41,612 nt of DNA from a virus: IMG/VR virus record IMGVR_UViG_3300021057_000019, positions 1 through 41,612 of that record; one strand, given 5' to 3'. Each line of letters begins with the position of its first letter. The first letter of the stretch is position 1. Positions 1 to 41,612 of the stretch are shown here, piece after piece. A model generated the notes under the pieces. It saw only the letters and a program-made list of their open reading frames with translations. It searched no databases and was not told the origin of the DNA. Position numbers and translations under genes: made by a program.

Positions 1-135
1 TGCCTTCAAAGAGGATGAAGATGCGGCGCGAGTTTGATGTGCCGCTCTCGAAGCAAGCCCTCGAAGCGCTGAGAGGGGTGTGGGAATTGTCGGAAGGGGG
101 AGAGCTAGTGTTTCCCTCCATCCGTTCAAAATCCA
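1..135. repeat. Left copy of terminal direct repeat (contig closes on itself)
   Basis: Bases 10-135 are identical to 41487-41612. Positions 1-9 match 41478-41486 except at 6, 8 and 9. The repeat lies inside the integrase reading frame, which is continuous across the join, so the real molecule is circular or circularly permuted, about 41,477 bp long. The three mismatches turn Ala-Glu into Ser-Lys without breaking the frame, so they look like strain variation rather than read noise. Confidence 0.95.
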
Positions 136-413
136 AGTCCCTCTCCGAAAATGCGCTCAACTCCGCCTTGAGGAGAATGGGGTACACGCAGGATGAAATG
201 ACGGCACACGGCTTTCGGGCCTCAGCCTCCACCATTCTTCATGAGCGAGGGTTTGAGCACGCGGTAATCGAAGTGTGCTTGGCCCACGAAGAGGACGATG
301 AGACTTCTCGTGCGTACAACAGGGCGAAATACTGGCCGCAGCGAGTAGCGCTGATGCAGTCCTGGGCCGACCTGTTGGACGGCTTCAAGACAAAGAAAGC
401 GGGGAGCGCATAG
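3..413 (+). CDS. int: P4-type tyrosine integrase, C-terminal part (split by contig ends)
   Basis: This is the end of the integrase that begins at 40700; joined, the protein has 396 residues, the usual size for P4-type integrases. It carries most of the catalytic domain: the box II motif AHGFR (His329, Arg332 in the joined protein), His355 in LAHEEDD, and the nucleophile Tyr365 in the typical AYNRAKYWPQR ending, followed by MQSWADLLD. The first catalytic Arg (R239) is in the other fragment. It would recombine a phage attachment site with the host chromosome, often at the end of a tRNA gene in this family. The stop codon sits inside a terminator hairpin. Confidence 0.95.
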   Translation, partial: PSKRMKMRREFDVPLSKQALEALRGVWELSEGGELVFPSIRSKSKSLSENALNSALRRMGYTQDEMTAHGFRASASTILHERGFEHAVIEVCLAHEEDDETSRAYNRAKYWPQRVALMQSWADLLDGFKTKKAGSA

Positions 414-424
414 CTCCCTTTTTT
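402..424 (+). terminator. Rho-independent terminator after integrase
   Basis: Stem GGGAGC (402-407) with GCTCCC (413-418), followed by six T. The integrase stop codon TAG (411-413) lies within the hairpin. Confidence 0.85.
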
Positions 425-439
425 ATTGCTCAAAAAGAG

Positions 440-463
440 CCTCCCGCCAAATTGAGCGGGAGG
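440..463 (-). terminator. Terminator for leftward genes ending at 492
   Basis: Perfect 8-bp stem CCTCCCGC (440-447) with GCGGGAGG (456-463). Read leftward it is followed by CTCTTTTTG, so it ends transcription of the operon at 492-1217 and meets the integrase terminator tail to tail. Confidence 0.75.
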
Positions 464-491
464 AGTGGGCGCACGGGGAGGAAGTCGTGCG

Positions 492-662
492 CTAACTGCG
501 TGAGCGGAGCCGTGGGGCTCGTGCTCGGAAGGCCTGACGCATGAGCGTCTTGGTCTTCAAGAACTCGGTCTTGCAGAACGTGGAACAGAAGGCATGAAAG
601 AGCCAACGCTGCCTAACCAAACCAAAGGGGCGGCTACATTGGTCGCAGGCGTTCCTAGCCAT
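492..662 (-). CDS. Small zinc-finger protein
   Basis: 56 residues, starting at ATG 662 with the sequence MARNACDQCSRPFG. A CxxC pair near the N-terminus and a second pair in FCSTFC make a probable four-Cys zinc site; the C-terminal third is very basic (RARAPRLRSRS). Such proteins often bind nucleic acid, but no function is known here. Its start overlaps the end of the HTH gene upstream by 8 bases, so the two are probably translated together. Confidence 0.7.
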   Translation of the reverse strand: MARNACDQCSRPFGLVRQRWLFHAFCSTFCKTEFLKTKTLMRQAFRARAPRLRSRS

Positions 663-831
663 GCACCCTCCTTGGGACGTACACGCCGAGCCTTTTGAGG
701 GTTCGGATGACCGTGTTGATGTCCACGTGGTAGTGGTAGGCGATGGCGAGGGGCTTCCAACCAAACTTGTAGAGGCACCCTGCGTTGGCCGCTTTCTGCG
801 GGGAGAGCTTGCATTTCACTCCCCGCTTCAT
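655..831 (-). CDS. Small helix-turn-helix protein
   Basis: 58 residues. The central part (residues 9-52) reads as a helix-turn-helix, with AIAYHYHVDINTVIRTLKR as the likely turn and recognition helix; the family resembles resolvase-type or small phage HTH proteins. It may be a regulator of this small leftward operon. The ATG at 831 overlaps the stop of the exported protein (ATGA), and its own end overlaps the zinc gene start. This frame is preferred over another overlapping frame on the same strand because of these couplings and its HTH pattern. Confidence 0.65.
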   Translation of the reverse strand: MKRGVKCKLSPQKAANAGCLYKFGWKPLAIAYHYHVDINTVIRTLKRLGVYVPRRVHG

Positions 832-1217
832 GCCCGCTCCTCCTTTGAGGGGAAGATGGCGTACTGCTTGTGCGGGGGGATGGGGCGGAAGCCGTGCGGG
901 GTGTTTACCCCGACCACGGCGATTTCCACGATGAGGAATTGTCCCTCGCGGGAGATTTCCTCACCCTTGACGTAGGCGACCTGCATCATGCCGCAGACCG
1001 TCTCGTTTGCTTCGGCGTTCACGACGATGAGCGCCGTTGCCTTGTCCTGTTGGAGAAGGGCAAGGAAGCGACGAGCCTGTTCAGGCGTGTCGCATAGAAG
1101 CCCTTGGCCCCGTTCGACCGTCTGGGCGAACGCACCGCGAGCCAGAAGTAGGGAGCCAAGTAGAAGGCAAAACCCTACGAACAGGAGCAACCAGCTTCCA
1201 CGGTCTTTCAGTTTCAT
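828..1217 (-). CDS. Exported protein with signal peptide
   Basis: 129 residues. The start at ATG 1217 has a near-perfect Shine-Dalgarno sequence (AAGGAGGT). Residues 1-32 form a signal peptide: a basic start, the hydrophobic stretch WLLLFVGFCLLLGSLLLA, and a cleavage site like AFA|QT. The mature part has two Cys (LLCDTPEQ and TVCGMMQ) that could form a disulphide. I do not recognise a function. It is first in the operon with the HTH and zinc genes, downstream of the large inverted-repeat structure at 1285-1380. Confidence 0.75.
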   Translation of the reverse strand: MKLKDRGSWLLLFVGFCLLLGSLLLARGAFAQTVERGQGLLCDTPEQARRFLALLQQDKATALIVVNAEANETVCGMMQVAYVKGEEISREGQFLIVEIAVVGVNTPHGFRPIPPHKQYAIFPSKEERA

Positions 1218-1284
1218 TTCCACCTCCTTCGAGTAAAGAGGCGAGTGCTGGGTACAGTGCAGCACTCAATTCCGTACTCGAAGA

Positions 1285-1380
1285 CTTCGACCCCTTCCGC
1301 CCCGTCTCTCGAACCTAGGAGCGAGAGATAGACGGGGTTCCACTCTTGCCTGCCGTTAGGCAGGGCGGAAGGGGTCGAAG
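1285..1380. repeat. 18-bp inverted repeat enclosing two hairpins (possible structured leader)
   Basis: 1285-1302 and 1363-1380 are perfect inverted repeats of 18 bp. Between them lie a hairpin formed by CCCCGTC (1300-1306) and GACGGGG (1331-1337) with an inner TCTCG/CGAGA stem, and a second hairpin CCTGCC (1349-1354) with GGCAGG (1359-1364). The hairpins share a few bases with the outer stem, so the forms may compete. It lies 68 bp upstream of the exported-protein start. It could be a leader RNA, a cruciform protein-binding site or an origin element. Confidence 0.75.
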
Positions 1381-1545
1381 AAAGGAGGGACTATTGGTGG
1401 AGGTGAGAGTGCCGCCGTTCTTCCGTAGAAACCCCAGAACGACAAATCAGGAGGTCAGGAGGGAGAACACGGCACAACAGAACCACCTTCCACCAGTAAT
1501 TATACACCCGTTCTTCATGTAAAGGCGGGCGGAAGGGGATAACCG
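1381..1545. other. Non-coding stretch upstream of leftward genes
   Basis: No gene seen. It holds an imperfect inverted repeat: TTGGTGGAGGTG near 1394 and CACCTTCCACCAG near 1484-1496. The purpose is unclear. Confidence 0.4.
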
Positions 1546-1734
1546 CTAGAGCTTGCGAATGAACTCAGTGGCCTCGAAGTGTTCTTGCCACAGCTTCTTC
1601 GCCTGCGCTCTTGGGTTGGTGCCGAGTGCTCGGGGGTTCGTGCCCGCTTTTCTCAGCGACTTGCGCCGCTTTTTTCTAACCTTCTTTGCAGGTTCAACTA
1701 TCGCTCCATCTCTTACTGTTGGAAGAAAGCTCAT
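1546..1734 (-). CDS. Small basic protein
   Basis: 62 residues, very rich in Lys and Arg in the middle (KKVRKKRRKSLRKAG), with a short internal repeat (GTNPRALGTNPRAQ) and an aromatic C-terminus. This could bind DNA or RNA. The Shine-Dalgarno sequence is weak, so the reality of the gene is less sure than for its neighbours. Confidence 0.5.
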   Translation of the reverse strand: MSFLPTVRDGAIVEPAKKVRKKRRKSLRKAGTNPRALGTNPRAQAKKLWQEHFEATEFIRKL

Positions 1735-2097
1735 GGTCTTACTTATTGATTAGATTGTGCAGACGCGCTCCCCCTTTCCCCACGAAGCGGAGAAAAGAGG
1801 AAACGCAGGTTCTCATTGATTGAGTTGTTGGCCTGTTGTTCGGCATGGCCTAGCCCGCGCTGGAACGGCTATTAGTTTTTTGTCTGTGCCGTTTTAACTC
1901 CCCCAGACACACTTAAGGCCGTCTTCGTCAGACGGCCCGTAGTGTGTATGAAGCACGTATGTCGCGCATGTTGCGCCCAGAGAGCATAAAGAAAATTACG
2001 CGCTCGGGGCACAATGCAACATGATGATTACATGTCTTCATACGCTCTTCAGTTTAGCACGAATATGGAGCGGTCAACCTGGGCCATGTGGACAACG
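1735..2097. other. Intergenic region without supported genes
   Basis: No convincing gene on either strand. The only clear structure is the two-part hairpin at 1907-1947. No tRNA found. Confidence 0.5.
1907..1947. repeat. Two-part perfect hairpin
   Basis: ACACACT (1907-1913) pairs with AGTGTGT (1941-1947), and inside it GGCCGTCT (1917-1924) pairs with AGACGGCC (1930-1937), leaving a 5-base loop and a symmetric 3+3 internal loop. There is no T-tract on either side, so an operator or structured RNA is more likely than a terminator. Confidence 0.65.
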
Positions 2098-2346
2098 CTA
2101 CCCCAGCTTCTTCAACAACCCCTCCGCCTCCTTCTTACTCAACAGCTTCCCCACCATATCCTTTGGCACCTTCTTCGCTGTCTTAGCGTCCAGCTCATAC
2201 CCTTGGGAGAAATCCTGGGTGGGAGCACCGTGGAGAGAGGCTTTGACACGGGCGGTGAGCAAGTCTCCTGCTTCGATGAGGAAGACCCGAATTGGTTTGT
2301 CAAAGGTCAGCCACCACAGGGCCATTGCTATCCCCAGCCTGCTCAT
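2098..2346 (-). CDS. Conserved-looking small phage protein
   Basis: 82 residues. The N-terminal third is hydrophobic and aromatic (GIAMALWWLTFDKPIRVFL) and the C-terminal half is Lys-rich and helical (KLLSKKEAEGLLKKLG). Long rightward frames cross the same bases, but this protein has a natural composition and they do not. It starts 33 bp from the divergent gene at 2380, so the promoters of the leftward gene and the rightward early operon must overlap. No function recognised. Confidence 0.6.
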   Translation of the reverse strand: MSRLGIAMALWWLTFDKPIRVFLIEAGDLLTARVKASLHGAPTQDFSQGYELDAKTAKKVPKDMVGKLLSKKEAEGLLKKLG

Positions 2347-2379
2347 TGCCGAGCGTTCGGTGTGCTATGCTCAGAGTAT

Positions 2380-2553
2380 ATGGAAACAGGAATTCTTTTA
2401 GTCATTGGGGCGCTAGTTGTTGCGTGGATGATTGGGTGGGTGGGGTATGCGGTACATGGAGAGGGGGCGCTTTCATTCGGCATCGGATTATTTATGGCAA
2501 TCGGCTTTCCGCCTTTATTGCTTGGTCTACTTTTAATCGTGGCAAATGTCTAA
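2380..2553 (+). CDS. Small two-helix membrane protein
   Basis: 57 residues, starting at ATG 2380. Two hydrophobic helices: roughly residues 4-24 (ILLVIGALVVAWMIGWVGYA) and 33-56. It is the first gene of the rightward early operon. A longer upstream reading frame exists but lies over the opposite-strand gene and has no natural composition. The function is unknown. Confidence 0.65.
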   Translation: METGILLVIGALVVAWMIGWVGYAVHGEGALSFGIGLFMAIGFPPLLLGLLLIVANV

Positions 2554-2749
2554 AAACAAAGCCGCCGTCGCGCTCGGCAAGAAGTCGTGGAAGAAGCGGA
2601 ATAGCGCGAAGGAGCGTGCCCGCCTCAAAGAGATTGCAAAGCTAGGTGCGGCTAAGACCAATGCCATTAAAGCCGCCAAGCGTAAGGCGTTGACAAATGG
2701 TAAAAGTGGCGTCGAGACAGAGCTGGGGATTACTTCACTGGACGCTTAG
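2546..2749 (+). CDS. Small Lys/Ala-rich basic protein
   Basis: 67 residues, overlapping the end of the preceding gene by 8 bases. Residues 2-48 are strongly basic and helical (KKSWKKRNSAKERARLKEIAK), similar in composition to nucleoid-binding or RNA-binding phage proteins. No specific family recognised. Confidence 0.65.
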   Translation: MSKNKAAVALGKKSWKKRNSAKERARLKEIAKLGAAKTNAIKAAKRKALTNGKSGVETELGITSLDA

Positions 2750-2947
2750 CGTTAGGCGAGTAAACTTAGAGACAGAGGCATCCAGTAGGCGGAGCGACGG
2801 CAACTTGGACTTTGAGAGCTGGGGCGGAAAAACTCATCAAGCAATTGGTGCGGTTTGCGTCCCGCCTCAGCATTCAAAGCCTGAGCTGTTAGTTAGCTCC
2901 GCCTCAAAAGCCTCTGCTCATTCACATAGTTCAAGGAAAGTGGGTTG
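2750..2947 (+). other. Stretch with no convincing gene
   Basis: No ATG-started gene. A frame from a TTG near 2808 runs to TGA 2946-2948, overlapping the next ATG as TGATG, but has unremarkable composition. It may be a leader. Confidence 0.3.
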
Positions 2948-3085
2948 ATGGGGGAAGGTTATAGGCGAGTTAGAGCGGCTCTGGTCGCCCGCATCCGCAA
3001 ATGCGTTTCCCCACCAGCTCGCTTTCCCTTCATAGACAAGTCGTTCGTGGGTTGCTGGGAGATTTGGGAGCAGCCCCTTCACTAA
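2948..3085 (+). CDS. Possible small protein
   Basis: 45 residues, beginning MGEGYRRVRAALVARIRK. A purine-rich stretch (AAGGAAAG) lies about 8 bases upstream. The basic N-terminal helix and WEIWEQ near the end look plausible, but there is no family support. Confidence 0.35.
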   Translation: MGEGYRRVRAALVARIRKCVSPPARFPFIDKSFVGCWEIWEQPLH

Positions 3086-3117
3086 TGCCTAGGCGATTGG
3101 CTCCCAGCCGCCCGCGA

Positions 3118-3300
3118 ATGACGAGTGCGATTATCAACTCATTAGAAGACAACGTGTTCAATCTAAGTATTGGGGTTATCTGTACGGCTTTTGCGTTTCT
3201 AGTAGTTGCTTTTGGGGACATTACGTGGGCCACGGTAGTAATTGGGTTCTTGGGCGGGTTGAATTTAACAATAGGAGTTTATCAATTAATAAACGAATGA
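3118..3300 (+). CDS. Small two-helix membrane protein
   Basis: 60 residues from ATG 3118 (MTSAIINSLEDNVFN). Two transmembrane helices at about residues 16-33 and 37-57. Its stop overlaps the next start as ATGA. No function recognised; one of several tiny membrane proteins of the early operon. Confidence 0.6.
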   Translation: MTSAIINSLEDNVFNLSIGVICTAFAFLVVAFGDITWATVVIGFLGGLNLTIGVYQLINE

Positions 3301-3506
3301 AAAAGTTTGAGACGTTCGTAGACTACGCTCCCCGTCATAGAACCTCACTCCCTCAAAGACTGGCTCTCAGCTTTAGAAGGACAGAGTGGAAGAAGGTGGC
3401 AGATGTGGTGCTCGGTGCGGTGGCCCTGGCCATCCCCGTGCTGTTCCTGCTCACGTTAGGGTTCGTGGTCGGGCTGTTCGTTGGTGCGGATACGGTCAAT
3501 TATTAG
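3297..3506 (+). CDS. Small membrane protein
   Basis: 69 residues, ATGA-coupled to the preceding gene. A polar, basic first half (APRHRTSLPQRLALSFRRTEW) is followed by one long hydrophobic helix near residues 41-65 (ADVVLGAVALAIPVLFLLTL). Unknown function. Confidence 0.65.
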   Translation: MKKFETFVDYAPRHRTSLPQRLALSFRRTEWKKVADVVLGAVALAIPVLFLLTLGFVVGLFVGADTVNY

Positions 3507-3566
3507 TCAGTCAGACGTAGCTCGTTGGGGGTGGGCTGACTGCCCCCAGCGAACTGCGAAGCAATT

Positions 3567-3743
3567 ATGGAAATCATTATTCCTTGGAAAGAGTTTGTGG
3601 ATGCGGCGCTACCTAAAGTGGGGAGTGGCTTCGGCCTCAAAGACGGCTGTGAATACAGCGTCTCGATAACGGCAGTCAGGCGGGGGCGGTTCGGAAGTGT
3701 CGCAGACTTTAACTTCCACATCAAAGAGAAACATGGAAACTAA
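3567..3743 (+). CDS. Small soluble protein, unknown
   Basis: 58 residues starting MEIIIPWKEFVDAALPKVG. It has a mix of short strands and helices with no motif I know. The next gene starts 11 bases before its stop, which supports both as members of one operon. A leftward frame over the same bases is judged to be a shadow. Confidence 0.6.
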   Translation: MEIIIPWKEFVDAALPKVGSGFGLKDGCEYSVSITAVRRGRFGSVADFNFHIKEKHGN

Positions 3744-3885
3744 GAAGCTAGTCGTCCAGCACGACAACGGGGAGAGGGTGTTTGGGTTGGAATGGCTCGG
3801 TGTCGAGCCTCACTGTTTGACAGAAGCTGAGGTGGCGAGGCTGGAAACCCTTGCCAACCAAGAGCAACGCTGGGGCCATGAATAG
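3733..3885 (+). CDS. Small acidic protein, unknown
   Basis: 50 residues, METKKLVVQHDNGERVFGLE at the start and a helical end (EAEVARLETLANQEQ). Overlaps neighbours on both sides by 11 and 8 bases, typical of this tightly packed operon. Confidence 0.6.
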   Translation: METKKLVVQHDNGERVFGLEWLGVEPHCLTEAEVARLETLANQEQRWGHE

Positions 3886-3967
3886 CCAATTCCCCATCTC
3901 CGCCGTCCTGGTGCTCAGTGCGGGAATAGTCGCGGTCATCTTACTAACTAACTACGCGCAGGTATGA
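3878..3967 (+). CDS. Tiny single-helix membrane protein
   Basis: 29 residues: MNSQFP, then a hydrophobic helix (ISAVLVLSAGIVAVILL) and TNYAQV. It overlaps the previous gene by 8 bases and the next by 4 (ATGA). It is short but the couplings and clear helix support it. Confidence 0.55.
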   Translation: MNSQFPISAVLVLSAGIVAVILLTNYAQV

Positions 3968-4110
3968 AATTCCCCAAAGTCATCATCCCGCAGTTCCTCT
4001 CGGCAAATTGCCCCGACCACTGGGAGAACATCATTTTGTGGGGTCGGTGCTGGAAGCACGATGAGGAAAAGCGGGAAGAAGCGTTAAAAGCTAAGTGGGC
4101 CAAAGTCTAA
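3964..4110 (+). CDS. Small protein, unknown
   Basis: 48 residues starting MKFPKVIIPQFL, with Cys16 and Cys29, several Trp and a charged C-terminal helix (KHDEEKREEALKAKWAKV). ATGA overlap with the membrane protein upstream. The function is unknown. Confidence 0.6.
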   Translation: MKFPKVIIPQFLSANCPDHWENIILWGRCWKHDEEKREEALKAKWAKV

Positions 4111-4112
4111 CT

Positions 4113-4280
4113 ATGATTACAAACCAAGAAATCGAACAGGTGATGAAGGAGAAGAACCTTCCCTACTCAAAGGCAAAGATGGTGGTGGAGATGTATCACA
4201 GAGAGGCGTACATCAACGGCACAGCGGACTATGTGTACGGGCATGATGAAGGGATGGGGCCGAAGGGGAGTAATTGGTAG
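4113..4280 (+). CDS. Small protein, unknown
   Basis: 55 residues from ATG 4113 (MITNQEIEQVMKEKN), 2 bases after the previous stop. Mostly helical N-terminal part, Tyr- and Gly-rich end. It lies directly before the recombinase gene. Confidence 0.6.
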   Translation: MITNQEIEQVMKEKNLPYSKAKMVVEMYHREAYINGTADYVYGHDEGMGPKGSNW

Positions 4281-4295
4281 CTAACCTAAAAATGT

Positions 4296-4916
4296 ATGTT
4301 GGATAAAAGCCCAAGTATTAAAGAATTAGCGGCGGCACTGAGTGCGTTTCAGGCAGAGGTAGACGCGGTAAAGAAGGACGCTGAAAATCCTTTCTTCAAG
4401 AGTAAGTACGCGAGCCTCGAAAATGTGATTGCGACCATCAAGCCGCTCCTAGCGAAGCACGGGTTGGCGTACACGCAATTCCCCTCGCTTATATGGCAGG
4501 ACGCTCATCCCCAAAGCTCGTTGACGACGATACTCCTACACACGTCGGGTGAGTGGCTTCAGGCAACAACACCGCTGCTGATGAAAGACCAAACCCCGCA
4601 AGGGCAGGGGTCAGCGATAACATACATGAGGCGCTATGCGCTCGCGGGTGTGTTGGGACTTGCTACAGAGGAGGACGATGACGGCAACGCCGCTTCCAAG
4701 CCCGTGAAGATTACCAAGCCTGCCGTGGTCGTGAAGGCTGAAGAAAAGGAAGCGAATGAGAAGAAAGAAATTCAAAAGCTCTGCGATGAGATGTCGGACG
4801 TTCCGCTTCTGGACAAGAGGGAGTACGTGAACTTCATCAAGGGCAAGACAGGACTGATTTACGGAGAGGCGAAAAATGGTGAGATTATTGAAAGACTAAC
4901 TGCACTCAAAAACTAA
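4296..4916 (+). CDS. erf: Erf-type single-strand annealing recombinase
   Basis: 206 residues. Residues 1-132 match the ERF superfamily: SIKELAAALSAFQAEVDAV, then NPFFKSKYASLENVIATIKP, a strand-rich core with EWLQATTPLLMKDQTPQGQG, and SAITYMRRYALAGVLGL followed by an acidic EEDDDGN. The last 65 residues are charged and variable. Erf, known from phage P22, anneals complementary single strands and circularises or recombines phage DNA. No partner exonuclease is seen beside it. The following gene starts one base after its stop, so the two are cotranscribed. Confidence 0.92.
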   Translation: MLDKSPSIKELAAALSAFQAEVDAVKKDAENPFFKSKYASLENVIATIKPLLAKHGLAYTQFPSLIWQDAHPQSSLTTILLHTSGEWLQATTPLLMKDQTPQGQGSAITYMRRYALAGVLGLATEEDDDGNAASKPVKITKPAVVVKAEEKEANEKKEIQKLCDEMSDVPLLDKREYVNFIKGKTGLIYGEAKNGEIIERLTALKN

Positions 4917-4917
4917 T

Positions 4918-5130
4918 ATGCAACGCTACAACATTTCTGTCCCCCGTGAGTATGAGAAGGATGGAGAGAAGAAAACCGCGTGGTCGAACGTAGGCAAGCT
5001 GGTTCGCTTCGAGGCGACGGCAAGCAAGCCGGAGAGCTTCATCATCGAACTCGGCATGTTCCCAAACACGAAGTTCATGGTCTTCGAGGAAAAGGCGCGG
5101 GAGGAGAAGGGCGAAGAGACAATACTCTAA
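4918..5130 (+). CDS. Conserved small protein linked to recombinase
   Basis: 70 residues. The pattern 'Y-x-I-x-VPREYEKDGEKKTAWSNVG', with GMFPNTKFMVFEE later, matches in my memory a small strand-rich protein common in Patescibacteria and their phages. I infer a single-strand-DNA-related or OB-like role only from its place next to Erf; this is not shown by the sequence. Confidence 0.65.
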   Translation: MQRYNISVPREYEKDGEKKTAWSNVGKLVRFEATASKPESFIIELGMFPNTKFMVFEEKAREEKGEETIL

Positions 5131-5397
5131 ATGAAGAAGCTCACCCAAAAGCAACGGGTCATCAACCAGCTCAAGGAAGTGGGGTTTGTCAGTCGCAACT
5201 GGTGTTTGTCTCAACGCATTACGCGGTTGGCCGCTCTCGCCGCACTTCTAAGGTCAGAAGGTTGGGAGCTACAGGGTGAAGATAGGGACGGCGACTACTG
5301 CTACGTCATGCAGAAGGAGCCTGTGAAGATGGTGTCCCGTGTAGTTGAGAAAGAGGGGAAGTATTACGAAGTGCGTGTGCCTCTGACAGCTAACTAG
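5131..5397 (+). CDS. Winged-helix phage protein
   Basis: 88 residues, starting immediately after the previous stop. Residues 3-45 (TQKQRVINQLKEVGFVSRNW, then RITRLAALAALLRSEGWEL) match the phage helix-turn-helix family in which a short winged helix precedes a variable tail. Probably a DNA-binding regulator or replication accessory; the C-terminal strand-rich part is not assigned. Confidence 0.75.
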   Translation: MKKLTQKQRVINQLKEVGFVSRNWCLSQRITRLAALAALLRSEGWELQGEDRDGDYCYVMQKEPVKMVSRVVEKEGKYYEVRVPLTAN

Positions 5398-5404
5398 AAA
5401 GGAG

Positions 5405-5635
5405 ATGTATCCAATATTTATACCCGCAAGCCCGCCTCCGCGCTGTCCTCAGTGCGACAAGAGCGAGAAGAAGGTTGAGGTCTGCGGGCACTGCGAATAT
5501 CGCTATCTTGAGGAAGAGGCCGCTTGGTGGATGTGGTTGGCTGTCCCCGTGTTTTTCTTAGCGATATTTGTGGCCTTTGCGCTGACCTGTCGTTGGGTTC
5601 TGTTCCCGATACTTGAGTTTATCTTTTTCGGCTAA
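5405..5635 (+). CDS. Zinc-ribbon membrane protein
   Basis: 76 residues. CPQC at residues 14-17 and CGHC at 27-30 form a four-Cys zinc ribbon. A hydrophobic region from about residue 41 to the end makes two transmembrane segments. A start codon follows AAGGAGATG, giving a good Shine-Dalgarno sequence close to the ATG. The role is unknown. Confidence 0.7.
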   Translation: MYPIFIPASPPPRCPQCDKSEKKVEVCGHCEYRYLEEEAAWWMWLAVPVFFLAIFVAFALTCRWVLFPILEFIFFG

Positions 5636-5649
5636 TCACCCTCACTTGT

Positions 5650-5751
5650 ATGGAGAATGACGAAAAGGCAGGTTGGACAGTATTAGTTTTAGCGCTCGTA
5701 GCTGCTCTCCTTGTGGCGCTCTTCTTATGGCCAAACTTCTTGCTCGTATGA
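5650..5751 (+). CDS. Tiny single-helix membrane protein
   Basis: 33 residues: MENDEKAGW, then a hydrophobic helix (TVLVLALVAALLVALFLW). Its stop overlaps the next start as ATGA. Confidence 0.6.
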   Translation: MENDEKAGWTVLVLALVAALLVALFLWPNFLLV

Positions 5752-5876
5752 CCCCCTCCCGCTCCACCAAGGCAAGGAAGAGGGTGAGCAAGAAGCATTT
5801 GATTGACACACTCCAAAGCATCCTCAGTCCGCAAGTCGTGTTCGTTCCAGTGCGTAAGAAGCGGGTGCGCCACTAA
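5748..5876 (+). CDS. Small very basic protein
   Basis: 42 residues, highly basic at both ends (STKARKRVSKKHL and RKKRVRH), likely nucleic-acid-binding. I chose ATG 5748 because it overlaps the preceding stop as ATGA; an in-frame ATG at 5727 would add seven residues. Confidence 0.55.
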   Translation: MTPSRSTKARKRVSKKHLIDTLQSILSPQVVFVPVRKKRVRH

Positions 5877-5883
5877 ATCATCT

Positions 5884-5985
5884 ATGGAGCAAGAAAAGCA
5901 ATTCAGAGCGTTTGCATGGGGATGGATAGCGGCTTCGCTCTTCTTTATGGCCGCGCAGATTATTTACACCGTCATTCATCACTAG
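5884..5985 (+). CDS. Tiny single-helix membrane protein
   Basis: 33 residues: MEQEKQFRAF then a hydrophobic aromatic helix (WIAASLFFMAAQIIYTVI). Follows the basic protein after 7 bases. Confidence 0.55.
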   Translation: MEQEKQFRAFAWGWIAASLFFMAAQIIYTVIHH

Positions 5986-5988
5986 CGT

Positions 5989-6336
5989 ATGGAATGCGAC
6001 AAATGCCGCGAGGAAAACTGTTTTGACCGCAAGACTAAATGTCCTTGCCCCTGCCACGCCTCCCCTCATGGTGAGGGAGAGGAAACGATAGAACAAGGGC
6101 AAGTTGTTTGGGATAGCCCCTGGGATAGCCCCGCGTTTTGGCAACGCACCTACAAAGTGAACTATGTGCAAGCGGCGCAAATCGTCAGTCGTATAAAGCG
6201 TATCGTAGCCGCCCAACGCGCCTCTGCGGTGAAGGAGGTGGTGGAGAAGGTGTTGGCCAACTTACCAGACGATAATTGTGCGACCTGCAATATGCGAACA
6301 CGAAATTACATTCGCTCCCTCGAAGAAACAAGATGA
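5989..6336 (+). CDS. Cys-rich protein, unknown
   Basis: 115 residues. The N-terminus has seven Cys/His candidates (CDKC, CFDRKTKCPCPCH) and a CATC pair lies near residue 98, so one or two zinc sites are likely. The middle is helical and basic (IVSRIKRIVAAQRASAVKEV). It resembles phage proteins with a C-terminal helical zinc module, but I cannot name a family. ATGA-coupled to the next gene. Confidence 0.65.
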   Translation: MECDKCREENCFDRKTKCPCPCHASPHGEGEETIEQGQVVWDSPWDSPAFWQRTYKVNYVQAAQIVSRIKRIVAAQRASAVKEVVEKVLANLPDDNCATCNMRTRNYIRSLEETR

Positions 6337-6554
6337 TAGAGTGGAAACAACTACGCGCATTGTTCGAGCCCTCAAAATCGAAATGCGGCTGCGCGTTCGG
6401 CGGAGTTGTTGGTCTTCCATTTTGGTACCAGAGCCATGATGTCTACATCCATGACGGCGATGAAGAAAGGAAAGGCCGCTACCGCAAGATAGTCTGCAAG
6501 AGTACGGGCGCGTGGTGGAAAGTGCCTCTACCTGACTTGCACGAAATCGTATGA
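6333..6554 (+). CDS. Small protein with CxC motif, unknown
   Basis: 73 residues from ATG 6333, MIEWKQLRALFEPSKSKCGC. It has a mixed strand and aromatic composition (WYQSHDVYIHDGDEE, WWKVPLPDLHEIV). ATGA overlaps at both ends fix start and stop well. Confidence 0.65.
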   Translation: MIEWKQLRALFEPSKSKCGCAFGGVVGLPFWYQSHDVYIHDGDEERKGRYRKIVCKSTGAWWKVPLPDLHEIV

Positions 6555-6832
6555 CTGAAAATCCCGCACAACTCAGCGAGCACAATATGCTCCTCTCCCG
6601 TGAGTATAATGAGGCTTCAAAGGAGCTGGGTAGGTTGAAGCAACAGCGTGCCGTGAAGTGGCTTGAATTGCGGAAGGACTGCAAGACAGACAAGGAGGCG
6701 GATAACGTATGGGCCGCAACACCTGAAGGACAGAGAGAGATAGAGCTAACATATCTGTGCAAGGGGCTTGAGAAGGAGATGAGCAACACGAAGGCGCACT
6801 TGCGCGTACTCGATGTCTTCGGCCATCTCTAA
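6551..6832 (+). CDS. Coiled-coil small phage protein
   Basis: 93 residues. Almost entirely helical and charged, with heptad-like patterns (SREYNEASKELGRLKQQRAV, KGLEKEMSNTKAHLRVLDVF), and the middle stretch KDCKTDKEADNVWAATPEG is typical of a small phage protein family of unknown role. Last gene of the rightward early operon. Confidence 0.7.
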   Translation: MTENPAQLSEHNMLLSREYNEASKELGRLKQQRAVKWLELRKDCKTDKEADNVWAATPEGQREIELTYLCKGLEKEMSNTKAHLRVLDVFGHL

Positions 6833-6850
6833 GGTATACTTAGGTTAGCA

Positions 6851-6878
6851 CCCACAGTACCCGTGGTTCACCTTTTTT
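6851..6878 (+). terminator. Possible terminator at end of early operon
   Basis: CCAC (6852-6855) can pair with GTGG (6863-6866), with flanking GGT/ACC, before six T at 6873-6878. The hairpin is weak, but the position fits. Confidence 0.4.
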
Positions 6879-6933
6879 ACGGCGCAGAACAAACCCTCTC
6901 CGCCTCTCCTGAGCCAACGCCTGTAGGTGTAGA

Positions 6934-6958
6934 ACCCCCGCTCCAACGGCGGGGGTTT
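6934..6958 (+). terminator. Strong terminator hairpin
   Basis: ACCCCCGC (6934-6941) pairs with GCGGGGGT (6949-6956), followed by TTTGCTTT. This would stop early-operon read-through before the lone gene at 7012. Confidence 0.75.
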
Positions 6959-6999
6959 GCTTTATCCCCAGTCGTCGTCCTGGCTGAGCTTGCCCGTGG

Positions 7000-7005
7000 T
7001 AAAAT
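7000..7005 (+). promoter_or_regulatory. Candidate -10 box, possible leaderless gene
   Basis: TAAAAT lies 6 bases before the GTG start at 7012. At this distance the transcript would begin at or just before the GTG. No good -35 box is seen. Confidence 0.35.
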
Positions 7006-7011
7006 TACAGG

Positions 7012-7263
7012 GTGAACCCGATTGAACAAAGTTTTCATCGGCAGATGCGGGAGAACCCATCACACTCCAGCTACATCAACTTCGTGCGTGCGATTAGAGG
7101 ACGAGCCTACGAAAGAGGGCTCGTTTTTCGTTCGTTTCGTAAGCTGGTGAGCAAGGAGGACTATGCGGGCGTTTCGGTAGACGAACTGTCAAAAAACTGG
7201 CCTACCACCCGCCAAAAAACCCTTATTTTAAGCCACATAAAAAACCGCCCTCTCGTTATTTGA
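7012..7263 (+). CDS. Conserved small phage protein, unknown
   Basis: 83 residues with a GTG start. The pattern H-x-R-x-x-R-E-NP, YINFVRAIRGRAYERG and FRKLVSKEDY matches a small family I recall from Patescibacteria genomes and phages. Its function is not known. It is transcribed alone, between the early operon terminator and the converging late operon, and its last codons lie inside the late terminator hairpin. Confidence 0.65.
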   Translation: MNPIEQSFHRQMRENPSHSSYINFVRAIRGRAYERGLVFRSFRKLVSKEDYAGVSVDELSKNWPTTRQKTLILSHIKNRPLVI

Positions 7264-7270
7264 GGGGGCG
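7246..7270 (-). terminator. Terminator of the leftward late operon, overlapping a convergent gene
   Basis: Read leftward, CGCCCCCTC (7270-7262) pairs with GAGAGGGCG (7254-7246) with one mismatch, followed by G and TTTTTT. The stem includes the stop codon of the rightward gene at 7012-7263, so the same hairpin closes both transcription units. Confidence 0.8.
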
Positions 7271-7292
7271 ATTTCCAAAAACGATAACGGCT

Positions 7293-7520
7293 CTAGAGAC
7301 GGCCCATAAAGCGCCCGTCTGCCGTAGTCAGCAGGTTCTTCGAGAGATAGACCGCTCCCGCAGAAAAGGCGACCTTGAGAACTTCACCCCACTGGAAGGC
7401 GGCGTAGTCGAAACCTGGCGCGTTGAGCTGCTGGGCCAAAGCCGCAAGCACAGCTCCACCGACAGCGACAATCGCGCCATTGATGAAGTCGCGGCGGTTC
7501 AGATGAAAGAATGCACTCAT
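7293..7520 (-). CDS. Holin-like small membrane protein
   Basis: 75 residues from ATG 7520 (MSAFFHLNRRDFINGAIVAV). One strong helix (residues 13-31, NGAIVAVGGAVLAALAQQL), a linker with LNAPGFDYAAFQW, then a second amphipathic helix ending KNLLTTADGRFMGRL. This pattern recurs in small phage proteins next to lysis enzymes, and the KNLLT ending is typical. Holin function is inferred from size, topology and place at the end of the lysis cassette. Confidence 0.65.
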   Translation of the reverse strand: MSAFFHLNRRDFINGAIVAVGGAVLAALAQQLNAPGFDYAAFQWGEVLKVAFSAGAVYLSKNLLTTADGRFMGRL

Positions 7521-7677
7521 AGATAATTTGCTAGTTTGTAATGCCCCCGCGAGAGGCCCATACAAGGAATGTTATGTGCTGACCTTGTCGGGCCTCCGTG
7601 CCTCCGTTCCCCTATTTGCGGAGAGAGCAAGACGACCTCTTACTCAAACGCCAGAGGATGCGGAGTGCGGGGCAGAT

Positions 7678-8052
7678 TTAGGAGAGCTGGGCATATATTT
7701 GTTCGGTTAGGTGGCCAATCTGGTACGCGAAGGCTTCCCCACTTTTCTCAAAGTCATGTTGGATGCCGATGCGGGAGAACAGAAACTCAACGGCGTGGAA
7801 AATCTCGTGTGCGAGACTTCCTCGGAAAGCGGCTTTGTTTTTCTGCGGGCGAACGCGAATTACAGTCTGTCCCCCGTCGAGCATAACGGTTCGGCCATCA
7901 CCGCGCAGTTTGAGAATTTCCTTGTCCTCTTGTGTCAGCTTGACGCCTCGGCGGTGGAGCTCCTTATGGAGAGTTTCGTCAGTGGTACCGATACACACCA
8001 TTACGTCAAACTTGTACGTCCCATGCGGGACTATGAACATGGTCTTTTTCAT
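7678..8052 (-). CDS. Putative phage metallopeptidase (HExxH)
   Basis: 124 residues. LAHEIFHAVEFLF holds a HExxH zinc-peptidase motif at about residues 82-86, and the downstream helix SGEAFAYQIGHLTEQIY supplies a likely third ligand (Glu) as in small minimal metallopeptidases. The N-terminal half is strand-rich. It lies between the cysteine peptidase and the holin-like gene, so a role in lysis or virion entry is likely. The start ATG overlaps the stop of the upstream gene (ATGA). Confidence 0.75.
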   Translation of the reverse strand: MKKTMFIVPHGTYKFDVMVCIGTTDETLHKELHRRGVKLTQEDKEILKLRGDGRTVMLDGGQTVIRVRPQKNKAAFRGSLAHEIFHAVEFLFSRIGIQHDFEKSGEAFAYQIGHLTEQIYAQLS

Positions 8053-9278
8053 ACGGGCGCGTAGAGGAAGGTGGACAAGCCTTGTTTCATTTCAAACGAG
8101 AGTTTCCACGCATTGACTGAGTAGTTGTCTTCAAACTTGCCATTGAAGCTGTTGTTGCTGGCGATGCGGGTGTCTGAGAGACAGATACCGGCATGACCAA
8201 TCTTCTTCCCTTGAGTAGGGGATACAACAACAACACCCGCCTTGTATTCGGTGGTCGGGGTGAAGCGATTATCGTTGTCCAACTGCGCCTTGAGTTTGAT
8301 AGTCGAGAGCTGCTTGGGGAAGTTGCCGAAGGTCTGGTTGAGGAGGAATGAAACGGTCTCAGCGCACGCGAGTTCTGAGGGCGCTTCATTCAACGGTGAA
8401 GCGTCTTTGCCCAAATATGACTTGGCTGCTTCGAGCAGCTTGTCTTGGGCGGCCGGCGCACGGGGAACGGTGTGGTCTTGAACCGCGATAGCGGGCTTCT
8501 CTTCTCCGTACACAAAGTGGCGGATGAATTTGAGGAAGAGCGCGAATAGACCTTCGTTCTTCACCTGTCGAGAGATGGCGTAGCGGTACGCAAACTCAAA
8601 GTCAGCTTCGGCCTTGCGAACCTTTTTGAGATAGGGAGGATAGTGGTCGAGGAGTTTCCAGTGGTCTTTATCAAATTCCCCAATGAGCGTGGCCCAGTGC
8701 AAATCGCGCTGGCCTTTGGGCTTTGAATACGTCCCGTCCGCATTTCTAAAAAGGTTGTTTGAGACACCAAGGGGAGAATGCTTCAGCGCCTCTTTGAGAA
8801 CGGCAGGGTGCGTGTTCACTACCTCATAGTGCAAAACATACTCAGCCACCCATGAAGCGGCGAGTATCTTTATCCTCTGAGGCAGTTCGGCCATGAACTC
8901 CGCAAAGGTTTTGATGTCCGAAGTGAAGGGCCACTCCATCTCAGGAACCAAACCTTGCTTGCGGATGGTATCTGCGACCTTCTTAGGTGAGTTGCCTTGC
9001 TCGGTTGTCCCAGACATCTTCGATAAAGCACGGTCGGAGTAGTTCACGTCCAAACCGAATACTCGCTTGATGAGGGTTTCGATGGCGTTCGTCGTTCCGA
9101 ATGAGACGCACGACATGCTGTCCAACGTGTCGTTGAACTGCGCCTCGTGGGTTGGGACGTACTTCTCCCAATCTCCGTCAGGCTGAAGACCCGTAGAACC
9201 GATTAGCGGAGAGACGGGAGAGATGCCGAAGACGTAATCTTCTTCTCTGAGAGGTTCTAGGATGAGGCCACGGTTCAT
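8049..9278 (-). CDS. Double cysteine peptidase (papain-like plus NlpC/P60-like), probable lysis or tail enzyme
   Basis: 409 residues with two different cysteine-hydrolase domains. Residues 1-240 look like a papain-type peptidase: Cys57 in SMSCVSFGTTNAIE and His194 in DLHWATLIGE, followed by HWKLLDHYPPY where papain would have an Asn. Residues 275-409 look like NlpC/P60: Cys305 in SELACAETVSFLL, His362 in GHAGICLS and Asn375/376 in ASNNSF. The second domain would cut peptidoglycan peptides; the first may cut proteins at the cell surface. No signal peptide is seen, so release by the holin-like protein or delivery on the virion is needed. Both assignments rest on motifs alone. Confidence 0.8.
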   Translation of the reverse strand: MNRGLILEPLREEDYVFGISPVSPLIGSTGLQPDGDWEKYVPTHEAQFNDTLDSMSCVSFGTTNAIETLIKRVFGLDVNYSDRALSKMSGTTEQGNSPKKVADTIRKQGLVPEMEWPFTSDIKTFAEFMAELPQRIKILAASWVAEYVLHYEVVNTHPAVLKEALKHSPLGVSNNLFRNADGTYSKPKGQRDLHWATLIGEFDKDHWKLLDHYPPYLKKVRKAEADFEFAYRYAISRQVKNEGLFALFLKFIRHFVYGEEKPAIAVQDHTVPRAPAAQDKLLEAAKSYLGKDASPLNEAPSELACAETVSFLLNQTFGNFPKQLSTIKLKAQLDNDNRFTPTTEYKAGVVVVSPTQGKKIGHAGICLSDTRIASNNSFNGKFEDNYSVNAWKLSFEMKQGLSTFLYAPV

Positions 9279-9280
9279 AC

Positions 9281-10687
9281 TCAGTAAGTCCAGACAGTAA
9301 TAGCGAGCCCTCCTGTGGCTCCTCGCCCTCCGGTGCCACCTGCGCCTGAACCAGCCGTACCGCCTGCGGGGATGGTGTAGTAATAGGTCGAGGCAACAGG
9401 AGAAATCAGCTCGTAGACGTAGGCGCCAGAGCCGCCGCCGCCTGCACCTGAACCGCCACCGGAAGAACCACCACCTCCACCACCGCCTCCACCTGGGGCG
9501 TTGCCCGTACCGCCTGTGCCGCCGCCTGTGCCTCCTCCCTGTCCTCCACCGGCTCCTCGTGGGCCAGAACCGCCTGGGCCGCCTGCGCCGTTGCTCACTC
9601 CATGTTCAGCGGGTGAGCCGGTCGAGCCGCCTTCACCTGCGAGGTCTAGGTCTCCAGAGGTGGCAACCGTGCCACCGGCTCCACCGGCTGCGGCGTTGAG
9701 GTTTGAACCTGGGGCACCACCAGTGCCGCCGTTCGCGGCCATCAAAGGAGTGGTGCAGGCGGTGGTGTTGGTGCCAAAACACGCCTGACCGCCGTTTCCG
9801 CCGAAGTTGCCCGAACTAGCGGAGCTTCCGCTACCGCCGCCGCCGCCGCTGCCCCATATTTCAACTTCAATGTAAGCGGTATTAGAGGGACAGGTGAGAA
9901 CTGCCGCAGCGAAGGTGCAGTCTCTATCTTCAGGCCCAGTGAAAACGACTTGGACGTTGGAGCCGACCGTAGAGGTGGCAAATACATCTTGCTTGCGGGC
10001 GAGGAAGGACTTGTTTGCTGCGCCCGAAGTCGAAGTGGCGATGCCCCCTTGAACCGTGAGTGCGTGGGAGAAGGTCGAGGTAGCGTTGCCTTCGGTTCCT
10101 TGAACGACGAGGTTGCGTGTGGTCGTCGCTGTACCTGATACCGTCAGCCCTGTCTTGGCTCCTCCTGCGCCTATCGTGGTTGATGCAAGGGAAGTCAGCC
10201 CTCCATCGAAGGCGAGGAGAGTAGAAGTAGCGTTGGACGGGAAGAGGTAGCTGAAGGCGGCACAGGTAGAGCACGATATCTCTCCCGTGGAGGAGTTGTA
10301 TGAGAGCGGTGAGGTGGCGGAAAGGGAAGTGGAAGAGATTTTGTTGTTGAACAGCGACCAGTGGGCTGAAGAAAGGTAGCCGTCCGAGCCTGAGCCTGAT
10401 TGAGAGATTGAGAGAGCCGCTGTGCCAGTATTCCAATTCAGGGGAGCCGTGGCGGAAATCGAGCTCGTACCGAAGCTCGAACCACTAGAGGGCCATGCAC
10501 TCTTGCAGTCAGCCGAGAGACAGAGCGTGTCGGTGTATGTGTTGCGCCACGCCTTCGTTGAAGTGCCGAGGTCGTATGCGCTGTCCTCGATAGGAACAAG
10601 CGTAGCTTCCTGACGGAAATACGGTGCGGCGTATGCAACAGAAGCAAGGAAGAATATTGTCAAAACGGAAATGAGTAGGCGTTTCAT
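9281..10687 (-). CDS. Tail fibre or adhesin with glycine-rich C-terminus
   Basis: 468 residues. A signal-like hydrophobic N-terminus (residues 1-20, KRLLISVLTIFFLASVAYA), then a fibre-type repeat region with 'TKAWRNTYTDTLCLS', many ATST runs, and from about residue 275 a region over half Gly (GGGGGSG, GGTGGAPG, GGRGATGG), ending in ITVWTY. Glycine-rich domains of this type form polyglycine helices in phage adhesins. The signal-like start is unusual for a virion protein, so display on the host surface is an alternative. It lies one base from the collagen-like gene upstream. Confidence 0.75.
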   Translation of the reverse strand: MKRLLISVLTIFFLASVAYAAPYFRQEATLVPIEDSAYDLGTSTKAWRNTYTDTLCLSADCKSAWPSSGSSFGTSSISATAPLNWNTGTAALSISQSGSGSDGYLSSAHWSLFNNKISSTSLSATSPLSYNSSTGEISCSTCAAFSYLFPSNATSTLLAFDGGLTSLASTTIGAGGAKTGLTVSGTATTTRNLVVQGTEGNATSTFSHALTVQGGIATSTSGAANKSFLARKQDVFATSTVGSNVQVVFTGPEDRDCTFAAAVLTCPSNTAYIEVEIWGSGGGGGSGSSASSGNFGGNGGQACFGTNTTACTTPLMAANGGTGGAPGSNLNAAAGGAGGTVATSGDLDLAGEGGSTGSPAEHGVSNGAGGPGGSGPRGAGGGQGGGTGGGTGGTGNAPGGGGGGGGGSSGGGSGAGGGGSGAYVYELISPVASTYYYTIPAGGTAGSGAGGTGGRGATGGLAITVWTY

Positions 10688-11311
10688 CTAGCGTAGGTAT
10701 TGAACGATGAGCGTTGCTCCTGTGTTGGGTGCGGGAACGGCGGCGGTGAGCGTGATGCTTCGCGCTCCTTCCGTGTAATCAATTATAGGGCGTAAAACGA
10801 CGGGGAAGTCTGTGCCGAATACCCCAATGACGCCGAAGTGCGTGCCGAAGTTGAAGGTCTTGTTTGAGCCGTTGCACTGAGAAGAAACATCGGCGGTGAT
10901 GATGCGATACGCTTTCGCTGGTGTTTGAACTCTCGAAGCCTTGCGGTCAATCTCAGTGAGGCGGGGTTCAAGGTCTTTCTTCAGCTCTTCCATTACAAGA
11001 GGCACGACGGCTGTTGGGTCGGCGTCTTTGCCTGCGGGGCCAACTTCACCTTGAGGGCCAACTATGCTCTCGCCGTCTTTTCCATCAACGCCATCTCTGC
11101 CGTCCTTCCCATCGCGGCCGTCTTTGCCGTCAGCTCCTCGTTCTCCTTTAGGCCCTTGAGGGCCGACGACGGTCTGACCTGGCTCTCCCTGCGGCCCCTG
11201 TGGGCCGACAGGTACTTCGTGAATGAGGTCAAGGAGGAGGAGGTCGGCGTCATTGCCACCTTTTTCAGCGAGAGCTACTTCGTGGATTTGTTTTTTGGTG
11301 AGCTTCCTCAT
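10688..11311 (-). CDS. Collagen-like tail fibre protein
   Basis: 207 residues. Residues 33-97 consist of Gly-x-y triplets (GPQGPQGEPGQ, GADGKDGRDGKDGRDGVDG), followed by a short helical neck (VPLVMEELKKDLEPRLTEID) and a C-terminal strand-rich domain of about 75 residues. Such a triple helix with a trimerising head is typical of short phage fibres. It starts by ATGA overlap with the 809-residue protein upstream. Confidence 0.8.
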   Translation of the reverse strand: MRKLTKKQIHEVALAEKGGNDADLLLLDLIHEVPVGPQGPQGEPGQTVVGPQGPKGERGADGKDGRDGKDGRDGVDGKDGESIVGPQGEVGPAGKDADPTAVVPLVMEELKKDLEPRLTEIDRKASRVQTPAKAYRIITADVSSQCNGSNKTFNFGTHFGVIGVFGTDFPVVLRPIIDYTEGARSITLTAAVPAPNTGATLIVQYLR

Positions 11312-13737
11312 GGGTTGAATACATTTGCCCGTCCTGACGGCTGGCGTTCCTCATAGTGCTGAAGGCCGACACCGAAGAAGGCGGGAAGTGCAGCGGTGAA
11401 AAAGCCCTCGGCTCCTACATCGTCAATGACGCCAACGATGTCTTGGAGATAAAGCGGGATGGTTTTTTCAAGGACTTCGTTGGAGAGCGTGATTTCATCG
11501 CCAAAGAGCTTCTGTCCTTCGGCTAGTTCAAGGGCCAAACCAACGGTCGGGTTGAGTTTGCCTCGGAAGAACCGCTCGGCCACATCCAACCTGCTCTCAA
11601 AGGGAAACTTGGTCTTGTCGAGATTGTAGACGTTTCCCTTGGCAGACTTTCTCTGCGCTGAGGCAAGTTGAGAGATGACGCGCACCCACTGTTGAAAGCC
11701 TCCCCAAATATCCCAGCGAGTATTTCCAACGCGGAGCTTCCCAAAATCTGTTGAGCGCGGGTCAAGCTCAACTTGTGCACCTCCGCCTTTTGCAAGCGCA
11801 AGAAGCGTCGCACCCGTCCCAATGAACTGCGCCATCGTCTTGATGGCCTGTTTCCTCACGGGCGGAGTTTGCTTCGCGTACCAAACAGGATTGAGCATAT
11901 TGAACCGCGCAGCGATGAGGCGCGGGGAGAAGAAGATGTTGTTGAGACCCTGTGCCGAACGCTCGAACGTGCCAAGGTGCCCGCGCCCCGTGGCGTGGTT
12001 GATGAATGATGCAAGGGACTTGAGATTGTCAGAGCTGGCGATGCCTTGTTGCTCGAATTGTCGGGATAGCTGGTCGAACACATCCACGCGAAGTTTGTTG
12101 AGGTAGGAAACATACGCCCGTTGGCTCGCCTGCACCCACGGCAGTTTGTCTGCGAGGGTTGTCATAAAGGCTTCTTCGCGTGCCGAGAGACCGCCTGACA
12201 CTCTGGTTGGGTCGGAGATGTAGAGACCGCTATCCTTCATCATCTTGTAGCGAGGATTGTTCGGAACATCAGCAAGCCACGCCTCAAAGTTCTTTTGAGA
12301 GAACGTCTGGCGGGCCATCTCTTTGAACGCACGCGAGGCGGTGATGGGTTTGGTGGTCGTGAATAGGATACCCTGCCGCAGTACGGCCGACATATCGAGA
12401 GAAGTGATGAGCGTTCTGGGGAGGTTGAGAACGCTGGTTATGTTGTCTTTGAGCTTGTCGAGAAAGGGACGCTTCGTGAGTACGGTTTCTGCAAGTTCTC
12501 GCCCGAACACATCCTCAAGGAGCGCGAGCTGGCTGCGTTGCGGAAGTTTGCCGTCGAAGAGTTTTTGGAGGCCGTTAGATGCAGTAATCTTTTCGTAGAT
12601 GTCGAGGTGGGGGTGGGCTTGGACTTGGTTGAAGAGGTCGTCTACATCCGCCTGAGTTATTGCGTCAGGCGTAGCGTCAAAAGGGGCTTCGCGTTTTGGC
12701 ATACCTCCCTCTTTGGGGATGGAGGGGGAGGAGAGTTTTACAGGCGTTTCCTCATTGAGCGACCAGTAAGCGTCTTTGGATTTTCCAGCGAATACTTTTT
12801 CAGGCGGGACTTCGACGCGCATAACAATTGGCTTTGAGCCTTCACCCGCGTTTGCAAATTGCCTCGCTGTTTTTTCGTCGGTGGTGAAGTAGGAACCAAC
12901 GCGCCAATTATCGCCCTCTTTCGGAGCGCGGGCCGCGTCTGTGCCGTGATAGAGAACTACATTACCTTCAGGGGTAATCTCTGCGCCCTGCTCACGCGCC
13001 CTAGTGAGCGCGTCTTCTCTCATACCTTGCTGTTGGGGGGAAAGTTTACGCCCCTCAAAAGGGCCGGACGTACCTGCTCTCTGTGCAGACACGCCCTCCT
13101 TTCCTGTAGGAGCGTTGCCAATAGAGGTATTTTCTACCTTTGATGGTTTTGATGCAGTAGTAGGCCATGCCCCGTTATCGCTTTTTGGAGCGCTGGCGTC
13201 TAAGGAGCGGGTGTTCTCTGGGGTATCACGCTGTATCTTCAGAGGCTCAAACGCCTTCTTGTCGGGGGCTAGCTCGCCTTTCAGTTTGCCGAGTGCTTGG
13301 AAGTAGCCTCGTTGTCCAGCTCCCGTCTCAAAGACGTTGGCAACGGCTCCTGCGCGTTGCGAGCGTTCGACTGAATACGCCTCCTGAAGTTTGGCACGGG
13401 GTTTCTCGGCGTTCTTAATGGCCGTGGTGAGCTTCTGGACAGGAGTGAGGGGTTTGGTGGGCTGGCCCGTGAAGCCGAGCGTGAGCGCTTCAACGGCGGT
13501 GGGGACAGAGATAGGCTGGCCTGACGGGAGTGTGCCTAATGGCGTGCGTTGGGAGAGCTGTTCGCTAAAGGAGCTGGCCAACGGCGAGAGGCTGCGTTGC
13601 TGGACGCTTTGAACAACTGCCTGGGCTCGCTTAAACGGCCCTTCGAGGGCTTGCGCTAAAAGATTGGGCTTCTCCTCCACGGTTGCAGGGGTGGAGCCTG
13701 CCATCTTGAATGCTTTGGTTTCAAACGGATTTGCCAT
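11308..13737 (-). CDS. Large internal or ejected virion protein with ADP-ribosyltransferase-like domain
   Basis: 809 residues. Residues 1-250 are low-complexity and polar. Residues 258-335 carry an ADP-ribosyltransferase-like pattern: VLYHGTDA (His264), GSYFTTDEKTARQFA (Tyr283), a strand IVMRVEVPPEKVF and SLNEETPVKL with Glu329/330 as possible catalytic residues. The remaining part is helical and ends with a conserved-looking domain (ATGRGHLGTFERSAQGLNN, then GNTRWDIWGGFQQW) like that of large phage polyvalent or ejection proteins. I infer delivery into the cell with the DNA. The ART activity is not certain; the key residues are only matched by eye. Confidence 0.7.
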   Translation of the reverse strand: MANPFETKAFKMAGSTPATVEEKPNLLAQALEGPFKRAQAVVQSVQQRSLSPLASSFSEQLSQRTPLGTLPSGQPISVPTAVEALTLGFTGQPTKPLTPVQKLTTAIKNAEKPRAKLQEAYSVERSQRAGAVANVFETGAGQRGYFQALGKLKGELAPDKKAFEPLKIQRDTPENTRSLDASAPKSDNGAWPTTASKPSKVENTSIGNAPTGKEGVSAQRAGTSGPFEGRKLSPQQQGMREDALTRAREQGAEITPEGNVVLYHGTDAARAPKEGDNWRVGSYFTTDEKTARQFANAGEGSKPIVMRVEVPPEKVFAGKSKDAYWSLNEETPVKLSSPSIPKEGGMPKREAPFDATPDAITQADVDDLFNQVQAHPHLDIYEKITASNGLQKLFDGKLPQRSQLALLEDVFGRELAETVLTKRPFLDKLKDNITSVLNLPRTLITSLDMSAVLRQGILFTTTKPITASRAFKEMARQTFSQKNFEAWLADVPNNPRYKMMKDSGLYISDPTRVSGGLSAREEAFMTTLADKLPWVQASQRAYVSYLNKLRVDVFDQLSRQFEQQGIASSDNLKSLASFINHATGRGHLGTFERSAQGLNNIFFSPRLIAARFNMLNPVWYAKQTPPVRKQAIKTMAQFIGTGATLLALAKGGGAQVELDPRSTDFGKLRVGNTRWDIWGGFQQWVRVISQLASAQRKSAKGNVYNLDKTKFPFESRLDVAERFFRGKLNPTVGLALELAEGQKLFGDEITLSNEVLEKTIPLYLQDIVGVIDDVGAEGFFTAALPAFFGVGLQHYEERQPSGRANVFNP

Positions 13738-15194
13738 TACTTAGGTGCGGTGACGGACGGGCCATTGCCTCCAAAGAAATTGACGATGCTCTCCCATGAG
13801 CTTTCAAAAAACCCCTTCTCTTTCTCGGCGGGTGTGATGGCTTCGAGCTTTTCAATGAGGTGGTCTTTGACGGCCTGCGGAATGAGTGCGGAGCTGATGG
13901 CTTCTGCCACTTCCTCCTTACTCTTGTTGCCTGAGGCAACGGCGTCAAACTCAGCGTTGATTGCTTCGAGCTCGTTTTCGGTGGAGTTGACGTAGTAGTT
14001 CTGCACGTCGGCAGAGAGGGCGTTGAAGTCTGCTATGGCCATGCCTGCTTTGGACGCACCGGAGTTTTTCTGCGTGGAGCTAAACGTGCTCCCGCCCCCG
14101 CCTGATGATGAAGCTCCGAGGTCTTTGATAGTTTCGCCTGTCTGAGAGTTGATGAGGAGCTTTCGCCCTCCCGCTTCGGTAAGCTGCGTGTCGGGAGTTT
14201 GCAAAACCAATCCAGCCTGTGCCGCTATCTGAGCCGCCTGAATGGGGTCTGTAGCGGTGCGGAGAAGCTCTAGCGTGCGAGCGTCTATGTTGGGGTTCTG
14301 GGAGATGAGGTCTACGGCGAGTTCTTGAGTAGCTTTGGCTTTGCTGCGGGCGACTTCAAGCTCGTTCGCCTTCGCCTCCTCAACAGCCTTCTGCCGCGCG
14401 GCTCTGTCCTTCTCCTCCTTGGTGTAGGCGGGAGAGCGCATGATGAGGTCGAGGTTGGCAATCTTGGCTCGCTGCTCTTCTTTGAGAGGGTCGAAGCGTT
14501 GAGCAACAGCTCTGTCTACCATACTGAGCGCGAAAGACACATTGCCGCGAGAGGCTTCCAACAGAGAATTAACACCGAGGGCTTCCACAGCGTTGATGCG
14601 CATCTGTTCGGCATGAAGTCGGTTGAACGGATGAAGACCGCCTGTAGTAATACCTTGTCCCGCGAGCCTAGGGTCGCGGTCGGGAGAGTAGGTAGAGAGA
14701 GCGAGCCCTTCGTTTTTGAGAGCGTTGAGGCGTGCTTCCAAATCCTTTTGCGTTTTTAATAGAGTAGGGATGCCCTGGGCCTGCTCCTGTTCGGCTCGAT
14801 ACGCGCTCTCTCCTACAAGGCTGTCGTTGATTTGCTGGAGCTTTTCAGAAAGAGCTTGCGCCTTGTTCTCTTGAGCGCCCATAGGTTCGGCGGGAGGAGG
14901 CCCAAGTCCGGCGACGGGATAGATGGGAGTTTGCTGCGGCTGAACAGGCGTGATGGAAGGAACGGGAGCAAGTGCGGAGGAGGAGATGGCGTTAAAGTTG
15001 TACGCGCCCTGACCGTCAGGTGAGAGACGGCCCGTTTCAGTTTCACCGCCGCCTAGATAGTTGGTGGTCGTGCCGTCAGGATTATCCGTATAGCCAAGGA
15101 CGCTGCTGTGCTGAGGAGAAAGAGCGGCCGCATTTTGAAATGCTTTGCGTTGTGCTGCGGTGAAGCTCGTTAGGTCTGCTGCGTAGTTAGCCAT
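13737..15194 (-). CDS. Presumed internal virion protein, coiled coil
   Basis: 485 residues. Pro-rich N-terminal stretch (PVPSITPVQPQQTPIYPVAG), long helical segments (residues 110-165 and 240-320, rich in Ala, Glu and Lys), a Gly/Ser linker near residue 375, and a helical end with FFESSWESIVNFFGGNG. Size, position and helical content suit an internal virion or ejection protein acting with the 809-residue protein, which starts at its stop codon (TAATG). No enzyme motif seen. Confidence 0.6.
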   Translation of the reverse strand: MANYAADLTSFTAAQRKAFQNAAALSPQHSSVLGYTDNPDGTTTNYLGGGETETGRLSPDGQGAYNFNAISSSALAPVPSITPVQPQQTPIYPVAGLGPPPAEPMGAQENKAQALSEKLQQINDSLVGESAYRAEQEQAQGIPTLLKTQKDLEARLNALKNEGLALSTYSPDRDPRLAGQGITTGGLHPFNRLHAEQMRINAVEALGVNSLLEASRGNVSFALSMVDRAVAQRFDPLKEEQRAKIANLDLIMRSPAYTKEEKDRAARQKAVEEAKANELEVARSKAKATQELAVDLISQNPNIDARTLELLRTATDPIQAAQIAAQAGLVLQTPDTQLTEAGGRKLLINSQTGETIKDLGASSSGGGGSTFSSTQKNSGASKAGMAIADFNALSADVQNYYVNSTENELEAINAEFDAVASGNKSKEEVAEAISSALIPQAVKDHLIEKLEAITPAEKEKGFFESSWESIVNFFGGNGPSVTAPK

Positions 15195-15218
15195 AGAGAT
15201 TAGTTTCAGTTTATCACG

Positions 15219-15431
15219 CTACTTTCCCAAATAACTAAAGCCAATCCAGCCAAGAACCGTCTTCAGTCCGCCGAAGATGACGGTGATGGCTCCAATGATG
15301 ACGGCGGCGGTCAAGAGTATCTGCTTGAGGAGCGAACCCTTCGAGCTGAAGTATTCGGTGAGGGCATCGTGCATGATGGCCTTGATTTCCGCGCGCTGCT
15401 CTTCACTAAAGATGTGGTGTTGCTCTTCCAT
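15219..15431 (-). CDS. Small single-helix membrane protein
   Basis: 70 residues. An N-terminal amphipathic helix (EEQRAEIKAIMHDALTEYF), then a hydrophobic helix (QILLTAAVIIGAITVIFGGL) and a short tail. It could be a second holin, a spanin-like or a virion membrane protein. It lies between structural genes. Confidence 0.6.
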   Translation of the reverse strand: MEEQHHIFSEEQRAEIKAIMHDALTEYFSSKGSLLKQILLTAAVIIGAITVIFGGLKTVLGWIGFSYLGK

Positions 15432-15432
15432 A

Positions 15433-15726
15433 TTAGGCGGTGTCTACGAGGCCCAAGTCGGCTAACGCGCTCGCCACATCAGTTGCATTCGTCCAGTTGT
15501 TGTAGGCAGCCTTCTCTCGCTGGGTTCTGGGGGTTTCACCAAAGAAGCCAATCTTTGAGGTGGTCGTCGTGCCTATCTGCGTGCCCGTGCCCGTGCCGAT
15601 GTGGATGTTGACGCCCTCTCGAAAGAGAACAGGCTTGGCGTGAGTGAAGAAGCGAGCATCGGGCTTGGTGAGGTTCGCCACGACGGCTTCGAGGTATTCA
15701 AGGCGTTTGCGTTCTTCGGGGGTCAT
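15433..15726 (-). CDS. Small virion-associated protein
   Basis: 97 residues. An N-terminal coiled coil (EERKRLEYLEAVVANL), then a strand-rich part with GTGTGTQIGT and the module KIGFFGETPRTQREK, a sequence pattern I recall from C-terminal ends of many phage head-fibre or tail proteins. ATGA overlap with the upstream 499-residue protein. A short trimeric fibre or capsid decoration is a reasonable inference. Confidence 0.65.
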   Translation of the reverse strand: MTPEERKRLEYLEAVVANLTKPDARFFTHAKPVLFREGVNIHIGTGTGTQIGTTTTSKIGFFGETPRTQREKAAYNNWTNATDVASALADLGLVDTA

Positions 15727-17219
15727 AGCTGGGTTTGAAGCGTGTGATACTTGTAAGCGTAGCCGGTGATGACAGCACCTCCCGTGCTCTCAAGACGAAA
15801 CTCATACTCGCGTCCTGCGGTGAATTGGTCGGAAGCAGGGACGGTGCTTTCGTAGCCAATGAGGTCGGTGTCGGGGGATGTGGAGGTCTTGGTAAAAATG
15901 GTTGTCCAGTCTCCCCCGTCAACGCGGTACTTGGCGACTACCTGCTGTCCCGATGTCAATTTCTCAGTGAACACGGCGAAGGTGTTCAACTGCTTCTTCA
16001 GCAGTCGGTCGTAGGGCTCCATGTTTGGATTAATAACCGTGTCGAAAGTCGAAGTTTGCGTGTAGGCAACATTCTCGTTGGTCTTGTCGAGGTATTGCGT
16101 GCCGTTGGAGATGTAGGAGGCAAACAGAAAGTCCCCAATTTGGATGAGGCCGTAAACGGTGTGCGAGCCCGATGTATACGTGTTGAGATAGTTGAACTCC
16201 AAGACTACGGCAAAACCTGAGGGCGTTTTGGTGATGGCCCAAATGCCTGGGTAGGTGGTCGAGCCAACGGAGATGCGGGCGGGAAAGAGAATGCGATGAC
16301 GCTGTTTGTGCTTGTAGAGCGAGTTGACGGCTGAGGGGGCGTTGGAGAAACCTGTAAATTCGTGAAACTTGACCGCTCCTGATGCAGCAGCGTAGTAGCG
16401 GAAGACAAAACGGGTTTGACCTACGTTCGCGCTGGAAATTTCCGAAGAGACGCCTACCAAGTAACCTTCGAGTTCTTCGAGCAAGAAAAGGTCTCCCTGT
16501 TCCCAATCAATGCTCTCAGATATATCTATGGTTGTCTCATCTTGGTTCCATAAGAAGACACGGGAGCTACCAATATTTTTGTCTTTACAGCCTACCGCAA
16601 GAAAATCCCCGTATTCACAAATAGAGGTAATAACCATGTTTTCAGGGAGCGTAAGCGCAGCATTCGTCCATGTATCATTGAAATTTTTAGCAACCTTGTT
16701 GTTGTAGCCGAAGAAAAGTGTGTTGGTTTTCGAGTGAACCACGCCGTTAGAAACGGTAGTGAATGCAGAGGCACCAAGGTCGCGGTGCTGGACGGACGGG
16801 CCTGACAAGCTGGACGGCATCTTCCATACATAGCGGTTGCCCTGCACGCCGTAGACGGCATCGGTCTTGCGGTAGTAGGTGAAGAACACGCCCTCGGCAT
16901 CGTTCGTCTTCACCGCGCCAAAGTTGTTGCTCCCCGTCCACGCACCATCGTCAAAAGACGTGCGGGTATAGACTTCAAAGTTCGTGCCGCTGTCATCTTC
17001 CTCTCCCAGTCCAAAGATGGTCGTGCCGTTATAGGCGAAGTTGTTAATTTTCTGGTCAGCCGCCGCGCTGCTGCCGCTCTCTTGCGTGTAGTGCGGGATG
17101 AGCTTGTGCGGGTCGGTGAACACATCGAAATGTTGAATGACGCGCCCGACATTCTTTCGGGTGTCTCTGGGGTCGTTGACCATTCCCCCGTCAAACCTAT
17201 TTTGAATTACGGTCTTCAT
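15723..17219 (-). CDS. Tail or nozzle protein, beta-rich
   Basis: 499 residues from ATG 17219, chosen because it overlaps the previous stop as ATGA; an in-frame codon at 17270 would add 17 residues. It begins MKTVIQNRFDGGMVNDPRDT, a start typical of the large beta-rich tail protein found after connectors in short-tailed phages. The rest has regular strand repeats with Trp and Tyr (FAYNGTTIFGLG, VYGVQGNRYVWKMPSS, FGYNNKVAKNF) like a beta-propeller. This would suit the tail nozzle (T7 gp12 position), but I see no direct match. Confidence 0.65.
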   Translation of the reverse strand: MKTVIQNRFDGGMVNDPRDTRKNVGRVIQHFDVFTDPHKLIPHYTQESGSSAAADQKINNFAYNGTTIFGLGEEDDSGTNFEVYTRTSFDDGAWTGSNNFGAVKTNDAEGVFFTYYRKTDAVYGVQGNRYVWKMPSSLSGPSVQHRDLGASAFTTVSNGVVHSKTNTLFFGYNNKVAKNFNDTWTNAALTLPENMVITSICEYGDFLAVGCKDKNIGSSRVFLWNQDETTIDISESIDWEQGDLFLLEELEGYLVGVSSEISSANVGQTRFVFRYYAAASGAVKFHEFTGFSNAPSAVNSLYKHKQRHRILFPARISVGSTTYPGIWAITKTPSGFAVVLEFNYLNTYTSGSHTVYGLIQIGDFLFASYISNGTQYLDKTNENVAYTQTSTFDTVINPNMEPYDRLLKKQLNTFAVFTEKLTSGQQVVAKYRVDGGDWTTIFTKTSTSPDTDLIGYESTVPASDQFTAGREYEFRLESTGGAVITGYAYKYHTLQTQL

Positions 17220-17962
17220 GACTTGTCTTCGTTGGTGAACGTGGAGGTGTTCTTGGAAGCGTTCGTCCATGAGGAGGACGATTTGGCGGTCTGAGAAAAG
17301 GTGGAGGTGTTCTTGGTGAGCGGCACCCAGAGGCGTTCAAGTACAAGGGTTGCAACCTGTCCTGCGAGTGTGAGCGTAGCTTGGGTAGCGGAGAGCTGCC
17401 GGTTTACTCGAAAGGACGCGGCGATACCCGAAAGGGTAAGCGAGGCTTGGGCGGCGGTGAGTTTGAGGGTGTAATGAACCGTGCAAGAAACGTAGTCGGC
17501 AGAAACGTCTTTATTGCTGGCTGAGGCGTTGAGCGCCTGAAACACCACCCCAAAGTCAGCGTCGTTGATGTCGGCCGCTGTCCATGTCTCCCCCCACAGG
17601 GAGGTTGAAGAACCATAGTTAAAGAGAGCGGGGCCAGTGCCCCAGTTCTGTTCGTCGGACAAGTTGGTGGCACCGATAGAACCGTTCGCCTTAACTACGC
17701 TCACGCGGGTGTCGAGGACAGGACTGCCGCTTGCGGAAGCCTCTATCGTAAAAATTATCCCGTCTATGGTGGCAGTCGCGGGAATGGTGAAGCCGAAGTT
17801 TGTGGCTTTTAGAAACTGCGTGGTTGACGAAGCTGCGACGGCGGACGCGGTGGCGTCAGCGCCATCGTTGGCGGTGATATTGCCTGCGTTAGTCCACGCT
17901 ACCGTGCCCACGGTTGCGTCATTCGCTCCTGTTCCAGCAATGCGTGGGCCTGCAACTGACAT
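17216..17962 (-). CDS. Virion structural protein with beta-sandwich domain
   Basis: 248 residues. Residues 1-170 form one strand-rich domain (ATIDGIIFTIEASASGS, SLWGETWTAADINDADFGVV, YVSCTVHYTL) like a carbohydrate-binding or Ig-type jelly roll seen in phage structural proteins. A repeated motif follows: LTAAQASLTLSGIAASF and LSATQATLTLAGQVATL, then a C-terminal Ser/Thr-rich tail. Likely part of the tail tip or head surface. Confidence 0.65.
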   Translation of the reverse strand: MSVAGPRIAGTGANDATVGTVAWTNAGNITANDGADATASAVAASSTTQFLKATNFGFTIPATATIDGIIFTIEASASGSPVLDTRVSVVKANGSIGATNLSDEQNWGTGPALFNYGSSTSLWGETWTAADINDADFGVVFQALNASASNKDVSADYVSCTVHYTLKLTAAQASLTLSGIAASFRVNRQLSATQATLTLAGQVATLVLERLWVPLTKNTSTFSQTAKSSSSWTNASKNTSTFTNEDKS

Positions 17963-17963
17963 A

Positions 17964-18374
17964 CTAGGCTAGTTGGAGAAACCCGTTAGTCGCGTCGAAG
18001 TCTATCGTGAGGCTGTCGCCGTCGAGAAGGGTGAGCGAAGAGCCGTAGTCGTACCACCCTATCAACTCATCGTTGGAAGCCGTGTCGTTGTAGATGACGA
18101 CGTAGCGGAAGGCGGCTACGTTTCCTCCCGAAGCGGTGAGTACCAAGTCGGCAAGGACGAGTTTGTACGTCCCTGAAGTCTGTGAAGAAGAAGAGGTGGT
18201 GAGGGTTCTGGCAGAGAGGTTGGTGTAGGCAATCTCGGTGATGTTCGCCAACACGGTGTTGGTTGCGGCGGGCGCAGAGTTGGTGAGAGCCACCTTGAGG
18301 GTGTCGGAGCCGAGGTTGTGTATCTTTTCGGGAAGAGCCTCTTTGAACGAATTGACAAAGTTGAAAGCAGCCAC
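17964..18374 (-). CDS. Virion structural protein
   Basis: 136 residues, GTG start. FNFVNSFKEALPEKIHNLGS, then TLKVALTNSAPAATNT and GWYDYGSSLTLLDGDSLTID are typical of a widespread family of small phage structural proteins of unknown exact role, often annotated as head or tail protein. It lies between the connector-like gene and the beta-sandwich gene. Confidence 0.75.
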   Translation of the reverse strand: MAAFNFVNSFKEALPEKIHNLGSDTLKVALTNSAPAATNTVLANITEIAYTNLSARTLTTSSSSQTSGTYKLVLADLVLTASGGNVAAFRYVVIYNDTASNDELIGWYDYGSSLTLLDGDSLTIDFDATNGFLQLA

Positions 18375-18375
18375 G

Positions 18376-19074
18376 TTAGAGGAAGTTAATGCCCTTCATA
18401 GTAATGATTGCGCGGTCGTCCTTATTCCTCTTGCCGTAGTCGGCAACCAGCGCCGCCTCCTTGCGTTGTATCTCCGCCATGAATGCCGAAGCGGTCGGTT
18501 GACCGTTGGCGATGGCGTAGTTGTACGCAACCCACAGCGGAATGAGGTCGTGGTAGAGGAGGTTGAAGCCTGGCTGCTTCGTTCCTGTAGAAACTTCTCC
18601 TGAAGTGAAGAGCGCAGGCCCGCGCTGGAAGTAGACCTTGAGCGAGGCTGCTTGAGCGTAATTGGGCGTGGGGTAGAGGATGATTTGCGACCCTACGACA
18701 TCGTATTCGGTAGGCGTGCCCGTGCGCTCCTGCTCCTCGGTAATCGACACTCCATCCTCGCTGATGTCCCGCTTGTCTATCGGAAAGAGCTTCGCCCAAT
18801 TCCCATTCTGGTCTTTGACTTCGAGGTCGGTAATGCGGAGGTGCGTGGTGGCGAGCTGGTAGTCGTTCTGTCCTGAGACGAGTGCGGTAGTGGCTACGGG
18901 CTGGTCAGTCTGGTTGTTGTCTTCCCACTCCCATCTTCCGTCTGCTTGCAAGATGAGCGAAGCAACGCGCTCGTAGGCGTTGTTGACCATGATGAGGCGG
19001 TCAGCAGCCGGAAACGAAGTGGTGTTGGTCTTCGTGAGAAAACTTATTGAAGTGTTGATGTCGCTGATTGTCAT
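18376..19074 (-). CDS. Head-tail connector (tail tubular A-like) protein
   Basis: 232 residues from ATG 19074; a longer frame would need a TTG directly after the capsid stop and is less likely. It begins MTISDINTSISFLTKTNTTS followed by helices (RLIMVNNAYERVASLILQAD) and WEWEDNN, then strand segments (DLEVKDQNGNWAKLFPID), a pattern shared with gp4/TTPA-type connectors placed after the capsid in short-tailed phages. It would bind the portal and begin the tail. Confidence 0.65.
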   Translation of the reverse strand: MTISDINTSISFLTKTNTTSFPAADRLIMVNNAYERVASLILQADGRWEWEDNNQTDQPVATTALVSGQNDYQLATTHLRITDLEVKDQNGNWAKLFPIDKRDISEDGVSITEEQERTGTPTEYDVVGSQIILYPTPNYAQAASLKVYFQRGPALFTSGEVSTGTKQPGFNLLYHDLIPLWVAYNYAIANGQPTASAFMAEIQRKEAALVADYGKRNKDDRAIITMKGINFL

Positions 19075-19125
19075 TTCGTTATTCGCCCATCCAACTGCCC
19101 ATAAAGGCAGTCGGGGGAAGAACAA

Positions 19126-20001
19126 CTACGCTACGTTAACGTCGAATACCAAACCGACGTGAGCCGTCGGAGTGAGGTGGCCGATGTCAATGCGAGAGTA
19201 GAATGCCTTGCCTGAGAAGAAGGTGTTGCTGTCGGCAGCGGGAAACTCGATGGTCTTAGCCATGCCGTAGGTTCCGCGCAGGATGCCGAGGCGTTCAATC
19301 TTCTTCACACCAGCGAAGACGTGGTTTGCCGTGTGGTCGTTCGACCAGAAGTGGTCAACGCCCAAGTAGTGCAAACCTTCAACCGTGCCCTCCTTGAGCG
19401 CCTTGTCGGCCGTCGCAAAGCCGTTGGCCTGGACGAACGCTTCAAGCAGCTCGAAGTCAGCCGCGCGCCAGATGAACCCAACGCCGTTCTGCTTCATCTG
19501 CATCTGGCCGTTGTTTTCGCGGATTTCGCGCTTAACGCCACGGATGATGTCGTCGATGTTAGACGCAGAGACGGTGATGGTGTCAGTGGCCGCGCCGCCG
19601 CCGCCGATCGAGGCAAGACCGAAGTCAGTCCAGCTTGCATGACGTGCGAGGACAGCGGTCTCAACGTACTCGTTGAGCAATGCGCCGATACGGTCGAAGA
19701 GTTCTGCGGGCTTCGTCCACGGGGACTGTGCCAAGTCAGCAAAGTCCACGAACACGCCCAAGTCGCGGCCGGTGGAGATGGTCATGGTCTCCGCCGTTTC
19801 AGCGAAGGTCTGAAGCGCAACTCCCGTGCCGCGGGAAACCGTCTGCACCGAAGGCGTGGTGCTCATGTACGAGCTGGAAATGACGCGCGTATCAGTTATC
19901 GTGATATCGCACATCTCCTTCCACGTTGTCGGGTGGTCAAGACGGTCCTGCAGAACGTCCTCAAATAGTGTCTCGTAAGTTATGGTGTTTGATACAGCCA
20001 T
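19126..20001 (-). CDS. Major capsid protein
   Basis: 291 residues, the usual position after portal and scaffold. It has an N-terminal arm with SNTITYETLFEDVLQDRL, long helix regions (PAELFDRIGALLNEYVETAV, a spine-like ASNIDDIIRGVKREIRENNG) and a strand-rich end (ADSNTFFSGKAFYSRIDIG). This suits an HK97-fold capsid protein, although I matched it by position and layout more than by motif. A good ATG at 20001 starts the gene. Confidence 0.8.
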   Translation of the reverse strand: MAVSNTITYETLFEDVLQDRLDHPTTWKEMCDITITDTRVISSSYMSTTPSVQTVSRGTGVALQTFAETAETMTISTGRDLGVFVDFADLAQSPWTKPAELFDRIGALLNEYVETAVLARHASWTDFGLASIGGGGAATDTITVSASNIDDIIRGVKREIRENNGQMQMKQNGVGFIWRAADFELLEAFVQANGFATADKALKEGTVEGLHYLGVDHFWSNDHTANHVFAGVKKIERLGILRGTYGMAKTIEFPAADSNTFFSGKAFYSRIDIGHLTPTAHVGLVFDVNVA

Positions 20002-20053
20002 ACTTTTGTAAGAACTACGCTAGTAATTCCTACAGACACCTCTATTGCCGACC

Positions 20054-20614
20054 CTAGTCGTTGTAGAACTTCTTGGTGTTCTTCGTAGCGCCCATCATCG
20101 CGCGAGCGATTTTGGCACGTTCTCCTCGGTCAGGGACTTCATCGCGCGTCGGGGGAGCGCCCCGTGCAATGAAGAAGTCAGCACCTTTCGAGGTGGAAGA
20201 ACCGCCGTCCCCTTTGACGTGGGAAGCGGCTGCGGCGTTGTCTCTCGCGGTACGTTGCTTATCAAGTTTGAGCTTGAAGTCATCGTCATCTACGAGCTGG
20301 TCAACTTCCACACCCCACTTCTTTGCGGTCTTGAGGGCAAGTTCTACGTCTTCGGCGTGGGTGATGCCCGCCGCGCGAAGGAACGATTTTTGTAATAGAG
20401 CGGTGTCTGCGGGTTTCGTATCTTCTGATTTGGGAGTGCCGGACTTCTTCAGCTTCTCAATTTCGAGCTTCATCTGGCGCGTTCGTTCGCGCTGGATGAT
20501 TGCTTTCTCTTCGAGCTGCTTTGCCCGTGCTTCCCAGTTGGTAGTTTCGGTTGCGGGTTCTATTACCTCTTCAACCTCCGTCTCTACCTGCGGCTCATTA
20601 GTTTCGTCAGCCAT
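20054..20614 (-). CDS. Scaffolding protein
   Basis: 186 residues, very acidic at the N-terminus (ETNEPQVETEVEEVIEPA), then a coiled coil (EARAKQLEEKAIIQRERTRQ), and a basic C-terminal part (RDEVPDRGERAKIARAMMGA). This composition and the position just before the capsid gene match phage scaffold proteins, which guide procapsid assembly and are then removed. Confidence 0.8.
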   Translation of the reverse strand: MADETNEPQVETEVEEVIEPATETTNWEARAKQLEEKAIIQRERTRQMKLEIEKLKKSGTPKSEDTKPADTALLQKSFLRAAGITHAEDVELALKTAKKWGVEVDQLVDDDDFKLKLDKQRTARDNAAAASHVKGDGGSSTSKGADFFIARGAPPTRDEVPDRGERAKIARAMMGATKNTKKFYND

Positions 20615-20696
20615 ATGATATGCTGTGTGCCTTTTGGAGAGGCATAACTCGTTTAGTCATTCTTTGATGACGGGGAATGATAGACCCGCAAGTAAT

Positions 20697-21248
20697 TTAG
20701 ATAACCTCGAACACGGCCTGACAGATGCCGGTAGGGCTGTAGGTGCCTTGTGCGTTGGGGTCGCCAATCGGGGAAGCCTGCATACCGACGACCAGCCACT
20801 CTAGCGGGGCGAAGATGTGTGCTTCAGCAGCGAACTGAGATGCGGTCGTGGACGCCAAGAGGGTGTCCTTGGAACTTGTCGCTACGTTTACTTGGCTACC
20901 GAGAAGCGTCGTTGTTGCAAAAGCGGTCGTCGCCTTTGCAATCGTGACGAGCGAGTGAGACGTGGTAGACACATTGAAGCGTACACCGCTGGCCCCAGCT
21001 CCCGAAGTAATGAGGGTGCTCGTTGCGTTAGGAGACTGAATAGCGCAGACGGTGGTGGTAGCTGTCGAGAATGCTTTGCGCGTGTAGCAGGTGTTCACAC
21101 CGCTGTCAGGCGACACAAAACAGTTCCCCGAAGAGACTGATACGGACTGTGCGCCCAAAGGCTGTTCCTGCATGGAGAGCTTGTAGCCCACAAAGCCTGC
21201 GACGCCGATGGCAAGACCAACGAGGAACGCAATGATAATCTTCTGCAT
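20697..21248 (-). CDS. Membrane-anchored protein with Thr/Ser-rich ectodomain
   Basis: 183 residues. Residues 4-25 form an anchor (IIIAFLVGLAIGVAGFVGYK), followed by a beta-rich domain with NCFVSPDSGVNTCY and runs such as FSTATTTVCAIQSPNATSTL. Proteins of this kind are typical, in my memory, of Parcubacteria-type phages; their role is unknown. It starts at the last base of the upstream stop (TAATG). Confidence 0.7.
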   Translation of the reverse strand: MQKIIIAFLVGLAIGVAGFVGYKLSMQEQPLGAQSVSVSSGNCFVSPDSGVNTCYTRKAFSTATTTVCAIQSPNATSTLITSGAGASGVRFNVSTTSHSLVTIAKATTAFATTTLLGSQVNVATSSKDTLLASTTASQFAAEAHIFAPLEWLVVGMQASPIGDPNAQGTYSPTGICQAVFEVI

Positions 21249-21370
21249 TATTTCTTCTTGGATTTCTTAGTAATCTTGTTGGCTACTCCTTCGACCTGTG
21301 GAGATTGTTCTTGAGCCCTCAGCTTATCTTTCAGAGAGGGCATACGCGCACTGTCTAGAACTAATGACAT
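21248..21370 (-). CDS. Small basic phage protein
   Basis: 40 residues: MSLVLDSARMPSLKDKLRAQ, then a Lys-rich end (KITKKSKKK). Similar short proteins occur next to capsid genes in Parcubacteria-type phages. Real because of its TAATG link to the next gene and its natural composition. Confidence 0.55.
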   Translation of the reverse strand: MSLVLDSARMPSLKDKLRAQEQSPQVEGVANKITKKSKKK

Positions 21371-21399
21371 TGTTGTTTTGTAAGAGTGAATAAAGAAAA

Positions 21400-21420
21400 C
21401 CGAGTGCATGGGACACTCGG
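21400..21420 (-). terminator. Terminator or attenuator inside late operon
   Basis: CCGAGTG (21400-21406) pairs with CACTCGG (21414-21420). Leftward it is followed by TTTTCTTTATT. It may reduce read-through into the small basic gene and capsid genes, or mark a processing site. Confidence 0.65.
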
Positions 21421-21437
21421 TTGAAGCTCGAAGAAGA

Positions 21438-21500
21438 TGAAAGCACTACCAAACATCCCTTCGGGCCTCGGCCGAGAGCCCCAAGTGTGTAGTGCTTTCA
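21438..21500 (-). repeat. 12-bp inverted repeat enclosing a GC-rich hairpin
   Basis: TGAAAGCACTAC (21438-21449) and GTAGTGCTTTCA (21489-21500) are perfect inverted repeats. Inside lies GGGCCTCGGCCGAGAGCCC, itself able to fold. Together with the terminator at 21400 this forms a structured 100-base intergenic RNA in the late operon. Confidence 0.65.
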
Positions 21501-21514
21501 AATTGTCAAAGACC

Positions 21515-21949
21515 CTAACGGTACGTGATGGTGCTCGTCGGCATATTGCCCGATACGAGGTCAACCAACAGGCCGTCTGATACGGCCACATCAAACACAT
21601 AGTCCCCCGCAACTAGCGAGGCGGGAATGGAGGCAATGAGGATAGTGGAGGTTGCTTTAGTGCGCTTTGTTATGTCCGTCGTCGTGGCGTCGTAGAAGTT
21701 GAGAATGCCGGTGTTGGCCCCCGTGATGACCACAGAACCAAGTCCGCCTGGGCCAGTCTTGAGCACTACGTCGCCCGTGACGGTGTTACCAAAGATGACG
21801 TTCGGAGCCGTTGTAGTGGCGTTGTACTCCTGCCCCTGCTGAATGCTGCCTTGAGTTTGCTTAGGCTGAAACGCGAGCGTGATGAGAGCGATTATAAAGA
21901 TAAGGGCGAGCGCGAACCCGAACGGAGCGATTTGTTTGTAGATGCTCAT
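21515..21949 (-). CDS. Membrane-anchored beta-domain protein
   Basis: 144 residues. An N-terminal anchor (GFALALIFIIALITLAF) is followed by a small beta domain: NATTTAPNVI, GSVVITGANTG, LNFYDATTTDI, ATSTILIASIPASLVAGDYV and the end MPTSTITYR. This domain is typical of Parcubacteria-type phages, near the portal; its function is unknown, perhaps a surface or decoration protein. Confidence 0.7.
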   Translation of the reverse strand: MSIYKQIAPFGFALALIFIIALITLAFQPKQTQGSIQQGQEYNATTTAPNVIFGNTVTGDVVLKTGPGGLGSVVITGANTGILNFYDATTTDITKRTKATSTILIASIPASLVAGDYVFDVAVSDGLLVDLVSGNMPTSTITYR

Positions 21950-21979
21950 GGTGTTTTAATTATACCTTATTTTTTTCTG

Positions 21980-22204
21980 TCAAACGCCTACGTTGCCCTT
22001 TGCGCCATCGGAAAGGTCGGCATCCTTCATGCGTGCCATCTCTCTCCAAGCATCTTCAAGAAAATCCACGGACAACCTCGAAGCTGCAAGAAGGTGAACG
22101 TCAGTTTGGGGCCGTGGCTTGAGGAAGGATTGCAGGAGCAGGGCCTTTACTGATTGAGCCATTTCCTCGTCCGCGAGGAAGCGTTTTATCTTGGCGTGGT
22201 TCAT
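21980..22204 (-). CDS. Small helical protein after portal
   Basis: 74 residues. KIKRFLADEEMAQSVKALLL, then FLKP and DVHLLAASRLSVDFLEDAWR match a small protein I recall directly after the portal gene in Parcubacteria-type phages. ATGA overlap with the portal stop. It may be a head-completion helper, but this is only inferred. Confidence 0.7.
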   Translation of the reverse strand: MNHAKIKRFLADEEMAQSVKALLLQSFLKPRPQTDVHLLAASRLSVDFLEDAWREMARMKDADLSDGAKGNVGV

Positions 22205-24027
22205 ACGATGGCGGGCTCTTTAGGCTGGGGAAGGGCTTGGGTAGGGGGAGCCTGCATCTGCTGGGCCTGCTCCATCATGGTTTTAAGAGAGCTGGTGAGG
22301 TTGGAGAACTCGATGGGAGAGATACCCCCGAACTCCAAGATGTCGTTGAACGCCTGCGCCATGCCTGGGATTTGAAGGGTCTGCATGAAGTTGATGGGGT
22401 TGGCGAAGGCAGACTGGAAGATGGAGAATATCTTGTCCGACATCCCCACCAAGTCCTTCTGCTTGCCCGCAACGTTGATGCCCATTTTCAGCTCAATCCC
22501 GTCAAACTCATCTTCGAGGATTTCAAGGAGCTGTTTGTTGCCCTTCTTGGAGAAGCCTTGGAGGTACTGCTGCTTCAACTGCTCTTTGTCTCGCGGCAAG
22601 CGGCCAGAGAGGATGTCTTCGTTGACTTCCTTGTTGGCGCAGTTCTCGGCCATCTGCTCGGATACCCATGCCATCTCCTCGGAAGAGAGGGTGGCGAGGA
22701 ACTTCTGGCCCTTCGTAATCTCGCGGGCGATGTGGGGAATAATCCAGTCGCGGTATATCTCCTCGATGAACTTCGCTCTCTGCCCTCGCCGGCGCTCGTG
22801 GAGGCCACGGCCCTGCTGCACGACGCGCTCTTGGCCTCGGAAGGTCGTACCAGAGTTGGGCTCCTTGCCCATGATGGGGTCGAAGGCTGAACCGGTGAAC
22901 TGCGCGTGCTCGAACCACTCATTTACTGAGCGTTCAAAGAGCTGGATGTTAGCGGGAGCGGCAGTAGGGACTTGCTTGATGCCATGCTTGGAGCTGGGGT
23001 CAATGGTCGTAATCTCCAAGTTCTCCATGTTCTGAATGCGATTGCGGTTGGCGTAGCCAACGTCGTCGGTGAACAGGGGCACTTTGGAAGCAGCTTCGAG
23101 GAGCTGCATCTTGTGTATCTCAAGGAAGTTCGTCCACACTTGCGGCTGTAGGAGCATCTCGCCCTGGCCTCTGCCAAGGGCACGGCCAAAGACCTTCTTC
23201 GAGGTGTGAAACTTGAGAGCGCCTTCGGTCTCCTCCTTGCGATAGAGGCACACACCTTCCTTCTTGTTCTTGCTGTCGGTGTAAAAGGCGACGATTTGGA
23301 GCTGGTTGACGTGCTTCTCAGGGTCGCCTTTGTCCTTCAAGAAGCTCTCCGGCAAGGAGCCTCGCACGATATAGACTTCAATGCTTTTGCCTGGGACTTT
23401 GTTGGTCGGGTCGCCCAGTGAGGCAGAAGCCTTCTCAGGCTCGGCCAGCTTAATAAGCTCTTCTATGGAAATGGTCGCGCCGTTCTTCTTGTCGCCCCAG
23501 CCCAACTTGGACATTGAACGCAGTTTGTTCGGGGAGAAGTGGTGCTTGAACCCTATCGGGCCTCCGAGAATGTCGGTCTGGTCGCAGAAGGCAAGCGAGT
23601 TGAGATGCAAGACTTCAGGGCGGGCATCGTTGGTCTTTTGGACTAAGACACCCCCGTAGTCCAAGTCGCTCTCCGTTATCTCGTCAATGAAGGTGTCGAG
23701 GTTGTTTTTTCGGGCAAAGACCTCGCTGTGGTACTTCTTCACAAGGAATGAAAGAGCGCGTCCATTCTCCTCCTCGATGAAGAACTCCACATCCTTGAGC
23801 TCGATGTCCTCCGTCCAGTAGGCGAGGTTCAAGATGGGGTCAATGATGTTCTTGAACGCGCGGAGCCAGTTGTTCTCGCCCGTGAAAAACATCCCATTTT
23901 TCAGGTGGAAGATGAGCTGAACGTGCTTGCGGAAGTTCCACGTCCAGTTATCACCCAAGTGTATCTCGTCCGTCTCAAAACGAGCTTCTTCGGCCTTGAT
24001 ATACGGGTAAATGGTGGGATGTATCAT
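22201..24027 (-). CDS. Portal protein
   Basis: 608 residues, the length expected for a portal of a short-tailed phage. A wing-like N-terminal half (IHPTIYPYIKAEEARFETDE, then FRKHVQLIFHLKNGMFF, WLRAFKNIIDPILNLAYW), a strand region and helices with the stem/clip-like TFRGQERVVQQGRGLHERRR, and a Gln/Pro-rich C-terminus. The dodecameric ring would sit at the capsid vertex and conduct DNA. Identified by recalled similarity to Patescibacteria phage portals and by its place between terminase and scaffold. Confidence 0.85.
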   Translation of the reverse strand: MIHPTIYPYIKAEEARFETDEIHLGDNWTWNFRKHVQLIFHLKNGMFFTGENNWLRAFKNIIDPILNLAYWTEDIELKDVEFFIEEENGRALSFLVKKYHSEVFARKNNLDTFIDEITESDLDYGGVLVQKTNDARPEVLHLNSLAFCDQTDILGGPIGFKHHFSPNKLRSMSKLGWGDKKNGATISIEELIKLAEPEKASASLGDPTNKVPGKSIEVYIVRGSLPESFLKDKGDPEKHVNQLQIVAFYTDSKNKKEGVCLYRKEETEGALKFHTSKKVFGRALGRGQGEMLLQPQVWTNFLEIHKMQLLEAASKVPLFTDDVGYANRNRIQNMENLEITTIDPSSKHGIKQVPTAAPANIQLFERSVNEWFEHAQFTGSAFDPIMGKEPNSGTTFRGQERVVQQGRGLHERRRGQRAKFIEEIYRDWIIPHIAREITKGQKFLATLSSEEMAWVSEQMAENCANKEVNEDILSGRLPRDKEQLKQQYLQGFSKKGNKQLLEILEDEFDGIELKMGINVAGKQKDLVGMSDKIFSIFQSAFANPINFMQTLQIPGMAQAFNDILEFGGISPIEFSNLTSSLKTMMEQAQQMQAPPTQALPQPKEPAIV

Positions 24028-24314
24028 TGCATTCCACCAAAGAGGAGCGAGGTGTTCTTAAGGGCCACGTCACGCATGAGCTTGGAGGCACTGAAAAGGC
24101 GGAAAGTGGCGTTGGGAGGGAGGATGCGGTCTCGCTTCTGCTGGCCGCACTGAACGGTGAGAACCGATGTCCCTCTCGCCGTGCCCTCAGGTTTGAGGTT
24201 GGAGATGGCTTCGGATACCGAAGAGCCCTTGGCGGTGTAGACCTTGCCGAAAATCTTTAGCGAAGCGGAGTATGGAGCGCCTTTGAGCTTGGGCGCGGCC
24301 TTGCGTTTAGCCAT
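24024..24314 (-). CDS. Small conserved protein before portal
   Basis: 96 residues. Basic N-terminus, then SLKIFGKVYTAKGSSVSEAI, GTSVLTVQCGQQKRDRILPP and ALKNTSLLFGG. I recall the same pattern upstream of portals in Parcubacteria-type phages. Possibly a regulatory or assembly protein. ATGA overlap with the portal start. Confidence 0.7.
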   Translation of the reverse strand: MAKRKAAPKLKGAPYSASLKIFGKVYTAKGSSVSEAISNLKPEGTARGTSVLTVQCGQQKRDRILPPNATFRLFSASKLMRDVALKNTSLLFGGMQ

Positions 24315-24526
24315 TATAGTCTGACGTGTAAAAAGCCTCTAATTTTGGGAGCCTCATCGTATTCCTGCAGGGCACTTTTGTGAGGTTTCTTCGGAAGAGA
24401 AGCAACCTTTGCGTCTATCTCCTTCGCGAGAGCCTTACGTTCCTCGTTGCACGGCGGGCAGTAGTAAGGTTCAGGGTCTTTGTCCTGATACTTCGTGCGG
24501 CACTTGATGCAAGGGTGCTCGTACAT
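24314..24526 (-). CDS. Small zinc-ribbon protein
   Basis: 70 residues from ATG 24526 (MYEHPCIKCRTKYQDKD). CIKC and CPPC form a zinc ribbon; the rest is Lys-rich and helical. Its stop overlaps the next start by one base. Small ribbon proteins of this kind are common between terminase and portal in Patescibacteria-type phages. Confidence 0.7.
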   Translation of the reverse strand: MYEHPCIKCRTKYQDKDPEPYYCPPCNEERKALAKEIDAKVASLPKKPHKSALQEYDEAPKIRGFLHVRL

Positions 24527-24533
24527 ATCAAAA

Positions 24534-24968
24534 TTATAACACGAGAAACGGAAAGACTGTCTCCCAGCCGTCAATCTTGCGATAGTCCTCGGTGATTTCC
24601 TCTCCTGCTTTCACGTCCCGCAACAACTCGTCTTTGACTGCATCGTAGTTCGGGTCGTCCGAATGGTTCATGTAGGCTTGCAATCGGGTGTCGGGGTAGA
24701 TGAATAGAGAGCCCTTGGTGATGCGGGGATAGCGCTCCAAGAGTATTTGCTTCACCTCAGGAAAGAGTTTGCCGAAGCTGGAATACGGCAGGCTGAACAC
24801 TTCGGGCATCATGTCGGCAAATATCTTCTGGCCTTTGTCGAGGTCGCGGATGGCAACAACCCCAACCCCGTGAATGGTCGAAGGAGCCAAGCGTGCCTTG
24901 ACGTAGGTGTTGAGCTTGGCGGCCTGCTCGTCCTTTGGGACGTTAGTCTTTTGAACGCGGATGGTCAT
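24534..24968 (-). CDS. SET-domain protein (putative lysine methyltransferase)
   Basis: 144 residues with the SET core motifs in order: IHGVGVVAIRDLDKGQKIF at 32-50, YMNHSDDPNYDA at 99-110 and AGEEITEDYRKI at 121-132. In SET proteins the NHS/PN segment binds S-adenosylmethionine and the final Tyr contributes to catalysis. No pre-SET or post-SET zinc cluster is present. It sits between terminase and portal genes, so a virion or packaging protein might be its target; targets in the host are also possible. ATGA overlap with the upstream zinc gene. Confidence 0.85.
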   Translation of the reverse strand: MTIRVQKTNVPKDEQAAKLNTYVKARLAPSTIHGVGVVAIRDLDKGQKIFADMMPEVFSLPYSSFGKLFPEVKQILLERYPRITKGSLFIYPDTRLQAYMNHSDDPNYDAVKDELLRDVKAGEEITEDYRKIDGWETVFPFLVL

Positions 24969-25279
24969 ATCGTCGGGGTGTTGTACTTGGGAAGAGCGTA
25001 GCGTTCGGTAATCCCCCTTATCTCTTCATGCACCTTGCGCCACGCCATGTACTGTGCGGCGTTCTTGAAGCCTAGCTTGCGAAGGAGAGCGCGGCGCTCA
25101 AGCATCTTCTCCGAGCATTTGGGGCACTCGGCCCACTCCAACACCTCTCCATGTCCACAGGTCGAGCGGAAGGTGTTGATGATGGCGAGTTGCACCTTCT
25201 CGAAGTTGGCAGGGTCTTTGAGATGGTCAGGGAGCGACGCAAGGAGCGGGTGGAGTTTTGGTTTGAGTTCAACGCTCAT
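24965..25279 (-). CDS. Zinc-binding small phage protein
   Basis: 104 residues. LHPLLASLPDHLKDPANFEK, then CGHGEVLEWAECPKC with Cys41/His43 and a CxxC pair gives a probable zinc site, followed by a helical end (RRALLRKLGFKNAAQYMAWR). ATGA overlaps on both sides. It belongs to the small-protein set between TerL and portal. Confidence 0.7.
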   Translation of the reverse strand: MSVELKPKLHPLLASLPDHLKDPANFEKVQLAIINTFRSTCGHGEVLEWAECPKCSEKMLERRALLRKLGFKNAAQYMAWRKVHEEIRGITERYALPKYNTPTI

Positions 25280-25404
25280 AGTGCGATGTTTTTCTTCTTA
25301 GGCTTTGGGCGCTGAACGCCGTGTGTGCAACTGTCCCATCCCTCTCGGCAGCACTCGGGGATGAGGAAGGTTAGTAGGGGCGTGGCTTTCTCTTCTTCGT
25401 GCAT
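25276..25404 (-). CDS. Tiny CCREGW zinc protein
   Basis: 42 residues. PECCREGWDSCTHG is the motif of a tiny protein I recall next to TerL in Patescibacteria-type phages; the C-terminus is basic (RPKPKKKNIAL). The stop overlaps the next start as ATGA. Likely zinc-binding through Cys18, Cys19, Cys26 and His28. Confidence 0.65.
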   Translation of the reverse strand: MHEEEKATPLLTFLIPECCREGWDSCTHGVQRPKPKKKNIAL

Positions 25405-25405
25405 A

Positions 25406-26587
25406 TCATACGGCTATATTAACACGGCTTTGGGGAAGGGATTGCACAATCATCTCTCTGCGCCTTTGAACAGGAATGAGGGAGTTGATGGCGTAGCGTG
25501 CGGCGTCGAGGAGGTGGTCTCGGCCTGGCGCTGGCACGCCTGGAATGATTTTGCCCTCCTTGTCCACATCCCACAGATAGTTGGAATACTCCTTCGCCAA
25601 GTTCACTGAGCGCCGAGTGTAGGAGATGCGCTGGTCTTGAACGGCTTTAATGCCATGTCGAACGCTGTCAGCTCCCTTTGGGGTGGGAACGATGTTGATG
25701 CCAAAACCCCGTATCTCCTCGATGGACTTCGGTTCTGCACTGTCAGCTACTACTAAGCCCCTCGGAAGGTTCTTCAGCGTGTTCGCAATCTCTCTGTTGG
25801 GCATCTCAAGCTGGTAAGCCACTTCATCGAGGATGTAGCCGCCGTTCCAGTAGTAGATAGCGATGATGGCGGCAGGGTCGGGGTTCCAGCCAAAGTCTAG
25901 GCCGTAGCGCTCGAGACGGGCTTCGTGCGGAATTTCGTCAATGACATTCCAGCCTGTGTAGATGCGCCCTTCAACTTCTCCGAGTTGCCCTTCGCCATAG
26001 ACCTTCCACCAGCCCACACGATGACGCCTGCTCTCTAGCTCCTGAACTATGGTCTCAGGCAGACCTTCATTGTCCTTGTAGGTGAGGATGATGAAGTCGT
26101 GGTCTACCTTCGGGATGATGTCTTCGTGCACCCAAAACTCAGCTACAGGGTTGTAGTCGAGGTAGATGAAGCCATTGGTGCGGATGGAGAGCTGGGTATA
26201 CGTTTCGTAGGAAACGTTGTTGCACTCGTTGATGAAGAGGATGTCGCGCCTTGGCCCTCGTACCTTGTCAGGGCTGTCCGCAGAGAAGAACTCAATCTTT
26301 GAGCCTGTCTCGAAGGTGTACACAAAGTCTGTGCGGTTCCAGCGCTCGTCCTTGTAGTAGCCTTGGGCCTCCATGATGGAGAGGAAGTCTCTAATCGCAC
26401 CGCGCTTCAAGTGCGGGACGGTCTCGGAGACTACAGAGTAGAGGCGGGGCTTCTTGTCGCTCTGTGCATCGTCAATGAGGCACATCAAGATTGCCACGGT
26501 CTTCCCTGCTGAAGAGCCTCCCTGAATGACGCGAATGCGCTTCTTGAGCTTAAGTATTTTCCTTACGGCTGTGGTTGGGCGATACAT
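25406..26587 (-). CDS. terL: Terminase large subunit (PBSX-type)
   Basis: 393 residues. The ATPase half has Walker A GGSSAGKT at 23-30 and Walker B DILFINEC at 115-122. The nuclease half has Asp231 in GLDFGWNPDP, Asp282 in VVADSAEPKSI and Asp357/361 in DHLLDAARYA, forming the expected metal site. Length and motifs match the PBSX/Terminase_3 family, which translocates DNA into procapsids and cuts it. Circular permutation of the contig is consistent with headful cutting. It overlaps the tiny membrane gene upstream by 38 bases. Confidence 0.95.
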   Translation of the reverse strand: MYRPTTAVRKILKLKKRIRVIQGGSSAGKTVAILMCLIDDAQSDKKPRLYSVVSETVPHLKRGAIRDFLSIMEAQGYYKDERWNRTDFVYTFETGSKIEFFSADSPDKVRGPRRDILFINECNNVSYETYTQLSIRTNGFIYLDYNPVAEFWVHEDIIPKVDHDFIILTYKDNEGLPETIVQELESRRHRVGWWKVYGEGQLGEVEGRIYTGWNVIDEIPHEARLERYGLDFGWNPDPAAIIAIYYWNGGYILDEVAYQLEMPNREIANTLKNLPRGLVVADSAEPKSIEEIRGFGINIVPTPKGADSVRHGIKAVQDQRISYTRRSVNLAKEYSNYLWDVDKEGKIIPGVPAPGRDHLLDAARYAINSLIPVQRRREMIVQSLPQSRVNIAV

Positions 26588-26705
26588 ACCATAGGAAGTC
26601 AGCGACCTTGGCCGCCCAGTAGAACGAAAGCCCTGCCGCCATTAGGTACATGATGAAATGGCCTTTGCGAGTAAGGACACACTCCTTGTTGCGGCAGTTA
26701 AGCAT
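26550..26705 (-). CDS. Tiny membrane protein between TerS and TerL
   Basis: 51 residues: MLNCRNKECVLTRKGHFIMY, a hydrophobic helix (LMAAGLSFYWAAKVADFLWY) and a short polar tail. It begins 8 bases before the previous stop and overlaps the TerL start. Less sure than its neighbours. Confidence 0.45.
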   Translation of the reverse strand: MLNCRNKECVLTRKGHFIMYLMAAGLSFYWAAKVADFLWYVSPNHSRKENT

Positions 26706-26928
26706 CCTCTTTAGTAGCCGCACGGACAAGCGAGGGTGGGCCACCCCAAAAGCCCCGTTCATAGAAGCTAAGAGCACCGTTGTATTCAAGACGACGAAAA
26801 GGGTAATCGCGAAGGGCAAGGTACGTCTCTCCTGCGGAGTTCGTAGCTTCGTACACCTCTAGATGTTGAACCCAGTCCTCTTGGCGACGACGTGTAAGTT
26901 GCACTATGTCCCCAACGTTAAACTTCAT
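26698..26928 (-). CDS. Small beta-rich protein, unknown
   Basis: 76 residues from ATG 26928. MKFNVGDIVQLTRRRQEDWV, later YLALRDYPFRRLEYNGALSF. The VGDIVQL start resembles small SH3- or KOW-like beta barrels, as in phage proteins binding RNA or protein, but this is only a shape guess. It overlaps the terminase small subunit gene by 11 bases. Confidence 0.6.
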   Translation of the reverse strand: MKFNVGDIVQLTRRRQEDWVQHLEVYEATNSAGETYLALRDYPFRRLEYNGALSFYERGFWGGPPSLVRAATKEDA

Positions 26929-27277
26929 CTTCTTTTGTCGCCGCACCAAGTATCGGCGTAGGGAGTGCCTTCCCGTCAGTGGTGATGTCGGTGCGCTCTC
27001 GGTATTCTTCCTTGAAAGCGTTTTTGAGATAGAAGATGGGGCCCGCAACTGCTTGGCCCTTGAGGCGCTGCACCCATGCTTCCTCAATGCAAAGCTCCGC
27101 CTCTTTTATAGCGTCAACAAACTCAGGTCGTTCTTTGTACTCTCGCCATGTTTCACGGGAAATACCGAGCGCCAAAAGCAAACCGGACTTGGTAGGTAGC
27201 TCTGTCTCTGCGAGATAGTTGAGTACCGTTTCTGTAAAGTCCTCGGTCTTCAGTTTTAGAGGACGACCGCCAGCCAT
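26918..27277 (-). CDS. terS: Terminase small subunit
   Basis: 119 residues. It starts MAGGRPLKLKTEDFTETVL, the common start of small terminases (GRP motif), followed by a helix-turn-helix (TKSGLLLALGISRETWREYK) and a helical oligomerisation part with IFYLKNAFKEEYRERTDITT. It recognises phage DNA and feeds it to TerL. Confidence 0.92.
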   Translation of the reverse strand: MAGGRPLKLKTEDFTETVLNYLAETELPTKSGLLLALGISRETWREYKERPEFVDAIKEAELCIEEAWVQRLKGQAVAGPIFYLKNAFKEEYRERTDITTDGKALPTPILGAATKEDEV

Positions 27278-27278
27278 A

Positions 27279-27794
27279 TCACTCCACGTCTATTGTGATG
27301 CTCTTAGTCAAGTTCCCTGAGGTGAAGGTGATGATGTGCTCTCCCTTTGCTTTGGGGGTGTAGACGAAGGTGGTTGTCCAGTCGGCTTTGTTGGTGATGC
27401 TTTCGCCGTTAGGGGTTTTGACACGCTGCTCCCATGCGGGCGCTGCTTCCGGTGCAGTCATGGTGATGGGGGTTTGTAGGTACTTGCCGTTGGTGTCCAA
27501 GACAGCAAGGACAAAGGCGTATTCGCCTCTCGCGTTGACATCCCATGAAACGATTTTGACTTCGCTCTTATCTTCTTGAGGCGTGGGTTCGGGCATAGCT
27601 TGAATTGTACCACCGAATATCTGGGGGGCCTGGGCGCTCTCTAGCGGGGGTGTGATAACCACCTGCACCGTAGAGGAGGCCACTAATGCAGTCGCAGGGG
27701 TGAGGAGGGATTGAACCTCTTTCACCGTCTGCGCGGGCACGTTGAACGCTAGAAGTAGTTGAATAATTGCGGCGACCTGTAGTGCGGTCATCAT
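27279..27794 (-). CDS. Exported Ig-like domain protein
   Basis: 171 residues. N-terminal segment ALQVAAIIQLLLAFNVPAQT-VKEVQSLLTP resembles a short peptidoglycan-binding-like or signal region recalled from Parcubacteria-type phages. After a Pro-rich linker (PEPTPQEDKSEV), residues 80-171 form an Ig-like beta domain (DWTTTFVYTPKAKGEHIITF). A cell-surface or virion decoration role is possible. The start may be either of two adjacent ATG codons. Confidence 0.65.
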   Translation of the reverse strand: MMTALQVAAIIQLLLAFNVPAQTVKEVQSLLTPATALVASSTVQVVITPPLESAQAPQIFGGTIQAMPEPTPQEDKSEVKIVSWDVNARGEYAFVLAVLDTNGKYLQTPITMTAPEAAPAWEQRVKTPNGESITNKADWTTTFVYTPKAKGEHIITFTSGNLTKSITIDVE

Positions 27795-27800
27795 AGGCTT

Positions 27801-27956
27801 TTATTCTACCACAGCCTTCATCTGTAGGCTACAGCGGGTGTGGATACCGCTCTTGGTCGGCCCCCAGCACCACGAGCACCGAGAACTCTTGGCGTACTGC
27901 TCCGAGAGGAGCTTGGGAGACTTGAGAGCCTTTCGGCTGAGAGCGGGGCGTATCAT
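27801..27956 (-). CDS. Small zinc-binding microprotein
   Basis: 51 residues: basic helical N-terminus (LSRKALKSPKLLSEQYAK), then CSWCWGPTKSGIHTRC giving two CxxC-like zinc ligand pairs with a His. ATGA overlap with the gene upstream. Part of the row of tiny Cys-rich genes from 29037 to 27801. Confidence 0.6.
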   Translation of the reverse strand: MIRPALSRKALKSPKLLSEQYAKSSRCSWCWGPTKSGIHTRCSLQMKAVVE

Positions 27957-28069
27957 TCCCAGTCAATTACGGCCGCTCCACACGCACAGTGCTTGGCCCT
28001 GCGAAACTGCTTGTGGCCGTTCACGCAGACTTTCCACTTCGGGGTTCTGTAGGGGAGGGGGCGCTTCAT
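27953..28069 (-). CDS. Small zinc-binding microprotein
   Basis: 38 residues: MKRPLPYRTPKWKVCVNGHK, later HCACGAAVIDW. Cys15, His19, Cys28 and Cys30 can make a zinc site. ATGA overlaps at both ends. Confidence 0.6.
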   Translation of the reverse strand: MKRPLPYRTPKWKVCVNGHKQFRRAKHCACGAAVIDWE

Positions 28070-28368
28070 TGGTTCTCTTTGGCCCACTTGGTTCTGCGCC
28101 AGTTGGTGCAGTAGCTACAGGAGGCTTTTGAGGAGCGATGGGTGCGCTGCATCTTCCCTAAACAGTTGGGTGATTGCTTTCTCGTACACTCCACGATGAC
28201 TGAGGGTTTCGAGACTACCCCCAGCTCCTTGAGGCGGGTGGCGACGTGTATCTCCTGGGCCTCGCGCTTCACGGCCTCGATGTACGCAGGGTCTTTGTAG
28301 TTGAGGCGCTGCTTCAAGTCCTCAACGCTCTTGGGCGCATACATTTCTACGGGGTCGGGGCGGGTCAT
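28066..28368 (-). CDS. Small zinc-binding protein
   Basis: 100 residues. Helical first half (SVEDLKQRLNYKDPAYIEAV), then CTRKQSPNCLGKMQ and CSYCTNWRRTKWAK, which give four Cys. The second half looks like a short ribbon often found in phage endonuclease-associated proteins, but no catalytic residues are seen. Confidence 0.6.
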   Translation of the reverse strand: MTRPDPVEMYAPKSVEDLKQRLNYKDPAYIEAVKREAQEIHVATRLKELGVVSKPSVIVECTRKQSPNCLGKMQRTHRSSKASCSYCTNWRRTKWAKENQ

Positions 28369-28529
28369 GCGTCAACAATTTTGTTTGCTTGGTCGAAGGG
28401 GACGTTTTGATTGATAGGAGCCTCGCGCACCACCTCCGCCTCAAGCTCTATGAAGTCGGGGAGCGGATGACCTCCCCACTCAAGACCTATGAGACGCAAG
28501 ACGTCTTCTGGCTTTATTCGTACCTTCAT
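28365..28529 (-). CDS. Small protein, unknown
   Basis: 54 residues from ATG 28529, MKVRIKPEDVLRLIGLEWGG, mostly acidic. ATGA overlaps with both neighbours. No Shine-Dalgarno sequence; the leader GCCCGCCCCCCAACA matches that of the gene upstream. Confidence 0.55.
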   Translation of the reverse strand: MKVRIKPEDVLRLIGLEWGGHPLPDFIELEAEVVREAPINQNVPFDQANKIVDA

Positions 28530-28645
28530 GTTTGTTGGGGGGCGGGCTCGTTCACGGGGTTGTACGCGCAGTTGTTTACTCCATGCGTCCAACCGCAGTT
28601 CCTGCACCAACCGTTTCTATCGCTCCATTCGTTCTCTTGCTTCAT
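28526..28645 (-). CDS. Zinc-knuckle microprotein
   Basis: 39 residues: WCRNCGWTHGVNNC gives Cys-x2-Cys, His and Cys, the pattern of a zinc knuckle. Stop overlaps the next ATG (ATGA). No Shine-Dalgarno sequence; a C-rich leader instead. Confidence 0.6.
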   Translation of the reverse strand: MKQENEWSDRNGWCRNCGWTHGVNNCAYNPVNEPAPQQT

Positions 28646-28663
28646 GACTGTTGGGGGGGTGGG

Positions 28664-28864
28664 CTACTTAGATACTTTAATGCCTCGGCGCTTCAGTTCT
28701 TCTTTTGCCCACTCGCGTTTTTCCATCAACTCCTCGTAGACGCTCTGACAGTACCAAACGAGGTATTCGGTCGAGAGTTCGGATACACGCTTACCCGTGT
28801 GCTTTCCAAATTGGACAATGCCGCCTTCGACCATTCGCCTTCGGGGTTGTGGGTTCTCGTTCAT
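28664..28864 (-). CDS. ExoX-C-like / DUF3820-like small protein
   Basis: 66 residues. VQFGKHTGKRVSELSTEYLV then WYCQSVYEELMEKREWAKEE match the small domain found after exonuclease X and in DUF3820 proteins, where an FGKHKGK motif is conserved. Its role is not certain; it may bind nucleic acid. An internal ATG at 28834 has a better Shine-Dalgarno sequence (GAAGG) and would shorten it by 10 residues. Confidence 0.7.
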   Translation of the reverse strand: MNENPQPRRRMVEGGIVQFGKHTGKRVSELSTEYLVWYCQSVYEELMEKREWAKEELKRRGIKVSK

Positions 28865-28872
28865 TTGTGGGC

Positions 28873-29037
28873 CTAGTTCGCCGTATCAATTAATTTCCCT
28901 GCGCCCGTGAACAGCCCCACCATGTCGCATCCTTTGCAGTAGGCTTCGTACGAACCACAAGCTATGCAACTATCGCCGTCCGTTTCCCATTTGTGGCGGT
29001 GCGTCTTCTTGGTGGCTTTGCGCTTCTCTTTCTTCAT
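28873..29037 (-). CDS. Small zinc-ribbon microprotein
   Basis: 54 residues: basic N-terminus (KKEKRKATKKTHRHKWETD), CIACG and CKGC, a complete four-Cys ribbon. ATGA overlap with NinG upstream, so likely cotranslated with it. Confidence 0.65.
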   Translation of the reverse strand: MKKEKRKATKKTHRHKWETDGDSCIACGSYEAYCKGCDMVGLFTGAGKLIDTAN

Positions 29038-29483
29038 TGAAGGGTGGTTAGAAGCTCGGTGTACTCGGTGATTTTGTTTTCATAGAAGAGGCGGTCTGCC
29101 ATCATTCCCTTAGTCTGCTCGTTGCGGCGCTTCAGTTCTTCTACGTCTATGCCGTCCGCTCTCAAATGACGCTCGTAGCCAATCCAATTGCCACTAAGGT
29201 GAATATTGCAGCGGTAGCAGGAAGGGCGAAGATTATCGAGGTCGTATCTAAGCTCCGCGCTACAAACAGACGATGGAATAAAATGCCCAAGATGAAGATT
29301 GCTACCTGAAAGACCAAGAGCACCACAACAGTAGCAAGTATCTCCATATCGTTGAATGATTATCGCTCGGCACAACTGCCACAGTGTCTTTTTGAGCTTT
29401 CCCACACTATCGGTGCGGGCTTTCTTGAGACGCTTCGTTCCCCTCTTCAGTGGCGTTTTCCGCTTTAGGGCAGTCCGCTTCAA
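29034..29483 (-). CDS. ninG: NinG/Rap-like recombination nuclease
   Basis: 149 residues. The N-terminus is Lys/Arg-rich with a KRK-TPLKRG pattern, and residues 55-105 hold the NinG HNH-like zinc module: CYCCG, HLGHFIPSS, LRYDLDNLRPSCYRCN and LSGN. In phage lambda NinG (Rap) cuts recombination junctions. I chose TTG 29483 because GGAG lies a few bases upstream and the family starts with MKRT-type sequences. It follows the terminator of the DUF932 gene, so it likely has its own promoter. Confidence 0.9.
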   Translation of the reverse strand: MKRTALKRKTPLKRGTKRLKKARTDSVGKLKKTLWQLCRAIIIQRYGDTCYCCGALGLSGSNLHLGHFIPSSVCSAELRYDLDNLRPSCYRCNIHLSGNWIGYERHLRADGIDVEELKRRNEQTKGMMADRLFYENKITEYTELLTTLQ

Positions 29484-29510
29484 GTAGCTCCATTTTAACA
29501 CGCACAAAAA

Positions 29511-29529
29511 ACCCGCCAGTGCGGCGGGT
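29511..29529 (-). terminator. Terminator after DUF932 gene
   Basis: ACCCGCC (29511-29517) pairs with GGCGGGT (29523-29529). Read leftward it is followed by TTTTTTGTGCG. It ends the 29537-30656 operon before NinG. Confidence 0.85.
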
Positions 29530-29536
29530 GGATAAC

Positions 29537-30253
29537 TCAGTTCAGGACTTCGCAGACGCCGTCAATGACGTTGTGCAAGTCCCGTGTGAGCTGCGGCTTC
29601 TCAGCGACCTTCCCCGCGAGGGCAAAGGTCGCGGCGTTGAACAACCGCCAAGCAGTCCGAGAACCCCAGTCGTGCGGCGGTTCGTCGAAGGCTTTGAGAA
29701 CGTGGCCGATGCCCTGCACGCCGATTACGTCCTTGCGGTACATGGACATGATGGCGTGGTCGGCCTGCGCGTCGGTGAGTGCCGTGCTCTGGTAGGTCAG
29801 CAGGCGTTGGTTCTGCGCAAGCCGTTGCTGTCCGAGGGGCTGGATGATGTCAGCCAAGAGTGCTGGGAGTTCACGCTTCGCCCGCACCGTGTGCTTCCGC
29901 CTGATAACATGGTCGGCGGAAAAGGCGAGGTTGTCGCAGACGAAGACCCGTGAGCCAAAGGCAATGCCGATGGGCAGGCTCTTGTCGTGCGAGTTTCGCA
30001 AGCCCAGCATGTCCGTGTACTCCCCGTAGGGAGAGCGCAGACACAGAACGCCGAAGTAGCGTGCGCCGTCTTCTGTGATGGCGTGGTGCTCCTCAGCAAT
30101 CTCGTGCTGGTGAAAGCCGAGCGTGAAGCGCATGAGCTCCACAATCTCGTGGTGCGGGACGGGGACGTGGGTCTCCGTGGCGATCGGGACGGGGACAGCT
30201 CGAAGAGCGTCATACGAAACGGGGTTGGCCCCCGCGTGCAACATTAAGGTCAT
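29537..30253 (-). CDS. DUF932 phage/plasmid-type protein
   Basis: 238 residues. RYFGVLCLRSPYGEYTDMLG, then LRNSHDKSLPIGIAFGSRVF and VCDNLAFSADHVIRRKH match DUF932 (PF06067), a family found on phages and plasmids with unknown function, suspected to bind DNA or regulate. Good Shine-Dalgarno (AGGAGG) 6 bases before ATG 30253. It follows a zinc microprotein gene. Confidence 0.85.
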   Translation of the reverse strand: MTLMLHAGANPVSYDALRAVPVPIATETHVPVPHHEIVELMRFTLGFHQHEIAEEHHAITEDGARYFGVLCLRSPYGEYTDMLGLRNSHDKSLPIGIAFGSRVFVCDNLAFSADHVIRRKHTVRAKRELPALLADIIQPLGQQRLAQNQRLLTYQSTALTDAQADHAIMSMYRKDVIGVQGIGHVLKAFDEPPHDWGSRTAWRLFNAATFALAGKVAEKPQLTRDLHNVIDGVCEVLN

Positions 30254-30261
30254 GTAGCCTC

Positions 30262-30435
30262 CTAGTCAGCGTCTATGGGTTCGTCGGTGTCGTATCGCTC
30301 CATGATGTCTGGCCTAAAGCCTTTCATCTTGCGCGCCTCGCACTTGTCGCAGACGAGGCACATGTAGATGCCGTGCCCGTCGTAGAGAGCACGGGGGCGT
30401 TCCTGCGAACCGCAGGGACAGAATTTGAGGGGCAT
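30262..30435 (-). CDS. Small zinc-binding microprotein
   Basis: 57 residues: FCPCGSQERPRALYDGHG then CLVCDKC, giving five Cys that suit a zinc site. The acidic tail follows. It ends 8 bases before the DUF932 start. Confidence 0.6.
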   Translation of the reverse strand: MPLKFCPCGSQERPRALYDGHGIYMCLVCDKCEARKMKGFRPDIMERYDTDEPIDAD

Positions 30436-30437
30436 GG

Positions 30438-30656
30438 TCAGCTCCTCAAAGCATCAAGTTGCTCGAAGGCGCTTCTTGCGTCCTGCAGATTGCTGTAGGC
30501 GAGCGCAACGTGCTCCTTCAGCTTTGCAGGGTCGTTGTGGTACGCCTCCAGCGCGTCGATGTCTGCGCTGAGGCAATCGCAAGCGTGCAGACCTTCACTA
30601 ACAATCCGTGAGGCCATCGGCGCACGCCCGAACAGGCGGCGAAAGAAGTCTTTCAT
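30438..30656 (-). CDS. Small helical protein, unknown
   Basis: 72 residues: MKDFFRRLFGRAPMASR, CDCL, then helix HNDPAKLKEHVALAYSNLQD. Start ATG 30656 with a GGAGAG-like site a few bases upstream. First gene of the DUF932 operon. No function recognised. Confidence 0.6.
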   Translation of the reverse strand: MKDFFRRLFGRAPMASRIVSEGLHACDCLSADIDALEAYHNDPAKLKEHVALAYSNLQDARSAFEQLDALRS

Positions 30657-30711
30657 GCGAACTCTCCTGATGAAGAACGTTCGCTCCTAATTTTAACATG
30701 CAAAAGGGAAA

Positions 30712-30727
30712 CCCCACCGAAGTGGGG
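30712..30727 (-). terminator. Terminator between Cys-rich operon and DUF932 operon
   Basis: CCCCAC (30712-30717) and GTGGGG (30722-30727) with a CGAA loop. Leftward it is followed by TTTCCCTTTTGC. It should stop transcripts from the 31160-33309 region. Confidence 0.75.
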
Positions 30728-30998
30728 CTGGCTTGCGTATTGCCGTTGGAGTGTCCACTGCGCCGACTTTAACGGCGTACAGGACAAGGCTCGATGACCC
30801 CGCTGCTGCGCTCTGCTTGCACAGAGTGTTGGTCAGCAAACGTCTAGATGGGAGCGGCGCAAGCCGAGTTTAGATGCGGCGTGGGTGCTGCGGTTTGATG
30901 AGGAGCGGCGGGCTCCAGTTTATGGGGCGTATTGCTTTTGGTTTTGTACGGCCGCTACTAACTCTAGCATGCGTCCAACAATATGCATTGTGCGACGC
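30728..30998. other. Non-coding stretch with several hairpins
   Basis: No supported gene. Hairpins: GTCC/GGAC with an inner GCGCCG/CGGCGT at 30752-30784, and CTCTG/CAGAG at about 30810-30830. It may be a structured RNA, the 3' end of the leftward operon, or an origin. A rightward frame at 30885 is judged to be a shadow of the Cys-rich gene. Confidence 0.45.
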
Positions 30999-31160
30999 TT
31001 AAACGTGGCACTTGCACTGGGGCCAATGGCATACCCCGCACCATTTTGGCCCGTCGCATTTGCAGTAGTTACAGCACTTCGGCTCAAGCTTGATTGTCAC
31101 CTTGTAGTCTACGTCTTTGAACAGGTCTTTGTAGACCTTTATGAATTTAGGCAGCTTCAT
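30999..31160 (-). CDS. Cys-rich microprotein
   Basis: 53 residues with nine Cys and two His: CCNYCKCDG, WCGVCHW, CKCH. Two zinc sites or one cluster are possible. ATGA overlap with the gene upstream. Confidence 0.65.
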   Translation of the reverse strand: MKLPKFIKVYKDLFKDVDYKVTIKLEPKCCNYCKCDGPKWCGVCHWPQCKCHV

Positions 31161-31510
31161 CTCTTCGTATTGAATTTACCATAACGTTCAGGTCTGGAGA
31201 TAAAGTCCTCCTTCGCGGGTTCTGGTGAACTTCGTGGCACCAGCCTGAAATGTCGCTCTGTTTTCTCTTCGACTATTGAGGGAGTAACCTCGAATGTTTC
31301 GTCGGGGCGAAGGTTTAGATACTCAATCAAGGCCCACACATGTTCTTTTACGCCGCGTGGCATCGGCATAGAGCCACCATAAAGGATGGCTTCGCTTTCA
31401 AGCTCTTTCACTCTTTTCCGCAGTTCCTCAAGCTGTCGAAACTGCTCATCCAGCCTGAAGTCTGTTGCAAGTTTGTCTATGCCCAACCAGCGTTTGAAAA
31501 GTCTTTTCAT
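31157..31510 (-). CDS. Coiled-coil protein, unknown
   Basis: 117 residues from ATG 31510, chosen by ATGA overlap. Basic start (MKRLFKRWLGIDKLATDFRL), a coiled coil (DEQFRQLEELRKRVKELESE), and a charged C-terminal part with HFRLVPRSSPEPAKE. No known family. Confidence 0.65.
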   Translation of the reverse strand: MKRLFKRWLGIDKLATDFRLDEQFRQLEELRKRVKELESEAILYGGSMPMPRGVKEHVWALIEYLNLRPDETFEVTPSIVEEKTERHFRLVPRSSPEPAKEDFISRPERYGKFNTKR

Positions 31511-31806
31511 ACGCAAGTACAGGCACCACCGCCTAAATCACAATTAGAGCAAATCGCTCGACCTTGGACACGCGCTACGCAAACTACGCATCCACTCCCG
31601 TGAATACACTCACGCTGCTGCTCCAGCAGAGCGCCCGAGAGGCGTCCCTTGAAAGCAATTACCAGCCTGTTCTCTGCTTGCGTCAGTCGCTTAAGCAGCG
31701 TCATTTCGGCATAGGAACTGTCGTAAATCGCTCTGTCCGCAAATTCTTGTTGGAGAATATCGTGGACAGCCCCTCTGAATGTCTCTTCGTAGTCTGCAAT
31801 TCTCAT
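31507..31806 (-). CDS. Cys-rich small protein, unknown
   Basis: 99 residues. Helical first half (DYEETFRGAVHDILQQEFAD), then a C-terminal region with nine Cys/His candidates (CIHGSGCVVCV, ICSNCDL, GACTC). Overlaps the coiled-coil gene by ATGA. Confidence 0.65.
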   Translation of the reverse strand: MRIADYEETFRGAVHDILQQEFADRAIYDSSYAEMTLLKRLTQAENRLVIAFKGRLSGALLEQQRECIHGSGCVVCVARVQGRAICSNCDLGGGACTCV

Positions 31807-31844
31807 AGTTGGTCAATACGTCGCACAACACAGATTGTGAGACG

Positions 31845-32039
31845 TTAGTTAGTGATAGTGATGATGCACGGCCTTACTTCGTAAGTGGCGTCAGCAAACG
31901 GCACACGGCAAAAGGCCTTTGCGTCGGCCTCAGAAGTGTAGACCTGATAAATCGAGCCGCCACCCAACATTTCGGGCGCACTCGTGTAAGGGATGTCTTC
32001 TGTGCCCTTCAAAACAATAGCCCAAGCTTCTTGCTGCAT
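31845..32039 (-). CDS. Small protein, unknown
   Basis: 64 residues from ATG 32039: MQQEAWAIVLKGTEDIPYTS, then GGGSIYQVYTSEADAKAFCR. This small alpha/beta pattern with 'YTSEADAKAF' resembles phage proteins of unknown role that clamp or modulate host enzymes; nothing more specific can be said. Confidence 0.6.
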   Translation of the reverse strand: MQQEAWAIVLKGTEDIPYTSAPEMLGGGSIYQVYTSEADAKAFCRVPFADATYEVRPCIITITN

Positions 32040-32055
32040 ATTCTTCCGCTTGAAC

Positions 32056-32273
32056 GTGCGCCCGCTAGTACAGGCGCACACTCAAACGCACTAGCTAATA
32101 TGCTCTCAGTATAGCTCGGGATTGGAATTTCACCTGACGAGCTGGGGATAGCGAAGCGTGGCTCAACAGAGCCATATTCTGCGACTGGTTGCCCCACGTT
32201 CACGATGTCTCCTCGCGTTCTCTTCCTGCTCACACCACTACAGCCGATGCTCACTCTCGAAAGGAGAGGAGCG
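32056..32273. promoter_or_regulatory. Divergent intergenic region with hairpins
   Basis: GTGCGCC (32056-32062) and GGCGCAC (32073-32079) form a perfect stem, and GGCTC/GAGCC form another near 32160-32173. The leftward gene at 32039 and the rightward gene at 32274 diverge here, so their promoters must lie between. The stem shares an ACTAGCGGG core with the inverted repeat at 39482-39529. Confidence 0.5.
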
Positions 32274-32486
32274 ATGTTCAAAGAACTGTTCGATTACCTA
32301 ACGCCTGAACGCTACCAGTCTTCCATCTGCATCAACGGCTGCTCGTATGAAGTCCCCCACAGCCGCAGTTTGTTTGAGAGAGAAAACGGCTGGTGTTTCA
32401 AGTGCAAAACCAAAACCGTGCGGCCGATTGCCGTGTTGTGCGAGGAGGTCTTAGATGGCATTCATCCGCGAACGCAAAATCGGTGA
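32274..32486 (+). CDS. Small zinc-binding protein
   Basis: 70 residues from ATG 32274, preceded by a strong AAGGAGAGGAG site. MFKELFDYLTPERYQSSICI, then CINGCSYEVPHSRS and WCFKCKTK give four Cys and a His. The gene overlaps the following one by 32 bases. Confidence 0.65.
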   Translation: MFKELFDYLTPERYQSSICINGCSYEVPHSRSLFERENGWCFKCKTKTVRPIAVLCEEVLDGIHPRTQNR

Positions 32487-32739
32487 GCATGTGTACGTCT
32501 ACCGAGAGACGAGGTGGCGAGAGGGGAAGAAAGTGCGCTCTCGCTCGGACTACCTCGGCAGGCTGAATGACTGGCTGCACGACAACATCACGCCAGAGAA
32601 GGGAGAGTACATGGCGGAGAAGATGGCCAAGCAGTACGGGCCGAAAGAAAAGCCAGCCAGTGAAGCTGAGAAAGAAAAAGCCGCCCCTGAGGACGGCTCA
32701 AGCCCTGCGAAGAGCGACGACGTTCCGAGCGGAGACTAA
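32455..32739 (+). CDS. Small conserved protein with transposase-N-terminus-like pattern
   Basis: 94 residues, with GAGGAGGT before the ATG. The first half (MAFIRERKIGEHVYVYRETR, WREGKKVRSRSDYLGRLNDW) resembles the N-terminal strand module of IS1634-type transposases, which also occurs alone as a small protein. The second half is Lys/Glu-rich. There is no catalytic part and no inverted repeats, so it is not a working transposase. Its end overlaps the convergent primase-like gene by 42 bases. Confidence 0.65.
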   Translation: MAFIRERKIGEHVYVYRETRWREGKKVRSRSDYLGRLNDWLHDNITPEKGEYMAEKMAKQYGPKEKPASEAEKEKAAPEDGSSPAKSDDVPSGD

Positions 32740-33309
32740 CCACTGCGGCGGGAGCGAGAGCTGGCCAACGAAAGAAACGTAGCCGCTCGTGCTCCCGTCC
32801 GGATTTCGCAGGCAGAAGTAGACCTTCTTGCGCTGCGGGTGGAAGCCCACACCTAGCCTGGCCGCGTCCTCCTCCGAGATGCCCAGCTCCTTCACCTCCT
32901 CAGAGTAGACGAGCTTCGCCGCGAACTTCTGCGGGTCGAATGGGGCGGGTTGTTTCCCGCCCTCGGTCTTCTGTGGAGCTGTGGCACGGCTCTTGCTAAT
33001 CAGTACAGTATCCCTATCGGGTACTGTTTCCGTGCCGAGCTGGTTGGCGAGGTAGTGCGCGGCGTCGGCGTCCTTGACGCCCAAGACATGCGCCGCGAGG
33101 CCAATTACATCCCCGCCCTTCTTGGACGAGAAGCAGTAGTACAGCCCCTTTGAAGGGGTGAGCACTATGGCTCGGTCTCCGCCGCTCTGGCACTTGGGGC
33201 AGGCGGTGCGAAACTGAGAACCCTCCTGCTTGAGCGTGAGCCCAAGCAGCTCGGCGGCTTGGTCGATTGGCAAGGCCGCTTTCAACTCATTGAAGTCGAT
33301 ATAGGGCAC
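32698..33309 (-). CDS. Primase-like protein: CHC2-type zinc domain without TOPRIM
   Basis: 203 residues. Residues 3-75 look like the CHC2 zinc domain of DNA primases: DFNELKAALPIDQAAELLGL, FRTACPKCQSGGDRAIVLTP, YYCFSSKKGGDVIGLAA. Cys37, Cys40 and Cys59 are seen but the usual fourth ligand position is Ser. The C-terminal part (PQRKKVYFCLRNPDGSTSGY) resembles the start of the primase catalytic core, but no TOPRIM domain follows. It might load or regulate a host primase, or bind DNA only. It could also be a worn-down primase. Confidence 0.75.
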   Translation of the reverse strand: MPYIDFNELKAALPIDQAAELLGLTLKQEGSQFRTACPKCQSGGDRAIVLTPSKGLYYCFSSKKGGDVIGLAAHVLGVKDADAAHYLANQLGTETVPDRDTVLISKSRATAPQKTEGGKQPAPFDPQKFAAKLVYSEEVKELGISEEDAARLGVGFHPQRKKVYFCLRNPDGSTSGYVSFVGQLSLPPQWLVSARNVVALRRA

Positions 33310-33355
33310 GACATCCTCCTCTGGGGATAAGAGCCACTAGGATAATTTTACCACG

Positions 33356-33361
33356 TATAAT
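33356..33361 (+). promoter_or_regulatory. Candidate -10 box for gene at 33394
   Basis: A consensus TATAAT 33 bases before the start codon. A -35 box is not clear. Confidence 0.5.
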
Positions 33362-33393
33362 GAAGGTGGACTGCAACCCCAAAGGAGGACGTC

Positions 33394-33573
33394 ATGGCCA
33401 ACAAACGGCCCGACTACCACGTTTTCGTCTCACGCGAAGGTGGCGACAGGCAGACGTATTACACCCGCATCGGCGCGGCGTGGAACGTCGCCAAGGACGG
33501 CATCTCTATCCAGCTCGACGCGCTGCCCGTCGATGGCAAGCTCGTGCTGTTTCCGCCGAAGGACGGCGACTAA
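33394..33573 (+). CDS. Small conserved plasmid/phage protein
   Basis: 59 residues. It reads MANKRPDYHVFVSREGGDRQ, then TRIGAAWNVAKDGISIQLDA and LPVDGKLVLFPP. I recall this compact beta family from plasmids, integrative elements and phages of proteobacteria; no function is known. Strong AAGGAGG site before the ATG. Confidence 0.75.
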   Translation: MANKRPDYHVFVSREGGDRQTYYTRIGAAWNVAKDGISIQLDALPVDGKLVLFPPKDGD

Positions 33574-33592
33574 GCCCCTCCCCAAGCCTCCC

Positions 33593-33625
33593 GCCTCTCG
33601 CTATCCTGCGAGGGGCATTTTTATT
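33593..33625 (+). terminator. Strong rho-independent terminator
   Basis: GCCTCTCGC (33593-33601) pairs with GCGAGGGGC (33608-33616) with one G-T pair, loop TATCCT, followed by ATTTTTATT. Confidence 0.85.
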
Positions 33626-33630
33626 GGGGC

Positions 33631-34350
33631 GTGCGTATGTGGTGGGAGTTGGTGCAGATTTTTGTTGGCTTCGGTGGCGCGTTGGTGGTGGGGTATCTCA
33701 TCTGGAAACGCAAGCTGCTTCCGAAGAGCTGGCTTGAACTGCACGAGGCAGAATTTCCTTATCGCAAGGGGTACGTCAGTTTCAGTTTCAAAGTCTTGTC
33801 AGCAGTCTTCCTACTCCTGTGCCTGTTTGTTTGGTGGGGCACATGGTGGATGGAAATCTCAGCAACAGTGATGGTGCTTCTGGCCGCGCTCGGCGGCGTG
33901 GTAGCTGGCCTTGTTTTGGAGGCGGGGCAACGGGCGGGGGCATCTCGCATCCGGCTCAAAGAGTTCTTAAAAGAAGAACCGTTTGCGGGAAGCCAACTCG
34001 TCCACCTATTCGCTGATAACAGCAAGCGGGAGATTTACACCACACCAACGGGAGAGAGCTATCCTGTGGGGCCGTACTGCATCGCCTTGTCGAGAGCGGC
34101 AACGCTGCCTGCGGACTACAAGTGGAACTATGGAGGCGAGTTTTACGTCCGTCCCTCGGATGTAAATATGGACGCCTTGCGAGAGTGGGGTTCAATCCTG
34201 TTTCAGCCTGAGAAGGAAACCCCCGTTGCTCAACCGATGGCATATGCGGCTGAAGCACCGCAAGCTCCCTATGAAGCCCCCAAAGAGCGCACACTGAGTG
34301 AAAAGGTGTTAGACCGAATTTACAAAAGAAAGCCCCCCGAAGGGGGCTAG
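33631..34350 (+). CDS. Three-helix membrane protein with cytoplasmic domain
   Basis: 239 residues. Transmembrane helices at about residues 5-25 (WELVQIFVGFGGALVVGYLI), 53-70 (FKVLSAVFLLLCLFVWWG) and 73-97 (MEISATVMVLLAALGGVVAG), followed by a 140-residue soluble domain (KEFLKEEPFAGSQLVHLFAD, later GEFYVRPSDVNMDALREW). No family recognised. It comes after the terminator of the small gene and its last codons lie inside the terminator of the convergent operon. It might be a membrane partner of the VirD4-like ATPase, but it is on the other strand. Confidence 0.65.
   Translation: MRMWWELVQIFVGFGGALVVGYLIWKRKLLPKSWLELHEAEFPYRKGYVSFSFKVLSAVFLLLCLFVWWGTWWMEISATVMVLLAALGGVVAGLVLEAGQRAGASRIRLKEFLKEEPFAGSQLVHLFADNSKREIYTTPTGESYPVGPYCIALSRAATLPADYKWNYGGEFYVRPSDVNMDALREWGSILFQPEKETPVAQPMAYAAEAPQAPYEAPKERTLSEKVLDRIYKRKPPEGG
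34331..34348 (-). terminator. Terminator of mobilisation operon, overlapping two stop codons
   Basis: AGCCCCC (34331-34337) pairs with GGGGGCT (34342-34348). Read leftward it is followed by TTCTTTTGTAAA. The palindrome CTAG at 34347-34350 supplies the TAG stop on both strands, so the end of both operons is packed into 20 bases. Confidence 0.8.
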
Positions 34351-34472
34351 AACCAGTGCTTGAGGACGTATTCGAGTTTCTTGCGACCTTCGGGAGACAG
34401 TCTTTCGAGGAGGGTGAGGAAGAGGTCTACGAGGTACTCGTCCTCACGTCTCGGTTTCCACGCCCGTCTCAT
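34347..34472 (-). CDS. Small helical protein in mobilisation operon
   Basis: 41 residues: MRRAWKPRREDEYLVDLFLT, then LLERLSPEGRKKLEYVL. Overlaps the gene upstream (34444-34593). Last gene of the operon, ending at the shared CTAG. No function recognised. Confidence 0.6.
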   Translation of the reverse strand: MRRAWKPRREDEYLVDLFLTLLERLSPEGRKKLEYVLKHWF

Positions 34473-34593
34473 TGCTCTCTCCCTTGGGGGGACGGCCGCG
34501 CCTGGCCTCGCCAAAGATTTTCTCGAGTTCGGCTTCGGCTTCCTTGATTTTCTTAACCTGCTCGTACACGCGCTCGGCTTTGTCGTTCTTCAT
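34444..34593 (-). CDS. Small coiled-coil protein in mobilisation operon
   Basis: 49 residues from ATG 34593: MKNDKAERVYEQVKKIKEAE, then a basic AT-hook-like stretch (ARRGRPPKGES). Overlaps neighbours on both sides. The RGRP motif suggests DNA binding. Confidence 0.6.
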   Translation of the reverse strand: MKNDKAERVYEQVKKIKEAEAELEKIFGEARRGRPPKGESNETGVETET

Positions 34594-35467
34594 AGGCACT
34601 CTCCAATGTGCGGAAGATGTTGAACCCGTCCAACCAATCCTCCTCGGCCATGTGGCCTGTCGGCGGTGGAAAGGCATCTTTGAAGTCGGGTATTGCTTTG
34701 ACGTGGAAGTGCTCTGCTACATCTTTTGCCTCCTGTTCTATAACTGCCTGAATGCCCTGCGCCCGTGAATGGGAGAGGGTGATGAAAAGAATTGAGATAC
34801 GTCCTAAGCCATAGCGTTTTGAGTAAATCTTCTTCCGCAGGTACTCGGCGTAGTGGCGAACCTTCAGAGAAATATTCTGGCGGTCGAACTGGGACGTAAG
34901 AGGCTCGGTGCCTCGGTCAGCCTCGAAGCCGTGAAAATGAATAGAAGTCCCGTCCAGCTCGTAGCCGAACAGCGGCCCATCGGGAATTATCTTGCTCGTG
35001 CTCAAGGGGACGTGCGCGGGGTTCGCGTCGTCCTTCGTCGGCTTCCACGGGCTGCGAGAGATAATCTCGTCCTGGGTCTTGTAGCGGTACTTAGGATTGG
35101 CGTGGCGGAATGACCACTCAATCACAGAGGCCATGTGCTTGTGGCGGAAGTGGCCAGTAGATTTCTCGCGGCCTCGCCACATCTCGTGCTTGGCCAAGAG
35201 CGCTTCACCCTTCGGCCGGATTTCATAAATGGTCGGGCGGTAGCGGGCGTTGATGTGGTGCTTGGCTTCCTCAGGAACGCCGATATAGCCCTCCTGATTG
35301 AGAAGGTTGACGACCTTCTGCGTGTAGGTGTTCGGAAGAGAAGCCCTAATGTAGTTAGCGGGCAGGCAGTCGTACTGTTGAAGCAAGTCCAACACGGCGA
35401 GCTGGTGCTTCGAGCCGTGGACAGGTTGACCCTTGCTGGTAGGAAAAAATCGGGAGCGTCGCTTCAT
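34553..35467 (-). CDS. Replication-relaxation family protein (Replic_Relax, MobC-like)
   Basis: 304 residues. Residues 20-90 form a winged helix (HQLAVLDLLQQYDCLPANYI, YTQKVVNLLNQEGYIGVPEE). Residues 150-260 carry the core of Pfam Replic_Relax (PF13814): IIPDGPLFGYELDG, FEADRGTEPLTSQ and RKKIYSKRYGLGRISILFIT. PDG, the E of FEADRG and a downstream Lys could be a nuclease-like site. The family is found on plasmids and integrative elements next to VirD4-type ATPases and is thought to act at the transfer or replication origin. AAGGAGG lies only one base before the ATG, closer than usual. Confidence 0.8.
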   Translation of the reverse strand: MKRRSRFFPTSKGQPVHGSKHQLAVLDLLQQYDCLPANYIRASLPNTYTQKVVNLLNQEGYIGVPEEAKHHINARYRPTIYEIRPKGEALLAKHEMWRGREKSTGHFRHKHMASVIEWSFRHANPKYRYKTQDEIISRSPWKPTKDDANPAHVPLSTSKIIPDGPLFGYELDGTSIHFHGFEADRGTEPLTSQFDRQNISLKVRHYAEYLRKKIYSKRYGLGRISILFITLSHSRAQGIQAVIEQEAKDVAEHFHVKAIPDFKDAFPPPTGHMAEEDWLDGFNIFRTLESAYEERQSRARVRAG

Positions 35468-35530
35468 ACCTCCTTGTAAAGAAAGTGCGTAGAGCGGTCG
35501 AAGGCCGCCATGTGTCTAAGTGTACCACGG

Positions 35531-37609
35531 CTATACGTGGTGTTCCGTGATGTTCACTTCGGGGTCTTTCTTCTGGTCGCCGTACTTCTCAAAAATCAGC
35601 TGCCGCAGTTCGTGATACTGCGCGTTGGTCATCTGCGGAAAGTCGCGCTCCCAATCCAGCTTTTTGAATGGAACGGTTCTCACTCGCGGACGGTCAGGCG
35701 GGCCGGTCTCGATGCGGGCTGGTTCGGGGATGGGCGTGCCGTCGTCCAGTTCTCGTGAGGTGCAGTAAGACCTAATAAACACGTCGTGTTGCAGAGAGTG
35801 TTTGGTCTGGGGATTGAGTATCTGCCCGTCGTTGTGATGGGCCACCGTCAGACACACCCGTTTGTTTCTGGCTTTGACCAACATTGAAGCGAAACGGGCG
35901 TCGGTTTTGATGTAGTCGTGCGCCTCGTCTATCACGACAAACACATGCTTCAGACTTCGCTCGGAGTGTGCCCCTCGGCGGTCAACCAGCTTGGAGAGAA
36001 AGGCAATGAAGAGCCGTCCGAACACCTCAGCCCCCTTCGGGGAGAACTTAGACTGGTCGGCGTCAATGAACAGCACTTTGCCCCCATTGTGCAATTCGGA
36101 GATGAGGTTGAGATTGCAGGTCGAGGCATTGAGCATCCGGTGAAGTGCTCGGTTGTTCGTGAGGGCCATGAGGCGGTTCAAAATGGCGTTGCTGGTTTGG
36201 GGCGCGACGTTGTTGAAAGCCACGTCAAAGTAATAGCGGGTGTCGGCGTCGAGCTGGCCGTACAACTCAGGAAAAGGATACTGGCGGCGCTTGGTAGCTT
36301 GGGGTTTGAAAAACTCCTTGAGCACTTCGAGCGAGGCGTCGGGGTGATAGGCGGCCCCACGGATAATCCAGCCGAGCGCATCGGTCATAATGTCGGTCGA
36401 ACCGTCCTCAGTCATTCCTGAGAGGGCGTAGGTCAGAATGTCAGCCCCCGTGGAGATGTCGCGCTCCCCTTTCTCGTTCTTGATTTGAAAAGGATTGAGA
36501 GCGAGGGCGTAATTGGGGTCGGCGTCAGCGATGATGATGTTCTCGTAAAGGGGATGGTCTTTAGCGAAGATTTCAAGATGGGGAATTTGTCTCGCAAGTC
36601 TTTGGCTGTCTAACACTACGATACTTGCCTTGCCTTCTGCTACTTTCGGAAGGTCGTGGAGGATGTAGTGGCTGAGATAGGTCGTCTTCCCTGAGCCTGG
36701 GGCTCCTAAGGCTCTGTGATGCTGGGTTCTGGCTTGGTCGGTCAGTCCCCACGGCACGTCAACCCAAAAGAGCGGCTGCAACATGGGGTGCAGATACAGG
36801 GTCGGAACGTCCTGCTCACCTTCATAGTGAGAAGGGTAAATGAGTTCTCCCTTGCCGCCCATTTCCATCCATGCGCTCTTGGCTCCCTCTAAGGCGTGAA
36901 CGGCGGCGGGGTTTTTGAAGCCGAGGCGCATGAACGGGACGATAATTTCTGACGCCAAACTCTTCACGTCCACCACGTCAGTGATGGGTATTTCAAACTG
37001 GTGCGCTTCGGGTGACTTGGGAAACTGCCGCAGGTACGGCATGAACGCGCGCACAAAGGCATCAGCGTACTTTTCATCACCATAAGCGGCTGCAAAATCT
37101 GCAAACGGCTGGTACTTCATTTGCAGTTCGGTGAGCGTGTCGGGGTGGTCGGCTGTCGGGGGTGGGAGCTCTGTGTTGGGAATGGTGTGCTCGTAGATGA
37201 ATTTGGTGGCGCGAAGCATCAGCTCCCAAATGTTTTCAGGGACGAAGAGTTGGGCGCGATTTACAGCTTCCTCAAGCCGAAGCCGCACTAGGTCGGTGAA
37301 ATCCAGTGAAGAAAGATACTGACGGTTAGCTCTCTCATAGAGACGCTGTGTGCGGTCGATGTTCTCACGAAGCATTCTCGCATCAAACGCTCGGCTCTCC
37401 TCAAGCCTGCGCTCGTGCTCCTGTTTCTCAGCTTCCTTTTTGTGAAGATTGTTCGTCCAGACCACGAAGCCTATAAACGCCGCTATCACTACAGCAATGA
37501 GAATGAGAAATGCGACGACGATGAAGAAACTAGCTATGCTCTCGTGGTTGCGCTCCCAAACCACGAGGCCGACAAGAAAGGCAATGATGAGGCCAACGAG
37601 AACGTGCAC
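35531..37609 (-). CDS. VirD4/HerA-like membrane ATPase (coupling protein type)
   Basis: 692 residues. Two transmembrane helices at about residues 2-17 and 27-51, then a linker and a beta domain, Walker A GAPGSGKTT at 302-310, a strand with SIVVLDSQRLARQ near 335, and Walker B HVFVVIDEAHDY at 555-566, followed by the sensor-like ARNKRVCLTVAHHNDGQ. This is the architecture of type IV coupling proteins (VirD4/TraD) and related HerA ATPases, which pump DNA or protein-bound DNA through the membrane. In a phage genome it suggests a mobilisation function. Confidence 0.88.
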   Translation of the reverse strand: MHVLVGLIIAFLVGLVVWERNHESIASFFIVVAFLILIAVVIAAFIGFVVWTNNLHKKEAEKQEHERRLEESRAFDARMLRENIDRTQRLYERANRQYLSSLDFTDLVRLRLEEAVNRAQLFVPENIWELMLRATKFIYEHTIPNTELPPPTADHPDTLTELQMKYQPFADFAAAYGDEKYADAFVRAFMPYLRQFPKSPEAHQFEIPITDVVDVKSLASEIIVPFMRLGFKNPAAVHALEGAKSAWMEMGGKGELIYPSHYEGEQDVPTLYLHPMLQPLFWVDVPWGLTDQARTQHHRALGAPGSGKTTYLSHYILHDLPKVAEGKASIVVLDSQRLARQIPHLEIFAKDHPLYENIIIADADPNYALALNPFQIKNEKGERDISTGADILTYALSGMTEDGSTDIMTDALGWIIRGAAYHPDASLEVLKEFFKPQATKRRQYPFPELYGQLDADTRYYFDVAFNNVAPQTSNAILNRLMALTNNRALHRMLNASTCNLNLISELHNGGKVLFIDADQSKFSPKGAEVFGRLFIAFLSKLVDRRGAHSERSLKHVFVVIDEAHDYIKTDARFASMLVKARNKRVCLTVAHHNDGQILNPQTKHSLQHDVFIRSYCTSRELDDGTPIPEPARIETGPPDRPRVRTVPFKKLDWERDFPQMTNAQYHELRQLIFEKYGDQKKDPEVNITEHHV

Positions 37610-38437
37610 CTACTCCCCCAGCTCGAAGTTGTCGCCCGTTTGCTGGTAGAGATTACGCGGTTCGGTGTGTTTCGTGTAGATGATTAGTTCCTCCGCATCC
37701 CGCCTGGATGTCCTATAAATGCGCTTGTCCTTAATGGTTAGCAGGGCGTCCTTGAGCGTGTCCGATACGTCGGAGAGGTTGCGTAGCCCTACGGTGAGCC
37801 GTTCCTGCCAAACCAGTGAAGTGTGAAAGTCCCGCAGATGATACCCTCCATCAAGGACAATGACGTGTCGTTTAACTTGTCCGATAAGCAAAACGGAGAA
37901 GAGTTTGCAGAGGTAATCCCCCAGCTCCGCTCGGTTCAAGCGGGCTAACACTACACCCTTGAAGGAAAAGTTGGTGGGGTTGCACAGTACCCGTCTTGCG
38001 ATTGGTGAAAGCAGTAAATCGTCAACAGTCTCTTTGGCGTCATCGTAGCCTGAGTGCTTAATCGCGGGGAGCTTGTCGAGCCGCGAGGCTTCGAGAAACA
38101 TTCTGGTCAAGGCCCGCTTGCCGTTGCGGTAGGTCATCAAATCCTTGTCGGGGTACAGGGCCTCGGCAAATTCTCTGGCCCTAATGTCATCAATTCCCCT
38201 GAGGGGATTGAAGCTGTGCTGATGAACGTCAAAAACTTTTGCACGGGGGAAATGCTCTTCAAACAGTGAGGTGTCGTCGGCAATCAAAAGAAAGCTGGAC
38301 GGAGCGTTAGCGATTGCCTCACGGGTTTTGTCGGCGTGGCCGATTAGTAGCATGGGTGGTGCGGTTGTCGGTGAGTAGAGCCCGCCTCTTGTCAGGAAAT
38401 GCTCACGGGCCGCGCCACCGCTAAATGTGCAGTCCAC
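37610..38437 (-). CDS. P-loop-less ATPase-like partner of the VirD4-type protein
   Basis: 275 residues. A Rossmann-like start (PPMLLIGHADKTREAIANAP) and a Walker B-like strand (RHVIVLDGGYHLRDFH) are seen, with LNPLRG-type and LARLNRAELGDYL segments typical of ATPases of the TraG/HerA superfamily, but no GxGKT motif. It ends one base from the ATPase start, so the two likely act as a complex. The start is GTG 38437, just 5 bases after a TATAAT; a later internal start is possible. Confidence 0.65.
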   Translation of the reverse strand: MDCTFSGGAAREHFLTRGGLYSPTTAPPMLLIGHADKTREAIANAPSSFLLIADDTSLFEEHFPRAKVFDVHQHSFNPLRGIDDIRAREFAEALYPDKDLMTYRNGKRALTRMFLEASRLDKLPAIKHSGYDDAKETVDDLLLSPIARRVLCNPTNFSFKGVVLARLNRAELGDYLCKLFSVLLIGQVKRHVIVLDGGYHLRDFHTSLVWQERLTVGLRNLSDVSDTLKDALLTIKDKRIYRTSRRDAEELIIYTKHTEPRNLYQQTGDNFELGE

Positions 38438-38442
38438 TTGTA

Positions 38443-38448
38443 ATTATA
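38443..38448 (-). promoter_or_regulatory. Candidate -10 box, possible leaderless operon start
   Basis: TATAAT on the leftward strand lies 5 bases before the GTG at 38437. This is the likely promoter of the mobilisation operon. No clear -35 box is seen. Confidence 0.5.
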
Positions 38449-38479
38449 ACCTGTCCGCATCCTGTTCGTCTGGGGCGTA

Positions 38480-38613
38480 AGCCCCGACCCAATCCGCTGC
38501 GTCCCGCGTGTGTAGTGGTATACGGAGCACGTCGTGGTCGGCGGTAGCGTCGGGTTCGCAAAGTTTTGCGAGCACGCGCTATATAGACGAAGTCAGGGGA
38601 TTGGGTCGGGGCT
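38480..38613. repeat. 16-bp inverted repeat with internal hairpins (origin or oriT candidate)
   Basis: AGCCCCGACCCAATCC (38480-38495) is the exact inverse of 38598-38613. Inside are CGCGTG (38505-38510) with CACGCG (38574-38579), and the hairpin TCGCAAA (38556-38562) with TTTGCGA (38565-38571). Nested stems resemble a structured RNA or a transfer origin. The element lies about 40 bases upstream of the mobilisation operon. Confidence 0.7.
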
Positions 38614-38743
38614 GATAGGCCACGCGAACAGGTGCGGAAACGTAAGCGATAGCAACGTGAAAGCGGCAATAGCCGTCTTTGCAAGTGTCGCTACAAGGTA
38701 GAACAGCCGTAGCGATAGCACAGGCGTGTACCTAGAAAGAAAA
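38614..38743. other. Non-coding stretch upstream of mobilisation operon
   Basis: No gene seen. The motif GTAGCGATAGCA (38709-38720) recalls AAGCGATAGCA (38644-38654), a short direct repeat of 9 bases or more. Confidence 0.45.
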
Positions 38744-38775
38744 AGGCCGACAGAGTTTGCAACCTCCATCGGCCT
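38744..38775 (-). terminator. Terminator after AlpA-like gene
   Basis: AGGCCGA (38744-38750) pairs with TCGGCCT (38769-38775). Leftward it is followed by TTTTTCTTTC. It separates the AlpA-like gene from the mobilisation operon. Confidence 0.8.
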
Positions 38776-38802
38776 AATTTGAACCCCGCTAGGGGCATAC
38801 AC

Positions 38803-39006
38803 TTAAAAATAACTCGGAGCTGGAAGGTTGTTGACCCACGCTTCGATTTCATCCTCGTACCAGCAAATGCGCGAAGTACCTGGCTGTCGATGACACTGAG
38901 GAAACTTCATCGCCTTCATCAGTCGTCGGAGATGTACGCGGCAGTAGGTGATGTTCCACCTTTCTTTTAAGTCCGAGTAGTAGACCAACCTTCGGGATTT
39001 GTGCAT
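38803..39006 (-). CDS. AlpA-family excisionase/regulator
   Basis: 67 residues from ATG 39006, with AGAGG before it. YYSDLKERWNITYCRVHLRR, then FPQCHRQPGTSRICWYEDEI and EAWVNNL match the AlpA / MerR-type winged-helix family that often accompanies P4-type integrases and controls excision. It is in opposite direction to the integrase, near the GTGGGTAG repeats which could be its sites. Confidence 0.85.
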   Translation of the reverse strand: MHKSRRLVYYSDLKERWNITYCRVHLRRLMKAMKFPQCHRQPGTSRICWYEDEIEAWVNNLPAPSYF

Positions 39007-39136
39007 GGCGTCCTCTCGGAGCCTGTGCACAGTCTCTCTGGTTAGCCCACGGCGGAATGCCGTGAGTGCGGTGAATGTAGCGTGTAAGAGCACATGAGGG
39101 AAGGTTCGCCATGTACTCTCATGTTGCCTGTTAGGG

Positions 39137-39387
39137 AAGGTGGGTAGTGAAGGTGGGTAGCGGGTGTGCCGCTAGGCGAATTTGTGAGGAAGTGTAAGAG
39201 GTTATCTTCCTAGTTCGACGCGGCCCCTGGGCACCAGAGCTTTCTACCCACCCAAGTGTCCGTAGTTGGTTTCCCGTATTCCCCTGAGATGTTCTGCGAT
39301 GTGGCCTCATGTTCGCAGAAGCATGGGTAGAACATGGGTAGGAGCGTGGGTAGCGTTCTCATCTTGTCTGCGAGTGCTACCCACCTT
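39137..39387. repeat. Left array of GTGGGTAG iterons (7 copies)
   Basis: Copies at 39137-39147, 39150-39160, 39323-39330, 39334-39341 and 39346-39353 run rightward; 39244-39253 and 39377-39387 are inverted. Best consensus AAGGTGGGTAG. Neighbouring copies are 11-13 bases apart, about one turn of DNA. Likely binding sites for integrase or AlpA-like protein, or a replication iteron array. Confidence 0.85.
39221..39236. repeat. 16-bp direct repeat, copy 1
   Basis: CGGCCCCTGGGCACCA also occurs at 40508-40523, in the other iteron region 1287 bases away. The pair flanks the two unknown genes 39538 and 39895. It may be an attachment-site remnant or a shared control site. Confidence 0.75.
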
Positions 39388-39481
39388 TGTTCATCTTCGG
39401 GCGGTGGTTCGGTGCCCGGTGTCCACAGGTGCGGGCTTGCGCGTTTTCCAACCCGTGCTTGAATTAAAGTCTATTAGCTAG

Positions 39482-39529
39482 TCCGTTCGCGTCTGTGCCT
39501 TTGCGACTAGCGGGGCACAGGTTCGAACG
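39482..39529. repeat. Imperfect inverted repeat upstream of gene at 39538
   Basis: GTTCGCGTCTGTGCC and GGCACAGGTTCGAAC pair at 12 of 15 positions around a core with GACTAGCGGG. It ends 8-9 bases before the ATG, so it may be an operator or an RNA hairpin controlling translation. A T-arm-like GGTTCGAAC is seen but no tRNA can be folded. Confidence 0.55.
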
Positions 39530-39537
39530 TAAGAATC

Positions 39538-39873
39538 ATGAAAGATGAGAAGAGTGAGTTGCCGCCTCTGAAAGAGGCATACAAGTTAAGCGAAGAGAAC
39601 CAGCACATACTGGAGCGTTTTCGAGATGAGCTCCAGCGAAGGCTGGGAGTGTCGGTCGGCTTCGAGGTCTACAAAGAGAATTTCCTGACGTATCCATCCA
39701 TTCATGCAGATACGATTAAGGTTGAGGTCATGGTTGGTGGATGGAGACGTGTCGCTGTCATTACTGAAATCGAGCTAGATATTCAGGCTGGTGGTTCGTT
39801 CTATTACTTTTGCCGACGTATCGCGGACGACGTAATGAATGACATCCTCAAAATAGGAGCGGCTCGGGTATAA
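39538..39873 (+). CDS. Small protein, unknown, between iteron arrays
   Basis: 111 residues. Helical, charged first third (EENQHILERFRDELQRRLG), then strands (VSVGFEVYKENFLTYPSIHA, DTIKVEVMVGGW, VITEIELDIQ), and a C-terminal helix. An alpha/beta fold of unknown family. With the membrane protein in opposite direction it forms a small cassette between the repeats. Accessory function (for example immunity or defence) is only a guess. Confidence 0.65.
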   Translation: MKDEKSELPPLKEAYKLSEENQHILERFRDELQRRLGVSVGFEVYKENFLTYPSIHADTIKVEVMVGGWRRVAVITEIELDIQAGGSFYYFCRRIADDVMNDILKIGAARV

Positions 39874-39894
39874 AGGTTCGGGCGGTATTCGCGC

Positions 39895-40362
39895 CTACTT
39901 GAATTCTTCGGCCGCAAACTTTCTCAGTACATCGAGAATGTTCATCCGCTTTCTGCCGTATGAGTCATACGCTTCGATGTGGCCCTCGCGGAAATTGTGG
40001 TCGCCGTCGAGCCTTTTTTGTGCCGATTCAAATATCCACGACTCGAACTTGCCTGCCGCTAAATCCAATTCCTTCAGCTCGTCGTAGAACTCAGGAAAAT
40101 AGATTGCCGAAATCGCCAGTACTTTTGTGATCGGATTTACGCCCAGTTCCGCTTCCTTAGCGAAGATACGAATGCTGCGGGCTGTGTCCAACCAATGAGA
40201 ATGCTCATGGATAGCCGCAATCATCTCTTCAAACTTTTCTGCCCGCTTCTTCCGTTTCTCAGCGTTCTGCTTTCGAGTCTCCAAAAGCCAACCGCCAATG
40301 ACGGTGCCGAAGACACCTATCGCGCCACCAACAATTACCGGCCATAACGTTGCATCAGCCAT
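39895..40362 (-). CDS. Membrane-anchored protein with charged helical domain
   Basis: 155 residues from ATG 40362 (MADATLWPVIVGG) with GGGGG upstream; a longer start at 40407 is possible. One N-terminal transmembrane helix (LWPVIVGGAIGVFGTVIGGW) followed by a basic helix (ETRKQNAEKRKKRAEKFEEM) and a soluble helical domain. This layout is common for small proteins of unknown function found in mobile elements. No motif gives an activity. Confidence 0.65.
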   Translation of the reverse strand: MADATLWPVIVGGAIGVFGTVIGGWLLETRKQNAEKRKKRAEKFEEMIAAIHEHSHWLDTARSIRIFAKEAELGVNPITKVLAISAIYFPEFYDELKELDLAAGKFESWIFESAQKRLDGDHNFREGHIEAYDSYGRKRMNILDVLRKFAAEEFK

Positions 40363-40427
40363 GAGCGCCCCCGAATCTCTGGGCGCATAATACCGCTCCG
40401 TTGCCACATAATGGGACTTAGGGAACC

Positions 40428-40670
40428 GTGGGTAGGGAAGGTGGGTAGGCCGCGTGGTCGAACGCGAAAAACAAGCCGCTGCAAGTGCTTAGACGGTCAG
40501 ATACGGTCGGCCCCTGGGCACCACACAGCATAGAACATCGTGAGACTTGAAAGAACACCAGCGCACTTTTCGTTAAGTGCTGCAAAGCCTTGAACGCTGG
40601 GACGATGGCACGCCGTAAAACATCCGTGCCGTTGGTACGACTTTCCAAAGCTGGGTAGAATGGTGGGTAG
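40428..40670. repeat. Right array of GTGGGTAG iterons (4 copies)
   Basis: Copies at 40428-40435, 40438-40448, 40651-40658 and 40662-40670, all rightward, in two pairs with 11-13-base spacing. The last copy ends 29 bases before the integrase start, so integrase expression may be controlled by binding here. Confidence 0.85.
40508..40523. repeat. 16-bp direct repeat, copy 2
   Basis: Identical to 39221-39236. Both copies lie in non-coding DNA with iterons. Confidence 0.75.
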
Positions 40671-40699
40671 CTCGTTCTTCATCTCGGAGGCGCTTACCC

Positions 40700-41612
40700 A
40701 TGCTCACTCGACAAGAAGTCCTGCGGGCCGTCGCCAAAGAGAAGCCGTACAAGCTCTCGGATGGGAACGGTCTGTCGCTGCTCGTGATGCCCAGTGGCTC
40801 GAAGCTGTGGCGGTTCCGGTATCACTTCCACAACGTCGAAAAGATGCTCTCGCTCGGTTCCTATCCCGAAGTTGGGTTGGACGAGGCGAGGGAAAAGCGG
40901 GACGACGCGCGGAAAATACTGCGCGGCGGAAATGACCCAGCGGCCCAAAGGCAAGAGGAAAAGGTCAAGACCGCCACGGCGGGATTGTTCGCGGATGCGG
41001 CTGCAGAGTACCTGTCCAAGCTCGAAGCCGAAAGTGCTGCTGAGGCCACGATGGAAAAAAATCGGTGGCTCCTGCTCGACCTTGCCTCCCCGTTAGGGAA
41101 GCGTCCCCTGCGGGAAATTACGGCTGCTGAAATCCTCGGTGTCCTGAAAGGCATCGAGAAGAGCGGACGGCGGGACACGGCTAGACGGCTAAGAGGGGTG
41201 ATTGGTTCGGTCTTCCGCCACGCCATTGCAAACCTCAAAGTCGAGAACGACCCGACGTTTGCTCTGCGGGGCTCTCTGCTAAAGCCTGTGGTCAAACACC
41301 GTCCTGCCATCACTGACGAAGTGCAGTTTGGCAGGCTCATGGCGTCGATAGAGGCCTACGATGGGTGGCCCACCCTGAGAGCTGCGCTGCAAGTGTTGGC
41401 CCTTACGATGACCCGTCCTGTCGAGCTGCGGCTGATGAAGCGTAATGAAATCATCTGGCCGAAGGCGGTGTGGAGAGTGCCTGCTGAGAGGATGAAGATG
41501 CGGCGCGAGTTTGATGTGCCGCTCTCGAAGCAAGCCCTCGAAGCGCTGAGAGGGGTGTGGGAATTGTCGGAAGGGGGAGAGCTAGTGTTTCCCTCCATCC
41601 GTTCAAAATCCA
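40700..41612 (+). CDS. int: P4-type tyrosine integrase, N-terminal part (continues at 3)
   Basis: 304 codons with no stop before the end. The start ATG 40700 (MLTRQEVLRAVAKEK) is followed by the DUF4102-type arm-binding domain with YKLSDGNGLSLLVMPSGSKL and WRFRYHFHNVEKMLSLGSYP, a core-binding helical domain (residues 95-185), and the first catalytic arginine R239 in TMTRPVELRLM. Together with 3-413 it makes one complete 396-residue integrase. The arm-binding domain suggests that the nearby repeated sites are its arm sites. It is likely transcribed from the iteron-rich region just upstream. Confidence 0.95.
   Translation, partial: MLTRQEVLRAVAKEKPYKLSDGNGLSLLVMPSGSKLWRFRYHFHNVEKMLSLGSYPEVGLDEAREKRDDARKILRGGNDPAAQRQEEKVKTATAGLFADAAAEYLSKLEAESAAEATMEKNRWLLLDLASPLGKRPLREITAAEILGVLKGIEKSGRRDTARRLRGVIGSVFRHAIANLKVENDPTFALRGSLLKPVVKHRPAITDEVQFGRLMASIEAYDGWPTLRAALQVLALTMTRPVELRLMKRNEIIWPKAVWRVPAERMKMRREFDVPLSKQALEALRGVWELSEGGELVFPSIRSKS
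41478..41612. repeat. Right copy of terminal direct repeat
   Basis: Same sequence as 1-135 except for three bases (41483, 41485, 41486). See the left copy; only one copy belongs to the true molecule. Confidence 0.95.

Follow-up and report, generated by a model that had tools for sequence, protein, structure and literature searches.

Can genes of the kind that mobilise plasmids be at home in a temperate phage and, if so, what might they do there? The question is raised by a viral molecule (the window, that is, the whole 41,612-nt stretch analysed) on which the first-pass annotation placed a plasmid-type mobilisation module beside a full head–tail module and an integrase. The phage side of this picture is largely secure. 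Terminase and integrase genes on one molecule mark a tailed temperate phage: the large terminase is readily recognised (TerL, 6.4e-33), and genes for a small terminase, an SU10-type adaptor, a tail fibre, ERF, NinG and excisionase accompany it. Most of the structural genes matched no family, so the description 'full head–tail module' is based on gene order. Bases 10–135 are identical to bases 41487–41612, and because these 126 bp are common to both ends the record very probably represents a closed circle of about 41.5 kb, across whose join the split integrase gene reads intact. The features that concern us are collected in Table 1; A, B and C are all transcribed leftwards, and both of the tiny reading frames that the annotation included in its leftward operon are present.

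Table 1. Features of the window considered in the text (strand -, leftward)
Feature	Position	Strand	Basis or remarks
D, 203 aa, CHC2 (DnaG-type) zinc-finger protein, downstream of C	32698..33309	-	PF01807 3.8e-8
Small ORF, 55 aa	34347..34514	-	ORF list
Small ORF overlapping 3' end of C	34444..34677	-	ORF list
C, 304 aa, PF13814 Replic_Relax/MOBC-type relaxase-like protein	34553..35467	-	Pfam, alignment, model
B, 692 aa, VirD4/TrwB/HerA-class membrane-anchored DNA-pump ATPase, coupling-protein-like	35531..37609	-	Motifs, homologues, profiles
A, 275 aa, coupling-protein/VirB4-like RecA-fold protein without P-loop (pseudo-ATPase)	37610..38437	-	AF2 model, Foldseek, homologues
Palindromic cis-acting site (candidate oriT, replication origin or single-strand origin)	38446..38646	-	Fold, arms, covariation
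Excisionase/AlpA-like regulator	38803..39093	-	Upstream of palindromic site; phrog_2790 2.3e-9
Tyrosine integrase	40700..41612, on past circle join, window base 136 to about 412	+	396 aa in total

The most informative of these proteins is C. Its assignment to Replic_Relax holds good (PF13814, E 2.3e-7 and 31.5 bits, against a gathering cut-off of 25.3), the positive control, the relaxase of the MOBC-typed plasmid pAM373, scoring 27.1 bits; C does not, then, belong to some unrelated family, which would have told against a mobilisation function. PF13814 appears as the MobC relaxase superfamily in a published list (PMC5357655), and MOBC enzymes are restriction-endonuclease-like, TraX having an N-terminal winged helix-turn-helix (PMC12857230). 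As MOBC relaxases are not HUH enzymes, no HUH motif is to be expected in C, and the earlier failure to see a typical one is accounted for by a class with a restriction-endonuclease-type active site. A winged helix extends over approximately residues 15–99 of C, and residues 14–99 of the model match MarR-type proteins with Z up to 10.3. The candidate catalytic residues are H109, D163, E182 and D184; in the alignment, H109 and D163 are each present in 26 of 26 sequences and E182 in 25 of 26. D163 and E182 align with D152 and E170 of the pAM373 protein, and D184 corresponds by spacing to its E172, each lying two residues beyond E182 or E170 (E-x-(D/E)). The acidic residues aligned in this way are presumably the catalytic residues of pAD1 TraX. 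The order of helices and strands in C is compatible with a PD-(D/E)XK nuclease fold, for which Foldseek gave only a non-significant match to Bse634I (E 0.84); with the whole protein, Foldseek and VIA-align returned mostly winged-helix matches, and the C profile matched the pAM373 relaxase weakly, chiefly over the winged helix. Alignment and model together place C in the PF13814/MOBC family, with a winged helix and a conserved set of acidic residues.

The two proteins encoded upstream of C had been described as a VirD4/HerA-like membrane ATPase and a paired, ATPase-like protein lacking a P-loop, and both descriptions are sustained. B has a Walker A motif (GAPGSGKT, from residue 302), a Walker B motif (FVVIDEA, from residue 557) and hydrophobic N-terminal segments starting at residues 1 and 21, the P-loop being found in all 23 B proteins and the segments in most, but not all, homologues. 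The window's B itself falls under every Pfam cut-off and its class comes from homologues and profiles, so we term it coupling-protein-like rather than a filed member of a family. Its homologue L009 passes the cut-offs for both TrwB_AAD_bind (7.1e-7) and T4SS-DNA_transf (1e-6), the B profile matches the coupling protein of pAM373, and the closest plasmid homologue is annotated as a T4SS conjugative DNA transfer protein. These sequence comparisons place B, with its membrane helices, among the VirD4/TrwB-class ATPases. It had no sequence match in the cultured-phage collection, and scanning genomes with B as the only query turned up no relative. For A, an AlphaFold model (pLDDT 75.6) gave its best Foldseek matches to VirB4 (4.1e-6) and TrwB (2.9e-5), and none of 21 homologues has a P-loop; from sequence and model together, A is a P-loop-less relative of the VirD4/TrwB-class ATPases. 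No match to A was found in the cultured-phage collection or the plasmid collection, and within these and the A-bearing contigs searched it appears to be phage-specific.

The nested inverted repeat noted at the start of the operon is also real. Perfect 16-bp arms, with outer ends at 38480 and 38613, lie within imperfect 39-nt arms (38461–38499 and 38594–38632, 79% complementary) that enclose an inner 12-nt hairpin at 38551–38576, and the DNA fold z-score of -10.9 is the strongest of the entire molecule. Most A-bearing phages have a palindrome built in this way, and the arms covary (24 double changes, compared with 7.3 in shuffled data; 0 of 500 shufflings). In the window the palindrome lies between the excisionase gene and A, just upstream of the latter; in G008 and G018 it is about 1–2.5 kb downstream of A, and in G011 about 9 kb upstream. 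This variation favours a cis-acting DNA site over an operator or leader RNA belonging to A, though where the palindrome is upstream of A it may have an RNA role. Rfam gave nothing over 30001–41612. Among viral contigs the exact inverted-repeat pattern was found only in a known relative and in an unrelated phage family; the latter match, inside a coding stretch, was dismissed as coincidence. Within the searches made, the palindrome appears to be phage-specific. Of the earlier suggestion that the repeat is an origin of transfer, the existence of a conserved, covarying palindromic site at this place has stood, but the oriT role is a candidate one.

How widespread is the arrangement? The complete set of A, B and C is found in 20 of the 22 A-bearing contigs, whose head genes vary, and the B and C frames of A-bearing contigs are free of stops; the cassette is present in the window phage and at least 19 others, mostly uncultured and with unrelated head genes. 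A Bauldia MAG has a copy of the module. The lack of B and C in G024 probably reflects the contig edge, the D match there starting from base 951. The other exception is G012. The annotation had supposed that its idea would suffer if the operon were missing from all related phages: it is present in many, but B is absent from 12 contigs that have the window phage's terminase. In these terminase relatives the early genes are different ones, among them Prim-Pol and CHC2/Toprim. Integrase genes were found in 18 of 24 records, so most phages of the group probably integrate.

On balance we incline to the view that, in a widespread group of uncultured temperate phages, a conjugation relaxosome (MOBC nickase, coupling ATPase, inactive partner and palindromic origin) has been rebuilt into a phage-specific DNA-processing machine, serving either conjugative spread, as a second route for phages that make virions too, or a new relaxase-driven, membrane-tethered kind of replication. 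More tentatively, we suggest that A–B–C is a MOBC-type nick-and-pump DNA-transfer module, which would most likely mobilise phage DNA through a borrowed channel, and, as part of the same tentative reading, that the cassette is standard in a large, undescribed group of temperate phages. Once the phage DNA is excised and circular, C, perhaps with A, would recognise and nick its palindromic site; a membrane ring of B, with A as its non-hydrolysing partner, would then drive the nicked strand into a secretion channel that a co-resident conjugative element provides, much as plasmid CloDF13 uses its own coupling protein and MOBC relaxase. Phage DNA would in this way gain a second, virion-free route between cells. 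The closed circle shows no recognisable secretion system. VirB4 (PF03135), detected in the control genome, was found in none of 26 records, including the Bauldia MAG, and by this measure these are not conjugative elements with a T4SS of their own; a coupling-type protein and a MOBC relaxase without a secretion channel are the gene complement of the MOBC1 (CloDF13-like) type. The original claim of a plasmid-type mobilisation module survives in its protein families, candidate catalytic residues and covarying site, and is qualified by the missing VirB4. Also against mobilisation, the module goes almost constantly with A, a protein seen only in phages, which points to a core function in the phage and not to an optional means of transfer, and the site is unlike the direct-repeat binding site of pAD1 TraX (PMC12857230).

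A reading nearly as likely as mobilisation, though again one to be taken tentatively, is that A–B–C–D is the phages' own replication or DNA-processing module and that conjugation has no part. C would nick the palindrome to begin rolling-circle or strand-displacement replication, the palindrome possibly acting also as a single-strand origin, while D would take part in priming and the membrane pair A–B would move or tether the DNA. No initiator, helicase or polymerase could be recognised on the closed circle outside the module, and in five relatives with different head genes none of these is among the 25 best-supported Pfam families; relatives without the module, however, likewise lack DnaB and AAA_25 helicases, so this absence does not discriminate. 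The position of the module at the early/integrase end, the occurrence of the primase-type zinc-finger family of D in 20 of 24 records tested, the restriction of A and the palindrome to phages in our searches, and the different early genes of the terminase relatives lacking B all fit replication. To our knowledge, on the other hand, no known mode of replication initiation needs a membrane-anchored coupling-type ATPase, and B and C are also found on a Methylomagnum plasmid beside its own annotated replication initiators, so that they are not obviously its replicon.

Two other roles seem to us improbable. A defence or superinfection-exclusion system of the HerA–nuclease type, with an ATPase ring and a nuclease, could draw on the match of B to PADLOC mad8 (5.8e-7) and on the best solved-structure match of its profile, a HerA-domain protein (2.3e-6); yet A and C match no PADLOC component, so that neither a HerA–nuclease nor a MADS system is recognised, and C is a MOBC-family protein. 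Defence genes tend to occur sporadically, whereas almost all A-bearing phages have this module, which is also tied to a covarying site in the DNA. Just as little probability attaches to prophage or episome maintenance or segregation, as proposed for pairs of ATPase and Replic_Relax genes in Bacillus phages: tyroviruses have T4SS-type or FtsK-like ATPase and Replic_Relax pairs close to ParM (PMC9703825), and in Novomoskovsk and Bolokhovo such a pair is accompanied by a gene for an RHH protein (PMC9658697), but no ParA, ParM or RHH family was detected among the window's reading frames, and the prevalence of integrases argues for integration instead.

Phages with the cassette may therefore move or copy their DNA by a route undescribed for such phages. 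If mobilisation is correct, the boundary between phages and mobilisable elements is blurred, with a bearing on how phage genes cross host barriers; if replication is correct, phages would possess a replication system built on a relaxase. Under both readings, direct experiments have concrete targets in the palindrome with its covarying arms, the conserved acidic positions of C and the inactive partner A. With the cassette in about 20 mostly uncultured contigs, and A and B absent from the cultured-phage collection, it would be missed by existing annotation.

Among the closest known systems is mobB–mobC (MOBC1) of CloDF13, a mobilisable plasmid that itself encodes a coupling protein (PMC7431656): it too has a VirD4-type ATPase with N-terminal membrane helices and a MOBC relaxase, and no channel. 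The window module differs in residing in an integrating tailed phage and in having the P-loop-less A and a long covarying palindrome, mobilisation here being only a candidate function. Neither B nor C had a profile match in the CloDF13 record, whose long frame in that region appears frameshifted, so that it was unfit as a sequence control. The TraX-type MOBC relaxases of pAD1 and pAM373, with their TraG-like coupling protein, share PF13814, the N-terminal winged helix, D-x(about 18)-E-x-(E/D) and the conserved histidine; the pAM373 gene, however, lies among conjugation genes and its product resembles C only remotely, and the pAD1 binding site consists of direct repeats away from nic (PMC12857230). 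The plasmids unnamed1 of Sulfitobacter mediterraneus and pRS11DPr5 of Methylomagnum ishizawai encode clear homologues of B and C, but without A, a palindrome of the window type or a terminase match. In the Bacillus phages (tyroviruses, Novomoskovsk and Bolokhovo) both protein types are phage-encoded, but the available portions of the descriptions mention no A-like partner and no conserved palindrome (PMC9703825, PMC9658697). Pairs of T4CP and Replic_Relax proteins were thus already known in Bacillus phages; what appears to be new is the partner A, the covarying site and the sharing of the cassette.

A MOBC-family protein (C), a membrane coupling-type ATPase (B), a probably inactive partner (A) and a covarying DNA site are kept together in mostly temperate phages. 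In the window, excisionase and integrase genes adjoin this module, which therefore occupies the prophage's integration end.

Module and neighbouring features, in window coordinates
Feature	Position	Strand	Remarks
CHC2 zinc-finger protein (D)	32698-33309	minus	203 aa
C	34553-35467	minus	PF13814 above cut-off
B	35531-37609	minus	Walker A at 302, Walker B at 557; two hydrophobic N-terminal segments
A	37610-38437	minus	Model resembles VirB4/TrwB; no Pfam match
Palindromic site	38446-38646
Excisionase	38803-39093		Beside module
Integrase	40700-41612 plus 136-412		Beside module

IMG/VR classes the record as linear. Its ends are identical over 126 bp (bases 10-135 and 41487-41612), and the integrase, divided over both window ends, forms a single 396-aa frame across the join. 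These two features make a complete, closed circle of about 41.5 kb very probable, although the repeat is of about k-mer length and may be an assembly artefact; the end-repeat test probably missed circularity because of nine extra bases at the 5' tip. Family scans of 57 window ORFs (for PHROG, the first 25 of 42 families listed) matched, among structural and packaging genes, both terminase subunits (large and small), an SU10-type adaptor and a tail fibre, and otherwise ERF, NinG, HNH, SET, DUF932, excisionase, integrase, CHC2 zinc finger and Replic_Relax; within that scope, secretion-system genes were absent, as were known replication initiators, helicases and polymerases. The SET match (3.9e-6) is unusual for a phage of such size.

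Window B by itself fell under all Pfam cut-offs. A homologue (locus L009) matches TrwB_AAD_bind and T4SS-DNA_transf, the profile of B picks out the coupling protein encoded by the conjugative plasmid pAM373, and all 23 B proteins have the P-loop. The viral record G002 has three VirD4/TrwB-like ATPase genes (L005 4540-5880 and 9232-11307; G002 31227-32384), two integrases and a terminase match, and is maybe another phage/mobile-element mosaic. A has a model (pLDDT 75.6) whose best structure matches are VirB4 and TrwB, and its 21 homologues all lack a P-loop, so A is probably a non-hydrolysing relative of coupling ATPases.

The family of C, PF13814, is listed as the MobC relaxase superfamily (PMC5357655), and MOBC enzymes are kin to PD-(D/E)XK restriction endonucleases, lacking HUH motifs (PMC12857230, PMC5714925). 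The positive control was the replication-relaxation protein of pAM373, a plasmid typed MOBC, and it too matches PF13814; in its alignment with 25 C homologues (26 rows), H109 and D163 never vary and 25 rows have E182. AlphaFold models C (pLDDT 86.9) with a winged helix of MarR type, a domain also reported in TraX (PMC12857230), followed by a domain whose helix/strand order appears compatible with a PD-(D/E)XK core, D163 lying immediately ahead of a strand and E182/D184 at the end of the following one; fold searches with the model gave no confirming match for this domain.

No other 180-nt stretch of the molecule is as structured (z about -10) as the inverted repeat between the excisionase gene and A, which the first-pass annotation suggested as a possible origin of transfer. 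Relatives carry, upstream of the module, palindromes built in the same way whose arm sequences differ. When nine are aligned on the window's structure, the inner stem has 15 pairs with 91% of cells paired (a figure favoured by finding the rows partly through their fold), and 24 cells carry changes in both partners of a pair, where shuffles give 7.3 (0/500), counts inflated by common ancestry; pairing falls to 30-44% on sliding by one to three columns. Half-site profiles gave more copies in four records (G008, G011, G014, G018); the 17 control loci of terminase relatives and the A-free B-C records yielded none. In G008 and G018, where A is apart from B-C, the site is at most about 2.5 kb from A, and in a Bauldia MAG it adjoins the integrase. 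Long palindromes near A missed by these profiles (L039 8842-9013, L044 11885-12025, L046 9847-9985, L051 5791-5980, L038 9190-9392), most with a CGAC core, are likely to be diverged copies. The molecule's second strongest palindrome (1285-1380; 18-bp perfect arms, CTTCGACCCCTTCCGCCC) is near the integrase 3' end on the circle.

The gene order proved, as the first-pass annotation had proposed to check, to recur elsewhere. The A profile picked up 20 viral contigs (26-51 kb), and B and C profiles match in 18 of them (B then C, same strand, no internal stops) and in the Bauldia copy, which came from a separate scan; with the window, A, B and C thus occur together in 20 of 22 A-bearing records. G024, one of the two exceptions, is cut adjoining its D match. 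B-C without A is found on two plasmids (Sulfitobacter mediterraneus unnamed1 and Methylomagnum ishizawai pRS11DPr5), in viral records G002 and G005 and in fragment G003; searches of the cultured-phage and plasmid collections gave no match for A. Of 24 records, 18 have an integrase and 20 the CHC2 family. Head genes of the cassette phages vary (Mu-type and P23-45-type portals, capsid E, GpA and Terminase_3 types), and A, B and C are absent from the loci of terminase-relative records, the B profile matching none of 12 retrieved via the window terminase (27-67% identical) and 21 of 23 others. From this, the cassette seems to move between phage backbones.

How might it act? C would act at the palindrome, and B, together with A, would drive a DNA strand. 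We prefer mobilisation via a borrowed channel, since B-C has the arrangement of CloDF13 (PMC7431656), B retains membrane helices, and B-C also occurs on a plasmid, pRS11DPr5, with its own replication initiators. Close behind is a phage replication module, because phages with A almost always have the cassette, a primase-type zinc finger accompanies it and no other replication gene was recognised; a helicase comparison did not separate the two. A defence system is unlikely.

Our search of the open-licence literature turned up neither the P-loop-less partner nor the covarying palindrome, nor such a cassette as a feature common to many integrating phages. Two papers already note coupling- or FtsK-like ATPases with Replic_Relax proteins in phages of Bacillus (PMC9703825, PMC9658697), and phage-plasmids of the P1 type can become mobilisable plasmids (PMC10879196).
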